This document shows positions 1 to 64,000 of a DNA stretch of 64,000 nt, one piece after another. The stretch's first letter is position 1; each line of letters starts with the position of its first letter. Below the pieces are notes generated by a model. That model did no database searches. It saw only the letters and a list, made by a program, of their open reading frames with translations, and was not told the origin of the DNA. The stretch is taken from assembly GCF_001280515.1 (NCBI RefSeq), contig NZ_LBIQ01000030.1, forward strand, positions 1 through 64,000, read 5' to 3'. The stretch is from Mangrovimonas sp. ST2L15 (GTDB lineage Bacteria; Bacteroidota; Bacteroidia; Flavobacteriales; Flavobacteriaceae). The translations under genes and the position numbers were made by a program.

Positions 1-2533
1 AGGTCACTTCAGAGGAAGCGCTACATTCGTTGTCAAGGGCGTATATGATGGTGATCTCCTCGGATGGGGAGGCTCCGGTCACTACTCCCGTGGTTGGGTC
101 AATCACCGCAACCGGTGGCTGGGGATCTGCAAAACTGAAGGTCCCGCCGGGTTCGCCCGTAAGGGTCACCACCCCTCCGTCACAGGTAGGGTCTACCGTA
201 AAACTCGTATCGGCAAATGGCTCGATGATCAAATTGAATACTGGGTCGGGGCTTACCGTAACACAAGTGGTATTCGGATTATCAAGTTCTACCCTTACCC
301 AGATAGGCTGCGGAGAGGATGTCACCGTGTATGGGCTATCCAAAGAGCCTGTTCCTGAATCGGCAGCAGCAAAACTGTCATAATAGGTCACTATAAAATC
401 AGCCTCTGGCTGTGTCCCCAAGATACCCAAGGTCTGGGTCTCAAGATCGAAATCCGCAATGCCATCATTTGAAGGATCATCACATTGGATCATATCTTCA
501 ACTGGGTTGATAATTGGTTCTTGAATCACATTTAATGTGAAACTTGCTATTTCAAAACAATCTGCAAGTGGATAATCCACTCTCACCCATATCACTTCTC
601 CATCTGTACCGGAATAGGCATCAGCAGGATCGATAATTCCAGCGTCTGCATTGGCATCTGCTTCAGAGTTATGGTAAGAAACTTCTAATTCATCTGCGTC
701 TTCCATACCCAATAAAACCACTTCATTGTTTTGAGTCAAATCAAAAATATAAGGCGGATTAGCTTGTCCACATATGAACAAATTGTCTACTTGATCTATT
801 GGTGTTGGAGTTGGATAAAACTCAATAAAAATCTCATCTGAAGTTTGACAGTTTTCAGTTAAGTATAAGTCATAAGAATATGTCCCTTCTTGATTAATCG
901 TAATAACTGAATTGGTTTCTCCCTCAATGACTTCACCATCAAAATACCAAACATGGCTACCGTCTCCCGCAGGGATTCCAGTATCTAAAGTTACATCAAC
1001 ACCTTCACAAACAGTATTATCAGTCACGATTAATAGATCTTCTCCAAGATCTCCTCCTAAATCAAAACTTCCACCCTCTAAAAATACTGCTGAATTTAGA
1101 ATACTGTCATTCCTGTCTGCAACAACTAATTTTATTTTGTATACATTATAAGGTTCTACTTCTGAAAAGGCCACCATTGGAACAGTTTGTCCCCTGTAGT
1201 TAATGGCTGCTGTTGTAGGATCTAAACCATTAGGTGTTCCATAAAATTTATCAAAATATGCTGGATTAACTGATGCACAACCTCCATTATAGGTATCATC
1301 CCTTACTGTAATAACAGAAACCGGATCCGTAGTACCAGGCACGATAGCTAAATTAGTTGTCACGCCTGTTGACATATCTGTCAAGAAAAAAGCAAATGCA
1401 TCAGAAAAACTACACTGATAGGTTCCATATTCTTCCGAAGCAAATAAAAAGTTAAAACTAATTTGATTGGCTACTGGAATAAAATCAAATTCTAGATATG
1501 TAGCATCATTGTAGCTATTCAATCCCGGGTCAATCCCTAAATCCTGCATATAGTCAAATAATTGAGCATCACCAGCCCATCCTCCAGTACTATTGTTTCC
1601 TTGCGAAGGTCCTTCAGCATCTTGAGCATTTCCTGATGACAAAAGAACTCCGTCCTGAAATGGAAAACTAGAGGCACTTTTATTGAAATACGCTATCCCG
1701 TTTGGTCCTTGAAAGGTTAAGTTTTCAATCGAGGCACAACCTCCACTTATCAATACATCCTGAACCAGTTCTTCCTCAGTATAACTAGTGGTATCCACTA
1801 CCAAGTAAGGAGCTAGAGCATGTACCTCTATGGTTGTTGAATTTGAACATCCTGTTGGGTTTGTATCCTCTACTGTAAGTGTAACAGTATAGACGCCTGC
1901 ATTATTAAACACTTGCGACACATTAGTACCAGAGCCACTAGCAAAGTTTCCAAAATTCCAAAAATAAGTTGCTCCAGTTCCATCTTCTGAAAAATTAGCG
2001 GTTCCAACAAAATCAACAGTACCTCCTGCAGGAATTTCAACGATACCATCCGCATTAACAGCTGGATTTGTGCTTTCTATAATAGCCTCGATATCTTGAC
2101 ATGCTGTACCACATATAATATCTGCTGCCCATCCAGGACCATTTGAAGTGTCTGTTCCACTACTTACAAATTCAAAAGTTAAACACCCTGAAGTATTACT
2201 ATCTGAAGCTGTTACGGTTCCCGGACTGTTGAATCCTCCTCCAGCATACTGCCCGATTAAAGGTGCGGTGGTATCATCACCATCATATATATATAGGTAA
2301 TCTGTATTTAATTGTGTGGAAAAAGAGGTGAAATCTGCTTGGATAAAATCGCCTCCATCTGGACAAATGGTTAAGACATAATTTTCATTATTTGTATAGG
2401 TTCCATCAGGTCCTCCAGAATCATAGAAGGTACCTGAACATTGGTTCACAGTTCCATTCTGCATCAAAATGTCTTGAGAATATCCTGAAAACGAAAGCAA
2501 TACAGTTGTGAATAACAATATAATTTTTCTCAT
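1..2533 (-). CDS. Secreted CUB/PKD/choice-of-anchor L adhesin-like protein, 3' part outside window
   Basis: Read by translating the reverse strand from the ATG at 2533; the frame stays open for 844 codons to the left edge, so the C-terminus is missing. Residues 1-20 (MRKIILLFTTVLLSFSGYSQ) look like a signal peptide. Residues about 32-141 resemble a CUB domain (paired Cys, YLYIYDGDD). About 150-240 is a PKD-like fold (FWNFG, YTVTLTV). From about 256 comes a choice-of-anchor L domain (SGGCASIENLTF, FLFASEEYG, DAFAFFLTD), followed by Ig/PKD-like repeats. This architecture is typical of large type IX secretion cargo in flavobacteria, usually ending in a gliding-motility-type C-terminal sorting domain, which cannot be checked here. 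Adhesion is inferred from family, not shown. Divergent from the nifU-like gene. Confidence 0.8.
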   Translation of the reverse strand, partial: MRKIILLFTTVLLSFSGYSQDILMQNGTVNQCSGTFYDSGGPDGTYTNNENYVLTICPDGGDFIQADFTSFSTQLNTDYLYIYDGDDTTAPLIGQYAGGGFNSPGTVTASDSNTSGCLTFEFVSSGTDTSNGPGWAADIICGTACQDIEAIIESTNPAVNADGIVEIPAGGTVDFVGTANFSEDGTGATYFWNFGNFASGSGTNVSQVFNNAGVYTVTLTVEDTNPTGCSNSTTIEVHALAPYLVVDTTSYTEEELVQDVLISGGCASIENLTFQGPNGIAYFNKSASSFPFQDGVLLSSGNAQDAEGPSQGNNSTGGWAGDAQLFDYMQDLGIDPGLNSYNDATYLEFDFIPVANQISFNFLFASEEYGTYQCSFSDAFAFFLTDMSTGVTTNLAIVPGTTDPVSVITVRDDTYNGGCASVNPAYFDKFYGTPNGLDPTTAAINYRGQTVPMVAFSEVEPYNVYKIKLVVADRNDSILNSAVFLEGGSFDLGGDLGEDLLIVTDNTVCEGVDVTLDTGIPAGDGSHVWYFDGEVIEGETNSVITINQEGTYSYDLYLTENCQTSDEIFIEFYPTPTPIDQVDNLFICGQANPPYIFDLTQNNEVVLLGMEDADELEVSYHNSEADANADAGIIDPADAYSGTDGEVIWVRVDYPLADCFEIASFTLNVIQEPIINPVEDMIQCDDPSNDGIADFDLETQTLGILGTQPEADFIVTYYDSFAAADSGTGSLDSPYTVTSSPQPIWVRVELDNPNTTCVTVSPDPVFNLIIEPFADTSFTVDPTCDGGVVTLTGEPGGTFSFADPQPPVAVIDPTTGVVTGASPSEEITIIYALDNECSASSEVT

Positions 2534-2751
2534 ACCAATTTTTTAGTAGAGGCCATAACTATCCTGTTGGGAAAAAACAATCAAAAGAACCTCAGAAATT
2601 AAAGCGCGAAATTTAATGAAATTTATGTGAAACGTTAATATTTTTTAACAAAAACCTTAATTAATCGTTAAAATGTAAGGACACTACTTCATCTAACACA
2701 TAACACTATCAATTCCTTAACAAAAAAGCATTCTCAGCTTTTAACTTTTAG

Positions 2752-2759
2752 TAAATTTG
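2752..2759 (+). promoter_or_regulatory. Promoter -7 box of the NifU-like gene
   Basis: TAAATTTG matches the Bacteroidota -7 consensus TAnnTTTG exactly and lies 20 nt before the ATG at 2780, giving a leader of about 15 nt. A clear -33 TTTG is not seen. Confidence 0.6.
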
Positions 2760-2779
2760 CACCACCTAAACAAAAACAA

Positions 2780-3682
2780 ATGACAGCTTTTAAAATTGAT
2801 ATAAAACCCACCAATAACGAAAAAATCATCAAATTTGAATTAAATCAATTCATAACCAACCATGAAAGTTTTGAATTCAACAATATAGATGAAGCAAAAC
2901 CATCTCCATTAGCTCAACAACTTTTTTACCTACCATTTGTCAAGAAGGTTTATATAGGCAGTAATTTTGTAGCTATAGAACGTTTTGATATTGTTTCTTG
3001 GGATGATGTTCAGGGTGAAGTCGCTGAACAAATTGAATCCTATTTTAATCAAGGAGGGCTTGCTGTAACTGAAGACCAAACAAGAAAAAAAGTTTCAGTT
3101 ACAGTTTATGCAGAAAGTACTCCAAATCCGTCTGTAATGAAATTTGTTGCTAATAAAAAGTTAGTGACTTCTTCATATGAATTTACTTCTATTGATGAAG
3201 CTAAATTATCACCTCTAGCTTTAGAGCTTTTTCATTTCCCTTTTGTTAAAAATGTATTTTTAGATGAGAATTATGTATCCATTACCAAATACGATATGGC
3301 AGAATGGAATGACATCACCCTTGAATTAAGAGAATTTATTAAAGACTATATTGAAAAAGGGAAAGAAATTCTGTCTCCTCAAGCCGCTGAAGCTCTAAAT
3401 AAAACAACCGAAAAGTTAGATCAAACTTTTGAGGCCTTAGATGACACTTCTAAGGAGATTGTCAATATATTAGAAGAATATGTCAAGCCAGCCGTAGCGA
3501 GCGATGGTGGGAACATTGTTTTTCAATCCTATGATGCCTCCAAAAAGAGTGTTCAAGTTATTTTACAAGGAGCCTGCAGTGGATGTCCAAGCTCCACTTT
3601 CACTTTAAAAAATGGCATCGAAAACATGTTAAGGGAAATGCTACAAGGGAAAGTTGAAACAGTTGAAGCCATAAACGGCTAA
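2780..3682 (+). CDS. NifU family Fe-S scaffold protein with duplicated N-terminal domain
   Basis: A 300-residue iron-sulfur cluster scaffold/carrier. The C-terminal NifU domain (about 225-295) carries the cluster-binding CxxC as ACSGCPSS (C266, C269). Two Nfu N-terminal-type domains precede it, about residues 15-92 and 105-192. They are clearly repeats of each other: IDEAKPSPLAQQLF against IDEAKLSPLALELF, and LPFVKKVYI against FPFVKNVFL. The family motif STPNPSVMKF is kept only in the second copy. The family delivers [4Fe-4S] clusters to apoproteins in the cytoplasm. First gene of a plus-strand group with dodecin downstream. No Nif or Suf partners are in the window. Confidence 0.9.
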   Translation: MTAFKIDIKPTNNEKIIKFELNQFITNHESFEFNNIDEAKPSPLAQQLFYLPFVKKVYIGSNFVAIERFDIVSWDDVQGEVAEQIESYFNQGGLAVTEDQTRKKVSVTVYAESTPNPSVMKFVANKKLVTSSYEFTSIDEAKLSPLALELFHFPFVKNVFLDENYVSITKYDMAEWNDITLELREFIKDYIEKGKEILSPQAAEALNKTTEKLDQTFEALDDTSKEIVNILEEYVKPAVASDGGNIVFQSYDASKKSVQVILQGACSGCPSSTFTLKNGIENMLREMLQGKVETVEAING

Positions 3683-3746
3683 TATTCAGCTATTTTTAAT
3701 TATCTTTAGGTACACACATTTAATTTATTAATTTAAAAACAATATT

Positions 3747-3947
3747 ATGGGCGTACTTAAAGTAATTGAAATATTAGCTAGTTCAGAACAAAGCTGGGAA
3801 GATGCCACTAGAACAGCAGTAAAAGAGGCATCCAAATCAATTAAAAACATCAAATCAGCATATGTAAAAGAGCATTCCACGGTCATTAAAAATGGGGATA
3901 TTGCTCAATTTAGAGTAAATGTGAAAATTACCTTTGCTGTAGATTAA
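3747..3947 (+). CDS. Dodecin family flavin-binding protein
   Basis: A 66-residue protein of exactly dodecin length and pattern (VIEILASSEQSWEDATRTAV, then IKNIKSAYVKE and a C-terminal FRVNVKITFAV strand). Dodecins form hollow dodecamers that store or buffer riboflavin/FMN in the cytoplasm. It lies 64 nt downstream of the NifU-like gene and is followed by a strong terminator, so the pair may form one transcript. The flavin-stacking Trp is likely W17 in SEQSWED. Confidence 0.93.
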   Translation: MGVLKVIEILASSEQSWEDATRTAVKEASKSIKNIKSAYVKEHSTVIKNGDIAQFRVNVKITFAVD

Positions 3948-3970
3948 TTGTTGAACCATCTAAACATATA

Positions 3971-3999
3971 AGTGCTTTTAAGATTAAAAGCACTTTTTT
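3971..3999 (+). terminator. Intrinsic terminator after dodecin
   Basis: Perfect 10-bp stem AGTGCTTTTA / TAAAAGCACT with a 4-nt loop (agat), followed by a run of six T. It ends 5 nt before the probable start codon of the next gene. Confidence 0.9.
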
Positions 4000-4004
4000 A
4001 TTTC

Positions 4005-4361
4005 ATGACACTTCTATTCACTTTTCTTTGTATTCTTGTTGCCTTGGAGCACTTTTATTTTTTGATTTTAGAAATGTTTCTTTGGACCTCTAAAAAAGGT
4101 ATAAAAACTTTCGGGCTAAAATCAAAAGCATTTGCTGAAGACACCAAAGTCTTGGCCGCTAACCAAGGCCTGTACAATGGGTTCTTGGCTGCAGGTTTAT
4201 TGTATGCTCTCTATTTGAATGCCACTCCCTTTTTAATGTTTTTTCTAGGTTGCATTGTAGTTGCAGGGATTTATGGAGCATTCTCTACAAAAAAAAGGAT
4301 TTTATTTTGGTTTCAATCAGTACCTGCCATGTTAGCCTGTATCGTCTTTCTGCTTATTTAA
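4005..4361 (+). CDS. DUF1304 family membrane protein
   Basis: Small integral membrane protein of unknown function with about four hydrophobic segments. The family signature near the N-terminus is visible (LVALEHFYFLILEMFLW), as is NQGLYNGFLAAGL in the middle. A longer reading from the GTG at 3972 would put the dodecin terminator hairpin inside the coding region; the ATG at 4005 gives 118 residues, the normal family length, so I chose it. No recognisable promoter lies between the terminator and this ATG, so expression may depend on read-through. Confidence 0.85.
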   Translation: MTLLFTFLCILVALEHFYFLILEMFLWTSKKGIKTFGLKSKAFAEDTKVLAANQGLYNGFLAAGLLYALYLNATPFLMFFLGCIVVAGIYGAFSTKKRILFWFQSVPAMLACIVFLLI

Positions 4362-4466
4362 TGGTCTAACCTTTGGCTTATCACTATATTTAACCTTATC
4401 TTAAAGCATTAAATAATCTTTAAGCTATAACTTTACTTTTTAATCAATTTAATACGAAAAATACTT

Positions 4467-5285
4467 ATGGAAAAAGATCTAGAAAAATGGACGGAAAAAG
4501 GAATTGAATTTGCCACCGATTATGGGCTCAGAATTCTTGGAGCCATTGCCATTTGGATTATAGGTGCCTGGATTATCAAAAAATTAACAAGCACCACAAA
4601 AAAAATTATGGACAAAAGGGATTACGATGAAAGTCTCAAAAAATTCCTTTTAAATTTAATAGGTTGGACCCTTAAAATTTTATTGATCCTTGCAATTTTA
4701 TCAAAACTTGGTGTTGAAACCACTTCTTTTGCAGCCGTTATAGCAGCCGCAGGTCTTGCCGTGGGTATGGCACTACAAGGCTCCTTAGGAAATTTTGCAG
4801 GTGGTGTTCTTATCATGATTTTTAAACCCTTTAAAATCGGCGATTTAATTGAAGCACAAGGTGAGATAGGTGTTGTCAAGGAGATTGAAATTTTTACCAC
4901 CAAAATTACGGGATTATCCAACAAAGAAATTATTATCCCCAATGGTGCTTTATCAAATGGGAATATTACGAACTATTCTGTTTTAGGAACCAGACGTGTG
5001 GATTTGGTTTTTGGAGTAAGTTATGATGCGGACATTAAACAGACCAAAGAAGTATTAATGAATGTACTTACATCACACCCTATGGTCTTACAAGAACCAG
5101 CTCCTACAGTAAATGTTTTGGAACTTGCTGATAGTTCGGTCAACTTTGCTACCAGACCTTGGTGTAATACGGCCGATTATTGGACCGTTTACTTTGATGT
5201 TATGGAACAAGCGAAAATAGCACTTGACCAAGCAGGTATCGAAATACCTTACCCACATCAAGTAGAAATTCATAAAGAAAGTTAG
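4467..5285 (+). CDS. Mechanosensitive ion channel, MscS family
   Basis: A 272-residue small-conductance mechanosensitive channel subunit. Three hydrophobic segments occupy roughly residues 20-110. The pore-lining TM3 is recognisable by its Gly/Ala pattern (AAAGLAVGMALQGSLGNFAG), followed by the beta domain (FKIGDLIEAQGEIGVVKEI) and NKEIIIPNG. Homologues are inner-membrane homoheptamers that vent solutes on hypo-osmotic shock. No other domain is fused. Its TAG stop at 5283-5285 overlaps the stop codon of the convergent tsaB. Confidence 0.95.
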   Translation: MEKDLEKWTEKGIEFATDYGLRILGAIAIWIIGAWIIKKLTSTTKKIMDKRDYDESLKKFLLNLIGWTLKILLILAILSKLGVETTSFAAVIAAAGLAVGMALQGSLGNFAGGVLIMIFKPFKIGDLIEAQGEIGVVKEIEIFTTKITGLSNKEIIIPNGALSNGNITNYSVLGTRRVDLVFGVSYDADIKQTKEVLMNVLTSHPMVLQEPAPTVNVLELADSSVNFATRPWCNTADYWTVYFDVMEQAKIALDQAGIEIPYPHQVEIHKES

Positions 5286-5953
5286 GATTTCGGCTTTAGG
5301 GCAATAAAATCCTTTAGATAATATGGTTCAAAATAGGCAACATCTTCAGTGTTGCCTATTTTATACTCATAATATGACAGAGCAGCCATTTCTCTAGCAG
5401 AAGGCATTTTACCTTCAATAAAATGGGCATTAGTATGTTTGATAACTGTTTTCATTTTTTGAACTCCATTTCCAATAAAATAAACAGGACCTTGAGTCAA
5501 ATAATTAGAGAAACTGTTTTCGTCTAAAACTTCGGCTTGAATCTCTCTTACTTCATTTAAATCTGAATCCAAAACGGTTGAATACACCTCCATTCGTCTA
5601 GCATCCAACATAGGAACAATCAATCCCTGAGAATTTTCAACCTGAACAGCCAAGACTTTTAAAGTAGAAACGGCAATCAAAGGGATATTCAATGCATAGC
5701 AAATTCCTTTGGCAGTTGAGACTCCTATTCTCAATCCTGTATAAGAACCTGGCCCCTTGCTAACAGCCACTGCAGCTAATTCTGATTTAGACACCCCTGT
5801 TTTTTCAAATAATTCCTGAATAAACACATGTAACCTTTCAGCATGGGAATAATTCTCGCTATTATCCTCTAATATTAAAATGCTTTTGCCGTCTTTAGCC
5901 AAGGAAACCGAACAATTGGTTGTTGATGTCTCTATGTTTAAAATGTAAGTCAC
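5282..5953 (-). CDS. tsaB: tRNA t6A37 complex subunit TsaB
   Basis: A 223-residue actin/HSP70-like protein (N-terminal ILNIETSTTNCSVSL, then VSKGPGSYTGLRIGVSTAKG). TsaB is the dimerisation partner of TsaD in the N6-threonylcarbamoyladenosine-37 tRNA modification enzyme, and lacks catalytic activity itself. TsaC, D and E are not in this window. The start is GTG, two nucleotides after the TolC stop codon, so it is probably translated as the last gene of the efflux operon. The length is normal for flavobacteria. Confidence 0.95.
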   Translation of the reverse strand: MTYILNIETSTTNCSVSLAKDGKSILILEDNSENYSHAERLHVFIQELFEKTGVSKSELAAVAVSKGPGSYTGLRIGVSTAKGICYALNIPLIAVSTLKVLAVQVENSQGLIVPMLDARRMEVYSTVLDSDLNEVREIQAEVLDENSFSNYLTQGPVYFIGNGVQKMKTVIKHTNAHFIEGKMPSAREMAALSYYEYKIGNTEDVAYFEPYYLKDFIALKPKS

Positions 5954-5955
5954 TA

Positions 5956-7326
5956 TTAGTCAATTATTGGTTTTCCTAAATAGAAGTCCAAAACTTTGGT
6001 TTTAAAAATAAAATTATACTTCGCATTGACAATACTGGCCTGAGCATTGACGTAGCGATTTCTAACTTGTTCAAAATCATAAGAAGTCATGACCCCCAAG
6101 TTATAACTTTCTTGAGCATTTTTATATGCCTCTTCTTGAGCCGACAAGGAGACCTGTGAAGCTTCAAACTGTTTGAAAGCAGCTCTCGCATCAGCATAGG
6201 CCTGTTCAATATTTGAACGTAAATCTTGTTTCTCTTGCTCCAGAGCTAATTCTATTTTTTGCTTATTTATTTGTGCTTTATGCACGTTGACATTGGTTTG
6301 AAAGCGATTAAAAATAGGCACATTCAAATTAAAGCCAACATTATACCCTAAATTATCACTTATTTGGGTTCCAAATCCATTTTCCACATAAGTGATTTGA
6401 TTATTTTCAAGATCTAATACAGCCCTTAAATCTTCCTGCCCTTGCAAATGTTGATAAGATGTGTTCATGTTAGCTCCAAGGGTCAAAGTTGGATAATAAG
6501 CACCTTTCGCGATTTTAATATTGTAATCTGAATTATCAATATTTAGTTGTGCATTTTTTATTTCAGGTCTATTTTCAACGGCATAATTGTATATTGCGGT
6601 TGGATCTGTATATTCCATCATAATTCCTGATGCATCAACGTCTTCGGTAACCACATCAAACCCATTGGGAGGTAATTGCAAAAGTTGAGCCAAGGATAGA
6701 ATGGCCAAGTCTACACTGTTCTGAGTATTGATAAGTGCCTCTTGATCACTGGCTAGTTGTGATTTAGCATCCAATAAATCCGCTCTTGGCTTTGAACCCT
6801 CATCAACCAAAACTTGCATCTGATCCACTTGTTGTTGAGATACACCAATTTGTTCTTCAGCAATTTTTAAATTCTCTCTATTCAACAAAATGTTTAAATA
6901 GGCATTAACAACATTTAAAGAAATATTATCCTTTAAAATTGCCAACTGCAATTCACTTGATTCTATTCCCAATTGAGCTTGCTTATAGATATTAGTATTT
7001 TGAAAACCATTGAATAAAACTATTCCCGTATTTAAACTGAAGCTATTTCCACGGGAATCCCTTGAAATACGGCTACCATCTTGTCCGATATAAGAACCAA
7101 AACTATAACTGTGTGATGCAGCACCTGAAAGGTTTGGCAAAAAGTTACCTTTAGCACTTACCAAATCTTCTTCAGCCAATTGCGTGTCAAGTTCGGTTTG
7201 TCTGACTGTTATATTGTTCTCTAGCGCATAATTAACACACTCTTGTAATGTCCATACCTTTTCCTGGGCTTGAGAAAAACTAAACCCAAAAAGTAGGAGA
7301 CCAAATGCAATAGCTTTCATTCTCAT
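5956..7326 (-). CDS. TolC-family outer membrane efflux protein
   Basis: Outer-membrane channel of a tripartite exporter. The chosen ATG (7326) lies one base after the stop of the adaptor gene and opens a signal peptide (MRMKAIAFGLLLFGFSFSQA); a start further upstream would run into the adaptor gene. Two OEP repeats with long heptad-like helices follow (WTLQECVNYALENN near the N-terminus; NAQESYNLGVMTSYDFEQVR near the C-terminus). About 456 residues, normal for the family. It works with the adaptor, permeases and ATPase encoded just upstream. Confidence 0.93.
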   Translation of the reverse strand: MRMKAIAFGLLLFGFSFSQAQEKVWTLQECVNYALENNITVRQTELDTQLAEEDLVSAKGNFLPNLSGAASHSYSFGSYIGQDGSRISRDSRGNSFSLNTGIVLFNGFQNTNIYKQAQLGIESSELQLAILKDNISLNVVNAYLNILLNRENLKIAEEQIGVSQQQVDQMQVLVDEGSKPRADLLDAKSQLASDQEALINTQNSVDLAILSLAQLLQLPPNGFDVVTEDVDASGIMMEYTDPTAIYNYAVENRPEIKNAQLNIDNSDYNIKIAKGAYYPTLTLGANMNTSYQHLQGQEDLRAVLDLENNQITYVENGFGTQISDNLGYNVGFNLNVPIFNRFQTNVNVHKAQINKQKIELALEQEKQDLRSNIEQAYADARAAFKQFEASQVSLSAQEEAYKNAQESYNLGVMTSYDFEQVRNRYVNAQASIVNAKYNFIFKTKVLDFYLGKPIID

Positions 7327-7327
7327 A

Positions 7328-8449
7328 TTAACGGTTTCTTCCATTTTCATTATTCTCATCAGAAGCTTTATTCCAAACTTTAATTTCGTCTTCTTCTTTA
7401 ACACCTTCTAAAATTTCGATATTAATTCCATCAGAAATCCCCAATTCTACATATTTTTCCTCAAAGGTATTATCTGCCTTTTTGATTTCAACAAAAGGCT
7501 TTTCTGTAATTCTATTGAACTGCAACAATGATTCCTTGATAACCAAAACACTATCCTTGCTTTCCATTTCAATTTCGGCATTAGCACTGTATCCAGCTCG
7601 AATCTTGGTGCTTCGCTCTACTTCAACATCTGCTTTGATGGTAAATTGAACCGCTCCATTTTCTTCCACGCCTTTTGGAGCAACAAAAGTAAGTTTTGCG
7701 GGAAACTCTTTTTCATTCAAAGCCCCTAAAACAACTTTAATACCTTTACCTTCTTCTAGTTTACCAACTTCGGCCTCATCCACTTTACCTTCAAAAATCA
7801 TCTTATTCATATCGGCTACAGTGGCAATCGTAGTCCCATCATTGAAATTATTACTTTCTATCACTTGATCACCTTCTCTCACAGGGATTTCTAGAATCGT
7901 TCCAGCTATTTGAGCGATGATATTGGTATTTGCTGAACTACCTCCAGACAGCGATCCCTTTTTGATAATCTGATAATCATTTTTGGCTTGATTCAAACTT
8001 TCTAAAGCTTGATTTAAGGATAACTCACTGTTTTCAAAATCTTGTTTTGAAATCACTCCTTTTTCGAATAAGGACTTGTTTCTATCAAATAAGGTTTTAG
8101 AGTTGTTATATGATAACTGAGCCGTATTAATCCTACTACTAGCAGACACCAAACTTTGCTCATTAGGAACGACTCTAATTTTTGCGATAAGATCTCCTTT
8201 TTCAACTATATCGCCTTCCTCTACCATAATTTCGTCAACAATCCCAGAGATTTGTGGCTTTAACTCGATTTCCTCTTCAGGATTCAGTTTCCCAGTAGCC
8301 ACCACTTTGGTATTTATTGATGAATAAAATGGCTTTTCTGTTTTGAACTCTTCGACTGAAGCTGAATTTGAATCTTTAAAATACTTTATTACCCAAATCA
8401 ATAAGATGAGTAGTACGATTCCAACAATAATTTTAACTGTTTTATTCAT
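7328..8449 (-). CDS. Periplasmic adaptor (HlyD/MacA family) of ABC efflux system
   Basis: 373 residues. One N-terminal membrane anchor (IIVGIVLLILLIWVI) is followed by a biotinyl-lipoyl-like half motif (QISGIVDEIMVEEGDIVEKG), a coiled-coil hairpin (about 115-165), the second lipoyl half (AGTILEIPVREGDQVI) and beta-barrel domains. Such adaptors bridge an inner-membrane MacB-type transporter to TolC. Fourth gene of the operon, between permease and tolC. The substrate cannot be predicted. Confidence 0.93.
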   Translation of the reverse strand: MNKTVKIIVGIVLLILLIWVIKYFKDSNSASVEEFKTEKPFYSSINTKVVATGKLNPEEEIELKPQISGIVDEIMVEEGDIVEKGDLIAKIRVVPNEQSLVSASSRINTAQLSYNNSKTLFDRNKSLFEKGVISKQDFENSELSLNQALESLNQAKNDYQIIKKGSLSGGSSANTNIIAQIAGTILEIPVREGDQVIESNNFNDGTTIATVADMNKMIFEGKVDEAEVGKLEEGKGIKVVLGALNEKEFPAKLTFVAPKGVEENGAVQFTIKADVEVERSTKIRAGYSANAEIEMESKDSVLVIKESLLQFNRITEKPFVEIKKADNTFEEKYVELGISDGINIEILEGVKEEDEIKVWNKASDENNENGRNR

Positions 8450-8464
8450 TATTTTGATTGTTAT

Positions 8465-9709
8465 TTATTCTTCTCTTAATGCATCAATTGGTTTAATACT
8501 TGTAGCTTTAAAGGCTGGTATAAGACCTATTAAAGATCCTAAGCCTACTAACAAGACTAATGAAAAAAAGACTACTACGAGTGGAACCGATGGATTGACC
8601 AATACAGCATCCTCTCCTTGTCCAAAGCTTTTATTAAGTAGCATCAATATTAATCCTCCTGATATAATTCCCAAAAGACCAGAAACCAAGGTGATAAACA
8701 CGGCTTCTACGATAACTTGTCTTTTTATTTCAAATGGTGTGGCTCCCAAGGCACGTCTTACTCCGATTTCTTTGGTTCGTTCCTTAACCGTAATTAGTAG
8801 AATATTACCTATCGCAAAAACGCCGGCAATCAAAGTTGCCAATCCTACAAACCATGTTAAAAATTGCATTCCAACCAGAAACCCAGTCACCTTTTTAAAC
8901 TCATTCCCTAAATTGAAGCTTCCGAAAGCCCTATTATCCTCCGGATGGATTTGATTCAGGTTCTTTAACATAAGCTTCGCGTCTGCTTCTATTTGAGTGA
9001 TATTGTAATCGGGTTTTCCAGTAATCATCATCCAACCAATATTATCACCTTGGTTAAATATCTGCTGAAACGTAGTAAATGGAATATGGATATCACTTCT
9101 TGGCCCCATCTGGACATTACCTGTTTCAAACACACCAATGATTTTAAAGTTGATACCCTTTATTTGTATAAGCTCCCCTATCATTTCTTCATCCTTATCA
9201 AACAATTGTTTGTAAATCTCATCTGAAATGACCACTACCTTTTTATTTTCGTTTATGTCATTCTCATTGATAAACCTACCTCGAATCATTTTCTTTTTTT
9301 GCACACGATCCAAAAGTGGGTAATCACCATTAATACCAAAGGTCCCTGACAACTGATTTCTTACTACTAATCCCTGGCTTTGATTTCTAGGAACTACAAA
9401 TTCGATGCCCTCTACATTTTCTTCAACATTTCTGGCATCTGTAAGCGTTAATCTCACAAATCGACCCTCCTGGAATCCCTTAAAGGGTTTGCTTGTACTT
9501 TGGCCCCAAATAAAAACACTGTTTGTAGCAAAATCCCCAAACAACCTATTAAAGGCATTCTCCAAACCTCTAGCAGAACCCAACAAACTAATCAACAACA
9601 AAATACCCCACCAAACACCTATCATGGTCAATACGGTCCTTAGCTTGTTTTTGCCCAAGCTTTCAAAAATTTCTTGCCACGTATCTCTATCAAATAAAAA
9701 TCCCATCAT
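8465..9709 (-). CDS. ABC transporter permease, MacB/FtsX type (second copy)
   Basis: 414 residues with MacB topology: an N-terminal transmembrane helix (LTMIGVWWGILLLISLLG), a large periplasmic MacB_PCD domain, and a C-terminal FtsX domain with three helices including ERTKEIGVRRALGATPFEIK. It lacks its own ATPase domain; the separate ATPase is encoded two genes upstream. One nucleotide separates it from the preceding permease gene, so the two are probably co-translated and may form a heterodimer. Confidence 0.93.
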   Translation of the reverse strand: MMGFLFDRDTWQEIFESLGKNKLRTVLTMIGVWWGILLLISLLGSARGLENAFNRLFGDFATNSVFIWGQSTSKPFKGFQEGRFVRLTLTDARNVEENVEGIEFVVPRNQSQGLVVRNQLSGTFGINGDYPLLDRVQKKKMIRGRFINENDINENKKVVVISDEIYKQLFDKDEEMIGELIQIKGINFKIIGVFETGNVQMGPRSDIHIPFTTFQQIFNQGDNIGWMMITGKPDYNITQIEADAKLMLKNLNQIHPEDNRAFGSFNLGNEFKKVTGFLVGMQFLTWFVGLATLIAGVFAIGNILLITVKERTKEIGVRRALGATPFEIKRQVIVEAVFITLVSGLLGIISGGLILMLLNKSFGQGEDAVLVNPSVPLVVVFFSLVLLVGLGSLIGLIPAFKATSIKPIDALREE

Positions 9710-9710
9710 A

Positions 9711-10940
9711 TCAATTATCTCTTAAGGCCACAATGGGTTTAATTTTAGAGGCCTTTTTTGCTGGAAAATAACCAGCAATTGAGCCTGCAACTATTAAAGT
9801 TATGGTAGCGCCAATAACTAAACTAGTACTCACTTTAGGGTCTGTAATAAAATAAGTTTCTAAACTGGGGCCTATCCAATCTAAAATTCCCATCCCGAGT
9901 ACCAATCCAAAATAACCTGCAATGGTCGTAATCAAAATGGACTCCAATAAAATAATAGAAATAATAGCCTTTGGTGGCGCCCCAAGAGCTTTCCTTATCC
10001 CAATTTCCTTGGTTCGTTCTTTAACCACAAAAATCATGATATTACTGATACCGACTATACCCGCAATCAAGGTTCCAAATCCAATAATTATAATAATGAC
10101 ACTCAATGCAAACGTAATTTGATTGGTTCCCTTGTTGGCCTGAGCCATATTCATAATTCTAATGGCTCTCTGATCGGTTGGGTCAACAGAAAAACGTTCT
10201 TTTAAATCTTTGGTGATTTGATTCCCAAAATCAATGGCTTCATCATAGCTCATCTTAGGATTGTAAGTCACGTTAATTTGATCGAGATAGTCGTTATTAC
10301 CATAAAGTCTTTGAGTTGTACTAATGGGAGTATAAATCATGCGTTCCTCGTTATCTCCTCCATCATCTTTAAAAATTCCAACTACTTTATACTGTATACC
10401 ATCCAAATTGAGATATTTACCAATGGCCGTTGTCTTTGCAAAGAGATCTTCTTCCACTAATCGACCTATGACGATTACCTTGGTCTTGTTTTCAATATCT
10501 ATTTTATTGATATACCTTCCTTCTGTGATTTTTGTATTCTCCAGGTATTGATGATCTGGGTGGACAGCCCGCATACCATAGGAATTCTTTTCATTTTCAA
10601 AAGACGCATTGACATTTCTTGTTACGCGTCCTGTATAATATTGAATTTTATCACCATAAGTTTTCTTTACATAATCCAAATCCTCATTTTTCAATCGGAT
10701 TTGTCTTCCCGCCTGGTAGCCTTTATAAGCTTTTGAGGTTGTGCCGGTATAAATAAAAATGGCATTATTGGCATCATCAACAAAGGCATTTGAAAATGTA
10801 TTGCTCAATCCATTGGCCATACCAAATAGAATCGCAAAAAGCAAAATAGCAAATGCTACCGTAAACCCAGAAAGGACGGTACGGGTTCTGTTTTTATTAA
10901 TACTTTGAAATATTTCCCTCCAAAGGTCTAAATCAAACAT
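9711..10940 (-). CDS. ABC transporter permease, MacB/FtsX type (first copy)
   Basis: 409 residues with the same layout as its downstream neighbour: TM1 (VLSGFTVAFAILLFAILFG), periplasmic MacB_PCD domain, and C-terminal FtsX helices with ERTKEIGIRKALGAPPKAI. The two permeases are clearly diverged. Its start overlaps the end of the ATPase gene by 8 bp. MacB-type proteins couple ATP hydrolysis to extrusion of substrates from the periplasm by mechanotransmission rather than transport across the inner membrane. Confidence 0.93.
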   Translation of the reverse strand: MFDLDLWREIFQSINKNRTRTVLSGFTVAFAILLFAILFGMANGLSNTFSNAFVDDANNAIFIYTGTTSKAYKGYQAGRQIRLKNEDLDYVKKTYGDKIQYYTGRVTRNVNASFENEKNSYGMRAVHPDHQYLENTKITEGRYINKIDIENKTKVIVIGRLVEEDLFAKTTAIGKYLNLDGIQYKVVGIFKDDGGDNEERMIYTPISTTQRLYGNNDYLDQINVTYNPKMSYDEAIDFGNQITKDLKERFSVDPTDQRAIRIMNMAQANKGTNQITFALSVIIIIIGFGTLIAGIVGISNIMIFVVKERTKEIGIRKALGAPPKAIISIILLESILITTIAGYFGLVLGMGILDWIGPSLETYFITDPKVSTSLVIGATITLIVAGSIAGYFPAKKASKIKPIVALRDN

Positions 10941-11634
10941 TCTGGAATGCTCTTACTTGTTCCACATTGATATCTTCCATAATCACTCCATCTTTCAAAC
11001 GCACAATACGCTTACACATATTTGCAATATCCTCTTCATGGGTAACTATTAATATGGTTTTTCCTTCATCATTTAAATGCTGAATAAAATCCATAATCTC
11101 ATAAGAAGTTTTAGTATCAAGGGCACCTGTTGGCTCATCTGCCAGAAGTAGTTTTGGATTAGCAGCCAGCGCTCTTGCAATGGCCACCCTTTGTTTTTGT
11201 CCCCCTGAAAGTTCGTTGGGCAAGTGGTGTGCCCATGGCTTTAATCCTACTTTTTCTAAATGAAAAAGTGCCTTTTCCAATCGCTCTTTCCTTTTTAGAC
11301 CTTGATAATATAACGGTAACGCCACATTCTCAAGAGCATTTTTGTAATTGATAAGATTGAAGGATTGAAAAATAAAACCTAAGAATTTATTGCGGTAAAT
11401 GGCTGCTTTCTTTTCAGTAAGGTTCTTGATAAGAACCCCATCCAAAATATACTCTCCCGAATCTGCCTCGTCCAACATACCAATAATATTTAGCAACGTA
11501 GATTTACCAGACCCCGAGGATCCCATAATAGCCACCATTTCTCCTTCTTCAACAGAAAGATCAATTCCTTTTAAAACATGTAGGCTTGAATCACCAATCG
11601 GATAAGATTTGTGAAGTTTTCGTATGTTAAGCAT
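10933..11634 (-). CDS. ABC transporter ATP-binding protein, LolD/MacB type
   Basis: 233-residue nucleotide-binding subunit. Walker A GSSGSGKSTLLN, Q-loop in GFIFQSFNLI, signature LSGGQKQRVAIARAL, Walker B LLLADEPTGALD, and switch His in IVTHEEDIA are all intact. First gene of the operon ATPase - permease - permease - adaptor - TolC - tsaB, with a consensus -7 box upstream. The substrate is unknown; family members export macrolides, peptides or lipids. Confidence 0.95.
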   Translation of the reverse strand: MLNIRKLHKSYPIGDSSLHVLKGIDLSVEEGEMVAIMGSSGSGKSTLLNIIGMLDEADSGEYILDGVLIKNLTEKKAAIYRNKFLGFIFQSFNLINYKNALENVALPLYYQGLKRKERLEKALFHLEKVGLKPWAHHLPNELSGGQKQRVAIARALAANPKLLLADEPTGALDTKTSYEIMDFIQHLNDEGKTILIVTHEEDIANMCKRIVRLKDGVIMEDINVEQVRAFQNV

Positions 11635-11699
11635 ACCTTTAATTCTTGGTTGTATAATTCATATAACCATTAGACTAATAACTAGGGGATATGTTACAA

Positions 11700-11707
11700 C
11701 AAAAGTA
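11700..11707 (-). promoter_or_regulatory. Promoter -7 box of the efflux operon
   Basis: Reverse strand TACTTTTG matches TAnnTTTG. It lies about 65 nt before the ATPase start at 11634, just after the stop of the preceding small gene. Confidence 0.5.
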
Positions 11708-11716
11708 AATTTTTAT

Positions 11717-11944
11717 TTAGGGAGCTACTTTTTTAGTCTTGTTAAACTTTTTATAAATAAAGACCCCTAAACCAGCTATTAAGAGGTAAGGAATGATCAT
11801 TAAATATACAATACCGTCATTAATCCCCTCAGCTGCATTTTGCCCTTCCTCATTTTCCAAGACAGCCCTACACATGGCACATTGGGCCTCTGTAGAGAGA
11901 CTGAAAAAAATGACTAATATTAAAAACAACCAAATCCGTTTCAT
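11717..11944 (-). CDS. Small membrane protein with signal-like N-terminus and CAMC motif
   Basis: 75 residues from the ATG at 11944, two nucleotides after the DUF420 stop. A longer reading from 12007 would begin inside that gene. There is an N-terminal hydrophobic signal (MKRIWLFLILVIFFSLSTEA), then QCAMCRAVLENEEGQ directly after the predicted cleavage site, then one transmembrane helix (YLMIIPYLLIAGLGVFIY) and a basic tail. I know no characterised family. The position as last gene after SCO and DUF420, with a CxxC facing the periplasm, suggests a role in oxidase or metal assembly; this is inference only. Confidence 0.8.
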   Translation of the reverse strand: MKRIWLFLILVIFFSLSTEAQCAMCRAVLENEEGQNAAEGINDGIVYLMIIPYLLIAGLGVFIYKKFNKTKKVAP

Positions 11945-11946
11945 TC

Positions 11947-12477
11947 TTAATAAAATGGTGAAATTAACACATAAACCATCACACCAGAAACGGCTACATA
12001 CAACCATAAAGGGAAAGTGATTTTAGCTATTTTTTTATGTCTTTCTATATCATTAGTTATAGCCCTAACGTAGGTAATCAAAACAAAAGGAATAACCACT
12101 ACAGATAGTAAGATGTGAGTTATTAGTATAACATAATAGAAATATTTTAAAACACCGTCTTCTCCATATGGCGTAGGATCACTAGTCATGTGATATGCCA
12201 CATACATTACCAAAAAAGCAATTGAAAACCCCATGGCTATCTTTATCAAGGTTTCATGTAACTTGATTTTATTCTGAATGATAGCCCAATAAGCAAATAT
12301 TAAAAGTATAGCTGTAATCGCATTTGTACTTGCATAAATGGGTGGTAAAAACATCCAAGGTCCCATATTGGGAATTCTAACTCGAAACAAAATCGCTACT
12401 ACCACGGGTATAGCAATAGATAGAAGCACAATCCACTTATTGTATTTCTTTTGCTCTTCTAATGGCTGATTACTCAT
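11947..12477 (-). CDS. DUF420 family membrane protein (CtaM-like)
   Basis: 176 residues with five predicted membrane helices and the DUF420 pattern of conserved His (MYVAYHMTSD, ILITHILLSVVVIPFVL, ERHKKIAKITFPLWLYVAVSGVMVY). DUF420 members are linked to heme-copper oxidase assembly; B. subtilis CtaM is required for aa3 oxidase activity. Overlaps the SCO gene by 8 bp, so translationally coupled. The operon context supports an oxidase maturation role. Confidence 0.9.
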   Translation of the reverse strand: MSNQPLEEQKKYNKWIVLLSIAIPVVVAILFRVRIPNMGPWMFLPPIYASTNAITAILLIFAYWAIIQNKIKLHETLIKIAMGFSIAFLVMYVAYHMTSDPTPYGEDGVLKYFYYVILITHILLSVVVIPFVLITYVRAITNDIERHKKIAKITFPLWLYVAVSGVMVYVLISPFY

Positions 12478-13207
12478 TTAATAATTTTTTTATATCTTCC
12501 TTCAACATACTAATCTCCTCTTTTTCACCCTCATCATTCACCTGCTCCTTTTCTGAAACTGTACCTCTGTAATAAATAATCGGGTTACCATAAGCATCTG
12601 TTCTAGATCGAATGTATCCATTTTTATCGATTAAGGCAAAATTCCCAGAATGCTCAAAATTTTCTACATCCACAAACAAGTTGAAGCCTAAATTGGCCAA
12701 ATTGTATATATCCTCTTTGTTTCCTGTCATTAAATTCCAATTTGGATTTGTCACCTCGTATTCTTCTGCATAAGACTTTAAAACTTCTGGAGTATCATGA
12801 TCTGGATTGATGGTAAACGAAGCCACACCAAATTCCTCAAATGATTTAAAAGCATTTTGCACTTGCACCAAATTATATGTCATCTTTGGACAAATGGTTG
12901 GGCAGGTCGTAAAAAAGAATTCGATGACATAAACCTTGCCCAAATAATCTTTTTCAGTAATCATCTCTCCATTTTGGTTTTCAAAACTAAATGAAGGCAC
13001 TTTTTTAGGCTCGCCATTAACTTCTATAAAAGCCAATTTGGATTGATCTGAAAAATTATTGTCTTGTTCGGTTGACATCCTTTCGCTTCTCGAGATATCA
13101 TCATGTTTAATTCGATCTACAATCTTTGGGATAAAAATTATCCCGAAAACCAAGATAATAAAGGCAATGCTTATGTAGGAATATTTAGATTTATTGTTCA
13201 TGTTCAA
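12470..13207 (-). CDS. SCO1/SenC family copper chaperone
   Basis: 245 residues. Membrane anchor at about 10-27, then a periplasmic thioredoxin fold with the metal-binding CPTICPK (C102, C106) and the distal His in NFEHSGNFALID (H186). SCO proteins deliver copper to, or reduce, the CuA site of cytochrome oxidase subunit II, which is encoded in the other respiratory block (42065-43132). Overlaps its Cys-less neighbour upstream by 17 bp and DUF420 downstream by 8 bp. Confidence 0.95.
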   Translation of the reverse strand: MNMNNKSKYSYISIAFIILVFGIIFIPKIVDRIKHDDISRSERMSTEQDNNFSDQSKLAFIEVNGEPKKVPSFSFENQNGEMITEKDYLGKVYVIEFFFTTCPTICPKMTYNLVQVQNAFKSFEEFGVASFTINPDHDTPEVLKSYAEEYEVTNPNWNLMTGNKEDIYNLANLGFNLFVDVENFEHSGNFALIDKNGYIRSRTDAYGNPIIYYRGTVSEKEQVNDEGEKEEISMLKEDIKKLLNE

Positions 13208-13910
13208 TATTTAAATCATTTGCTCTTCTAGTGGTTGAATCAAAATCACCCTTTCTCTTTTGTCTATATTCTGTAAATAGAATACGCATATCCTCACTCA
13301 TCTTATTTTTCATTTCGGCTACTTCAAGCGTATTGTAAGAGTATAAAGGATAAATTTCAGACGCCTTTTCAATTTCTCGATCCGTTCTATCGTCTAAACG
13401 TCCTCTTTGGTTCAACTCCTTATCAACAATAAAAACCTGTGGTGTGAAATAGTTGGTATCAAGAGCGACTTGATGGTTAAGGCTATTGAAAACCGTTTGG
13501 ATCTCAGAAGGGTCCCCAAATGCAAATTCAAAGAATCTTAAATCTTCATAGGTGGAAATTTCCTCATACAATTGTTTTGCTTGCTCCTTTTGATTTTCTG
13601 GAAACAACACAACAATTTGAAATTTTTTGAATCCTTTGAATTTATCATAAACTAACTCCTTCAAATTGGAGGCTTCTGTAAGATGTTTCATTGGATTATT
13701 ACCTAAAAACCCGATAACAGTTAAATGATTATTCAAGGTCACTTGCTGCCCTTCAAAATTTTTAAAGGTGTCTATATCATAGAGATGACTTTTTATGATG
13801 TCTAAGGGCTGGTAATTATGCTTTGCCGGGTAAAGAAATATCAAAAACATAACAGGAAGAAAAAACAACACTCCCAACACTAAATTTCTTGTAACTTTTT
13901 TTCGTTCCAT
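13191..13910 (-). CDS. Membrane-anchored SCO/thioredoxin-like protein without cysteines
   Basis: 239 residues from the ATG at 13910; a GTG at 13919 lies inside the promoter box and is rejected. One N-terminal anchor (LVLGVLFFLPVMFLIFLYP), then a domain whose strand pattern parallels the adjacent SCO: HLTVIGFLGNNPMKH where SCO has the Cys motif, and TPQVFIVDKELNQRGRLDDR where SCO has ALIDKNGYIRSRTD. I see no cysteine anywhere in it. The fold assignment is by eye and tentative. It overlaps the SCO gene by 17 bp, which argues for a joint function. Confidence 0.8.
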   Translation of the reverse strand: MERKKVTRNLVLGVLFFLPVMFLIFLYPAKHNYQPLDIIKSHLYDIDTFKNFEGQQVTLNNHLTVIGFLGNNPMKHLTEASNLKELVYDKFKGFKKFQIVVLFPENQKEQAKQLYEEISTYEDLRFFEFAFGDPSEIQTVFNSLNHQVALDTNYFTPQVFIVDKELNQRGRLDDRTDREIEKASEIYPLYSYNTLEVAEMKNKMSEDMRILFTEYRQKRKGDFDSTTRRANDLNIEHEQ

Positions 13911-13918
13911 AATGGGCA

Positions 13919-13926
13919 CAAAAATA
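13919..13926 (-). promoter_or_regulatory. Promoter -7 box of the SCO gene group, inside terminator tail
   Basis: Reverse strand TATTTTTG fits TAnnTTTG. It directly follows the stem of the subunit IV terminator and is 8 nt before the ATG at 13910, implying a leader of only a few nucleotides. Confidence 0.5.
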
Positions 13927-13954
13927 AAAAAGACGGTTTAAAAAACCGCCTTTT
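13927..13954 (-). terminator. Intrinsic terminator after cytochrome oxidase subunit IV
   Basis: Reverse strand stem GGCGGTTT / AAACCGTC (one G-U pair) with a short T loop, followed by TTTTTTATTTTTG. Separates the subunit III/IV genes from the SCO group. Confidence 0.85.
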
Positions 13955-13976
13955 GATATCTATTTAACGTTACGAA

Positions 13977-14360
13977 TTAGAATCCGTGTTGTTTGATAAA
14001 TCCATTTGAATAAACTCCTTCAACATATCCTCCTTCTTGTAAAAGGATGAAGATTAAGTAGCAAATTAGGAAAATTGCTGTCCAAACTACCGCTCTTCTT
14101 AAACCTTTGGTTTCGTCACGCATGTGCATGAAGTCCCAAGTAATGTAATAGGCTTTAACAAGCGTTAGGATAATAAAGATCCAGTTAAGGATTTTCATAC
14201 CTATTATCTTACCCATTAAAACTTCTGGTTTGTAAATACCTAGAACAACTTCAACAGCAGTTACTATTGAAAGAAGAATCAAAACACCCCAAATCTTTTG
14301 GGTATTAGACTTAAATTTAACAGTACCTCTTAATATTTCTAATTTATGATCGTGTGCCAT
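13977..14360 (-). CDS. Cytochrome c oxidase subunit IV family protein
   Basis: 127 residues with three transmembrane helices (IWGVLILLSIVTAVEVVLGI, ILNWIFIILTLVKAYYITW, AVVWTAIFLICYLIFILL). The second helix carries the family pattern KAYYITWDFMHMRDE. Prokaryotic COX4 proteins are small non-catalytic oxidase subunits that stabilise the complex. It lies 19 nt after the subunit III gene in the same operon and is followed by a terminator. Confidence 0.92.
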   Translation of the reverse strand: MAHDHKLEILRGTVKFKSNTQKIWGVLILLSIVTAVEVVLGIYKPEVLMGKIIGMKILNWIFIILTLVKAYYITWDFMHMRDETKGLRRAVVWTAIFLICYLIFILLQEGGYVEGVYSNGFIKQHGF

Positions 14361-14379
14361 TAGTTAATGAATTTCAGGA

Positions 14380-15360
14380 TTAAACAAGGTAAAAGAAGGT
14401 AAATACAAATACCCAAACTAAATCTACAAAGTGCCAGTAAAGTCCAACTTTCTCTACCATTTCATAACTTCTCCTTCTTTCGTAGGTTCCGATAATCACA
14501 TTAAAGAAAATGATAATATTGATAACAACTCCCGAAAATACGTGGAATCCGTGGAAACCAGTTATGAAGAAAAAGAAATCAGCAAATAAAGGCGATCCGT
14601 ATTCATTAACATGAAGGTTAGCTCCGTGAACCACTAAATTCCCGTGATCCTTTAACATGCTTAAAGATTCCTCTCTTGAAAGAACTGTTTTATGACCGTG
14701 CTCATCCAACATTTGAGTTCTGATAAGAATATCATCGTTTGCTTCCATGCCTTTTACAACTTCTGCAACCGTAAAATCAGGTAATGATCCTTCGCTCACA
14801 AACCAAAGACCACTTTTACGTTCGTGTTGTGCTCTTTCAGAATGCTGTGACGTTGTAAAATCTCTAATGGCAAGTCTTTCACCTTCTGCATTTACAAACT
14901 GAAGAATGTTTCCTCCTTTTGTTTGTACGGCTCCAAAGTCTCCCTTAATAAAGGTTGCCCATTCCCAAGCCTGAGAACCAACGAATATTAAACCTCCAAT
15001 AATGGTAAGAAACATATACCAAGTTACTTTGGTCTTTTGCATTTTATGACCAGCATCTACAGCCAACACCATGGTTACAGATGACATGATTAACACAAAG
15101 GTCATAAATGCCACATAGATCATTGGTAATTCTTGACCATGCAAAAATGGAACGTGAGTAAACACCTCATCGGCAATTGGCCAATAATCAATAAATTTAA
15201 ATCTTGAAAAGCCGTAGGCCGCTAAGAACCCAGAGAAGGTCAAGGCATCAGAAAGGATGAAGAACCACATCATCATCTTACCATAACTTGCTTTTAGTGG
15301 CTCATTACCACCTCCCCAAGTTTTTCCTTCTGTTCCTGTATTAACAACAGTAGTGTCCAT
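14380..15360 (-). CDS. Cytochrome c oxidase subunit III with large loop insertion
   Basis: 326 residues of the COX3 family (MMMWFFILSDALTFSGFLAA at the N-terminus; ITGFHGFHVFSGVVIN and YWHFVDLVWVFVFTFFYLV at the C-terminus). About 115 residues (141-255), hydrophilic and His/charge-rich, are inserted between transmembrane helices; the family is otherwise near 200-260 residues. Subunit III stabilises the catalytic subunit I and is non-redox. Transcribed with subunit IV from a consensus promoter just upstream. Confidence 0.93.
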   Translation of the reverse strand: MDTTVVNTGTEGKTWGGGNEPLKASYGKMMMWFFILSDALTFSGFLAAYGFSRFKFIDYWPIADEVFTHVPFLHGQELPMIYVAFMTFVLIMSSVTMVLAVDAGHKMQKTKVTWYMFLTIIGGLIFVGSQAWEWATFIKGDFGAVQTKGGNILQFVNAEGERLAIRDFTTSQHSERAQHERKSGLWFVSEGSLPDFTVAEVVKGMEANDDILIRTQMLDEHGHKTVLSREESLSMLKDHGNLVVHGANLHVNEYGSPLFADFFFFITGFHGFHVFSGVVINIIIFFNVIIGTYERRRSYEMVEKVGLYWHFVDLVWVFVFTFFYLV

Positions 15361-15389
15361 ATTTTATTGGTATAGTTTTAAAAGTTGCA

Positions 15390-15397
15390 CAAAAATA
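15390..15397 (-). promoter_or_regulatory. Promoter -7 box of the subunit III-IV operon
   Basis: Reverse strand TATTTTTG, a full TAnnTTTG match, 29 nt before the ATG at 15360. The 128-nt gap to the upstream gene holds no terminator hairpin that I can see. Confidence 0.55.
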
Positions 15398-15488
15398 ATT
15401 ATTTTATCTTTTTGACGAAATTTCAAAAAACATTTTGAAAGTCATTATTTTCTGTTCTTACAGCCTTTACATCAATTTGATAGGCCTT

Positions 15489-16070
15489 CTAGTTCATAAA
15501 GGTAAAAAATAAAAACAGGTAAACCCATAGCAAATCAACAAAGTGCCAAAAGGTTGAGGCCAAATCCAATCCCAAAGTATGCCCATCAGAATACTTTTGT
15601 TTAGAATTATTATAAATTACTACCAGCAGACAAAATAATCCTATAAGCACGTGAGCAATGTGTACAATTGCAATCAAATAGATATAAGACATAGTCACAT
15701 TTGAGGTAGGCCCAGTAAAATTATAGCCTTGATTTAATATTTCCCTAAATCCTGCAAATTGATTAACAACAAAAAGGATTCCCAAGGCAAAAGTGATACT
15801 TAATAATATAGTCGTTAATTTACTCTTACCCTTCAGCAACATTTTTTTTGCAAAGAATAAGGTAACACTACTTGCTATAATCAAGGCAACACTCATTTGA
15901 AAAGCTTGCGGCATTTCAAAATCAGTCAACCAATCTGGTCTTTTACTACTTACAATAAAGGCACTAGTCCAACCAGCAAAAGACATAAATAAAGAAATCA
16001 ATCCAAACCAAAGCATCATTTTTTTTGCTCGGTTATTTTTTTCTTCAAAAGTTCCTTGAGTTAAATCCAT
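15489..16070 (-). CDS. Cytochrome c oxidase subunit III (second, short form)
   Basis: 193 residues with five hydrophobic helices (KKMMLWFGLISLFMSFAGW, AFQMSVALIIASSVTLFFA, IYLIAIVHIAHVLIGLFCLL, STFWHFVDLLWVYLFLFFTF). It ends with the WHFVDLLWVYL signature of the COX3 family but lacks the insertion of its neighbour. Two consecutive COX3-like genes are usual in Flavobacteriaceae. Two nucleotides separate it from the heme o synthase gene, so the two are likely co-translated. Confidence 0.92.
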   Translation of the reverse strand: MDLTQGTFEEKNNRAKKMMLWFGLISLFMSFAGWTSAFIVSSKRPDWLTDFEMPQAFQMSVALIIASSVTLFFAKKMLLKGKSKLTTILLSITFALGILFVVNQFAGFREILNQGYNFTGPTSNVTMSYIYLIAIVHIAHVLIGLFCLLVVIYNNSKQKYSDGHTLGLDLASTFWHFVDLLWVYLFLFFTFMN

Positions 16071-16072
16071 AA

Positions 16073-16966
16073 CTATCTCAAAAATTTATCTACTACATAT
16101 ACAATTTGCAGTAAGGTTATATAGGAAACACTTGCTAACATCAATTTTTTGGCTGCCACCGAAGACATTTGCTTATACAACCGGATGGCAAAGTATAACA
16201 TTCCTAATCCAAGTATTAAAACGATACTTGCGGCAATAGGGGTCAAATATAATCTACCTGTAAAACCAAATGCAGGAATGATGGAAACCAAAATAGTCCA
16301 AACGGTGTACATGATAATTTGAACAGCAGTTCCTTTATCCTTTTTTCCCGTTGGCAACATAAAAAAGCCTCCTTTTTTATAATCGTCAAACAAAAACCAA
16401 CCTATAGACCAAAAATGGGGGAATTGCCAAAAAAATTGAATAGCAAATAAGGTTCCTGGCTCCATTCCAAAATCATTCGTTGCTGCCACCCAACCCAACA
16501 TAAAAGGAATGGCTCCTGGAATAGCCCCAACAAAAACAGACAATGGTGTTTTTGTTTTTAAAGGAGTATAAACACTAGTATAAAGAAAAATGGAAACCGC
16601 ACCAAACATAGCCGTTTTAGGGTTAATAATGTATAAAATTACAATTCCCAAAATGGTAAAAACCGTAGCAATGGTGAAAGCCGTGTTAACGGTCATCCTT
16701 TTAGCGGGAACCGGTCGGTCTTTCGTTCTATCCATTAAAGCGTCCAAATCACGCTCAATGATTTGATTATAAGCATTGGATGCACCCACCATAAAATACC
16801 CTCCCAATCCCAAAAGGATTAATGTTTTAATTTCAACGACGTCAACTCCTAAAAGATAACCTGCGATAGATGAAAAAACCACGCTTATTGCCAAACGGAT
16901 TTTGGTGATTTCCTTAAAATCTGAAATTAAGGTGTGCTGAACGGGTGAAGTTTTGGATCTACTCAA
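16073..16966 (-). CDS. ctaB: Protoheme IX farnesyltransferase (heme o synthase)
   Basis: 297 residues with about eight membrane helices. The UbiA-type prenyl-diphosphate motif is intact (NAYNQIIERDLDALMDRTKD, followed by RPVPAKRM), and the second polar loop is DDYKKGGFFMLP. It converts heme b to heme o, the precursor of heme a of the aa3 oxidase. First gene of the pair with the short subunit III. Its promoter overlaps the end of the upstream gene. Confidence 0.96.
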   Translation of the reverse strand: MSRSKTSPVQHTLISDFKEITKIRLAISVVFSSIAGYLLGVDVVEIKTLILLGLGGYFMVGASNAYNQIIERDLDALMDRTKDRPVPAKRMTVNTAFTIATVFTILGIVILYIINPKTAMFGAVSIFLYTSVYTPLKTKTPLSVFVGAIPGAIPFMLGWVAATNDFGMEPGTLFAIQFFWQFPHFWSIGWFLFDDYKKGGFFMLPTGKKDKGTAVQIIMYTVWTILVSIIPAFGFTGRLYLTPIAASIVLILGLGMLYFAIRLYKQMSSVAAKKLMLASVSYITLLQIVYVVDKFLR

Positions 16967-17002
16967 GGTAAAATGTCATTTTTCGCTTAAAAAATGCGTG
17001 CG

Positions 17003-17033
17003 CAAAGATACTTTGAAAAACTTATTCTACAAA
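17003..17033 (-). promoter_or_regulatory. Promoter of ctaB with both -33 and -7 boxes
   Basis: Reverse strand TTTG (17033-17030), 19-nt spacer, TATCTTTG (17010-17003), as in the Bacteroidota consensus. The -33 box falls inside the last codons of the RemB-like gene, which stops at 17027. Confidence 0.65.
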
Positions 17034-19147
17034 TCAAAATACCAATTAAATAGGTCTGTCCTTAACCCAATATTAAACCATACCGTATTATTTTTAAAGG
17101 TATTTACAGTTTGGGCTTGTGGATTAAAATCTCGGAAAGTTACATCCACAAAGAGTTTAAGGTTGGTAGACGGGTTTAATAAATAACCTGCTTGAACATT
17201 AGCAAAAACAGTTTTGGTTTTATTTCCTTGTCCTACGGTGACACCTGTATCATAAGGTCTTTCATTATAATCCCTAAAAATATCCCCTCCATAGCTGAAT
17301 TCATCTCCATCTTGATTCAAATCATAACCCCTAGTTCCAAAGATAACTTTAGCATTTCCAAACCATCGCTTGTAATGATATCTTCCTATCACAATAAACT
17401 CACTAAAATTTGCCCCCCATAGATGAGCCATCGATTGATTGGTGTGACCATAGTTCAATACCACATTATTATGGGAATAGGTATAGGGTCTCACTCGGTT
17501 GTATTCTGCCTGAAGCATCAAGTTTTTCACCTTGAAAGCATGGTAGTACTTTAACCCTAGTTGATATCCAAATTTATTTTTCCAGCTTTTGTTTCCACCG
17601 GTCACGTCACTTAAAGAAAATTCATCTAATATAAACTGGCTATAGGCATTAATATTGTCATTTACCTTATATTTTGCAGATGCTCCTAATAAAGCATTCC
17701 CGGCATCCTGACCCGATTCAAACTCTATTGCCCTATAAAAAATGATGGGGTTCAAATAGTTGATATCAAACGAACGATTCTCGGTTTTTGCCCAAATAAC
17801 AGATTCAAACAACCCAATATTCAATCTCTTACCTACATTATAACTTAAATAATGTGTTGCCATGTATTTAGTCTTATAGGCACCGGCTTCATCAATAGTC
17901 TCTGGCCTCACATCTCTTAACCACATCCAAGTGTTGGTATATTTAATTTTCCAAAAGGACGTATTGAATTTTAAATAAGTAACGGGGCTAGCAACATCAC
18001 TGATAAACAAAGAGCGATAACCATCTCCTATAAAGTTTTTACCATGACCAAATTGCGCATTAAAAAACTCAAACGGACTGTATGACAAATAAGCTTCAGC
18101 CACCGGATAATCAAATGCGTCCTCTTTAAACCTTTTGGCTATCCCACGCCCTGGAACAACTCCCACCCCATCATTTGCGGCAATTGAGGTCGTGTATTCA
18201 TTAACATATTGAGCGAAGCGTCCTTGGCTTTCATAAACCGCAGTGAAAAAATTCAATTTCTTCCCTAACCCTCCTTGAAAATAAATACCCCTCGTATTAT
18301 TAAAAGTGGAATTAAAGCTGGCATCTGTGTCCTTACCTACCTCAAAATCAAAGATGGGGTCTAGCGTAAACCAATAATTTTTTGATTGTATTCTAACAAA
18401 ATGTTCATTAAACAGTTTTCTTCCAAACCAACTATCAGTCTCTTTAAGTAACGCTTCTTTCTCAGCCTTAAAATCATAGTATTGAGATACATCTTGATAC
18501 ATTAACGGTTTAGAAGCCGTGTGACTATTGGCACCTACCAAATTGATACTTCTATCAAATTGTGAATAAAAGCTATGGGTAAATGGGATGTTTAACTGAC
18601 TAGAGTATTCCTTTTGACTGTAAGGCACTAATTTTAAACCCACACTATCATACTGTGTTTTTGCAGCTTTCTCAAGTTCGGTAAGTTCATCGGGATTGGC
18701 TTTACCGTCTTGTGTTCTAACCACCTCTTCTTTTAAAATCGTTTGGTTGATTAAAGGTATTTTAATAGCAACCGAGTATTGCTTGAAAGTAGGTTTCCCA
18801 TTATAGGTTGCAGGTTGAATTTTTGGTAATTCCTGAAACACCCTTCGGGCTTCATCTTTTAACTCATTGTAGATAGCATCGACATAAACTACTTGAAACA
18901 CTCCTTCTTTACTCACTTCAAAAAGAACCATGACCTCTCCTTTATAGTTCTCTTCACTTACCTTTTCTGGCACCTTGAAATTTTCAAAAACAAAAGTGAA
19001 TATTTGATTGTCAAAGCAAGTTTTCAAATCATCAATTTGAACAGATTCACAATTAGGAAAAACAGGCGGTTTTTCGTTTAATAATACTGATTGTGAAAAG
19101 AAATAACTCGGAATAAATAAAAGTACCAAGAAGATAGCATGCCTCAT
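17027..19147 (-). CDS. remB: Gliding motility protein RemB-like outer-membrane protein with N-terminal TonB-C-like domain
   Basis: 706 residues. Signal peptide (MRHAIFLVLLFIPSYFFSQS). Then about 100 residues resemble a TonB C-terminal domain (PVFPNCESVQ, GEVMVLFEVSKEGVFQVVYV, LPKIQPATYNGKPTFKQYSV). The rest is rich in alternating aromatic strands typical of a beta-barrel (YFQGGLGKKLNFFTAVYESQ, FFNAQFGHGKNFIGDGYRSL) and ends in FNWYFDL. In Flavobacterium johnsoniae, RemB is linked to gliding motility; I assign the symbol from general resemblance and size and am not certain. Two TonB genes with the same domain lie immediately upstream. Confidence 0.75.
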   Translation of the reverse strand: MRHAIFLVLLFIPSYFFSQSVLLNEKPPVFPNCESVQIDDLKTCFDNQIFTFVFENFKVPEKVSEENYKGEVMVLFEVSKEGVFQVVYVDAIYNELKDEARRVFQELPKIQPATYNGKPTFKQYSVAIKIPLINQTILKEEVVRTQDGKANPDELTELEKAAKTQYDSVGLKLVPYSQKEYSSQLNIPFTHSFYSQFDRSINLVGANSHTASKPLMYQDVSQYYDFKAEKEALLKETDSWFGRKLFNEHFVRIQSKNYWFTLDPIFDFEVGKDTDASFNSTFNNTRGIYFQGGLGKKLNFFTAVYESQGRFAQYVNEYTTSIAANDGVGVVPGRGIAKRFKEDAFDYPVAEAYLSYSPFEFFNAQFGHGKNFIGDGYRSLFISDVASPVTYLKFNTSFWKIKYTNTWMWLRDVRPETIDEAGAYKTKYMATHYLSYNVGKRLNIGLFESVIWAKTENRSFDINYLNPIIFYRAIEFESGQDAGNALLGASAKYKVNDNINAYSQFILDEFSLSDVTGGNKSWKNKFGYQLGLKYYHAFKVKNLMLQAEYNRVRPYTYSHNNVVLNYGHTNQSMAHLWGANFSEFIVIGRYHYKRWFGNAKVIFGTRGYDLNQDGDEFSYGGDIFRDYNERPYDTGVTVGQGNKTKTVFANVQAGYLLNPSTNLKLFVDVTFRDFNPQAQTVNTFKNNTVWFNIGLRTDLFNWYFDL

Positions 19148-19203
19148 ACAGGGGGTCTCTTAATTTGACCGAAAGATACTATTTTTTTAATAACGAGTAG
19201 ATT

Positions 19204-19232
19204 AAAAAAAACCGTTACTCTAAGGTAACGGT
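19204..19232 (-). terminator. Intrinsic terminator after the first TonB gene
   Basis: Reverse strand stem ACCGTTAC / GTAACGGT (8 bp, 6-nt loop) followed by a run of T. It lies 15 nt after the TonB stop codon. Confidence 0.9.
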
Positions 19233-19246
19233 CTTCAATTTTTGAA

Positions 19247-20044
19247 TTAATCATGAACCTGAAAAATAATAGGAAAGGTGTACGATACTTTTACCGGTTT
19301 TTGATTTTGTCTCCCTGGTTGCATTTTAGGTAACTTCCCCATAACCTCTACCGCTTCTTCATCCAATTCCTTATGCTTTGATAAAGCCTTAATCCCGACC
19401 ACGTTTCCATTGGTATCAATAGTAAACATCACATTGATTCTTTGAATTCCATCCAAACCAAGCTTTGATCCCAAATCGGCATCAAACTTCTTGCGAATAT
19501 GTTGGTTGATTTTATCAGACAAGCATTTAATTCTCTCTTCCCGACCATTTACCTTTTCACACCCTGGAAACACAGGCGCTTCTTCTACAGCATTTACTGG
19601 CATCGGAGGCACATCAACCGGAATTTCTATAACCTTGATGCTTCCAGGATCCAAAGGTGTATCTGTAGGCTCTGGTTCTGTAATTAAATTATCTGTTTCT
19701 GGTAATGATGCATTGTTATCAACAATTTTTGGTTCAAGCAATAACTTGGGTTTTGATGTTGCTTTCTTTTCCACAGGTTTTGCTTCAGGTTCTTTATAAA
19801 TCTTAAAAGCCAAATCCATCACATAGGGATCCTCTGTGATAGTCTCCCCTCTATCAGAAACAAGAGCTTCTGTATATTTAAAGTTCAATTGTAATAACCC
19901 ATAAGCTCCCAAGAGCGCAACAATAAGACCTACTTGAAAAAAGAGGGTGGAGTTTTTTTGTAAATTTGCATCGTGCTTTTGTGGTTTTGGCACGTCCTTT
20001 TCGTTTTGCCGAACGAAAGACGGATTGTTGTTGAATAATTTCAT
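19247..20044 (-). CDS. Energy transducer TonB
   Basis: 265 residues. Cytoplasmic basic start, one transmembrane helix (LFFQVGLIVALLGAYGLLQL), a Pro/Glu-rich periplasmic linker (about 75-160), and a C-terminal TonB domain (APVFPGCEKVNGREERIKC, IQRINVMFTIDTNGNVVGIK, LPKMQPGRQNQKPVKVSYTF). TonB transmits proton-motive force to outer-membrane receptors. No ExbB/ExbD or receptor is encoded nearby. Terminators follow both this gene and the one upstream, so it is probably monocistronic. Confidence 0.93.
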   Translation of the reverse strand: MKLFNNNPSFVRQNEKDVPKPQKHDANLQKNSTLFFQVGLIVALLGAYGLLQLNFKYTEALVSDRGETITEDPYVMDLAFKIYKEPEAKPVEKKATSKPKLLLEPKIVDNNASLPETDNLITEPEPTDTPLDPGSIKVIEIPVDVPPMPVNAVEEAPVFPGCEKVNGREERIKCLSDKINQHIRKKFDADLGSKLGLDGIQRINVMFTIDTNGNVVGIKALSKHKELDEEAVEVMGKLPKMQPGRQNQKPVKVSYTFPIIFQVHD

Positions 20045-20095
20045 GATAATACTTTTTATATGTTAATATTATCACAAAAACACAATAAGCATACC

Positions 20096-20132
20096 AAAAA
20101 AGAAATCCCGCTACATTTGTAACGGGATTTCT
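20096..20132 (-). terminator. Intrinsic terminator after the second TonB gene
   Basis: Stem AGAAATCCCG / CGGGATTTCT (10 bp), further paired in the loop, followed on the reverse strand by TTTTTTGG. It separates the two tonB genes. Confidence 0.85.
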
Positions 20133-20159
20133 TAATTATAAGATATATAAGTTTTAAAC

Positions 20160-20879
20160 TTAGTCTTGAACTTGGAATTTGATAGGTAAGTAATAAGGTA
20201 CTCTTACTGCTTTACCTCTTTGCATTCCTGGCTTCATTTTAGGTAATTTACCAACAACTCTTTTTGCTTCTTGCTCTAATCTTGGATGCGGAGCTCTAGC
20301 CTTTACATCAACAATTTCACCATTTTTATCAATCTTAAAGAACACACTGATTTTTTGGATACCGCTCAAACCAAGCTCTCCTGCTAAATCAGTATCAAAA
20401 TTCTTAGCGACAAATTTGGTGATTTTTTCATTCATACAAGCTTTCTTAGCATTGTTGTCACCTTTTTCACATCCAGGAAATACAGGAACATTTTCAATTA
20501 CCGCAAACGGAACCTCAACATCCTCTTCTACTTCCTCAACAACTACCTCCTCTACTTCAACGATTTCCTCTTCTTGACTCGTTTCAGTTGATTCAATAAC
20601 GGTCTCTTCAACCTCTTCCTCATCTTCAACTACCTCAATAACTTCTGGTGCAGCTGGCGGTGGCGGTGGCGGTGGTGGTGTTTGGATTTGCTCAGTAATT
20701 GGCACTTCTTCTTCCAACTCTTGATCCAAACTCAATGTTCCGATATCAATAATTTCTTTGTCATACGATTTGTAGTTGATAGCTGTATACGTGAAAAACA
20801 GCATCAAGGCTAAACCGACGGCAAAAAACAGTGAACTATTTCTACCTACATTGGCTTTAGGACTTTTCTTTTGTTCCAT
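20160..20879 (-). CDS. Energy transducer TonB with polyproline and acidic linker
   Basis: 239 residues from the ATG at 20879 (MEQKKSPKANVGRN); a start at 20933 would add an unlikely 18 residues before the basic N-terminus. One transmembrane helix (SLFFAVGLALMLFFTYTAI), then eight consecutive prolines and a long Glu/Val-rich linker. The C-terminal TonB domain has the same FPGCE ... C pair as its neighbour (VFPGCEKGDNNAKKACMNE) and ends YYLPIKFQVQD. Likely a paralogue of the gene at 19247. Downstream of the VanZ-like gene by 58 nt. Confidence 0.92.
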   Translation of the reverse strand: MEQKKSPKANVGRNSSLFFAVGLALMLFFTYTAINYKSYDKEIIDIGTLSLDQELEEEVPITEQIQTPPPPPPPPAAPEVIEVVEDEEEVEETVIESTETSQEEEIVEVEEVVVEEVEEDVEVPFAVIENVPVFPGCEKGDNNAKKACMNEKITKFVAKNFDTDLAGELGLSGIQKISVFFKIDKNGEIVDVKARAPHPRLEQEAKRVVGKLPKMKPGMQRGKAVRVPYYLPIKFQVQD

Positions 20880-20937
20880 GAGTTTTAAATTTTCCTGTCC
20901 GCTAAAATAACCATTTATTTGGCAAAAAAGCAAACCA

Positions 20938-21318
20938 TTATTGTTTTTTAACTAGTTTAAAATACCCCGTAATCAACAAAGATGAAACTAATACTCCAGC
21001 TATATTAAAGAGGATATCTATTAAATCAAATGATCTAGATGTGGTGATCAGCCATTGAAGACATTCAATAATTATACCAAAAATCACTGAAAATATAATT
21101 GCATAAAAAAATGCTATTCTTTTTCGTTTTCCAAACCTAATCACAAAGGTTGCAAACCAAAATCCGTTGAAAAGGAGATAGGCACAGAAATGGAAAATTT
21201 TATCAATGTATGAAGGAGCATATTCCTCCACTTTGTCCATATCTATCGTCATTAAACAAACAATAGTAAGACAAAGGGTATATAGTATTGTGATTAAAAA
21301 TGTCCGTTTCCTAAGCAC
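20938..21318 (-). CDS. VanZ-like family membrane protein
   Basis: 126 residues with four hydrophobic helices. The VanZ-like pattern is visible: [20 protein letters not shown] near residue 40, then [36 protein letters not shown]. VanZ homologues are small membrane proteins of uncertain function (VanZ itself gives low-level teicoplanin resistance). Its start overlaps gcvH by 8 bp, so it is translationally coupled. No resistance function is implied here. Confidence 0.92.
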
Positions 21319-21691
21319 CTATTAGCTCTTTGTAATCTTCTGCAGATAACAAATTGTCTAATTGAGAAAGATCAGAGCACTTTACCTTAATCATCCATCC
21401 GTCTCCATAAGGATCGTTGTTTACTTTTTCTGGCTCATCTTCAAGAGACTCATTGAATTCAATGATTTCACCAGCTATTGGTAAAAATAAATCGGATACT
21501 GTTTTTACTGCTTCAACCGTTCCGAAGATTTCTTCTGCATCCAAGGTTTCATCTACTGTTTCTACCTCTACATAAACGATGTCTCCCAATTCTCCTTGGG
21601 CAAAATCGGTAATTCCAATAGTGGCCACATCACCATCTATCATGACCCATTCATGGTCTTTTGTATACTTTAATTCTGATGGAATATTCAT
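21311..21691 (-). CDS. gcvH: Glycine cleavage system H protein
   Basis: 126 residues, normal length. The lipoyl-attachment lysine is K63 in [16 protein letters not shown], and the rest of the biotinyl/lipoyl fold is intact ([33 protein letters not shown]). GcvH carries the aminomethyl group between P, T and L proteins of glycine cleavage. GcvP and GcvT are not in this window. Next to sprA, an arrangement I recall from other flavobacteria, with its own promoter. Confidence 0.97.
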
Positions 21692-21711
21692 AGTACTTAA
21701 GTTTGTTTCCG

Positions 21712-21743
21712 CAAATGTATCTATTCAACCTTATAAAATCAAA
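21712..21743 (-). promoter_or_regulatory. Promoter of gcvH
   Basis: Reverse strand TTTG (21743-21740), 20-nt spacer, TACATTTG (21719-21712), then 20 nt to the ATG at 21691. Placed in the short gap after sprA. Confidence 0.65.
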
Positions 21744-21752
21744 CAGATTTTA

Positions 21753-24700
21753 CTAATTACCAAAATTATATCTAATTGTAAACCCAGCTCGGATGGTAGT
21801 TTGTGGGAAAGCCGTTGAAATTGCGTACTCTGAAAAGGCATAATCAAAATAGAAAATTCCGGAAAGATATTTACTGAATGCGTAATCAGCCGTGAATTTA
21901 CCAGACCAAATTGTCTGACCAGCGGTTACTTGATTGTTCTCCAAATCCAGATATCTTATAATCGTTTTGTTATCCCTTAATGACACATCTGCCTTTAAAT
22001 TCAAATCGCTAACAATTGTTTTAGATGGACCAGCTAATTTAGATTTGATTCTCACATCTTTTACCCTATAACCCAAACCAAGAATATACTCGTTCCCTTG
22101 AATTTCTGTTAAAAGGTTGTTGTCGAAACTTAATGAGAGTAATCTATCCTTTTTCAACTCAGCCAAAATTTTAACCGAATTTTTCATTTCCATATCTATC
22201 CTTATCAATGGAGTGAACATTTCTGTCAAGTTGATATTTCCGTATAAAATTTTGTTCTTGAAATTTCCACCTTGATCCAATTCTTCTGGGTTGGAAGGAT
22301 TATAATCCAAATTGGTTTGGAATTGGTTAATGGTATAATTGGAGCGATACCCATGAATCAATGAAAAACGCTTAAATCGATCTTTAAACCATTTAAAATT
22401 CATTAATCCAGTATATTTCAAATCCCAGTTTGGAATCGGAACATCCTTTATAGCTGAAGTACTTACGCCTCCAGCATCCTTTCCTGTGTAAGCCGCTACA
22501 AACGCAGGTAACAGAACAGCTTGATTGTTTTTCCCAAATCCAATAGGGTAACCCTCATCGTCTCTAGGAATCGTTCCACCTCCATAATAATCAGAAGCCA
22601 ATCTATCAGCAATCAACAATCGGTTGGATCTAAACTCATTAAATGCTTCAGACACATTCTCGTCACTTTTGCTGAAAGCAGTAGCAATCATCATAGTGGA
22701 TATATTGAAATTTCCATAGGTGTTTGGAGTCAAGGATTCGTATTCCAACTCCCCATTGCTATCATTAACTCTATAATTTTCAGTGTAGTTTTCAGCGAGT
22801 GTTCTATTGGCCACTAAATCAATTTTAAGATCATTAAAAGGCTCAATATTTGCCGTAAAATCTAGTTGCTTTAATTTGTTGGAAGTATACTGCTCATTAA
22901 AATCTTGATACATGGTCAACCATCCCTTCCTTGCGGCCATTTCTCTTACATCCCTTTGACTACCAAATGTAAATCCTACTGTTGGTTTCATGGTTCCAAT
23001 AAAACCAGGTGTGTTTAAATACCCTGGCAAATAGGTACCATTTGTTTCAGCATAGTTGATTTGGAATCTTTTTAGACTTGTCAAAATTCCTATTCCGGCA
23101 TTAAGTAACCCATATTTTTTATTTGATGACTGGGCCTCATCCTTATCCGCCCCCCTATCTACTGTAGGCTGACCATTTCTTCTTGCGGGCCCACTTGTTC
23201 TAGCTGCGGCTGTTCGCCGTGATGATTTCTTTTTCAGACCAATGTAATTATAAAACTTGGTCATGTTAAAAGTTGAATTCAAATTATGCTGGTTGGCATT
23301 TGAAATCGTATTACCTAAATTATAAATCTCCCCATCAATTTCTAAATTCCCAAACAAGTCAGACCCCTTTTGCCATTGAAATTCTCCATTGTAGGAATAG
23401 GTGGCATCCAAAAATGAAAAGGTTGGTATCTTATTAATCGGTAATTGGTAATTTACCCCCAATTGTTGGAATTGCCTGTTTGGATCTCCAAAATCAAAGA
23501 AACCATCCCAAACATCTAGAGCAGGATCTTGTTCCCCATTAAAAATATTTCCGTCAATAAAATAGTTTCTAACAATATTATTGTTTGAAGCCGTAAAATT
23601 GACCTGAAGTGATTTGGTAAGATTGTAATTAATGGTATACTGATAATCAAAGGTATAATTTCTTTGATAAAATTCTTCCAGTCCAATGTTTTCTCCGGTC
23701 AAATCAACCTCCCTAAACTTTTGCCTGTTATACCTTCTATTAATATCCGTATTAATAGCAAAACTTGTTGGCAACGGATTAAAATTAAAATCTTTCAAAA
23801 TTTTCCAATATTCTCCGGTAAACAAAGAATCGTTCTTTTTGAAAGGTTCTATATTAATCGGCTCAAAATTATAAGCATAATTAACTCCGGCCCTCACATT
23901 TTGTTGAATGGAATTTTCTATTTCAAAATCCCTATGCTTTACCTTATTATAAGAATAATTAACCGTTAAATTCTCTACATCGTAGAAGTGCTTCTTGGCG
24001 TCTGCCGCTTTCGTCTTTCTTACCCCTATAAAATTGATACTTCTTCTTTTAGTGTAATTTTCAGATTGCTCTCTTATCACTTCTCTTTCATCATCAGAAT
24101 TGGCGGCATCTAAACGAGATTCTAATGTTAAGTCTTTGTAATACTCATCAAATTTAGGTGTAATCTTCTCCTCTCCTTGCCCATAATTAAACGGCACCTG
24201 AATACCCCATTTTTTTGGTAGTAATTGTCCTAAATTCACATTAGTTACAACATCATATTGAACTACATCTTCTCGACTTCTTTCATTAGGCCCTTGTTCT
24301 ATAGAACCAAATCCAGAGGTACTTTTTCTACCTGTAGCACTAACATTTGCAAAATCTGCTAGGTTGGAATCCATACTTAAAATAGCGGCCCAACCTCCTT
24401 CATTATCCATGTCGGAAATTCGAAGCTCATTGAACCATAAGGTAGCACATTCATCAGTAGAGGACACATTCTTAACCCCCACCATTAAAGTCCTTATATC
24501 ACCAAAATTTGGATTTCCTTTAATAGCAACACGTTGTTGGCCCAAGGTATACGGGTCAAACTCATTAACTGGAATCTCACTTAATGCATCTCCAATTACA
24601 TCATAAAAAGTGGCCTCTCCAGATGTTATACCTCCATCACTAATAGCTTGGGATTTCATATCCTGTAAAACGCTCAATGATAAGTTGATTTCATTTTCTT

Positions 24701-27700
24701 CTGGCCAAAGTTCTTCTCTAGAACTACCCGTACTCACTTTTAAAGGTACTTCAATTTGATAGTAATTATCCACCAAGTCATTACCCATCCTAATAAAACC
24801 TACCAATTCCCCATCACCAAGACCAGGGGTCGCACCTTCCTCGGCGTGCATAAACATTCTCAGTTTTTTATATTGACGCATGTCAACATTAATGTTTTTA
24901 TAAACCGCCCGGGCATCATGAGGCTCAAGTTCGCAGACATTAACCACCAATGATTGTTCATTCTGTCGAATAACCGTATTGTTATTGTACAATTGTTCTG
25001 GATCTACTCCTGGGGGAGACAAATAACTTCCGTTATTTTCAATAGTACTTACAACACCAATACTAAACTCGGTGTTATCCAAATCTGGATCTCCCTCATC
25101 TTCATCCAAAGTTTGAGTATATCTTCTCCATTCGCTTCGCACCAAATCTAGAGTTCCGAACCTTAAAACTGTAGTTTCACTAAACTCTTTCACATACATT
25201 CTGGCAAACCGAACAGATCTTAAATCGGAAATACCTCCTATTTGATCAGTAAATTCAGATACTGGAATTCTAAACTGGTACCACCTTGGGATTACTGTTT
25301 GCCCGTTTGGCAAGCTTCTTACCTGATCATCTTTTATATCAACAATGTAGGGGTGGTTCAAGTTCATCGAGTTGGGAGCTAGGTCCACTTCATACTCATA
25401 GTAACTATCTATGGTATTCATGGTATTGTCACGATTCACATCCTCCACATCTGGTTGGGTTGTATTACCCCTATTCGTGTCTGAAAATGTATCAGGGGAG
25501 TTTCCTTCTACACCATTGTACCTTTTATACCTTTCAAAGATATTTCCTGAAGCATTTAAGAAATATAAATAATTATCATTTGAAGGGTCAGTCAATCCCG
25601 AATATGCGGCAGAAATCACGGTTTCCTCCGCATCATTATATCCATCATACCCCACATCTTGATTGGTTCGTTCTTGACCCGAAGTATCAAAAGCATAAAT
25701 AAGGGATTGGTTCTGTGGATATACTGTTTGCCATTCTGAAACTGGTAACATGGATATATTTCCATCTTGAGGCAAACCGTTTTCATACATTTTTCGACCA
25801 TCTTTAAGAACATCTTCGGAAATATTCCCTAGGTTGAAAACCAATTTACCACCAGGATTATTTTCGTTCTGTTGAAAAGGATCTTGAAGCCAAAACTCAA
25901 TATACTCCACATTAGCTTGTTCAAAATCTGTAGATGTAATGGCACGGGTAATCCCTGCCCATGAATCTGTAGGATTGGTTAAGGTATTTGTAGAAATTTC
26001 AACTTCACTCGTCTGAAAATTATAAGGCCCTCTTTCAGCCGGATAATAAACCAAATCCAATGTATTGACTACAGTGGTTTGTCCTTGAGCAATGTCTTGA
26101 TTGGGAAATAATTCTTGAATAAAAACCCTACTAGTATATAAATCTGAAATATCATCGTCTGATATTTCCCCCGGTCTTTGATTACTAAAGAAAATGGGAT
26201 CAATAGTATACCAGTTTAAAAATGCTCTATCAAAACCATTTTGAAATCCATTTTCATCTTCATCACCTTCTCCATAAACACGTCCCAGATTTCTTGGTCT
26301 ACTAGAAAGAAACCATGTTTGGGGAGATTTTAAGTCAATGTTGTTTTGAGTACCTTCAAAATCATCAATATAAGAGGTGGCTTCTCCCTGAAAATCTGTC
26401 CCTTTTGGAGCATCAGGCTTTAAATATGCAAATTCACCACGCACCGACAAATTTGAAGGAGCATCTGTATCTACATTTGGAAGCTTATTAACCAATCTGG
26501 TTAAAAATGGCACTTCAGTTGAATAATTACCATTGATTCCAAAAATATTGTTGTTTATGGATTCTTGTCCATAATTAGCCTTTTGGGTTATAGGCCTTTC
26601 ATTTAAGTGCAACCAAGTAGCTCCCAAGACAAAATTCTCATTGAACTTATGCTCAACATTGACCCCCGTAAATCTCTTGGTTTGTTGTCCAAATACAGCA
26701 TTATTTTCTGTAGATACTTGAATAGGTGTATTGGATGCCAATAAAGCGGGATCCAAAATTTGTACGGTTCCAGCCTGATAATTCACGGTGTAATCAATAC
26801 CCTCGACTAAAACCCTTCCTCCAGCTGTCACCTTTACCGAACCCCTAGGAACATTAAACGCACCGATTGGAATTCCGTTGGCTCCATTCGATTTATAGCG
26901 CCCCTTAATCTTAAATTTGTTCTTACTTGCCTCCTCTAAGGCTGCCGTTTTTGTTTCCTTATAAAGAACATCAAACACATATTTATCTTGATTTTCATTA
27001 TAAGAACTCGTGTTATTGTAATCTTCATTACCTACAGCCAAACGGTCGAATAAATACTCCCCAAATGGTTCTACCGTTGTGAAAATAATCTTCCCGTTTT
27101 GGGGAACAACTGTTATTCCTGGATAAAAATCAAAAAATCCATCCCCCCTATTTTGAGGGTCATTGTTAAAGTTTAGTCTATCTAAATTGAATAACCTTAG
27201 AAGCGTTGTGTTTTCTATCAAATCATCAGGAGGCGTTGAAGATGTAATGGGGTTACCATTTATATCAACACCAAAATCGCCACCTACAGGACTAATATAA
27301 TTGAGTAAAGAGGCTTCATTGTAAAAGATATTCAATCTAAAATCATCCTGAGACAATTGATATGCCCCGGTATCATAGATGTTTTTCATCATTAAATCCC
27401 AAATTGGCTGATTGACATTAGTCACTGGGCTTTTCAACATCTTTAAGATCAGACTATTATTGGTAATGGTCGTTATCCCAGTACCTTGATCGGTGTCTAC
27501 TCCCGTAGCATCTACGCCATCATTGGCAAATTCACCAACCTGATAAACTTGGCCGCCGCTTGTAAATTGAAATGCTACAGCCAGAACTTCATCATTGTTT
27601 AATCTTTGATTTAAGGAGATGTATCCTAATTGCGAATTTAAAGTATACTCTTGGCCTTGATTTAATTTTCTTGCATTTTCTAGTTTCGCATAATCCGTTC

Positions 27701-28979
27701 CCTCATTGACTTGCCCATTTAGAGTTCCAAAACCCTGTTGTACCGTTGCAATATCTCTTATCGCCTCCGTTAAAATAGATCCCGAACCAATAGAGGTTGG
27801 GTCAAAATCATTATTACCATTATCTGGAAAAGCATTGGGACCTACATTTATAAAACCTGGCGGAATTGGGTTTAATACAATGTTATTTGCCTCTAGATCA
27901 GGGTTTGATTCACCCAAATCTTGCAACGCCACAATATTCCTAACATTGTTAGTTGTATTATTTCTATTGGTGATCCACACTTCAATTCTTGTAATTTGGA
28001 CATTCGAATTGATGAATGGATAGCTCGCTAAAGCCTTGTTATAGTTGTCACGGAAGTAATGAGATAAAAAGAAGTGCCTATTCTCATCATAATCCCGAGC
28101 AAAAAACTCAAATTCTTCCAAAGTCCCACCACCTTGCGCCACTACGGTTCGAGTATCAGACCTTTGTTCTGAGAAGACACCTGTTACTGTTGTCTTTCCA
28201 AATTGCAATTGTGTTTTTACACCAAATAAACTTTGAGCTCCAGTAATCAAAGAGCTATTTAAAGGCATGTTTACGTTACCAACCTCAATTTTTTGAATAA
28301 TATCATCTTCTGTTGGGGTATACTCCAATTTGATAATATTCTGAAAATCAAAAGTTGATTCGGTATCATAATTGGCCGTAACTTGCAGTCTTGTACCTAC
28401 TTTACCCAATAAGCTAAGGCTAATCCGTTGATCAAAGTCAAACGTAAAATTACTTCTATTTCTAGGCGAAAATGTAGGGTTATCTTGCCGCGTATAAAGA
28501 ACTCCTAGGTCAATCTCGACTGTACCTTGAGGAACCACATTTATAGTATTACCACCAAAAAGAGTTTCAAATAAACCAGACTTCACATACAATTCTGGTA
28601 TTAAATTTCGCTGCTCTTCTTCTGACCCCTCCTTTTTTCCATCATAAGCATCGATCTTTTGCTTATAATAAGTCATCATTTCCTCCTTAAGAATCAATTC
28701 TTGATACTCTTCAGGAGTTAAAATTAAAGGGTAGTTGATATTAAAATCACCTACTGTTTCCGTATAAATATATCTATCCGTCATAGGGTCATAGGTATAT
28801 TTTGATACAATGCTATTAGGATTAGGCATTGTCATATTACCCATGGAATACCCAGTTTTAGTAGTGTCTTGAGTCGTCTCATTGGACGGTTCTTGTGAGA
28901 AGGCAAGCGAACTCACAAATAGAAAGACAAAAAACAGTAATTTATGGTATGGTTTATTAGTATAGTTGGTTGTCCTCAA
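21753..28979 (-). CDS. sprA: Cell surface protein SprA, type IX secretion outer-membrane translocon
   Basis: 2408 residues, the size expected for SprA (SovA in Porphyromonas). Signal peptide at the N-terminus (LLFFVFLFVSSLAFSQEP). The body contains many amphipathic strands of a very large barrel with long inserts (GNVNMPLNSSLITGAQSLFG, LSVRGEFAYLKPDAPKGTDF, IRAGFTIRYNFGN at the C-terminus). SprA forms the outer-membrane channel through which the type IX system exports proteins with C-terminal sorting domains; loss abolishes gliding and secretion in F. johnsoniae. It starts 7 nt after ruvA, so it is likely co-transcribed with ruvA. No frameshift is seen along its length. Confidence 0.97.
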   Translation of the reverse strand: MRTTNYTNKPYHKLLFFVFLFVSSLAFSQEPSNETTQDTTKTGYSMGNMTMPNPNSIVSKYTYDPMTDRYIYTETVGDFNINYPLILTPEEYQELILKEEMMTYYKQKIDAYDGKKEGSEEEQRNLIPELYVKSGLFETLFGGNTINVVPQGTVEIDLGVLYTRQDNPTFSPRNRSNFTFDFDQRISLSLLGKVGTRLQVTANYDTESTFDFQNIIKLEYTPTEDDIIQKIEVGNVNMPLNSSLITGAQSLFGVKTQLQFGKTTVTGVFSEQRSDTRTVVAQGGGTLEEFEFFARDYDENRHFFLSHYFRDNYNKALASYPFINSNVQITRIEVWITNRNNTTNNVRNIVALQDLGESNPDLEANNIVLNPIPPGFINVGPNAFPDNGNNDFDPTSIGSGSILTEAIRDIATVQQGFGTLNGQVNEGTDYAKLENARKLNQGQEYTLNSQLGYISLNQRLNNDEVLAVAFQFTSGGQVYQVGEFANDGVDATGVDTDQGTGITTITNNSLILKMLKSPVTNVNQPIWDLMMKNIYDTGAYQLSQDDFRLNIFYNEASLLNYISPVGGDFGVDINGNPITSSTPPDDLIENTTLLRLFNLDRLNFNNDPQNRGDGFFDFYPGITVVPQNGKIIFTTVEPFGEYLFDRLAVGNEDYNNTSSYNENQDKYVFDVLYKETKTAALEEASKNKFKIKGRYKSNGANGIPIGAFNVPRGSVKVTAGGRVLVEGIDYTVNYQAGTVQILDPALLASNTPIQVSTENNAVFGQQTKRFTGVNVEHKFNENFVLGATWLHLNERPITQKANYGQESINNNIFGINGNYSTEVPFLTRLVNKLPNVDTDAPSNLSVRGEFAYLKPDAPKGTDFQGEATSYIDDFEGTQNNIDLKSPQTWFLSSRPRNLGRVYGEGDEDENGFQNGFDRAFLNWYTIDPIFFSNQRPGEISDDDISDLYTSRVFIQELFPNQDIAQGQTTVVNTLDLVYYPAERGPYNFQTSEVEISTNTLTNPTDSWAGITRAITSTDFEQANVEYIEFWLQDPFQQNENNPGGKLVFNLGNISEDVLKDGRKMYENGLPQDGNISMLPVSEWQTVYPQNQSLIYAFDTSGQERTNQDVGYDGYNDAEETVISAAYSGLTDPSNDNYLYFLNASGNIFERYKRYNGVEGNSPDTFSDTNRGNTTQPDVEDVNRDNTMNTIDSYYEYEVDLAPNSMNLNHPYIVDIKDDQVRSLPNGQTVIPRWYQFRIPVSEFTDQIGGISDLRSVRFARMYVKEFSETTVLRFGTLDLVRSEWRRYTQTLDEDEGDPDLDNTEFSIGVVSTIENNGSYLSPPGVDPEQLYNNNTVIRQNEQSLVVNVCELEPHDARAVYKNINVDMRQYKKLRMFMHAEEGATPGLGDGELVGFIRMGNDLVDNYYQIEVPLKVSTGSSREELWPEENEINLSLSVLQDMKSQAISDGGITSGEATFYDVIGDALSEIPVNEFDPYTLGQQRVAIKGNPNFGDIRTLMVGVKNVSSTDECATLWFNELRISDMDNEGGWAAILSMDSNLADFANVSATGRKSTSGFGSIEQGPNERSREDVVQYDVVTNVNLGQLLPKKWGIQVPFNYGQGEEKITPKFDEYYKDLTLESRLDAANSDDEREVIREQSENYTKRRSINFIGVRKTKAADAKKHFYDVENLTVNYSYNKVKHRDFEIENSIQQNVRAGVNYAYNFEPINIEPFKKNDSLFTGEYWKILKDFNFNPLPTSFAINTDINRRYNRQKFREVDLTGENIGLEEFYQRNYTFDYQYTINYNLTKSLQVNFTASNNNIVRNYFIDGNIFNGEQDPALDVWDGFFDFGDPNRQFQQLGVNYQLPINKIPTFSFLDATYSYNGEFQWQKGSDLFGNLEIDGEIYNLGNTISNANQHNLNSTFNMTKFYNYIGLKKKSSRRTAAARTSGPARRNGQPTVDRGADKDEAQSSNKKYGLLNAGIGILTSLKRFQINYAETNGTYLPGYLNTPGFIGTMKPTVGFTFGSQRDVREMAARKGWLTMYQDFNEQYTSNKLKQLDFTANIEPFNDLKIDLVANRTLAENYTENYRVNDSNGELEYESLTPNTYGNFNISTMMIATAFSKSDENVSEAFNEFRSNRLLIADRLASDYYGGGTIPRDDEGYPIGFGKNNQAVLLPAFVAAYTGKDAGGVSTSAIKDVPIPNWDLKYTGLMNFKWFKDRFKRFSLIHGYRSNYTINQFQTNLDYNPSNPEELDQGGNFKNKILYGNINLTEMFTPLIRIDMEMKNSVKILAELKKDRLLSLSFDNNLLTEIQGNEYILGLGYRVKDVRIKSKLAGPSKTIVSDLNLKADVSLRDNKTIIRYLDLENNQVTAGQTIWSGKFTADYAFSKYLSGIFYFDYAFSEYAISTAFPQTTIRAGFTIRYNFGN

Positions 28980-28986
28980 AATTGGA

Positions 28987-29568
28987 TTATAAATTTTTTA
29001 AAGCCTCTTTAATAATCGCTTCAACACTGGCATCAGGTTGATTTGATGTGATTTTATCCACTACTTTCTCAGATTGTTTTTTATTGAATCCAAGAACCTC
29101 TAAAGCAGATAACGCTTCATCCTTATTTGTATTGCTTTTAGCCACCGAAAGTTCATCTATATCATATACTTTCAAAATTTTATCTTTTAAGTCCAAAATA
29201 ACTCGTTGAGCTGTTTTGGCTCCAATTCCTTTAATGGATTGAATTAAACCTACATCCTCAGTGGCTATACCTTCTCGTACTTGCTTGGGTGTTAATGAAG
29301 ACAGCATGGTTCTGGCTGTACTTGCTCCAATACCACTAACTGAAATAAGCAATCTAAAAATTTCCCTTTCTGCCAACGATGAAAACCCAAACAATGTATG
29401 GGAATCTTCCCTCACTTGAAGATGTGTATACAGCTTTAAATTCTCTTGGTCTGGAATTTGTGAATATGTGTGCAAAGATATATTTAACAAATATCCTACC
29501 CCGTGACAATCAATAACCACATCGGTAGGATTTTTTTCGACAAGTTTGCCTTGTATATGTGTAATCAT
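28987..29568 (-). CDS. ruvA: Holliday junction branch migration protein RuvA
   Basis: 193 residues. N-terminal OB fold (MITHIQGKLVEKNPTDVVID), two helix-hairpin-helix motifs (LISVSGIGASTARTML and IQSIKGIGAKTAQRVILDLK) and the C-terminal RuvB-contacting domain (DEALSALEVLGFNKKQSEKV). RuvA tetramers hold the junction while RuvB drives migration; ruvB is about 10 kb away on the same strand (39151-40173). Has its own promoter after the malic enzyme gene and leads into sprA. Confidence 0.97.
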   Translation of the reverse strand: MITHIQGKLVEKNPTDVVIDCHGVGYLLNISLHTYSQIPDQENLKLYTHLQVREDSHTLFGFSSLAEREIFRLLISVSGIGASTARTMLSSLTPKQVREGIATEDVGLIQSIKGIGAKTAQRVILDLKDKILKVYDIDELSVAKSNTNKDEALSALEVLGFNKKQSEKVVDKITSNQPDASVEAIIKEALKNL

Positions 29569-29587
29569 TAAAACTTAATTAACCTCT

Positions 29588-29616
29588 CAAATGTAATAAA
29601 ATTATTTGCATTACAA
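29588..29616 (-). promoter_or_regulatory. Promoter of ruvA-sprA
   Basis: Reverse strand TTG (29616-29614), 18-nt spacer, TACATTTG (29595-29588), 19 nt before the ATG at 29568. The upstream part overlaps the stop region of the malic enzyme gene. Confidence 0.6.
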
Positions 29617-31917
29617 GGATGTACAAGGATTGACTTTAACCTCCTGTTTTTCCTTTTGTTGGGCATCAATTACAGCAATAGCTGTCATGTTTACAATCTC
29701 ATCTACACTAGCCTCCATTTGAAGAATGTGAGCTGGTTTTCTCAATCCCATCATAATGGGGCCGATGGAATCGGCTTGATTAAGTTCTTTTAATAATTTA
29801 TAGGTGATATTTGCTGATTCCAAACTTGGGAAAATAAGGGTGTTCACCTTTTTTCCTGCCAATTTTGAGAATGGAAAAATGTCTTGAAGCATTTCATGAT
29901 TTAACGCAAAATCCGTTTGAAGTTCGCCATCAACAATCATGTCTGGACAAAACCTATGCAAATAAGATACAGCTTCTTGAACCTTGGTAGCTCTAGGATG
30001 GTTTGATGAACCAAAATTAGAATAAGACGTCATGGCTATAACCGGTTCAATGCCAAACATTTTAACCACATGTGATGTCATATGGGCTATTTTAGCCAAG
30101 TCTTTGGCTGTTGGATCAATATTAATAGACGTATCACTTAAAAACATGGGACCTCTTCTTTGAGTTATCATCAAATTGGTGGTTGCAATTCGAGAAACCC
30201 CATCAGCCAAACCTATTAGTTCTAACATAGGCTTCACTACACTTGGATAGCTACTAGTATATCCAGATATCACAGCATCAGCATCCCCAGTATTCACCAT
30301 CATAGCAGCAAAGTAATTCCTTTCTCGCATTTTCTTTTCGGCGGAATAAAGGGTTACACCTCGTCGCTTTCGGTTTTTCCAATAAGCCTCAGCATATTTA
30401 TTCTTTCTTTCAAACTCTTCATCAGATTTAGGATCGACAATATCTATGTCAGCCACAAAATCTATCTCTTCCATTAATTTTTTAATGGTTTCCTTTCTAC
30501 CCAATAAAATCGGAATAGCAATTCCCTCATCATGAACAATTTGAGCTGCCTTTAAAACATCCATTTGATCACCTTCAGCAAAGACTACTCGTTTCGGATT
30601 TAATTTGGCTCTATTTACTAATAACCTTACAAGTTTGTTATCATTCCCAAAACGTTCCAACAAGGAATCTGTGTACTTCTCCCAATCTAAAATTGGCTCT
30701 GTGGCAACACCACTATCCATTGCAGCCTTTGCAACCGCCGGAGGTACCGTGGCAATTAATCTTGGATCAAAAGGTTTTGGTATGATATAATCTTTGCCAA
30801 AGGTTAAGTAAGTTTCCCCGTAAGCTATATTCACCTGCTCAGGAACTGGTTCTTTTGTCAATTTGGCCAAAGCTTTTACTGCGGCCATCTTCATGTCTTC
30901 ATTGATCTTGGTGGCCCTAACATCTAAAGCGCCTCTAAAGATAAAGGGAAAACCTAAAACGTTATTAACTTGGTTTGGATGGTCACTTCTTCCAGTGGCC
31001 ATAATAATATCCTTTCTGGTCTTGACAGCCAAATCATAGTCAATTTCGGGATTTGGATTGGCCATCGCAAACACAATAGGATCATTTGCCATCGTTAGCA
31101 GCATTTCTGGGGAGACTATATCTGCTGTAGAAAGTCCGATAAAAACATCGGCGTCTTTCATAGCATCTTTAAGGTTGTTCAAATCTTTAGCTGTGGCGAA
31201 TTCTTCTTTCTCTGGAGTTAAGTTGTCTCTATCCTTTCTAATAACCCCTTTACTGTCCAACATCACCATGTTCTCTGTACTAGCACCACAGGCTTGATAA
31301 AGTCTCGAGCAAGAAATCGCCGCAGCTCCTGCGCCACTAATAACTATTTGAACATCTTCAATTTTTTTATTGGCAAGTTCCAAGGCATTGATTAATGCCG
31401 CCGCCGAAATGATGGCCGTACCATGCTGATCATCATGCATCACTGGAATGTCCAGTTCTTCCTTTAATCGACGTTCTATCTCAAAAGCTTCTGGAGCTTT
31501 GATGTCTTCCAAATTTATCCCTCCAAAGGTGGGTGCTATTTGCTTTACGGTTTGAATAAATTCATCGACATTTTCAGTATCCACTTCTATATCAAACACA
31601 TCAATATCAGCAAAGATTTTGAAAAGCAGTCCTTTACCCTCCATAACAGGTTTAGATGCTTCTGGCCCAATATTTCCTAGACCTAAGACTGCCGTCCCAT
31701 TTGAAATCACTGCAACCAAATTCCCTTTGGCTGTATATTTATAAACGTTCTTTTTGTCTTTTTCGATTTCCAAACATGGTTCTGCAACACCCGGCGAATA
31801 AGCAAGAGATAAATCTCTTTGACTTGAATATTTTTTGGTGGGAACCACTTTTATTTTTCCTGGAGTAGGTTTGGCGTGATATACTAGTGCCTCTCTACGT
31901 CTTCTTTCCTTGCTCAT
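29611..31917 (-). CDS. maeB: NADP-dependent malic enzyme with phosphotransacetylase-like domain (MaeB type)
   Basis: 768 residues from the ATG at 31917 ([20 protein letters not shown]); an ATG at 31941 would lie upstream of the predicted transcription start. Malic domain ([28 protein letters not shown]), NAD(P)-binding domain ([15 protein letters not shown]), then a C-terminal phosphotransacetylase-like domain (about 430-760: [33 protein letters not shown]). MaeB-type enzymes oxidatively decarboxylate malate to pyruvate; the C-terminal domain is regulatory and normally lacks Pta activity. Confidence 0.95.
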
Positions 31918-31938
31918 AAAAACTGGATTAATGAGATA

Positions 31939-31946
31939 CAAATGTA
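31939..31946 (-). promoter_or_regulatory. Promoter -7 box of maeB
   Basis: Reverse strand TACATTTG, 21 nt before the ATG at 31917; fixes that start against the longer reading at 31941. Confidence 0.55.
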
Positions 31947-31965
31947 TGAATAGTATCAGTTAAAT

Positions 31966-32889
31966 CTATTCTTTTAGAAACCTAATATTTCTAGTAAGAC
32001 CAGAATATTTGGTACGCTTTACAGCCGATTTCTGAAACACCTTTCTAAACGTTTCCTCTGTGAGCTCTTCCCAATCTTTTTTATTCATGTTAAGAAGCTC
32101 TTTGTTGGGATTAAATAGAGGTTCTGAATGCGGTTTTGAAAATCGATTCCAAGGACAAACGTCCTGACAAACATCACAACCAAACATCCAGTCATCCATT
32201 TTTCCTTTAAACTCTAAAGGCAGATTGTCTTTCAACTCAATGGTTAAATAAGAAATACATTTACTACCATCTACAACATAAGGTTGAATTATAGCTTCTG
32301 TAGGACAAGCATCAATACACGCTGTACATGTTCCGCAATGGTCTGTAGTGGGTGAGTCATACTCTAATTCCAAATCAACAATCAATTCGGCTACAAAATA
32401 AAAAGAGCCCGCTTTTTGGGTAAGTAGATTACTATGTTTTCCTATCCATCCCAGACCACTTTTTGCAGCCCAAGCCTTGTCTAGCACGGGAGCTGAATCT
32501 ACAAAAGCTCTCCCTTCAATCTCTCCTATCTCGGTCTGCATAAAACTCAATAACTCCTTAAGCTTCTCTTTAATCACAAAATGATAATCGGTACCATAAG
32601 CATATTTAGACAACTTATAGGACCCATCTATTTGCTTTTCTTTAGGATAATAATTCAACAATAGGGAAATAACACTTTTAGAGCCTTCAACTAATTTTGT
32701 AGGATCCAACCTTTTATCAAAATGGTTTGTCATATAATGCATTTCTCCATGCATATGTTGGTTGAGCCAATTTTCCAACCTTGGAGCTTCATCTTCTAAG
32801 AAGCCCGCTTTGGATATGCCACAGGCCAAAAATCCTAGGCGTTTGGCTTCAGCTTTAATTTGAGCAGTATATTTCGATTTTAAATTCAA
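31966..32889 (-). CDS. queG: Epoxyqueuosine reductase
   Basis: 307 residues, normal for the family. Cobalamin-binding domain (residues about 1-180, with [20 protein letters not shown] and [10 protein letters not shown]) and two [4Fe-4S] motifs, [15 protein letters not shown] and [11 protein letters not shown]. It reduces epoxyqueuosine to queuosine in the wobble base of tRNAs with GUN anticodons, using B12. The start appears to be TTG (32887-32889); no in-frame ATG gives a complete N-terminus. No other queuosine genes are nearby. Confidence 0.96.
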
Positions 32890-32996
32890 GGGAAATCTCT
32901 ACAAATTAGTTTATACAACATTATAAAAGTCAACCGCAATTGGCAAATTTTCTTTACAAACAACTAGAGTTTTATCATAATTAGGGCTTCTAACAT

Positions 32997-33023
32997 AAAA
33001 AAACCGACAGTTTCCTATCGGTT
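32997..33023 (-). terminator. Intrinsic terminator after the gene at 33051
   Basis: Reverse strand stem AACCGATAG / CTGTCGGTT (9 bp with one T-G pair, loop GAAA) followed by a T run. Confidence 0.85.
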
Positions 33024-33050
33024 TTATAAGTTACATGTGATGAACTTAAA

Positions 33051-33581
33051 CTATAATAGTCTTCCGGATGAGTCCACTTTAAGGTTTTTTCTTTTTCCGT
33101 CTTTCTCAATTCTTACAAAGTAGGCTTTATCTACATTTTTATCATTAAAGTAATTCACTTTGTAAGTTGTTTGTGCTAAGGTCCATCCTTGGTATTGTTT
33201 TACAATGGCATTACGAACCTCTCTAGGCAGAAAAACATTGTTATGCTTTTCATAAGACTTAATAATGTTACCCTCATTGTCAAAGGTTGCTAAAACCCGA
33301 CTGTGATCTCCTCCTTTTTCTTTAAAAAGAACATCCATACTGTCCATCTTTGAATCAAATTCCTCTGATTCTTTAATGTCGTATAAAGCCACCTCCCGCT
33401 GCAATTGTTTGACATCATAAGAGGTATTCTGATCAAATACCTGTTCAAAATAATTGGTGTTGACCGGTTTAAAATTGGCTTCCGTCAAATGCACAGCGTA
33501 AAAACCTTCTACTTGTGCAATTCCCTGGCTGGTAAAGCTTAAAAACAATAAACTAATACCAATAATTGATAGTTTTTTCAT
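33051..33581 (-). CDS. Secreted protein of unknown function
   Basis: 176 residues. Signal peptide (MKKLSIIGISLLFLSFTSQG, cleavage near AQV). Two short beta-rich repeats follow, one with LATFDNEGNIIKSYEKHNNV and then LPREVRNAIVKQYQGWTLAQ, and the C-terminus is YFVRIEKDGKRKNLKVDSSG. The pattern 'strand - D..G - strand - LP..V...I...Y.GW' recalls PepSY-like/DUF2874 periplasmic proteins, but I would not name a function. Probably monocistronic, with its own terminator. Confidence 0.82.
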   Translation of the reverse strand: MKKLSIIGISLLFLSFTSQGIAQVEGFYAVHLTEANFKPVNTNYFEQVFDQNTSYDVKQLQREVALYDIKESEEFDSKMDSMDVLFKEKGGDHSRVLATFDNEGNIIKSYEKHNNVFLPREVRNAIVKQYQGWTLAQTTYKVNYFNDKNVDKAYFVRIEKDGKRKNLKVDSSGRLL

Positions 33582-34238
33582 AACTGATCGATTTTAAGAT
33601 TAATGAATTAAATCATAACCTAAATTGGTAAGTTCACATTAGTGAAGGGCTTTAATGAATTTTCTTTGTTAAATAGTATTTACTGAGTCTGCTTTTTAGA
33701 TGGATCAAAGCATTAACTTGTCTCGGCAAATAATTTATTATTGATGGAAAGTGTTTCTAAAATTACTTATTAAATCTTTTAAACTGTGTTAATTTTTAAT
33801 GAATTAAAGTTAATGTTTTGTCAAATTTTTACTTGCCCCAACTCCTTCCTTAGCTTCATAAAAAAGTTTAAATTAAAAAGGTTAGAGTTTTCTTTAGGCA
33901 AATTTTTAAATAAACCAATGCAACCAAAATTTTCTGATTATGATATTCATATCTAACAAATTCCTTCAATAATTTGAATTGTATTAATTAGTATGACTTT
34001 TAGAGAAGAAAATCAAAAACTTAAACTCCATATTAGGTTTTTAATTTATTCCCAAGTTAATGTTTATCTTCAAAACAGAGTGTTCCTAAAAGACATAATT
34101 GTTTTTCTAGAAGACACCACTAGTTTTTTATTTTGGGTGTGCCTAATTTTCTTTTAAAAGTTGTAGCAACAAAAAAAGTCGGAGATTTATCCGACTTTAC
34201 AAATTCATTCAAACAATTTGTTTTATAGATATTTACGA
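33582..34238. other. Long AT-rich intergenic region
   Basis: 656 bp without a convincing gene, the longest such gap in the window. It contains the ScyD-like gene's terminator at its right end (34171-34198) and one short plus-strand reading frame, ATG 33993 to TAA 34157 (54 codons, MTFREENQKLKLHIRF...). That frame has a hydrophobic C-terminus but no clear ribosome binding site or promoter. I see no tRNA, repeat or CRISPR-like structure. A decayed gene or a small RNA is possible, without positive evidence. Confidence 0.5.
34171..34198 (-). terminator. Intrinsic terminator after the ScyD-like gene
   Basis: Reverse strand stem AAAGTCGGA / TCCGACTTT (9 bp, 6-nt loop) followed by seven T. Confidence 0.9.
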
Positions 34239-35264
34239 CTATATCCCAAAAGGTGAGCTAGCAACATTATCTACTGTCCATACCTCCCCTGTAAGTGTAA
34301 CTATAAAAGCCGTGTTCTGCATAAACTCAAGTGATGTTGGACGATCCAACTCATTGGCAATAGTGGTTAACGTTCCATCTTCATTAATTCTAACAAGGGC
34401 ACCTGTCCCTGGTTCGGCAGCATCACCATCAGTCACCCCTATCCATGAACCTTGTGATAAACCAAATAAAGTTTGACCTCGGCCATATTCAACATCAACA
34501 AGCATTGGCGCACCAGAAGCGACATCAATAACTTCTGAAGTATCTGAGATAAATGATACAATTTTACCATCTTCTGGAAAATGAGGAACGGGTCCTGTCT
34601 GACTCATATACACCGTATTACCTTTCACTTCTAAACCTGTTGGTACAATATTGTCAAATACTTTAAATATAGTAATATCGCCTTCTAGAGTGACCCTATA
34701 AACTCGGTTATGATGCCCATCTGTAACTAAAAAACTTCCTTGATAAGTTTCTATAGCAAATTGCAAACCTTCTGGTAAAAAGAAATCTGTTGTTGGAGGG
34801 TAGGCATTAGCAAAAAGACCAATATCTGCAACGACTTCATAACTATTTGGTCCTGTTATTTTGTAAATACCATTGACACTGTCAGACCCAAAAAAACTAC
34901 CTACAAGAGTGACTAAAGCATAAGCTGTATCGTCTATAAAAACCACATCGGTCACACCTCCTATAGGTACTGGCGACACTGGCAAACCACTTGCAAAGGT
35001 TGAAACCTCTCCTGTATTTTTATCAATACGTAAAATACTGCCAGCTGCACCACTTTGAGTCACAAACAAATCACCTCCAGGACCAATTGTACTTCCCATG
35101 GCACCACTTGGGAGTGTTGCAAAAAGCATTGGAGCTCCCGGTTCACTATTTTGTTTAAATGCGGTTTCAGTAATTAAAGTGTCTTCTATTTTTTCATCAG
35201 AAGTACAAGATATCAGTATCATTGACACAACTGATATTAACATTAAAAAGTTTGTTTTTTTCAT
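34239..35264 (-). CDS. ScyD/ScyE family lipoprotein (beta-propeller)
   Basis: 341 residues. Lipoprotein signal (MLISVVSMILISCTSDEK, lipobox Cys at about 20). Repeated blades follow of the type GPGGDLFVTQSGAAGSILRI, VSTFASGLP, GVTDVVFIDDTAYALV, AIETYQGSFLVTDGHHNRVY. This matches the ScyD/ScyE family, named from cyanobacterial scytonemin clusters but widespread as secreted propellers of unknown activity. No scytonemin genes are present, so no such role is implied. Monocistronic, with a terminator downstream. Confidence 0.87.
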   Translation of the reverse strand: MKKTNFLMLISVVSMILISCTSDEKIEDTLITETAFKQNSEPGAPMLFATLPSGAMGSTIGPGGDLFVTQSGAAGSILRIDKNTGEVSTFASGLPVSPVPIGGVTDVVFIDDTAYALVTLVGSFFGSDSVNGIYKITGPNSYEVVADIGLFANAYPPTTDFFLPEGLQFAIETYQGSFLVTDGHHNRVYRVTLEGDITIFKVFDNIVPTGLEVKGNTVYMSQTGPVPHFPEDGKIVSFISDTSEVIDVASGAPMLVDVEYGRGQTLFGLSQGSWIGVTDGDAAEPGTGALVRINEDGTLTTIANELDRPTSLEFMQNTAFIVTLTGEVWTVDNVASSPFGI

Positions 35265-35435
35265 GATTAATAGTTTTAAAAATTAATATTCAATTCAATC
35301 ACTATCAATTACTCTAAAATCTTAAGGAGAAAGGGCAAAGCTCAACCTTTAACTTGGATCCCTAGCAGTAAAATTAATTGAGATTTTAAGGACTTAATAT
35401 TCTATGAAGACAATAAATTATTCCTAAAAGTCCAT

Positions 35436-36299
35436 TTAGTCATTTTTGCGTAGTTGCGAAGGTGATATTGCAAATGCCTTCTTGAATGACTTACTAAAAT
35501 GGGAGACATTTTGAAAACCAGAATCAAAAGCAATCTCTGTTACATTCTTATCCGATGTTTCCAAAAGATGCTTTGCATAGGCCAATCTTTTTTCCATTAA
35601 CCATTTTCCTGGAGTTGTGTTATAATATTTTTTAAAATCGTTTTTAAAAGCCGTAACACTTCTTTGCGCCAACTTGGCAAATTCAGGTAGACTAAGGTGA
35701 TACATAAAATTGCGTTCCATGATGTGCCTTATGGGCCTTTTGTGTTGACCATCTACAAAATTGAAATAAGCTCTTATGTCTATATTCTGGGAATCCGCCA
35801 ATATGTTAATGAGTAGTTCTGTTATTTTTAGCTCCAATAAATATTCTGAGGGCGCTTCTTTACCTTGAAAGTAGGATAGTAAAGAATAGAAACTACTTTT
35901 AATGATGGGATTGATTTGAATGGTCAAAATCTGGTCGTCAGGTAAGGTCAAGTCAGGCTCAACCTTAAAATTTAGAAGATACTCCTTATAAATCCTTTTC
36001 AAAAAATCATCATTGAAATGAAATGCCAGTACTTCCCAATCCATATTTTCAAATAATTCTTGGGTATAAGCTCCTCGGGTGACCAACAAAGCCTCATCAT
36101 CAGTTAAATACCATGATTTGGCTTGGTAATTCAAACTTTTCTTACCAGATAGCGTAAAATATATCGCATTAAAATGATTGTATAACTGTACTAATTTCTC
36201 TGCCTGTGGGCATTTGTAGTGAACAATCAAATTTTCGCCTACAGAGAATTGTTTGAACACATCTGGATGGGACAATTTAAGATCATACACATTGAGCAT
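35436..36299 (-). CDS. AraC family transcriptional regulator
   Basis: 287 residues. The C-terminal 100 residues carry two helix-turn-helix motifs (LSLPEFAKLAQRSVTAFKND and VTEIAFDSGFQNVSHFSKSF, ending AFAISPSQLRKND). The N-terminal ~170 residues form a probable ligand-sensing half of cupin-like type (IYFTLSGKKSLNYQAKSWYL) with no recognised specificity. It lies 135 nt downstream of the flavin oxidoreductase, same strand, so it may control that gene or itself. Confidence 0.93.
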   Translation of the reverse strand: MLNVYDLKLSHPDVFKQFSVGENLIVHYKCPQAEKLVQLYNHFNAIYFTLSGKKSLNYQAKSWYLTDDEALLVTRGAYTQELFENMDWEVLAFHFNDDFLKRIYKEYLLNFKVEPDLTLPDDQILTIQINPIIKSSFYSLLSYFQGKEAPSEYLLELKITELLINILADSQNIDIRAYFNFVDGQHKRPIRHIMERNFMYHLSLPEFAKLAQRSVTAFKNDFKKYYNTTPGKWLMEKRLAYAKHLLETSDKNVTEIAFDSGFQNVSHFSKSFKKAFAISPSQLRKND

Positions 36300-36434
36300 T
36301 TGACAGGTTTTGTTGGTTATATCCCTAAGTTACTAAAAATCAATATCTATTTGAAGTAATTAGCAAACTAATAACAGTTTTGTACGATTTTACCGATGAG
36401 CAAAAACCGTGGATCCTATTTCTTAAATAGGACG

Positions 36435-37805
36435 CTATTTTGGCTGTATATTTTGGTTGATATGGAAAAAATTATGTGGATCATATTTTGTTTTCACCTT
36501 TACTAATCTTTCATAATTATCTTTATAGGAAGCCTTAATCCTCTCTTGACCTTCATTCATCATAAAGTTAACATAGGCCCCTCCCATGGCATAAGGCTTC
36601 AAAGCATCAAAGTACTTTTTACACCAACTGGTTACTTCATCTGCCTTATTTGGATCAGGGTCTACCCCTACAATCACCTGTGACCATCTTGCTTCGCGGT
36701 TGGCCCATGCTGTTTCATTATTTCCCACTTCATGACAGGCCCCATCTATAGGGTAAAGATGGGTCGTTGAGTGCATCGTAGGAATTTGTGATCCATACTC
36801 GATATTAACCTTAATGGCTTCGGGAGTCAGTTCCTTGATATAATGAGCTCTCCAATACCATTGTAACCCCGGAGGATATAAACCATCAAACATGGTATTT
36901 AAAGCTGTCATGGGAATTTCACCTACAAAATCCAAAATAGGAGGCCCAAAAGCCCTAATAGGTTTAAAAACTTCTTCTCTGCTTTCTTCTGGCCCTGTAT
37001 AATTCCAAACCACGCCACACACATTTTGATTCCAAAGATGTTCTGGAAATGGTGGTGCAGGTGGTACGGTCAAGAAGGCAAAAAAACCATATAAATCATT
37101 AGAAGCACCTTTGGTATAAGCATCATAAAACATGATAGCCTTTTCAGCCATTTCTATAGGCCAAAACATGGGACCTGCATACACATTCTTTATTTCGATC
37201 AAATTGAATTTAAAACTAACAACCACGCCAAAATTTCCACCGCCACCTCTTAACGCCCAAAATAAATCTGGGTGGGAATCCTTATTGGCTGTCACTAATT
37301 CTCCATTTGCCAAAACCACTTGGCACTCCAATAGGTTATCAATGGTAAGGCCTCCTTTTCTACTTAAATAGCCCAAACCACCTCCTAGTGTAATACCGCC
37401 AATTCCAGTAGTTCCTATGATTCCACTTGGTAGTGCCAATCCATGAATATGGGTAGCGGAATCTACATCGGCAAGGGTATTACCAGGTTCTACCAATGCT
37501 GTTTTGGTGTTAGGATCAACTTGTAATTGTTTCATTTTAGATAGATCAATAACCAATCCATTCTCGACCAAAGCTAGTCCAGCACCATTGTGTCCTCCAC
37601 TTCTAATGGACACTTCTAAATTATTCTTTCTAGCAAAATTGACAGAATCCACCACATCATCTATACTTTCACATTGCACTATAAACTCTGGATGCTTATC
37701 TATCATTGCATTATAGATCTTACATGCTTCAGGGTATTCTATACTTGATTTTGTAATTACAGAACCTTGAATTTTTTCTTCTAATTGATTAATAGCTTGT
37801 CCCAT
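36435..37805 (-). CDS. FAD-binding oxidoreductase, berberine-bridge/GOOX type
   Basis: 456 residues. PP-loop FAD domain with the histidine that normally carries 8-alpha flavin (H72 in SIRSGGHNGAGLALVENG), SGIIGTTGIGGITLGGGLGY, and a C-terminal BBE segment (YDPHNFFHINQNIQP). The cysteine that gives bicovalent flavin in many relatives is not seen in the PSGIIGTTGIGG segment, so mono-covalent attachment is more likely. Family members oxidise sugars, alcohols or alkaloid-like substrates using O2. No signal peptide, so probably cytoplasmic. Substrate unknown; flanked by two AraC-type genes. Confidence 0.92.
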   Translation of the reverse strand: MGQAINQLEEKIQGSVITKSSIEYPEACKIYNAMIDKHPEFIVQCESIDDVVDSVNFARKNNLEVSIRSGGHNGAGLALVENGLVIDLSKMKQLQVDPNTKTALVEPGNTLADVDSATHIHGLALPSGIIGTTGIGGITLGGGLGYLSRKGGLTIDNLLECQVVLANGELVTANKDSHPDLFWALRGGGGNFGVVVSFKFNLIEIKNVYAGPMFWPIEMAEKAIMFYDAYTKGASNDLYGFFAFLTVPPAPPFPEHLWNQNVCGVVWNYTGPEESREEVFKPIRAFGPPILDFVGEIPMTALNTMFDGLYPPGLQWYWRAHYIKELTPEAIKVNIEYGSQIPTMHSTTHLYPIDGACHEVGNNETAWANREARWSQVIVGVDPDPNKADEVTSWCKKYFDALKPYAMGGAYVNFMMNEGQERIKASYKDNYERLVKVKTKYDPHNFFHINQNIQPK

Positions 37806-37913
37806 TTTAAAGTTGATTTTAAGTTAAAAACGATACCAATAAAATTAGTTACAACCTTAGAAAAAGTCCACCTCTAATAATTCAAATAGTAACACAAATG
37901 ATTCAAAATCAAG

Positions 37914-39002
37914 TTAAATCACTTTGGAAGGGGAGATACCATATTTCTCTTGGAAGCACTTTGTAAAATAAGATGGGTTGCTGTAGCCCACTTCCAATGC
38001 TACTTGAGAAACATTTAAATCATTGTTTTTCAAAAGCCCCATGGCTTTCTTCATTTTGATATCTCTAATAAAAGTATTGGGAGATCTACCTGTTAAACCT
38101 GTAATTTTTCTATAGAGTTGGGGTTTAGACACCCCTATGGTTTGACTTATATTTTGAATGTTTAGGTCTTGTTTGGCGATATTCTCTTCAGCATATTTTA
38201 AAAACTGTTGCACAAAAAGTTCCTGGCGTTGATTGATCACCTTTACATTAGAATTTTCTTTAAATTCTGAATTACCATTTATTAATTTCTGAAAAGATTT
38301 GGAAAGAACTATTCCATTAGGGCCTGCCAATAAACTTAAATGTTTCGCATAATCTATGGCTTCTTCAAAGAAACCTTCCTTATGTGTTACTGGCTGACCT
38401 TCGTTTATACCAATGCGAACCTCAAAATCAGAATAGTCTTGCTCTTGATTACAAATTGTATTTTGGATATTGATGGCGCAATGCAACGCCATTAAATCAT
38501 CAGAAAAAACAAAAATTAAAACATCATCAAAATCATTTTTGATTTCACGTCCTCCAAAATTTTCAACAATACTTAAAGCCTTACGCTTAGGGAAATTGGT
38601 GAATTCAAATAAAGAAATATCTTGAATATGCTTTTGATTGGTTTTAACAACGGCGTCCACAATCATGATATATCTAAACCCTGTATCTACTTCCCCAGAA
38701 TTCTGATATACTAAACCATGGTTAATGTTATTAGAATTACCTAAGATTAAATCCAATATTCCTGGTTCTACTTCAATGATGTTGCAAGCTACGTCTCCAT
38801 GTGCCTCTCTATGAACTTGAACACAAGCTTCGGGATTTGGTCCTTCAATCAAACAAAAAATGGTCCCTTCCTTTTCATTGACCCAAAACTGGTGGTAAAC
38901 CACGCCATATTTATCCTGTGTTTTCTTATCGGCCATATGAGCCTGTTTAACCTCTTCAATGGTTATACTAGGAAACTGGTGATAATCCATGTATAATGGC
39001 AT
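37914..39002 (-). CDS. DUF4242 - cyclase-like - AraC fusion regulator
   Basis: 362 residues from the ATG at 39002 (an ATG at 39026 would add 8 residues). Residues 1-85 are a DUF4242/SCO4226-like nickel-binding domain (MPLYMDYHQFPSITIEEVKQ, EGPNPEACVQVHREAHG). About 115-235 resemble a class III nucleotide cyclase domain (ALSIVENFGGREIKNDFDDV, VRIGINEGQPV, AKHLSLLAGPNGIVLSKS). About 260-362 is an AraC DNA-binding domain (LNIQNISQTIGVSKPQLYRK, VSQVALEVGYSNPSYFTKCF). The cyclase metal-binding aspartates are not evident, so it is probably a sensor rather than an enzyme. It is upstream of the oxidoreductase on the same strand. Confidence 0.88.
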   Translation of the reverse strand: MPLYMDYHQFPSITIEEVKQAHMADKKTQDKYGVVYHQFWVNEKEGTIFCLIEGPNPEACVQVHREAHGDVACNIIEVEPGILDLILGNSNNINHGLVYQNSGEVDTGFRYIMIVDAVVKTNQKHIQDISLFEFTNFPKRKALSIVENFGGREIKNDFDDVLIFVFSDDLMALHCAINIQNTICNQEQDYSDFEVRIGINEGQPVTHKEGFFEEAIDYAKHLSLLAGPNGIVLSKSFQKLINGNSEFKENSNVKVINQRQELFVQQFLKYAEENIAKQDLNIQNISQTIGVSKPQLYRKITGLTGRSPNTFIRDIKMKKAMGLLKNNDLNVSQVALEVGYSNPSYFTKCFQEKYGISPSKVI

Positions 39003-39150
39003 AGTACAAATTGTTTGGAGGTTCAAAGGGATGGTAAATCAAGGAATTGATTTAAAGATACGAATTTAAATCCAATAGAAGCGATTTCCAATACGAAGAT
39101 ATTCCTTGGAGGACTTTGTAAACGGAATAAAGAAACTAGCTCTTGAGTGC

Positions 39151-40173
39151 TTAAAAAAGGCCTCCTTGAAAGCCTCCTTTGGTTCTTCCTAAATGATGGT
39201 AGGCCTTTTCTGTGACTTCACGACCTCTTGGAGTTCTAATAATAAAACCTTGTTGAATAAGAAACGGTTCGTAGACTTCCTCTATCGTTTCGCCACTTTC
39301 AGATACCGCGGTTGCCAAGGTGGTGATGCCTACTGGCCCACCTTTGAACTTGTCAATAATGGTGGTCAAAATTTTATTGTCCATCTCATCCAGACCATGA
39401 GCATCTACATTAAGTGCTTCCAAAGAAAACTTGGCAATTTTTATATCTATTGAACCATTACCTTTTATCTGGGCAAAATCTCTAACCCTTCGTAAAAGGG
39501 CATTGGCAATCCTCGGTGTCCCCCTACTTCTTCCAGCAATTTCAATAGCGGCTTCCATGGAAATAGGCACCTTTAAAATGGCGGCACTTCTTTGAATAAT
39601 ATCTGTAAGTAATTCCGTTTTATAATACTCCAATCTACTACTAATCCCAAATCTAGCTCGCATGGGTGAGGTAAGTAATCCAGACCTTGTAGTAGCACCA
39701 ACTAAGGTAAAAGGATTTAAATTGATTTGAACCGTCCTAGCATTGGGCCCTGATTCAATCATAATGTCTATCTTATAATCCTCCATGGCGGAATAAAGAT
39801 ATTCCTCAACAATGGGGCTTAACCGATGTATTTCATCAATGAACAATACATCTCTTTCATCCAAATTGGTTAATAGACCAGCAAGGTCACCTGGCTTGTC
39901 TAAAACAGGACCTGAGGTCACTTTTATACCCACATTTAGTTCGTTAGCTAATATATGAGCCAAAGTTGTTTTTCCGAGCCCTGGAGGCCCATGAAAAAGC
40001 GTATGATCTAAGGCTTCATTTCTAAGGTTGGCCGCCTTAACAAACACATGAAGATTCTCCAGAACTTGATCCTGCCCAGTAAAATCATCAAAAGACAAGG
40101 GTCTTAACTTCTTTTCAACATCCAGTTCCTCTGGAGAAAAGTGATCATTTGATGGTTTTAGATTTTCGTTCAT
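39151..40173 (-). CDS. ruvB: Holliday junction branch migration ATPase RuvB
   Basis: 340 residues. AAA+ core with Walker [13 protein letters not shown], Walker [10 protein letters not shown], sensor 1 [10 protein letters not shown], arginine finger [14 protein letters not shown], and a winged-helix C-terminus ([15 protein letters not shown]). RuvB hexamers pump DNA through junctions bound by RuvA (28987-29568). The predicted promoter lies so close to the ATG that the mRNA may be leaderless. Single gene between the DUF4242 regulator and ctaD. Confidence 0.97.
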
Positions 40174-40179
40174 ACATCA

Positions 40180-40187
40180 CAAAGATA
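40180..40187 (-). promoter_or_regulatory. Promoter -7 box of ruvB, next to ctaD terminator
   Basis: Reverse strand TATCTTTG, with only six nucleotides to the ATG at 40173. It follows directly on the T-tail of the ctaD terminator. Confidence 0.5.
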
Positions 40188-40188
40188 A

Positions 40189-40219
40189 CAAAAAGCCTTT
40201 CAGAGTCTGAAAGGCTTTT
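40189..40219 (-). terminator. Intrinsic terminator of the act-cta operon
   Basis: Near-perfect 14-bp stem AAAAAGCCTTTCAG / CTGAAAGGCTTTTT with a 3-nt loop, with the T-rich tail on the reverse strand. Ends the actA-ctaD transcript. Confidence 0.9.
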
Positions 40220-40241
40220 TGAGTTTATATTGTAAAGAATA

Positions 40242-42032
40242 TTAGTGTTGTAATTCTTCTTCCCCATCCATAAGAGGAATGTTTTGCGGCACAAAGTCTG
40301 CCTCGTGTCCAGGCTTGCTATAGTCATAAGCCCAACGGTGAACATGAGGAATGGCTCCTGGCCAGTTTCCGTGGATATGTTCTACTGGAGTAGTCCATTC
40401 CAAAGTATTCGATTTCCATGGGTTTTGCTCTGCTTTCTTTCCGAAGAAAATACTTGAAAAGAAGTTGTAAAGGAAAACCAATTGGAATGCTGCTCCAACT
40501 AAAGCAAACACAGTAATAACTACATTCACATTTGCTAAATCATCAAACAATGGGAAGTTAGAGTTTGTATAATAACGTCTTGGTAAACCAGCCATTCCAA
40601 TAAAGTGCATCGGGAAGAATACCCCATAAGCACAGATAGCTGTCACCCAGAAGTGAATATAACCTAAGTTTTTATTAAGCATTCTACCAAACATTTTAGG
40701 ATACCAGTGGTAAATACCAGCAAACATTCCATAAAGTGCAGAAATACCCATTACCAAGTGGAAGTGAGCAACAACAAAATACGTATCGTGTACATTGATA
40801 TCTAAGGCACTATCTCCTAAAATGATACCTGTTAAACCACCAGTGATAAAGGTTGAAACCAAACCAATCGAAAATAACATAGCTGGATTCAACTGAAGAT
40901 TACCTTTCCACAGGGTCGTAATATAGTTAAATGCTTTTACTGCAGATGGAATAGCAATCAATAAAGTCGTAAAGGTAAATACAGATCCTAAGAATGGATT
41001 CATACCCGAAACGAACATATGGTGCCCCCATACAATAGTTGATAAAAATGCAATAGCTAAAATAGACGCTACCATCGCTCTATAACCAAAGATTGGTTTT
41101 CTAGAGTTTGTAGCAATAATTTCAGATGTAATACCCAAAGCAGGAAGTAATACAATATATACCTCAGGGTGTCCTAGGAACCAGAATAAATGTTCAAATA
41201 AAACTGGAGAACCACCTTGATAATGTAACACCTCTCCTTGAATAAAGATATCAGATAAGAAGAATGAAGTACCAAAACTTCTATCCATGATTAACAATAA
41301 TGCAGCTGACAATAATACTGGGAAAGAAACTACCCCAATGATAGCCGTTACAAAGAATGCCCAGATTGTCAATGGTAATCTAGTCATTGACATCCCTTTA
41401 GTTCTTAAGTTAATCACCGTTACGATATAGTTCAATGATCCTAACAAAGAAGATGCAATAAAGATGGCCATAGATACCAACCACAATGTCATACCGGCAC
41501 CAGAACCTGGTTGCGCTAAAGGTAATGCACTTAATGGAGGATAAATGGTCCAACCAGCAGCAGCAGGTCCTGTTTGAACAAACAGAGAAATAACCATGAT
41601 CACACTTGATAAGAAAAACAACCAGTATGAAACCATGTTTAAGAAACCTGATGCCATATCACGAGCACCAATTTGTAATGGAATTAAAAGGTTACTAAAC
41701 GTACCACTCAAACCAGCAGTTAAAACGAAGAAAACCATAATGGTACCATGTATGGTAACCAATGCCAAATAGATATCAGCATCCATAACTCCTTCTGGAG
41801 CCCATTTGCCCAAAAGAGCCTCAAAAATCACATTTGGTTCTTCTGGCCAGGCAATTTGCATACGAAATAACAAGGACATAATAATCCCGACAACTCCCAT
41901 GATAGTACCTGTAATAAGATACTGCTTAGCAATCATCTTGTGGTCTTGACTAAAGATGTATTTGGTTACAAATGTCTCTTTATGATGATGTCCATGATCG
42001 TCGTGAGCGTGAGTATCTGCGTGTGTTGACAT
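40242..42032 (-). CDS. ctaD: Cytochrome c oxidase subunit I
   Basis: 596 residues with twelve or more membrane helices. Heme/copper site motifs are intact: the HPEVYIVLLP segment with CuB His and Tyr, WGHHMFVSGMNP with the HH pair, and HDTYFVVAHFHLVMG with heme a and a3 ligands. The N-terminus has a His-rich stretch (THADTHAHDDHGHHH). Catalytic core of an aa3-type oxidase reducing O2 to water and pumping protons. Last gene of the act-cta operon; subunits III and IV are in the block at 13977-16070. Confidence 0.98.
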   Translation of the reverse strand: MSTHADTHAHDDHGHHHKETFVTKYIFSQDHKMIAKQYLITGTIMGVVGIIMSLLFRMQIAWPEEPNVIFEALLGKWAPEGVMDADIYLALVTIHGTIMVFFVLTAGLSGTFSNLLIPLQIGARDMASGFLNMVSYWLFFLSSVIMVISLFVQTGPAAAGWTIYPPLSALPLAQPGSGAGMTLWLVSMAIFIASSLLGSLNYIVTVINLRTKGMSMTRLPLTIWAFFVTAIIGVVSFPVLLSAALLLIMDRSFGTSFFLSDIFIQGEVLHYQGGSPVLFEHLFWFLGHPEVYIVLLPALGITSEIIATNSRKPIFGYRAMVASILAIAFLSTIVWGHHMFVSGMNPFLGSVFTFTTLLIAIPSAVKAFNYITTLWKGNLQLNPAMLFSIGLVSTFITGGLTGIILGDSALDINVHDTYFVVAHFHLVMGISALYGMFAGIYHWYPKMFGRMLNKNLGYIHFWVTAICAYGVFFPMHFIGMAGLPRRYYTNSNFPLFDDLANVNVVITVFALVGAAFQLVFLYNFFSSIFFGKKAEQNPWKSNTLEWTTPVEHIHGNWPGAIPHVHRWAYDYSKPGHEADFVPQNIPLMDGEEELQH

Positions 42033-42064
42033 AATCTACTTTCTATATACTTTTTAAAACCTTA

Positions 42065-43132
42065 TTACTTATTTAAAGAATCTTTAAACTCTTTTTGTTC
42101 TTTTAACCAAGCTTGGAATTCCTCCTCAGTTTCAACTACAATTTTCATTTGCATGTTGTAATGAGACTTCCCGCAAATTTTGTTACATAATAAAAGATAA
42201 TCAAATTCATATCTTTCTAAAGCTTCTTCGCCACTAGCAACCAATTCTTTGCTGTTCTCAACTCTAATTTCATTGATATGCTCTACTTTTTCAATGATAT
42301 CTTGATTTTGTCTCATTTCTGCAGTAGTCACAGTAGGTGTAAAAGCAAACTGAGTAATCATACCAGGTACACAGTTCATTTGAGCTCTAAAGTGAGGCAT
42401 ATAAGCTGAGTGTAAAACATCCTGTGATCTCATTTTGAATAGAACTTTACGCCCTTTTGGTAAATGCAGTTCTTTGACAATAATATCATCTTGTGCATTC
42501 GGGTCAGCTTCGTCCACACCAAGTACGTTGGCCTTGTCTATATCAATTAATCTTACGTTAGCTTTACCTAAGGTATTGTCTGCACCACCATATCTAGCAG
42601 TCCAGTTAAATTGTTGTGCATATAACTCAATAACCAATGGATCTTCATCTTCACTTACATTCATGATACTATTCCAAGTAAACAAACCGTAAATGATAAG
42701 ACCAGCCAATGTGATTACAGGAATAATGGTCCAAATAGCCTCTAATGTATTATTATCAGCATAGAACAAAGCTTTTCTTCCCTTTTCACCCTTGTATTTG
42801 AAGGCGAACCAGTGAAGTAAAAATTGGGTTAAAATTTGAACTGCAAAAATGATGACCAATGATATAACCATCAAGTTATCAATTTGAGGTCCGTGTTCTG
42901 AAGCAGAATTTGATAGCAAAGGTAAATCTCCCCACTTCACCACACTTACAATAGTGATTAAGTAGATGAAGGCCAAGAAGGCTAGCATCAAATATCCATT
43001 CAATTTATTATCCTTATCTGTTGCTACTTGGCTATTGGAAGCTCCTACTTGAGCTAAATCAAAGATTTTTACCATTTGCCAAATCGCAACTCCTATAAAA
43101 ACCAGAATTATGATCGTAAAAAAAGCTGTCAT
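42065..43132 (-). CDS. ctaC: Cytochrome c oxidase subunit II
   Basis: 355 residues. Extra N-terminal hydrophobic segments precede the two usual helices (IISLVIIFAVQILTQFLL and WTIIPVITLAGLIIYGLFTW). The periplasmic cupredoxin domain keeps the CuA ligands (LHSAYMPHFRAQMNC, and CNKICGKSHYNMQM). No heme c domain is fused, so this is an aa3 rather than a caa3 type. It receives electrons from ActE/ActA or a soluble cytochrome. Directly between actF and ctaD. Confidence 0.97.
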   Translation of the reverse strand: MTAFFTIIILVFIGVAIWQMVKIFDLAQVGASNSQVATDKDNKLNGYLMLAFLAFIYLITIVSVVKWGDLPLLSNSASEHGPQIDNLMVISLVIIFAVQILTQFLLHWFAFKYKGEKGRKALFYADNNTLEAIWTIIPVITLAGLIIYGLFTWNSIMNVSEDEDPLVIELYAQQFNWTARYGGADNTLGKANVRLIDIDKANVLGVDEADPNAQDDIIVKELHLPKGRKVLFKMRSQDVLHSAYMPHFRAQMNCVPGMITQFAFTPTVTTAEMRQNQDIIEKVEHINEIRVENSKELVASGEEALERYEFDYLLLCNKICGKSHYNMQMKIVVETEEEFQAWLKEQKEFKDSLNK

Positions 43133-43157
43133 TGTCTTTTCTCTTCTTTAATTAATT

Positions 43158-44534
43158 TTAATAATGGAAATGTTCACTTTCCTTAATGAATGGATTTCTT
43201 TTAACTACTAGTGGCGCCTTGGTAAGTGCGGTAAACACAATAAACAAGAATAAACCACCAAATAACATAACTGCTCCAATTTCTGGGATACCGATAAACC
43301 ATCTATCTCCAACAGTTGCAGGCATAATCATGTTAAATACATCAATATAGTGACCCGCTAGGATAATAAGACCAGCCATAACTACAAACCAAGGAATACG
43401 TTTGTAATCGCTGTTCATTAATACCAATAATGGGAATATAAAGTTCATAACCAACATTCCAAAGAATGGTAATTTATAATCTTCAATTCTAGTTACAAAA
43501 TAGGTAACCTCTTCTGGTATGTTTGAATACCAAATCAACATAAATTGAGAGAACCATAGGTAGGTCCAAAAAATGGAGATACCAAACATAAATTTAGCCA
43601 AGTCATGTAAATGACTATCATTTACTTGCTCTAAGTATCCTCTTGATTTCAAATACATGGTAATTAGAGCAATTACTGTAATTCCACTTACAAACATACT
43701 AGCGAATACATACCATCCAAACAAGGTACTAAACCAGTGCGGATCAACACTCATTATCCAATCCCATGACATCATAGATTCTGTGTAAATAAAGAACACT
43801 AAAAATCCAGCTGAGATTCTAAAAGTCTTTTTGAAATAACTATCATCGGTTGCGTTGTCTTGTGCAATGGTAAATTTTCTTGCAAAGTGACGGTAAAGTG
43901 ACCAACCAGCCAAGAAAATAAATCCTCTTACAGCAAACATAGGAAGGTTTAACCAACCTGATTTCCCTTGAATTAATTTATCATGTGCCACTACATCTGG
44001 ATCCATCCAAACAAATATGTTATAATGCCCTATAGTTCCCGATGCAATTGCAATCAATAATACAATGATCCCTCCAGGAAGTACATATGAAGTAATTCCT
44101 TCCATCACTCTAAACAATACGGGAGACCAACCTGCTTGTGCCGCAAACTGAATCGCGTAAAAAGCTAAAACCCCTAAACCTATCATAAAGAAAAAGAAGG
44201 CTCCTACATACAGTGCAGACCAAGGTCTGTTTGATATTTGATGTTGCACGTGTTCAACATGTGCTTTATGTTCGTCTACTTTTTGCTCACTAGCCATTTC
44301 TTCATGTGTATCTAAGTCAGTTTTGACTGCTTCATGATGACCATTAAGCGAGGTAACTTCCTCCGTAGCTTCTTCACCATGACCACCTCCATGATGTGCT
44401 GCTTCTTCTGCAAGCATGGTTTCTACTTCTTCAAAAGATTTGTGGGAAGTCATAAAACCAATTCCTACACCTATTAGGCCTAAAATAATTAAGGCTATAG
44501 AAAATATCTTTATTTTACTTGAGATTGTGTACAT
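43158..44534 (-). CDS. actF: ACIII subunit ActF (quinol:cytochrome c oxidoreductase membrane subunit)
   Basis: 458 residues with about ten transmembrane helices, NrfD-like like ActC but diverged. Between the first and second helix lies a His/Glu-rich loop (about residues 45-95: HHGGGHGEEATEE, DEHKAHVEHVQHQ). Core segments such as RPWSALYVGAFFFFMIGLG and SVDPHWFSTLFGWYVFASMF are family-typical. In ACIII, ActF pairs with ActC in the membrane and may form part of a proton path. It sits in the standard actABCDEF order. Confidence 0.95.
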   Translation of the reverse strand: MYTISSKIKIFSIALIILGLIGVGIGFMTSHKSFEEVETMLAEEAAHHGGGHGEEATEEVTSLNGHHEAVKTDLDTHEEMASEQKVDEHKAHVEHVQHQISNRPWSALYVGAFFFFMIGLGVLAFYAIQFAAQAGWSPVLFRVMEGITSYVLPGGIIVLLIAIASGTIGHYNIFVWMDPDVVAHDKLIQGKSGWLNLPMFAVRGFIFLAGWSLYRHFARKFTIAQDNATDDSYFKKTFRISAGFLVFFIYTESMMSWDWIMSVDPHWFSTLFGWYVFASMFVSGITVIALITMYLKSRGYLEQVNDSHLHDLAKFMFGISIFWTYLWFSQFMLIWYSNIPEEVTYFVTRIEDYKLPFFGMLVMNFIFPLLVLMNSDYKRIPWFVVMAGLIILAGHYIDVFNMIMPATVGDRWFIGIPEIGAVMLFGGLFLFIVFTALTKAPLVVKRNPFIKESEHFHY

Positions 44535-44559
44535 ATCTATAAAATAATCTTATTCTTTC

Positions 44560-45117
44560 TTATTTTTCTAAGTTAGCTTTTAGGTCTAATACATAAGCTA
44601 CTACTTGCCAACGTTCTTCTTCGTTCAACTGATTAGCATAAGAACCCATGGCATTTTTACCGTAATAAATGGTGTGATAAACACTACCCTCATTGATAGC
44701 TCTACCCGCGTCATCATAACTTGGTATCCCAAGTATTTTTTCACGCTTTACCAAATTACCTTGTCCGTCACCTTTTGTTCCATGACAAATACCACAGTAA
44801 ACATTATAAAGCTCCTTACCTCTATTAAGATCAACCATTGTAGAATCCAATGGGTTTTTCAAAGTAGCTTTCGCTAAGTCATACCCTTCAGTAGAACCTT
44901 CTATATCAAAAGGTATATGTCCTCTAGCCACACTACCTTCTGCAGGTAATTGAGCTTCTACACCATTAGAAAAAGCCTCAGATTCCATATAAGGCTCATA
45001 ACCTACCGGCTCATACATATTAGGCATAAACTGGAAATTAGGTCTAGAATCTTTCTTACATGCTACAACCGTTAATAAAACTGTTGCTATAACCGTTATT
45101 TTAAATAAGCTCTTCAT
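44560..45117 (-). CDS. actE: ACIII subunit ActE, monoheme c-type cytochrome lipoprotein
   Basis: 185 residues. Lipoprotein signal with Cys at about 20 (VIATVLLTVVACKKDS), then a class I cytochrome c domain with a single CGICH site and distal Met probably in AMGSYANQL. Anchored at the outer face of the inner membrane, it relays electrons from ActA toward the oxidase. Adjacent to actD by 6 nt. Confidence 0.95.
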   Translation of the reverse strand: MKSLFKITVIATVLLTVVACKKDSRPNFQFMPNMYEPVGYEPYMESEAFSNGVEAQLPAEGSVARGHIPFDIEGSTEGYDLAKATLKNPLDSTMVDLNRGKELYNVYCGICHGTKGDGQGNLVKREKILGIPSYDDAGRAINEGSVYHTIYYGKNAMGSYANQLNEEERWQVVAYVLDLKANLEK

Positions 45118-45123
45118 AATATA

Positions 45124-45657
45124 TTAGTGCGCTTCTTTTTCAATTACTTTGATTTCAACTGCTCCAGTTTCACTCAAAAGATCTGTTAATGATTTCTCGT
45201 TTCCAGATAAAGCCACTTCCATAAGGAAATGATCATCCGTAGTTCTAGGATCTGGATTCTCAGCGTTTTTAAATGGCCACATTTTACTTCTTAAATAGAA
45301 AGTGATTACCATTAAGTGAGCTGCAAAAAATACAGTAAGCTCAAACATAATAGGTACAAATGCAGGCATGTTTTCAATAAAGCTAAAACTTGGTTTACCA
45401 CCAATATTTTGAGGCCAATCTTGAATCATTATAAAATTCATCATGGTAATGGCCACTGTTAAACCAACACATCCGTATAAGAATGATGCAATTGCAATTC
45501 TTGTAGGTGCTAATCCCATGGCTTTATCTAACCCGTGAACTGGGAATGGCGTATAAATCTCTTCGATGTGATACTTCTCTGCCTTAACTTTTTTAACAGC
45601 AGACATCAAGATATCGTCGTCGTTATATATAGCGTGTATAACTTTTGATGCTTCCAT
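45124..45657 (-). CDS. actD: ACIII subunit ActD (DUF3341)
   Basis: 177 residues with two transmembrane helices (GCVGLTVAITMMNFIMI and FVPIMFELTVFFAAHLMVIT) and the DUF3341 signature near residue 35 (IEEIYTPFPVHGLDKAMGL). ActD is a small non-redox subunit that packs against ActC and ActF. Normal length. Genes actC and actE flank it with gaps of 9 and 6 nt. Confidence 0.96.
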   Translation of the reverse strand: MEASKVIHAIYNDDDILMSAVKKVKAEKYHIEEIYTPFPVHGLDKAMGLAPTRIAIASFLYGCVGLTVAITMMNFIMIQDWPQNIGGKPSFSFIENMPAFVPIMFELTVFFAAHLMVITFYLRSKMWPFKNAENPDPRTTDDHFLMEVALSGNEKSLTDLLSETGAVEIKVIEKEAH

Positions 45658-45666
45658 TGCCTAAGA

Positions 45667-47397
45667 TTAGTTTATTAGTTGTTTTGCTTGACCAGACCAA
45701 TCATCTCTTTCCGCTCTTCCAGGGAATAAGCCAGTGATCTCATCAATTAAATCATATTCTCTTTTTGTCATTCTACTCACTTGTAAAAAGGTGTAGATTC
45801 CAATACTATTTAGAGCTTCTTCCATTTTTGGACCAACTCCATTAATTCTCTTCAAATCATCTGCAGCTTCCGTAGTTGGGTCAAATTTACCAACACTTGC
45901 CAATAGACTATCTACCTTTTCAGCATGTGCCACTGTAAGATGAGATTCTGCCGTCTCTTGTGGTAACTTATAAACAGAAGTTCTTTCATCTGCACCAGTT
46001 CCCACTAAACTTTCACCAGCTTCTCTAATTCTCTTATATCGTTGTCCTGAAGATTTCAAAATCGTTTTTACTTCTGCCTGAGCGATAACAGGGAAGGTTC
46101 TTGAATACAATAGGAATAACACGAAGAAGAAACCTATTGTACCAATGAAAATTCCAATATCAACAAAGGTTGGAGAGAACATCGTCCAAGAAGATGGTAA
46201 GTAATCTCTGTGCAATGAAGTCACGATAATTACAAAACGTTCAAACCACATACCGATGTTTACAACAATAGAGATAAAGAAAGAGAACATAATACTTGTT
46301 CTCAATTTCTTGAACCACATGAACTGAGGTGAGAAAACGTTACAAGTCATCATAGACCAGTAAGCCCACCAGTAAGGTCCTGTTGCTCTATTCAAGAAAG
46401 CATATTGCTCATATTCCACTCCAGAATACCAAGCTATAAATAACTCAGTAATATATGCCACACCTACGATAGATCCCGTAATCATGATTACAATATTCAT
46501 CAATTCGATGTGTTGCACAGTAATATAGTCTTCTAGGTTACAAACCTTTCTCATAATAATAAGAAGGGTGTTTACCATCGCGAATCCTGAGAAAATCGCT
46601 CCCGCTACGAAATATGGTGGGAAGATAGTCGTATGCCATCCTGGAATTACCGAAGTAGCAAAGTCAAAGGATACAATGGTGTGTACAGAAAGTACAAGTG
46701 GTGTTGCCAAACCGGCTAATACCAAAGATACTTCTTCAAAACGTTGCCAATCTTTTGCTCTACCAGACCAACCGAAACTTACTAGAGAGTAAATTTTCTT
46801 TTGGAACGGTCTAACAGCTCTATCACGAATCATCGCGAAATCAGGAAGCAAACCAGTCCACCAGAATACCAATGATACTGATAAGTATGTAGAAATCGCA
46901 AATACGTCCCAAAGTAATGGCGAGTTAAAGTTAACCCATAAAGAACCAAACTGATTCGGAATTGGTAATACCCAATATCCTAACCAAGGACGACCCATGT
47001 GGATTACAGGGAACAAACCTGCTTGTACTACAGAGAAGATGGTCATTGCTTCTGCAGAACGGTTGATTGCCATTCTCCACTTTTGGCGGAATAATAAAAG
47101 TACTGCAGAAATCAAGGTACCTGCGTGACCAATACCTACCCACCAAACGAAGTTGGTGATATCCCAGGCCCAACCAACGGTTTTATTTAAACCCCAAGTT
47201 CCAATACCGGTAGATATGGTGTAAATGATACATCCTAATCCCCAAAGAAAAGCTACTAGTGAAATACTAAATACAATCCACCACTGCTTGTTTGCTTTAC
47301 CTTCAATAGGTCTTGCCACATCCACAGTAACATCGTGGTATGATTTTTCGCCCGTAACTAAAGGTCTTCTAATAGGTGCTTCGTAATGAGACGCCAT
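45667..47397 (-). CDS. actC: ACIII subunit ActC (NrfD family) with C-terminal helix-hairpin-helix tail
   Basis: 576 residues. Residues about 35-445 are the NrfD/PsrC-like membrane core with ten helices (WWVGIGHAGTLISAVLLLF, YWVLPIPNQFGSLWVNFNSP), which holds the likely quinol site. A soluble extension follows, ending from about residue 512 in a helix-hairpin-helix fold of the DDLKRINGVGPKMEEALN type, usually associated with DNA or protein contacts in other families. I do not recall this tail from characterised ActC proteins, so it is reported as a finding. No frameshift is needed to explain it. Confidence 0.95.
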   Translation of the reverse strand: MASHYEAPIRRPLVTGEKSYHDVTVDVARPIEGKANKQWWIVFSISLVAFLWGLGCIIYTISTGIGTWGLNKTVGWAWDITNFVWWVGIGHAGTLISAVLLLFRQKWRMAINRSAEAMTIFSVVQAGLFPVIHMGRPWLGYWVLPIPNQFGSLWVNFNSPLLWDVFAISTYLSVSLVFWWTGLLPDFAMIRDRAVRPFQKKIYSLVSFGWSGRAKDWQRFEEVSLVLAGLATPLVLSVHTIVSFDFATSVIPGWHTTIFPPYFVAGAIFSGFAMVNTLLIIMRKVCNLEDYITVQHIELMNIVIMITGSIVGVAYITELFIAWYSGVEYEQYAFLNRATGPYWWAYWSMMTCNVFSPQFMWFKKLRTSIMFSFFISIVVNIGMWFERFVIIVTSLHRDYLPSSWTMFSPTFVDIGIFIGTIGFFFVLFLLYSRTFPVIAQAEVKTILKSSGQRYKRIREAGESLVGTGADERTSVYKLPQETAESHLTVAHAEKVDSLLASVGKFDPTTEAADDLKRINGVGPKMEEALNSIGIYTFLQVSRMTKREYDLIDEITGLFPGRAERDDWSGQAKQLIN

Positions 47398-47426
47398 AAT
47401 TAATTTATAATTGTTTCTTCGTTAAT

Positions 47427-50400
47427 TTATGCTTCAGTTGTATTTCTCACTTTCACTTGATAAATCACATTTGGTTTAGTACCAACATGCTCAAGTAAAT
47501 GATACATACGATTATCTTCTTTCAGGTGTGCCACCTTACTTTCCTTATCGTTGATATCTCCAAATACCATTGCTCCACTACTACAAGCAGCAGAACAAGC
47601 TGTTTGGAATTCACCGTCTTTTACCGGACGTCCATCACGTTTTGCATCCAAAATAGTCTTTTGAGTCATTTGGATACACATAGAACATTTTTCCATCACA
47701 CCACGAGAACGTACAACCACATCTGGGTTAAGTACCATACGACCTAAATCATCATTCATGTGGTAATCAAACTCGTCATTATTGCTATATAAGAACCAGT
47801 TGAAACGACGCACTTTATAAGGACAGTTGTTAGCACAATATCTTGTACCTACACAACGGTTATAAGCCATGTGGTTTTGACCTTGACGACCGTGAGAAGT
47901 TGCCGCTACTGGACAAACAGTTTCACATGGTGCGTGATTACAGTGCTGACACATTACTGGTTGGAAAGCTACTTGTGGATTGTCAGATGCATGTTCCATC
48001 TCCCCAAACTCACTTAATGAACTTCCTAATCCTGAAATGTTATCTTTCTTGTCATTATCTCCAGCAAATGATTCTTCTGAAGAGTAATATCTATCTACAC
48101 GTAACCAGTGCATATCACGGCTACGACGTACTTCTGATTTACCTACTACTGGCACGTTGTTTTCTGCATGACATGCAATCACACAAGCTCCACAACCTGT
48201 ACAGGCATTCAAGTCAATTGATAAGTTGAAGTGGTGACCGATTGAGCGATCAAACTCATCCCATAAATCAACTTTGGGATCAGTTACAGGGGTTTCAACG
48301 TGGTTTAAAGATACTTGAGGCACTTCATTCCAATGATGTTTATCCTTGGTATTGAAGATTTCTAAAGTTGTTTCTTTCACGATGTCACCACGCCCCATTA
48401 AGGTGTTGTGCAACTGAACACAAGCAAATTCATGCTCACCTGCCGCAGCAGAAACAGTTACAGATTGAACTGAGTCAAAGTTTTGGTAAAATGGGTAAGC
48501 ATTAACTCCTGTTTTCATTTCATCCTTTAATCCGGCAGTTCTACCGTAACCAAAAGACAATCCAACAGAACCATTTGCTTGACCTGGTTGAATTAAAACA
48601 GGTACATTCTTAACAGTCACACCGTTTACAGTAACATCGGCATAACTTCCGTTAAGCGCACCGTTTGAAACGTGTTTATTCATCAAACCTAACTTCTCAG
48701 CATCAGTTCTAGAAACTGTCAAATAGTTATCCCATGACACACGCGAAATTGGATCAGGGAATTCTTGTAACCAAGGGTTATTAGCTTGTTGCCCATCACC
48801 CATACCTGTTTTGGTATACAAGGTTAATTCAAGTCCTTGACTTGAAGCATTTGCCAATGCCTTAGCTGCAGCTCCTGCAGAAATTGCAGTAGTAGTCGAA
48901 GCACTAGCTTCACCATCACTAACAGTTTTAGTTGTTGTAGAAGTAACGTATTCGTCTTGATCTTCCTTAGCTAAACCAACCCCTACAGCCGCATCATGGA
49001 TAATTTCTCCTACTTTAGTTCTTTCCTTCTTATCCTTAAGTGAAGTAGTTGTCGTTTCTTCGGTATGGTATGAACCTGTTCCAGCAGGACCAGATACCAA
49101 TCCACCAGCAACAAAAACACCATCATGAAGCGCTTGGTTAAATGAAGCACCACCTAATAGTCCGCCTCCCCAAGTCTCCTTAATATAGGTATGCAATTTT
49201 GTTGCATTTCCATTCCACTTTAATAAAGCTTCCTGAAACTGTCTAGTGTCAAACAACGGACGGATGGTTGGTTGTGTTAAGGCAAAATGTCCTTTTTTAA
49301 ACTCCACATCACCCCATGCTTCTAAATAATGAGGTGCCGCTGCGATATATTGTACTTTTGAAGAAGTTTCATCTTCTTTCATTGAGAAGGCAACCGATAA
49401 TTCTACATTACCTAAACCTTCAGCAAATTCTGAAGCATTTGGTAAGGTATACATTGGGTTAACACCACTCATGATGATAGCTCCCACACTCCCAGATTTC
49501 ATATCTGAGATCAATTGAGCTACTTCTTCAGTTCTTCCTTGTTTTGTTTTTATTGGAGTAGCTGGGTCAAATGCCTTACTTCCTAAAGATTCATTGATGG
49601 CAAAAACAACCGTTTGTGCATTTATATCTTGAATCCCAGTAACAACGACTCCTTTGCTACCAGCTTTTTTAAGTGCTGCTGCCGCTTTAGATACAGCTTC
49701 GTCTGCTCCTTTAGGCAATTCACCAGAAACAGAACCTCCAACAACTTGTGAATATAATTTAGCCAAAGCTACCTTTTGCTGAGAAGGCGTCAAAGGCACA
49801 CGCTTATCAGCGTTAGCACCAGTCAAAGACATGTTTGCTTCAAATTGGAAATGTTGAGACATTTTTCCATGTTCTGGAACACGTCCTTTAGCATAACCTG
49901 AATCAAAACCGCCACCTTGCCAGTCACCTAAGAAATCTGCTCCAAAGGATACAATGGTACTAGCTTTAGAAAAATCATAATCTGCCAAACCTCTTTCACC
50001 ATATTGAGCTTCAAAGGCATCCAGTGCCGCTGATTCATTAACAGAATCGTAAGACACATGCTTGACATTATTATATTTTGTTTTGAATTCAGCAATTAAT
50101 TTTTCAGTAGACGGACTAGCGAATGTTTGCGTGAACAATGCTATTTGCTTTCCTGAATTGCTGATTTCAGTTAATTTTTGGTTTACTTCACTATCAAATG
50201 CATCCCAAGTGATGGCTTTCCCTTCTTTCATAGGGCCCTTAACACGTAGGCTATCATACAATCCTAATACAGATGCATTCACTCTTGCATTGGCACCACC
50301 ATTAGTAGATGCTAAGCTATTATTAAGGATTTTTATTGGACGGCCTTCACGGGTTTTCACTAAAACGCTAGCAAAATCAAATCCATCTGCAATAGTGGTT

Positions 50401-50690
50401 GCATAGTAATTCGCTTTTCCAGGAATAATCTCCTCTGGTTGAACTACGTAAGGAATTGATTTAATTACTGGCCCTTCACAGGCAGCTAAAGAAGCTGCAG
50501 CCGTACTAAAACCAACGTATTTTAAGAAATCACGACGTGTTGTTTTAGAGCTTTCCAAGGATTCTTTATTTCCTAAAAACTCATCCGTAGGAATCTCCTG
50601 AACAAATTCGTTCTGTTTTAGCGTCTCAACAATAGAGCTATTTTCATTTAGCTCCTCAACACTTTTCCAGTATTTCTTGTTTGATGACAT
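47427..50690 (-). CDS. actB: ACIII subunit ActB, molybdopterin-oxidoreductase-like iron-sulfur protein
   Basis: 1087 residues. A TAT-like start (TTRRDFLKYVGFSTAAASLA, followed by a lipobox-like AAC). A molybdopterin-oxidoreductase-like domain (about 60-750) that in ACIII carries no Mo cofactor, then a ferredoxin domain with cysteine clusters CTGCGACVIACHAENNVP, CQHCNHAPCETVCPV, CVGTRYCANNCPYKVRRFNW and CSMCIQMTQ. It conducts electrons from quinol to the heme chain of ActA. A Ser/Thr/Ala-rich stretch (48835-49075) interrupts the first domain. Usual position after actA. Confidence 0.96.
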   Translation of the reverse strand: MSSNKKYWKSVEELNENSSIVETLKQNEFVQEIPTDEFLGNKESLESSKTTRRDFLKYVGFSTAAASLAACEGPVIKSIPYVVQPEEIIPGKANYYATTIADGFDFASVLVKTREGRPIKILNNSLASTNGGANARVNASVLGLYDSLRVKGPMKEGKAITWDAFDSEVNQKLTEISNSGKQIALFTQTFASPSTEKLIAEFKTKYNNVKHVSYDSVNESAALDAFEAQYGERGLADYDFSKASTIVSFGADFLGDWQGGGFDSGYAKGRVPEHGKMSQHFQFEANMSLTGANADKRVPLTPSQQKVALAKLYSQVVGGSVSGELPKGADEAVSKAAAALKKAGSKGVVVTGIQDINAQTVVFAINESLGSKAFDPATPIKTKQGRTEEVAQLISDMKSGSVGAIIMSGVNPMYTLPNASEFAEGLGNVELSVAFSMKEDETSSKVQYIAAAPHYLEAWGDVEFKKGHFALTQPTIRPLFDTRQFQEALLKWNGNATKLHTYIKETWGGGLLGGASFNQALHDGVFVAGGLVSGPAGTGSYHTEETTTTSLKDKKERTKVGEIIHDAAVGVGLAKEDQDEYVTSTTTKTVSDGEASASTTTAISAGAAAKALANASSQGLELTLYTKTGMGDGQQANNPWLQEFPDPISRVSWDNYLTVSRTDAEKLGLMNKHVSNGALNGSYADVTVNGVTVKNVPVLIQPGQANGSVGLSFGYGRTAGLKDEMKTGVNAYPFYQNFDSVQSVTVSAAAGEHEFACVQLHNTLMGRGDIVKETTLEIFNTKDKHHWNEVPQVSLNHVETPVTDPKVDLWDEFDRSIGHHFNLSIDLNACTGCGACVIACHAENNVPVVGKSEVRRSRDMHWLRVDRYYSSEESFAGDNDKKDNISGLGSSLSEFGEMEHASDNPQVAFQPVMCQHCNHAPCETVCPVAATSHGRQGQNHMAYNRCVGTRYCANNCPYKVRRFNWFLYSNNDEFDYHMNDDLGRMVLNPDVVVRSRGVMEKCSMCIQMTQKTILDAKRDGRPVKDGEFQTACSAACSSGAMVFGDINDKESKVAHLKEDNRMYHLLEHVGTKPNVIYQVKVRNTTEA

Positions 50691-50721
50691 ATGATAAAAT
50701 TGAATTACTTCTTAGTTAAAA

Positions 50722-52059
50722 TTAATAGTGACACTTACCGCATTCTAATCCACCCATTTGGGCAGCTGTAAGCTCCTCTACTCCATATTTCTTAGATAAC
50801 TGCTCATGGATTTTTTCATAATATCCATTGTCTTTAACTTTCACATTAGTTTCTCTGTGACAGTTAATACACCACCCCATTGTTAAAGGCGAGTACTGAT
50901 ACATGATTTCCATGGTTTCAACTGGGCCGTGACAAGTTTGACACTCCAATCCAGCAACGGTAACGTGTTGTGAGTGGTTGAAGTAAGCAAAATCTGGAAG
51001 ATTGTGAATTCTTACCCACTTGACCGGCTGAGTTTCCCCAGTATACTTTTGATCGGCATCATTCCAACCAACAGCAGCATATAATTTTTTGATTTCTCCA
51101 TCATAGAAATCTTTAGAGTACTCTGGAGATGTTTCTCCATTGTATTCGTAAATAGATTTGTGACAGTTCATACAAACGTTCAATGATGGAATACCTGAAG
51201 TCTTACTAACACGCGCAGATGAGTGACAATATTTACAATCTACTCCATTGTCACCAGCGTGGATTTTATGCGAGAAATGAATAGGTTGCACTGGTTGATA
51301 ACCTTGATCAACACCAACCTGCATTAAATAACCGTAAACAAAATAGGCTCCAGCTAATAAAAAGAAAATAGCCGTTACCAAAACCAAAAATTGGTTTTGA
51401 GCAAACGCCTTCCAAAGCGGAAGTCCTTTTTGATGCTCCGGCAAAGCCACTCCTTTTTCAATAGCAAACCTGTTAAGGGTTTTTCTAACAAGGATTAAAG
51501 CAAAAGCCAATAAAGCAAATAAGATAGCTAAAGCACCAAGTATTAATTGGTTTGAAGTTCCAGAATCACCAGAACCTTGAGCAACTCCTACTTGTGCTGT
51601 TTGATCATTGGTAGGTGCAGCTGGCTCTTCAGCAGTATAAGCCAAAATATCATCAATATCTTTTTCTGATAATTGCGGGAACGGTGTCATGGCTGCACCA
51701 GCATATTCATCATAAATTTTCTTGGCATAAGCATCTCCAGAACCGATAACACCTGGACTGTTATGAATCCAATCGTAAAGCCAGGTTCTGTCTAAACCTT
51801 GCTCATCAGCCAAACGCTGCTCCACCTTACGTAAGGCAGGACCAGTCATTTTCTTGTCAAGCTTATGACAAGCGGCACAATTGGCATTAAATAGTTGCTT
51901 CCCTTTTGCTGGATCGCCTTCTTGCGCCAAAAGGGATGTTGAAATCGTCAATAAAAATATCAAGCTGGCATGAAGAAACCTCCTGCTTAATCTACGGTGA
52001 GTCACCTGTTTCATATTATTGGTTGAATTAACTTCTAAACTCTGGTACGATTTTTTCAT
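50722..52059 (-). CDS. actA: ACIII subunit ActA, multiheme cytochrome c with extra N-terminal heme domain
   Basis: About 445 residues. Six CxxCH sites: CAACH in an N-terminal class I-like domain, then CKYCH, CMNCH, CQTCH, CINCH and CGKCH, the last five being the pentaheme core. A single membrane helix lies between (LILGALAILFALLAFALILV plus a second at FLVLVTAIFFLLAGAYFVYG). Starts at 52119, 52059 and 52014 are all in frame; 52119 lies upstream of the predicted transcription start, and 52014 puts the signal peptide nearest the N-terminus. I list 52059. First gene of the operon through ctaD. Confidence 0.93.
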   Translation of the reverse strand: MKKSYQSLEVNSTNNMKQVTHRRLSRRFLHASLIFLLTISTSLLAQEGDPAKGKQLFNANCAACHKLDKKMTGPALRKVEQRLADEQGLDRTWLYDWIHNSPGVIGSGDAYAKKIYDEYAGAAMTPFPQLSEKDIDDILAYTAEEPAAPTNDQTAQVGVAQGSGDSGTSNQLILGALAILFALLAFALILVRKTLNRFAIEKGVALPEHQKGLPLWKAFAQNQFLVLVTAIFFLLAGAYFVYGYLMQVGVDQGYQPVQPIHFSHKIHAGDNGVDCKYCHSSARVSKTSGIPSLNVCMNCHKSIYEYNGETSPEYSKDFYDGEIKKLYAAVGWNDADQKYTGETQPVKWVRIHNLPDFAYFNHSQHVTVAGLECQTCHGPVETMEIMYQYSPLTMGWCINCHRETNVKVKDNGYYEKIHEQLSKKYGVEELTAAQMGGLECGKCHY

Positions 52060-52096
52060 TAATGGTAATAAAAAAATACAGTTATAAAATCTCGGA

Positions 52097-52104
52097 CAAA
52101 AGTA
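52097..52104 (-). promoter_or_regulatory. Promoter -7 box of the act-cta operon
   Basis: Reverse strand TACTTTTG fits TAnnTTTG; predicted start near 52090, about 30 nt before the ATG at 52059. It serves about 11.8 kb of operon. Confidence 0.55.
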
Positions 52105-52202
52105 ACATTTAAAGTCCATTCTAAAAATGTTACAGAAGTGTTAAACACTAATTTAGAGAAATTCTAAATAATAAAATTTATTCAATATTGTTTATTAAGA
52201 CA

Positions 52203-52210
52203 TACATTTG
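52203..52210 (+). promoter_or_regulatory. Promoter -7 box of the SPOR gene
   Basis: TACATTTG, 18 nt before the ATG at 52229; divergent from the act promoter about 100 bp away. Confidence 0.55.
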
Positions 52211-52228
52211 TATTAAATAAATTCGCTT

Positions 52229-52624
52229 ATGTTGAAACCAAATCAAATCAAACTGAATCTAAGTATCTTGATTACTGTTATTTGTATGGGTACTGGATTT
52301 TCTCAATCGGGAAAGGTCGAAATCAATCAGGATAAAAAAATAGATCAGCTTTTTGCCTTAAAAAAAGAGGTAAATGCCTCTAATGAATATTCAGACCGAT
52401 ATAAAATTCAAATTTTTTCTGGAAATTTAAGTGGTGCTGAAAAATCAGTTACTGAATTCAGGAAAAAATACGAAAGTTGGTCTTGTAAAATGGATTTTGA
52501 AACACCTAATTATAAGGTGCGTGTTGGAAACTTTAGAAGCCGCTTGGAAGCAGATAAAGCTCTAGCTACAATAAAAAAAGAATTTCCTGCAGCATTTATA
52601 TTCAAACCCAAAAGGAGATCCTAA
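52229..52624 (+). CDS. Secreted SPOR-domain protein
   Basis: 131 residues. Signal peptide (LNLSILITVICMGTGFSQ), then a C-terminal SPOR domain from about residue 52 (DRYKIQIFSGNLSGAEKSVT, NYKVRVGNFRSRLEADKALA, KKEFPAAFIFKPK). SPOR domains bind denuded peptidoglycan strands at division sites. No membrane anchor is apparent, so it is probably periplasmic. Its role is inferred from the domain only. Alone on the plus strand between act and infB, sharing a terminator with infB. Confidence 0.93.
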   Translation: MLKPNQIKLNLSILITVICMGTGFSQSGKVEINQDKKIDQLFALKKEVNASNEYSDRYKIQIFSGNLSGAEKSVTEFRKKYESWSCKMDFETPNYKVRVGNFRSRLEADKALATIKKEFPAAFIFKPKRRS

Positions 52625-52634
52625 TAAGTCATAA

Positions 52635-52664
52635 AAAAAGGGCGGTTTTTCAACCGCCCTTTTT
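52635..52664. terminator. Bidirectional terminator between the SPOR gene and infB
   Basis: Stem AAAAAGGGCGGTT / AACCGCCCTTTTT with 4-nt loop, T/A-rich tails on both sides; serves both convergent transcripts. Confidence 0.92.
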
Positions 52665-52678
52665 AATTTTATGGAACT

Positions 52679-55483
52679 TTATTTAAGTTTCTTTTTTACC
52701 TCAACTTCTTGGAATGCTTCAATGATATCACCTTCCTGAATATCGTTATAATTTTTCACCTGCATACCACAATCGTATCCTTTAGAAACTTCCTTAACGT
52801 CATCCTTAAATCGTTTCAATGAAGTCAATTCTCCAGTGTAAATTACCACACCATCTCTAATAAGTCTAACTCCTGAATTTCTATATATTTTACCGCTAGT
52901 AACCATACATCCTGCAATGGTTCCAACTTTAGAAATCTTAAAGGTTTCTCTTATTTCAGCAGTACCAGTAACTTCTTCTTTCAGCTCTGGAGATAACATA
53001 CCTTCCATCGCATCCTTCAAATCATTGATGGCGTCGTAAATAATCGAATATGTTCTGATGTCGATTTCTTCCTTATCAGCTATTTGTCTGGCGTTACCCA
53101 TAGGTCTTACATTAAACCCGATGATAATCGCATCTGAAGCAGAAGCTAATAGCACATCACTTTCGGTAATGGCACCAACACCTTTATGGATAATATTTAC
53201 TTGAATTTCTTCAGTTGAAAGTTTTTGGAATGAATCTGTTAAGGCTTCTACGGAACCATCCACATCCCCTTTAAGGATAATATTAAGTTCTTTAAAGTCA
53301 CCTAAAGCAATACGTCTTCCAATTTCGTCAAGAGTTATATGACGTTGTGTTCTTACAGATTGCTCACGTTGTAATTGGGTACGTTTTGCAGCAATAGACT
53401 TGGCTTCTCTTTCATCATCAAAGACATTGAATTTATCACCTGCCTGAGGAGCACCATCCAACCCAAGAATAGATACTGGAGTCGCAGGTCCTGCTTCAAA
53501 CACATCATTACCTCTTTCATCATGCATTGCTTTTACCTTACCACTGTGTTTACCAGCTAGAACGTAATCGCCTATTCTCAAAGTTCCTGAAAGAACTAAA
53601 ATGGTAGCTACATAACCCCTTCCTTTGTCCAGGAATGCTTCTACAATAGTTCCAGTAGCATTTTTATCAGGATTTGCTTGAAGTTCCAATAGTTCGGCTT
53701 CTAACAATACTTTTTCTAATAGTTCAGCAACACCTTCCCCTGTTTTAGCTGAAATATCTTGGGATTGAATTTTTCCACCCCAATCTTCAACCAATAGGTT
53801 CATATTTGCCAACCCTTCTTTAATCTTGTCCGGATTTGCTGTTGGCTTATCAATTTTGTTGATTGCAAAAATAATAGGCACTCCCGCTGCTTGAGCATGG
53901 GCAATGGCCTCTTTAGTTTGCGGCATGATGTCATCATCAGCTGCAACCACAATAATAGCAATATCGGTAACTTGAGCACCACGAGCACGCATCGCTGTAA
54001 AGGCCTCGTGACCTGGTGTATCTAAGAAAGTGATTTTTTGACCATCTTCTAAGCTCACCCCATAAGCACCAATGTGCTGCGTAATTCCTCCAGATTCACC
54101 AGCAATCACATTTTCTTCACGAACATAATCCAATAATGATGTTTTACCGTGATCTACGTGTCCCATCACCGTAACAATAGGAGCTCTGTGTTTTAAATCT
54201 TCTGGTTTGTCTTGTACCTCTTCAAAAGATTCCTCAATATCGGCAGTTACAAATTCTACTTCATAACCGAATTCTTCGGCAACAATTGAAAGAGTTTCTG
54301 CATCCAGTCTTTGGTTCATGGTAACCATCATACCTAAAGACATACATGCTGAAATAATTTTAGTTACAGGAACATCCATCATAGTTGCTACTTCACTTGC
54401 TGTAACAAACTCTGTTACTTTAAGCTTTTTGCTTTCTGCTGCTTCTGCACGTAATTCTTTTTCAGTCTGCTCTCTATGTTGCTCTCTTTTCTCTCTACGA
54501 TACTTGGCTCCTTTACCTTTAGAGGATTTACCTTGAAGTTTCTCTAAAGTCTCTCTAATTTGCTTTGATACTTCTTCTTCACTAGGCTCTTCTTTCAAGA
54601 TTGGGCGTTTTCCTTTACCTCCTGGTTTAGGTTTCCCTTTGAATCTGTCGTTATTTCTATCTCCGCCTTGTCTATTGTCTACACCAACACCACCTTTACT
54701 GATTCTCCTTCTTTTCTTTCTAGCTGAATTATCACCAGCCTTTTTGTCATCATCCTTTTTGACCTCTTTCTTTTTCTTTGGTTTGTTAAATTGAGACAAG
54801 TCAATTTTCTCACCAGTGATATTAGGTCCAGAAAGTTTTTTGTATTGGGTCTTCAATTTTTCAGGTTTCGGATCGCCATTTTCATCTAGCTCGACTTCCA
54901 CCTTTTTAACTGGAGCCTCCTCTGGCTTTTTAACCTCTTGTTTAGGAGCGACTTCCTTTACAGGCTCCTCCTTCTTAATTGGGGCAGGCTCTGGCTTAAT
55001 TTCTTCCTTGGCAACCGGAGCTTCTTGAGGTTTTTCTTCCGCTTTTACTGGTTCAACAACCGGAGTTTCCTCTTCCTTGACCTCTTCTTTCTCAGGAGCC
55101 TTTTCTTCCTTTTTCTTAGGTTCAAGATCAATTTTACCAACCGTTTTCGGACCAGTAAGGGTAGATTTCGCCTTCACGATTTTCTCCTGCTCTTCCGCCT
55201 CTCTTTTAGCTCTTTCTTCCTCTTGCTTCTGAAGTTCACGCTCTCGCTGCAGCCTAAGCTCTTCCTTTTCCTTTTGTTTTGCCTCACTTACTTCTTGGGA
55301 CGCAACTTTTTTGTCTGCATCCGTTTGAAACTCGTCTGACAAAACTTCGTAAATGTCTTCAGTGATTTTAGTATTAGGACTTTTATCAATATTGATGCCT
55401 TTGGAATCCAAGTATTCCACAGCTCTGTCAATAGAGATATTCAACTCCCTTAATACTTTGTTTAATCTGATCGTTCCAGCCAT
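52679..55483 (-). CDS. infB: Translation initiation factor IF-2
   Basis: 934 residues. The N-terminal IF2-N fold ([20 protein letters not shown]) is followed by a long charged Glu/Lys/Pro linker (about 70-330), a second IF2-N region, and the GTPase domain with G1 [13 protein letters not shown]3 [11 protein letters not shown] and G4 NKIDKP. Domains II-IV end the protein ([20 protein letters not shown]). IF-2 places initiator tRNA on the 30S subunit. Last gene of rimP-nusA-infB, 29 nt after nusA. Confidence 0.97.
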
Positions 55484-55512
55484 AAATTGCCTTTAAACCT
55501 ATTGTTTGTTTT

Positions 55513-56745
55513 TTAGTCCTCGAATTCTTCTCTTAAGATTGCGATGACCTCTTTAATTGTTTCTTCTTCTAAATCTGTTCTCTTAACTAAATCTGAGATA
55601 TCCAGTTCTAAAATACTTTTGGCGGTATCTAAACCAACCTTGCTAAATTCTTCTATAATCCAGCTATCTATTTCATCAGAGAATTCAGCTAATTCAACAT
55701 CTTCCTCAGCTCCTTCTCTAAACACATCAATTTCATAACCTGTCAATTGACCAGCCAATCTAATGTTATGTCCTCCTCTACCTATCGCCTTACTTACCTC
55801 TTCAGGTTTTAGTACTGCTTCAGCGCGTTTATTTTCCTCATCAACTTTAATAGAAGTAACTCTAGCAGGACTTAATGCTCTTGTAATATACAATTGAACA
55901 TTATTTGTGTAGTTGATAACATCAATATTCTCATTTCCTAATTCACGTACAATACCGTGAATTCTTGAACCTTTCATTCCTACACATGCTCCAACAGGGT
56001 CGATTCTATCATCATAAGAATCTACTGCCACTTTTGCTTTTTCTCCTGGGATACGAACCACGTTCTTGATGGTAATCAAACCATCAAACACCTCTGGAAT
56101 TTCTTGTTCAAACAATTTTTCTAAGAACAAAGGTGATGTTCTCGACATGATGATTGAAGGTTTGCTTCCTTTCAATTCTACATTTTCAATAACACCTCTT
56201 ACATTGTCTCCTTTTCTAAAAAAGTCAGAAGGAATCTGCTTTTCCTTTGGCAATATAATCTCATTTCCTTCATCATCCAACAAAATTACGGCTCTATGAC
56301 GAATATGGTGCACTTCTGCCGTATAAATTTCACCAATTAAATCTTTAAATTGTTTATAGATATTGGTGTTATCATGCTCGTGAATCTTGGAAATCAAATT
56401 CTGTCTTAACGCCAAAATTGCTCTTCTTCCAAGATCTATTAGTTTCACCTCTTCTGACACATCTTCGCCAACTTCAAAATCGGGCTCAATTTTTCTTGCC
56501 TCAGACAATGAAATTTCTTGATTTGGATCTTCAACATCTCCATCAGCAACTACAATTCGGTTTCTCCAAATTTCCAAATCTCCCTTATCTGGATTAATAA
56601 TGATATCAAAATTATCATCATCTCCAAATTTCTTTTTCAAAGCATTTCTAAAAACATCCTCTAAAATAGCCATCAAGGTCACACGATCTATTAGCTTATC
56701 GTCCTTAAACTCTGAAAAAGATTCTATTAATGCAAGATTTTCCAT
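55513..56745 (-). CDS. nusA: Transcription termination/antitermination factor NusA
   Basis: 410 residues. N-terminal RNA-polymerase-binding domain, S1 domain (about 130-200, IYTAEVHHIRHRAVILLDDE), then KH1/KH2 with GACVGMKGSRIHGIVRELG and AIGRGGHNIRLAGQLTGYEI. The C-terminal acidic repeats of the E. coli protein are absent, as is usual outside gammaproteobacteria. NusA promotes hairpin-dependent pausing and termination. A terminator-like hairpin precedes its operon, so autoregulation is possible. Confidence 0.97.
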   Translation of the reverse strand: MENLALIESFSEFKDDKLIDRVTLMAILEDVFRNALKKKFGDDDNFDIIINPDKGDLEIWRNRIVVADGDVEDPNQEISLSEARKIEPDFEVGEDVSEEVKLIDLGRRAILALRQNLISKIHEHDNTNIYKQFKDLIGEIYTAEVHHIRHRAVILLDDEGNEIILPKEKQIPSDFFRKGDNVRGVIENVELKGSKPSIIMSRTSPLFLEKLFEQEIPEVFDGLITIKNVVRIPGEKAKVAVDSYDDRIDPVGACVGMKGSRIHGIVRELGNENIDVINYTNNVQLYITRALSPARVTSIKVDEENKRAEAVLKPEEVSKAIGRGGHNIRLAGQLTGYEIDVFREGAEEDVELAEFSDEIDSWIIEEFSKVGLDTAKSILELDISDLVKRTDLEEETIKEVIAILREEFED

Positions 56746-56757
56746 TCTCCTTTTGAA

Positions 56758-57222
56758 TTAAAATTTTATCATAACTTTTGCTTCCTTTATATCTTGTAAT
56801 CCTATTACAGCTTCCTTTTTAACAGTTACCTTTCCCTTTCCTACCGGTTTAGGCTCTCTAACCTTCCACTGAATAGTTATGTTCTCATCATTAGCCTCAG
56901 CTAATTTACCCTCAAATTGCCCTCCTTCATTCGTCTTAATCGCTAACTCCCTGCCAATGTTTTTTGCATATTGCCTAGGGTTAACCAACGGAGCAGTAGC
57001 TCCAGCCGAAGACACCTCTAATGAAAAGTCCTCTTCCTCACGGTCCAAATTATGTTCAACCGCCCTACTGGCATTAACACAATCTTCCACGGTAACACCT
57101 TGGTCCCCATCAATCACCACCATTATTTTGTTATCTTCTGAGATAGACATGTCAATCAAAAATAATTGAGGGTTTTGATCGAAGAAATTTTCTAATAATT
57201 TTTCTACTGTCGGCTTAAGCAT
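56758..57222 (-). CDS. rimP: Ribosome maturation factor RimP
   Basis: 154 residues. Family motifs visible: FLIDMSISEDNKIMVVIDGD, VTVEDCVNASRAVEHNLDRE, DFSLEVSSAGATAPLVNPRQ. RimP assists 30S subunit maturation. First gene of the rimP-nusA-infB operon. The ATG at 57222 is two nucleotides after the stop of an 11-codon reading frame that spans the leader hairpin. Confidence 0.97.
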   Translation of the reverse strand: MLKPTVEKLLENFFDQNPQLFLIDMSISEDNKIMVVIDGDQGVTVEDCVNASRAVEHNLDREEEDFSLEVSSAGATAPLVNPRQYAKNIGRELAIKTNEGGQFEGKLAEANDENITIQWKVREPKPVGKGKVTVKKEAVIGLQDIKEAKVMIKF

Positions 57223-57232
57223 TTTTAAGTAT

Positions 57233-57258
57233 AAAAAGAGGGGACTTCCCGTCCCCTC
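57233..57258 (-). terminator. Terminator-like hairpin in rimP leader (possible attenuator)
   Basis: Reverse strand perfect 8-bp GC-rich stem GAGGGGAC / GTCCCCTC (5-nt loop) followed by TTTTTA. It lies between the rimP promoter and the rimP start, and the nearest upstream gene is on the other strand, so it can only act on the rimP transcript. A short reading frame, ATG 57260 to TAA 57225 (MRGREVPSFYT), runs through it. Confidence 0.65.
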
Positions 57259-57284
57259 ATTGATTTCTTTTTCTTACAACGGTG

Positions 57285-57292
57285 CAAATATA
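57285..57292 (-). promoter_or_regulatory. Promoter -7 box of rimP-nusA-infB
   Basis: Reverse strand TATATTTG, full TAnnTTTG match, giving a leader of about 55 nt that contains the terminator-like hairpin. Confidence 0.65.
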
Positions 57293-57385
57293 CAACATTT
57301 AAATTGAATTACATAATCCGTAAAATATCATTTTAATTTTTTACCTTTATAGTACACTTTCTACTAACACACTCACGAACTAATT

Positions 57386-58213
57386 ATGAAAAAAATCTTA
57401 GTACCAACCGACTTCTCCAATGAAGCGGAACATGCCTTAAAAGTAGCCGCTCAATTAGCAAAAAGATATGATTCTGAAATCTATTTACTTCACTTATTGG
57501 AGATTCCTGTGCAACAGGTAGATACCCTAAATGTTCAAAGCGATTTCCCTGAAGCCATGTTTTTCATGAAGCTGGCCCATCAAAAATTTGAAGACATAAT
57601 GTCAAGCTCATTCTTAGATGGCATTACAGTGCATGAAACTGTAGATTTTAATCAAAATTTCGCAGAAGTATCTAATGTGGCCAAAGAAAAAGGAGCCGAC
57701 CTGATTGTCATGGGCTCTCATGGTTCTAGCGGATTCAAGGAAATGTTTATTGGATCAAATGCCGAAAAAGTAGTAAGAACTTCGGAAATACCCGTTTTGG
57801 TTATTAAAAACCAACATGACTCTTTTGAGGTGAATGATTTTGTTTTTGCATCAGATTTCAAAAATGATAACAAAGAAACTTACAAACAAGCAACCAAGTT
57901 AGCAAGAATGTTTGATGCAAAAATTCACTTGTTACTGGTCAATACAGCCAGCAATTTCCAAACAACCATAAAGGCTCATGATAGAATACATGATTTTATC
58001 AGTGAAGACACGTTTGAAAACTACACAATCAACATATACAATGACGAAACCATTGAAAAAGGAATTTTAAATTTTTCAAGAGAAATCAAAGCAGACCTCA
58101 TTGGCATCAGCACCCATGGCAGACAAGGAATTGCTCACTTCTTTAATAGCAGCATCAGTGAAGATTTGGTCAATCATGCTAAAAGACCAGTCATGACGTT
58201 CAAAATAAAATAA
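57386..58213 (+). CDS. Universal stress protein with two Usp domains
   Basis: 275 residues, two tandem Usp domains. The first (1-143) has the ATP-binding pattern DLIVMGSHGSSGFKEMFIGS with KVVRTSEIPVLVIK; the second (about 150-275) keeps IGISTHGRQGIAHFFNSS but has lost part of the Gly pattern. Tandem Usp proteins of this size are common in Bacteroidota and respond to stress; the exact role is not predictable. Divergent from rimP, monocistronic, followed by a strong terminator. Confidence 0.94.
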   Translation: MKKILVPTDFSNEAEHALKVAAQLAKRYDSEIYLLHLLEIPVQQVDTLNVQSDFPEAMFFMKLAHQKFEDIMSSSFLDGITVHETVDFNQNFAEVSNVAKEKGADLIVMGSHGSSGFKEMFIGSNAEKVVRTSEIPVLVIKNQHDSFEVNDFVFASDFKNDNKETYKQATKLARMFDAKIHLLLVNTASNFQTTIKAHDRIHDFISEDTFENYTINIYNDETIEKGILNFSREIKADLIGISTHGRQGIAHFFNSSISEDLVNHAKRPVMTFKIK

Positions 58214-58225
58214 GGACTTAAATCA

Positions 58226-58258
58226 AAAAAAGCCTTCGGAAAATCCGAAGGCTTTTTT
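58226..58258. terminator. Terminator between universal stress protein and tRNA-Gln
   Basis: Stem AAAAAAGCCTTCGGA / TCCGAAGGCTTTTTT with AAA loop, T-tail on both strands; can end both the stress-protein and the tRNA transcripts. Confidence 0.92.
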
Positions 58259-58259
58259 G

Positions 58260-58332
58260 TTGGCCTACTAGGGCTCGAACCTAGACTCTTCTGAACCAAA
58301 ATCAGACGTGTTGCCAGTTACACCATAGGCCA
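58260..58332 (-). tRNA. tRNA-Gln (anticodon TTG)
   Basis: Reverse strand cloverleaf. The 7-bp acceptor stem TGGCCTA / TAGGCCA is perfect. The anticodon arm is TCTGA-TTTTGGT-TCAGA with anticodon TTG, and the T arm is CTAGG-TTCGAGC-CCTAG. The 3' CCA is not encoded. The only RNA gene I find in the window. Confidence 0.95.
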
Positions 58333-58537
58333 TAATCTCAAAAGAGGTTGCAAATTTAAAACAAAGTTTCTTTTGAGCAAAAAAAAAATTAAAAAATAAT
58401 TTAGACACCTTCACGTTACCTTTATGGGAAATACTGGCACTAGGCATCAATACTAACTTTTGTTAATAGGAATATAATACTTTCAGCTTATATATATTTA
58501 TTGTTAAATTCGCCACATCTTTACAAACCAAGAATCT

Positions 58538-61500
58538 ATGACACACTTCAACTTCAAAAAATGGAATACCATTTTAAGTTGGGTTTCTTTTGCAATCGCC
58601 CTTATCACTTATAGTTCAACTGTAGAGCCTACCGTAAGCTTTTGGGATGCAGGAGAATATATTTTAACCTCATCTAAATTACAAGTAGGTCACCCCCCTG
58701 GGGCCCCTCTTTTTCAAATGCTTGGAGCTTTTTTCTCCTTATTTGCCTTTGGAGATCCCACTAAAATAGGTTTGGTTATGAATTTGATGAGCGCCTTTGC
58801 CAGCGCATTCACTATTTTCTTTATGTTCAAATCCATTTCTTTATTACTACAGAAAATAGTCAAGAATCATGGAAAATTCACAGAAAGCAAACAATATACA
58901 GTTTTAGGAAGTGCCTTAGTTGGAAGTTTAGCCTTCGCCTTTACAGATTCGTTTTGGTTTAATGCTGTGGAAACAGAAGTATATGCCATGGCCATTCTTA
59001 TCATGTCTGTCCTATTCTATCTTGGTTTACGTTGGGATAAAGACATGAATAAACCCAGAGGAAACAAATGGCTTATTTTAATTGCTTTCATAATAGGATT
59101 ATCATTTGGGGTGCATTTTATGGGACTTTTAACGATTCCTGCAATAGGTCTTATCTATTATTTCAAAAATTACAAGACCATCACTATCAAAAACTTCATC
59201 ATTGCAAATGCAGTCTCTATAGCCATCCTTCTATTTGTTTTTAAATTGTTAGCGCCAAATATTCTAAGGTTTTTTAGTGCCCTAGAAATATTCTCGGTAA
59301 ACACTTTAGGTATGCCATTTAATTCGGGTACTATCATTGCTGGACTATTGATAGTCGCAGCCGTTTATTTGGGCCTAAAATATACAAGACAAAAAAATTA
59401 TGTTCATTTAAACACGGCTATTTTAGGACTTACCTTTGTGATTATAGGATTCTCATCATGGATGATGCTACCCATAAGAGCTAATGCTAATGTGGTTATT
59501 AATGAAAATGATCCCTCTGATGCCAGAGAGTTATTAGCCTACTACAACTTAGAGCAATATCCTGAAACCCATTTGTTTTACGGCCCCCTTTTTACAGATC
59601 AATATTCAGGATTAGATGAAAACCATCCTTATGTAGATGATAAACCCAACTACGAAAAAGATGAGAAGGCTGGTAAATATGTCATCATTAATGATTGGAA
59701 GAATGCCAAACAAAATTTCAATCACAAACATGCTGCCATACTTCCTAGAATGTGGAGTCAGGAAAATGCCACCAATTACATGATTTATTCTGGGTATCTG
59801 GATTTTAAATTAAAGCCAGAATACCAAATGGAAAACAGGCTTCGTTCTGCCCTTACCAACTTCAAAAATGACGTAGCTCAAGGCATGGTCAACTATGAAG
59901 ATTACCATAGCTTCCTTAAGCAATTTGGCCAATATATAGATGTGGAAAAACCCGATTTAGCATCCAATATCATCTATATGTTGGAATACCAATTGGGTTA
60001 TATGTACTGGCGTTATTTTATGTGGAATTTCACAGGACGTCAAGATGATATACAAGGAAAATTAGATAACCATGGAAACTGGTTAAGTGGTATTACATTT
60101 ATAGATGAATGGCATCTTGGTTACTCACAAGACAACCTACCCAGTGATGTAGAAAACAATAAAGCCAGAAACACCTATTATTTCTTACCCTTGATATTGG
60201 GGTTAATAGGCTTTTTCTTTTTGTTCAACAAAGACAAAAAGTTGTTTTGGGTCATGTTGGTATTCTTCTTATTCACCGGTTTGGCTATTCAATTTTACAC
60301 CAACGTTAGACCTTTTGAACCAAGAGAAAGAGATTACTCGGTAGTAGGGTCTTTTTATGTATTTGCCATTTGGATTGGATTTGGTGTTTATGCCATATTT
60401 GACGCTTTAAGAACCAAATTCAAACAAAACTGGTTAGGTCCTGTTATTGCTGTGGCATGCTTAGTGCTTGTTCCCGGAATTTTAGCTGCCAACAATTGGG
60501 ATGATCATGACAGATCACATAAAGAAACAGCTAGGGCCATGGCAAAAATGTATTTAGATTCTTGCGAGGAAAATGGCATCCTATTCTCCATTGGTGACAA
60601 TGACACTTTCGCACTATGGTATGCTCAGGAAATAGAAGGCTACAGAACTGATGTTCGCGTTGTAAACACTAGCTTATTCCAAACTGACTGGTACATTGAC
60701 CAAATGAAACGAAAAGCTTACGAAAGTGATCCTATCCCAGGCACTCTTCAGCATCATCAATACCAATATGGAACTCGGGATTATATTATGAAACGTTTGG
60801 TTTCTCAAGACACCATGGATATTAAAGATTTCTTGAACTTCATAACCAGTGATAACCCAAGAACTAAATTTAAATATATCTTACAGCAGCAAGGAGATGA
60901 CCCAAGTTATTATCCCTCCCAATTAACAAATTCTAACTATTTCCCAGTGGAAAATGTTAGTGTTCCAGTAAACAAGGAAAATGCTCTAAAAAATGGAATT
61001 GTAAAGGAAAAAGATTCCGATAAGATAGAAGACACCTTGTACATTACAATAGACGATAATGCCATGTACAAAAACCGTCTGCTTATGCTTGACATTGTGG
61101 CTCACAACGATTGGAAACGTCCCATCTATTTCACTGGAGGAGCCTTTAGTAATCAAGACTATATTTGGATGAAGGATTATTTACAATTAGATGGTTTATG
61201 CTATAAATTGGTTCCTATTAAAACACCTGTTTCACAAGCCAATCCTTTTGATATGGGACGAATAGATTCCGATTTGATGTATGACAAGGTAGTTAAATGG
61301 GATTGGGGAAATAGTGGCGACCCAGATCTATATCATGACACCGAAACTAGAAAGAATTCCATAACCTATAGAGGGAATTTGGCTAGATTAATGGAAGAGC
61401 TTCTAATAGAAGGCAAAAACAAAAAGGCTGAGCAAATTGCCGATATCGCCATGGAAAATATGCCTGTAGATTATTTTGGTTATTATACGTTGCTTGAACC

Positions 61501-61852
61501 CTATATAGGAGCATATTATGAAGTTGGATCAAATGAAAAAGCGAGAGACCTATTTAAACAGGTAGCAACCAAATACCAAGAAAAATTAAACTATTTCAGT
61601 CAATTGGATATCGATCAACAATATGACCTGATAGAAGACATTGTGACCGATATTGAAAGATACAAAGGGATTATTGATTTGCTTCGTGACTATGACAAGG
61701 AGTTCTATGAAAAGGAGAGCAAGGTATTCTCCAATTATCTCAACTTATTCAGTCATTTTTACGACAGCGAACCATCGCCTGAAAGCAGTTTGGACAAGGA
61801 CATTGTTCCTGAACAAACCCTAGACACAACAGCTATTGATTTAGGTAATTAG
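58538..61852 (+). CDS. DUF2723 family membrane glycosyltransferase-like protein (GT117)
   Basis: 1104 residues. N-terminal ~240 residues match DUF2723 (SSTVEPTVSFWDAGEYILTS, LQVGHPPGAPLFQMLGAFF) with about eight helices, more helices in the middle (YYFLPLILGLIGFFFLF, YSVVGSFYVFAIWIGFGVYA), and a large soluble C-terminal part with TPR-like helices (about 930-1090). The family is classed as glycosyltransferase 117 and resembles dolichol-dependent mannosyltransferases; it is common in Bacteroidota and may O-glycosylate exported proteins. The deacetylase gene follows after 2 nt. Confidence 0.95.
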   Translation: MTHFNFKKWNTILSWVSFAIALITYSSTVEPTVSFWDAGEYILTSSKLQVGHPPGAPLFQMLGAFFSLFAFGDPTKIGLVMNLMSAFASAFTIFFMFKSISLLLQKIVKNHGKFTESKQYTVLGSALVGSLAFAFTDSFWFNAVETEVYAMAILIMSVLFYLGLRWDKDMNKPRGNKWLILIAFIIGLSFGVHFMGLLTIPAIGLIYYFKNYKTITIKNFIIANAVSIAILLFVFKLLAPNILRFFSALEIFSVNTLGMPFNSGTIIAGLLIVAAVYLGLKYTRQKNYVHLNTAILGLTFVIIGFSSWMMLPIRANANVVINENDPSDARELLAYYNLEQYPETHLFYGPLFTDQYSGLDENHPYVDDKPNYEKDEKAGKYVIINDWKNAKQNFNHKHAAILPRMWSQENATNYMIYSGYLDFKLKPEYQMENRLRSALTNFKNDVAQGMVNYEDYHSFLKQFGQYIDVEKPDLASNIIYMLEYQLGYMYWRYFMWNFTGRQDDIQGKLDNHGNWLSGITFIDEWHLGYSQDNLPSDVENNKARNTYYFLPLILGLIGFFFLFNKDKKLFWVMLVFFLFTGLAIQFYTNVRPFEPRERDYSVVGSFYVFAIWIGFGVYAIFDALRTKFKQNWLGPVIAVACLVLVPGILAANNWDDHDRSHKETARAMAKMYLDSCEENGILFSIGDNDTFALWYAQEIEGYRTDVRVVNTSLFQTDWYIDQMKRKAYESDPIPGTLQHHQYQYGTRDYIMKRLVSQDTMDIKDFLNFITSDNPRTKFKYILQQQGDDPSYYPSQLTNSNYFPVENVSVPVNKENALKNGIVKEKDSDKIEDTLYITIDDNAMYKNRLLMLDIVAHNDWKRPIYFTGGAFSNQDYIWMKDYLQLDGLCYKLVPIKTPVSQANPFDMGRIDSDLMYDKVVKWDWGNSGDPDLYHDTETRKNSITYRGNLARLMEELLIEGKNKKAEQIADIAMENMPVDYFGYYTLLEPYIGAYYEVGSNEKARDLFKQVATKYQEKLNYFSQLDIDQQYDLIEDIVTDIERYKGIIDLLRDYDKEFYEKESKVFSNYLNLFSHFYDSEPSPESSLDKDIVPEQTLDTTAIDLGN

Positions 61853-61854
61853 CA

Positions 61855-62496
61855 ATGAATTTACTAAGTGCAAAACTTCCTCCTTTGGTCAAATCCATTT
61901 TTCCCAATTATGTTTGGGAAATGGAAACCACGGAGAAAGTTTTGTATCTTACTTTTGACGACGGTCCAACTCCAGATGTTACGCCATGGGTTTTGGAGAC
62001 TTTAAAGCAATATGATGCCAGGGCGACTTTCTTTTGTATTGGCCATAATATTGAAAAACACCCCGATATTTTTAACCAAATTGTAAATGAGGGCCACCAA
62101 ATTGGGAATCATACCTTTAATCATTTAAAGGGTTGGAAAACGGATTTGGACACTTACATTTCCAACGCAGTTAAAACAGAAAGAGAGATTGAAAAACATA
62201 CAAACCTTTCTTCAAATCTTTTTAGACCCCCCTACGGAAGAATCAAAAAAAAGCAAGGAATGCAATTGATAGATATGGGCTATCATATCATTATGTGGTC
62301 TGTTATTTCCATTGATTGGGACAAAACGGTATGTGGTGAAACCTGTCTAAAGAATGTAACAAACAATGCGAAAGAAGGCAGTATTGTAGTTTTTCATGAC
62401 AGCATTAAGGCTTCTAAAAACATGAAATATGCGCTTCCAAGAACATTAGAATACTATAGAGATTTAGGTTTTAGCTTTAAAGCTATTAGCTTTTAA
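61855..62496 (+). CDS. Polysaccharide deacetylase family protein (NodB domain)
   Basis: 213 residues. NodB motifs: motif 1 LTFDDGPTPDVTPWVL (catalytic Asp pair), motif 2 GNHTFNHLKGW (metal His), motif 3 FRPPYGRIK, and HDS near the C-terminus (VVFHDSIKASKNM). Family members deacetylate N-acetylglucosamine polymers in a metal-dependent way. No signal peptide is seen. It starts 2 nt after the DUF2723 gene, so probably co-translated. Its stop codon overlaps that of the convergent thioredoxin-like gene. Confidence 0.95.
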   Translation: MNLLSAKLPPLVKSIFPNYVWEMETTEKVLYLTFDDGPTPDVTPWVLETLKQYDARATFFCIGHNIEKHPDIFNQIVNEGHQIGNHTFNHLKGWKTDLDTYISNAVKTEREIEKHTNLSSNLFRPPYGRIKKKQGMQLIDMGYHIIMWSVISIDWDKTVCGETCLKNVTNNAKEGSIVVFHDSIKASKNMKYALPRTLEYYRDLGFSFKAISF

Positions 62497-62801
62497 AGGT
62501 ATTCCTGAATAATACCTATTAGAGTATTTGCGTCTTGTTCACCACTATAACGCCACTTCATTTCACCATTTTTATAGATGATTAACGTAGGAAGACCTTT
62601 AACCCTTAAAGCTTCTGCAAGTTCTTGATTTTTCTCGACATCAATTTTAATCACTTTGGCTTTATCACCAAGTGCAGCGGCCACATCCCTGAGTACAGGG
62701 TGCATAGCAGTAGATTGATCGTTCCATTCTGTGAAAAAGTCCAATAGGACTGGAACATCAACATCTATTAATTCACCAAATTTTGACATACTTTGTACCA
62801 T
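62493..62801 (-). CDS. Thioredoxin-fold protein lacking catalytic cysteines
   Basis: 102 residues (98 if translation begins at the ATG at 62789, MSKFGELI). Thioredoxin fold with FFTEWNDQSTAMHPVL where a thioredoxin has WCGPC, and the cis-Pro loop VKGLPTLIIYKNGE. There is no cysteine in the protein at all, so it cannot be an oxidoreductase; it may be a binding or scaffold protein. Such degenerate forms are annotated as thioredoxin family in flavobacteria. The sequence shows no start preference. Confidence 0.9.
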   Translation of the reverse strand: MVQSMSKFGELIDVDVPVLLDFFTEWNDQSTAMHPVLRDVAAALGDKAKVIKIDVEKNQELAEALRVKGLPTLIIYKNGEMKWRYSGEQDANTLIGIIQEYL

Positions 62802-62899
62802 TTTAAGTCAATGCCTTGATGTAAATCTACACATTTTTTTTATATTTTGAATAACAGGCACTTATAATGGCCTGTTTTCAGCAGTCATTTAAAAATCCC

Positions 62900-64000
62900 T
62901 TAGCTATTTTGCTCTTTCCGCTTAAGTTCAATGACCGTTATTTCGGGCCAAATTCCAGCTCTACCAGGATATCCTAAATACCCCAACCCTCTGTTGACAT
63001 TAATGTATTGACCTAATTCATTATAAACACCTGCCCAATATTTATAACGCCACTTAATGGGACTCCATTTCACCCAGCCCGGTATTTCCACTCCAAATTG
63101 CATCCCATGTGTGTGACCACTTAAGGTTAAATGGTAATGGTAAGGATCATGCAAGACCACATCTTCCCAGTGTGAAGGGTCATGACTCATTAAAATTTTA
63201 AAATCATCAGGTTTAACACCTTCAGACGCCTTTGTAAGATCTCCTTTCTTAGTGAATCCTCCTCGCCCCCAATTCTCAACACCTACCAAGGCAATTTTAT
63301 CTCCATTTCGCTCTAAATATCTACTTTCATTAAGTAATAAGTCATACCCCATATCCTTATGCACCAGCTTTAAATCTTCTAGATTTTGATGCTTCGCCTC
63401 ATTGCTTTCCCACTCAACATAATCCCCATAATCATGATTCCCCAAAACGGAAAAAACTCCATCCTTGGCCTTTAGAGACCCAAACAATGGTTTCCACCGA
63501 TCCATTTCTGTAGCCGTATTATTTACCAAATCACCTGTAAACATAATCGCGTCCGATTCTTGCGCATTAATCATGTGTACAGCCTGCTGTATCTCCTCGT
63601 AATCTGTAAAACTACCAGAATGGATATCGCTAATTTGAGTAATTTTATATCCTTCAAAGCCCTGAGGTAAATCTTCAAAAAACAAAGTATGCTTGATAAC
63701 CCTAAAATTATACTTTCCCTTATACATCCCATAAAGCAAAGATGCTACAGGTATAGCAGCCAATCCCATAGCTACTTGACTGATAAACTTTCTACGTTCT
63801 GGAAAATAGAAATCCTCCTTAGTTGTAAAAAACCGATCGTATAAGCTTGACACCCCTCTAAAAATATCTTCACCAATTAATATTGGAATCATCACAAGCA
63901 AAAAACTCATGTAGGTTAAAAGAAACCCAAAGGCATAACTTTTACCAGGAGTTAAAACACGACCTTGGGAAGGTAGGGTAAACTGATAAATAAAATTACC
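62900..64000 (-). CDS. Metallophosphoesterase, 5' end outside window
   Basis: At least 366 residues. The reading frame is open from an ATG at 63910 through the right edge (codons 63911-64000 encode ...SYAFGFLLTYMSFLL), so the true start is outside. There are N-terminal membrane segments, then an RR-containing stretch (ERRKFISQVAMGLAAIPVAS). The calcineurin-like domain has ISDIHSG, FTGDLVNN, GNHDYGDY, SHDPSHW and SGHTHGMQFG. This membrane-anchored type is common in flavobacteria; its natural substrate is unknown. Ends about 100 nt from the thioredoxin-like gene. Confidence 0.93.
   Translation of the reverse strand, partial: GNFIYQFTLPSQGRVLTPGKSYAFGFLLTYMSFLLVMIPILIGEDIFRGVSSLYDRFFTTKEDFYFPERRKFISQVAMGLAAIPVASLLYGMYKGKYNFRVIKHTLFFEDLPQGFEGYKITQISDIHSGSFTDYEEIQQAVHMINAQESDAIMFTGDLVNNTATEMDRWKPLFGSLKAKDGVFSVLGNHDYGDYVEWESNEAKHQNLEDLKLVHKDMGYDLLLNESRYLERNGDKIALVGVENWGRGGFTKKGDLTKASEGVKPDDFKILMSHDPSHWEDVVLHDPYHYHLTLSGHTHGMQFGVEIPGWVKWSPIKWRYKYWAGVYNELGQYINVNRGLGYLGYPGRAGIWPEITVIELKRKEQNS

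Follow-up and report, generated by a model that had tools for sequence, protein, structure and literature searches.

In the rimP-nusA-infB operon of Mangrovimonas sp. ST2L15, the leader upstream of rimP carries a GC-rich hairpin and a T-run that, judging from sequence, very probably constitute an intrinsic terminator. With a probability of roughly two in three, premature termination at this leader is stimulated by NusA and acts as negative feedback on the operon. Hairpin and U-tract would then form an intrinsic, probably leaky terminator whose U run ends approximately 48 nt past the start site. Polymerases halting at the hairpin would yield a short leader RNA only, and read-through would lead to transcription of the operon. 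As a product of these genes, NusA would stimulate termination in the leader, such that high NusA levels would lower, and low levels would raise, operon transcription. Feedback by NusA had been suggested by a sequence-only reading of this DNA; it is supported by conservation, by covariation, by the retention of the hairpin in operons that lack rimP, and by a precedent in B. subtilis (PMC12288461). We infer that termination takes place in Mangrovimonas, that it is leaky and depends on NusA, and where transcription starts; the nusA product is the likely source of the feedback factor.

Leader anatomy and evidence for a terminator

The window, i.e., the whole 64,000-nt stretch of DNA analysed, contains the following features of the operon and its leader.

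57285..57292, minus strand: TATATTTG, -7 box of the Bacteroidota primary sigma factor (TAnnTTTG), from sequence and family conservation
57280, minus strand: predicted transcription start, 5 nt past the -7 box, from box placement at -12 to -5 in F. psychrophilum (PMC9723704)
57225..57260, minus strand: 11-codon ORF MRGREVPSFYT*, not conserved and judged to be a by-product of the hairpin sequence
57238..57258, minus strand: very probable terminator hairpin, GAGGGGAC-GGGAA-GTCCCCTC, from sequence, fold, conservation, and covariation
57230..57237, minus strand: U-tract TTTTTATA, broken after five U; the perfect-stem leaders of relatives have TTTTTATA in 93/144 and TTTTATTA in 28/144 cases directly after the stem
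56758..57222, minus strand: rimP, operon gene 1 (PF02576, PF17384)
55513..56745, minus strand: nusA, operon gene 2 (PF08529, PF13184)
52679..55483, minus strand: infB (IF2), operon gene 3 (PF11987, PF04760)

On the minus strand, an 8-bp GC-rich hairpin followed by TTTTTA (57237-57232) indeed lies between the -7 box and the rimP ATG (57222-57220), as the sequence-only reading had described; six of its eight pairs are GC in the terminator scan. A short A-rich stretch separates the -7 box from the ATG of the small ORF (57260-57258), whose TAA stop codon is located at 57227-57225. The same reading had called the promoter full-consensus. This holds for the -7 box, which matches TAnnTTTG in full, but not for the upstream part, because no TTG is present at -33 spacing and the sole TTG in the 53 nt 5' of the -7 box directly abuts the box. 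If transcription starts at 57280, the ORF AUG would be at +21, the U run would end at +48, and a transcript to the fifth U would comprise 48 nt. The leader RNA from this start has a predicted folding energy of -16.8 kcal/mol (z -2.86), which was equalled by 3 of 200 shuffles. With up to three mismatches allowed, the hairpin motif has two matches in the window, which are the leader hairpin on either strand, and none in 100 shuffles. A scan of a 12-kb stretch for terminator-like sites retrieved nine, with no excess over shuffled sequence (7.8, sd 2.9), and thus the terminator scan alone proves nothing.

The promoter region of rimP (57293-57385) is common to a divergent gene of the universal stress protein family (PF00582) at 57386-58213 on the plus strand. 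Farther upstream of the operon is a tRNA-Gln (TTG) gene (58259-58332, minus strand), an arrangement reminiscent of E. coli, in which the operon is preceded by the tRNA gene metY.

The identification of the hairpin as a terminator relies on its relatives. RimP loci were collected from three sets: 60 family genomes, 56 of which gave a match, 80 named genome contigs, and genomes across the order and phylum. The 80 named loci are the best matches to the RimP of the window and hence skewed to close relatives; those from the order and phylum combine the top PF02576 matches with hand-picked list entries. In total 248 leaders were read, 239 of them distinct, and one (L236) was left out owing to partial masking of its gene. 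Mangrovimonas spongiae (L044) and a genome of the same genus (G028, L003) have identical leaders.

Among family leaders with a perfect stem, the distance from hairpin end to start codon ranges from 11 to 136 nt, and the T-run is kept regardless of it. A TAnnTTTG box occurs at most 70 nt 5' of the hairpin in 140/142 family leaders vs 4/114 in a control stretch. In the family, an A just 5' of the stem is rare (5/117 leaders vs a background of 39%). Since an A in this place would extend the pairing into the U-tract, its avoidance counts for a terminator; outside the family such avoidance was not seen (11/27 have A). In 539 kb of the organism's own genome, with 447 ORFs from a simple caller, the order of TAnnTTTG box, hairpin, and T-run before a start codon was found at only two genes, the other of which has a weaker arrangement. 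Six of 142 family leaders contain a 5-nt complement of an arm within 40 nt upstream; in the other 136, no 5-nt Watson-Crick complement of either arm, as expected of an RNA antiterminator, was found in this interval.

A role of the hairpin as an element of translation or mRNA stability before rimP, rather than as a terminator, is scarcely credible. Its position 11-26 nt from the start codon in 105/117 perfect-stem leaders of the family would suit such a role, but the distance can grow to 136 nt (>100 nt in 9/117) while the T-run after the stem is kept, and the avoidance of A before the stem also speaks against it.

Conservation and covariation of the hairpin

Within the family, the pattern GAGGGGAC-N(2-8)-GTCCYCTYTTT was found in 48/60 genomes, with a single match in each, and the reversed pattern used as control in none. 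The stem is perfect in 42 of the 48 genomes and a G-U variant in six, and all 48 matches are located directly 5' of rimP when coordinates are compared by eye. For comparison, the terminator that separates infB from the convergent gene was treated in the same manner; its stem was found in 1/60 genomes, its own. Compared to this one ordinary terminator stem of the window, the leader stem is thus much more constant (48/60 vs 1/60), with the reservation that this control is a single site and that other genomes may have no terminator there. The control hairpin (52635-52664) is strong, has T-runs on both strands, and lies between infB and a plus-strand gene (52229-52624); its 8-bp stem occurs in 0 of the other 59 family genomes.

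In its own genome, the leader ranks first in a search with a covariance model (44.3 bits; next match 35.8). The model is unspecific, as all 60 family genomes were matched at E<=1 with 1 to 25 matches each. In the own genome, the six next-listed matches (five places), among the seven listed of 20 at E<=1, are gene-end terminators with T-runs of 6-9. A regulon with multiple sites was therefore rejected, since each of the 48 genomes carrying the motif has one copy and the next matches of the model are terminators at gene ends.

Beyond the family, the position of the element is retained and its sequence changes. A hairpin with at least three GC pairs and a T-run was found in the last 150 nt of 141/143 leaders in the family, 46/46 in the rest of the order, 20/20 in the rest of the class, and 28/30 in the rest of the phylum; the same scan on shuffled leaders, with one shuffle per leader, retrieved 5, 1, 3, and 2, respectively. 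With at least four GC pairs, the corresponding numbers are 139, 38, 20, and 25 leaders vs 2, 1, 0, and 3 shuffles. Altogether, some hairpin with a T-run is present in 235/239 rimP leaders read across the phylum, where the scan keeps the best-scoring hairpin, which in some family leaders is not the GGGG stem. The stem sequence shifts with distance: other families of the order have, for example, GAAGGGGC...GCCCCTTC, and stems outside the class are quite different from those of the family. One other family of the order (f5; L188, L191-L195, L197) has a weak, long-loop leader hairpin (AAGGC/GCCTT) downstream of a conserved GATTTACGG.

The eight pairs of the stem covary. In an alignment of 65 hairpins, all eight stem pairs show a two-sided change in at least one sequence, a value that was reached by 0/500 shuffles. 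Sliding the partner column lowers the share of paired cells from 100% to 43-75%; the 100% partly reflects selection, because the 65 hairpins were picked from 115 for regular shape.

The leader ORF, operons without rimP, and alternative explanations

The sequence-only reading had noted an ORF that begins with an ATG at the stem, encodes MRGREVPSFYT*, and terminates 2 nt short of rimP, all of which is correct. Its further suggestion, that a ribosome on this ORF melts the hairpin and couples the operon to translation or to arginine supply, does not survive comparison with the related leaders, in which hairpin and T-run are kept and the ORF frame is not. The ATG is present in 61/144 perfect-stem leaders, 59 of them among the 117 of the family, and missing in 83/144 (58/117 in the family); 16 of these 83 carry GTG or TTG instead. 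In the 61 leaders with ATG, the frame stops before rimP in 23 (23/144 of all perfect-stem leaders), runs past the rimP start in 17, and is still open at the sequence end in 21. The loop is 5 nt long in 101/144 and of other length in 43/144 perfect-stem leaders, so that the frame is shifted in the latter. A conserved leader ORF overlapping the terminator, as in leader-peptide attenuators, was thus not found in the 144 perfect-stem leaders. The hairpin is independent of the ORF. When about one leader per genus is considered, 26/54 family leaders have the ATG at the stem, more than would be expected from base composition; this excess is due in part to a preference for T before the stem, and shared descent may add more. 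Of the two arginine codons that had been regarded as rare, CGG is so (1.0 per 1000 codons in window ORFs) and AGG only moderately (5.3 per 1000).

Approximately 14 nt of nascent RNA are buried in RNA polymerase. With the AUG at +21 and the end of the U run at +48, little RNA would thus be exposed for ribosome loading before polymerase reaches the U-tract. This argument is not absolute, given a 2025 paper on a 30S complex at a polymerase paused close to the promoter (PMC12820379). Taken together, attenuation by the leader ORF is very unlikely: the ORF stops just 5' of rimP here, CGG is rare, and the ATG is frequent across genera, but most perfect-stem leaders lack the ATG, only 23/61 ATG frames stop before rimP, the encoded peptides vary in frame and length, the hairpin lies >100 nt from rimP in nine family leaders, and there would be scant room for a ribosome. 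Leader-peptide control was rejected because the leaders of relatives have no conserved ATG, frame, or length.

Operons that lack rimP bear on the identity of the regulated genes. A NusA match was found in 169/170 rimP loci. In seven genomes without RimP match (G004, G065, G069, G071, G349, G395, G428), nusA is the first gene of the operon and is preceded by a GC hairpin and a T-run. A second set adds six rimP-less leaders (L302-L306, L308). In the scan, a hairpin before nusA was retrieved from 13/14 readable rimP-less leaders vs 16/700 shuffles, and the sole miss (L258) belongs to a 300-kb symbiont. Among the remaining rimP-less leaders, which are unreadable, L253, L254, L307, and L309-L311 start at a contig end, L312 is cut, and L257 is masked; the nusA search covered 28 genomes, six of them without match. 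In two 600-kb symbionts, the far contig end has only an AT-rich long-loop candidate, as judged by eye. When the interval of up to 1400 nt before nusA in the rimP-less loci was searched with a profile, the strand of nusA contained no RimP-like ORF. Several of these genomes have a completeness of 79-93%, so rimP could sit elsewhere, though not directly before nusA. The rimP-less cases span six families. Since two of these (f1, f15) have rimP-bearing members as well, the cases would not all go back to one event. Downstream of nusA, infB was recognised in 10/11 rimP-less loci tested (E below 0.001), and the eleventh (L260) has an infB match at E 0.05 only. Directly 5' of the nusA leader, eight rimP-less relatives (L251, L255, L302-L306, L308) have a tRNA-Gln (TTG) gene.

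Retention of the hairpin before nusA where rimP is missing indicates that the element needs no RimP and stays with nusA, and points to nusA-infB as the relevant genes. RimP itself is for this reason unlikely to be the factor. These operons also matter for the possibility that the leader contains a constitutive partial terminator, which would set operon output or release a trans-acting short leader RNA and involve no feedback. This explanation, which we regard as unlikely, would fit with the lack of a visible antiterminator and with the rimP leader being among the ProQ-associated small RNAs of enteric bacteria (PMC5391140), but by itself it leaves unexplained why the terminator is retained before nusA in rimP-less operons. 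Alternatively, the terminator might be the same but the feedback factor IF2, encoded by infB, or a different RNA-binding protein recognising the near-invariant stem. The constancy of the stem (48/60 vs 1/60 for the one ordinary window terminator stem) and the presence of infB after nusA in rimP-less loci where it is recognised would be in line with such a factor; the precedent in B. subtilis is NusA (PMC12288461), however, and we consider this assignment quite improbable.

Feedback by NusA itself thus is the preferred explanation. A bolder version, put forward here tentatively and on balance doubtful, is a Bacteroidota nusA attenuator in which NusA or another factor reads the near-frozen GAGGGGAC/GTCCCCTC stem sequence-specifically in the nascent RNA, unlike at ordinary intrinsic terminators, and which stays with nusA when rimP is lost. 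If sequence-specific reading occurs, the leader would be a dedicated sensor of NusA levels kept across a phylum.

Relation to known systems

In B. subtilis, intrinsic termination in the nusA leader is reported to be stimulated by NusA (PMC12288461, a review; Mondal et al., 2016, via PMC12288461 and PMC6200986), and NusA-dependent negative feedback at PylxS has been cited (PMC6200986). The Mangrovimonas operon, which encodes NusA, likewise has a terminator-like hairpin in its 5' leader, and the proposed effector and sign of regulation are the same; the effect of NusA is reported from experiment in B. subtilis, whereas we infer it here. NusA-dependent terminators of B. subtilis have distal interruptions of the U-tract (PMC8060035), as has the leader described here. 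Interrupted U-tracts are common among other predicted terminators of the own genome, and thus this feature is weak evidence for NusA dependence.

An attenuator in the rimP leader with feedback by NusA was proposed by Naville and Gautheret (2010; PMC2965389). It resembles the present element in being a terminator in the rimP-nusA-infB leader with conserved G-rich 5' and C-rich 3' arms, a U-stretch, no antiterminator, and a variable distance to the gene, and three sequence-level features of this attenuator class (hairpin with U-stretch, conserved G-rich and C-rich arms, no visible antiterminator) were found here. Its core is GGGc...gCCC; the window has GGGGAC...GTCCCC, and certain other families of the order have GGGGC...GCCCC. 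Among "the majority of species", the excerpted text names both Firmicutes and Gammaproteobacteria; the main text of PMC2965389 contains neither "Bacteroides" nor "Flavobacter". In S. agalactiae, RNA-seq indicated termination 31 nt past the start before rimP-nusA-infB (gbs0413-gbs0418), and feedback by NusA was suggested (PMC4448216). This is a similar case of a start-proximal stop at a predicted intrinsic terminator ahead of the same genes, with 31 nt determined by RNA-seq vs approximately 48 nt predicted here. PMC6511841 mentions that E. coli has terminators upstream of rimP and that NusA controls the operon, and an effect of Rho on a rimP fusion of this species has been reported (PMC7815308).

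The Rfam family RF01770 (rimP leader of Gammaproteobacteria) shares the gene context but was not among the seven matches at E<=10 in 56600-57500, which gives no ground for membership. A known Rfam family was rejected altogether, as none scored above threshold in this stretch; the best match, sraA (E 0.021, 29.9 bits vs a cut-off of 56), was treated as chance. In Flavobacterium psychrophilum, a structured 5' element without Rfam hit was reported upstream of rimP, with occurrence in other genera of Flavobacteriaceae (PMC9723704). It very likely is the same element as in Mangrovimonas, although the excerpt of that paper states no mechanism, stem sequence, or link to NusA. The one literature library searched yielded, among the matches listed and as far as their excerpts go, no paper on NusA autoregulation in Bacteroidota.

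Thus, the element is of a kind already known, and a rimP 5' element common to Flavobacteriaceae is in print (PMC9723704). New here are the precise motif with its near-invariance as a single copy, the evidence of covariation, the comparison that speaks against the ORF, and the rimP-less operons; the analysis also places a nusA attenuator in a phylum for which only a brief prior mention of a structured rimP 5' element was found. The rimP-less operons with a terminator represent a natural experiment and argue that regulation and sensing reside in NusA-IF2 rather than in RimP. If NusA feeds back on its own leader as widely as this, the circuit may be among the oldest of transcription attenuation.
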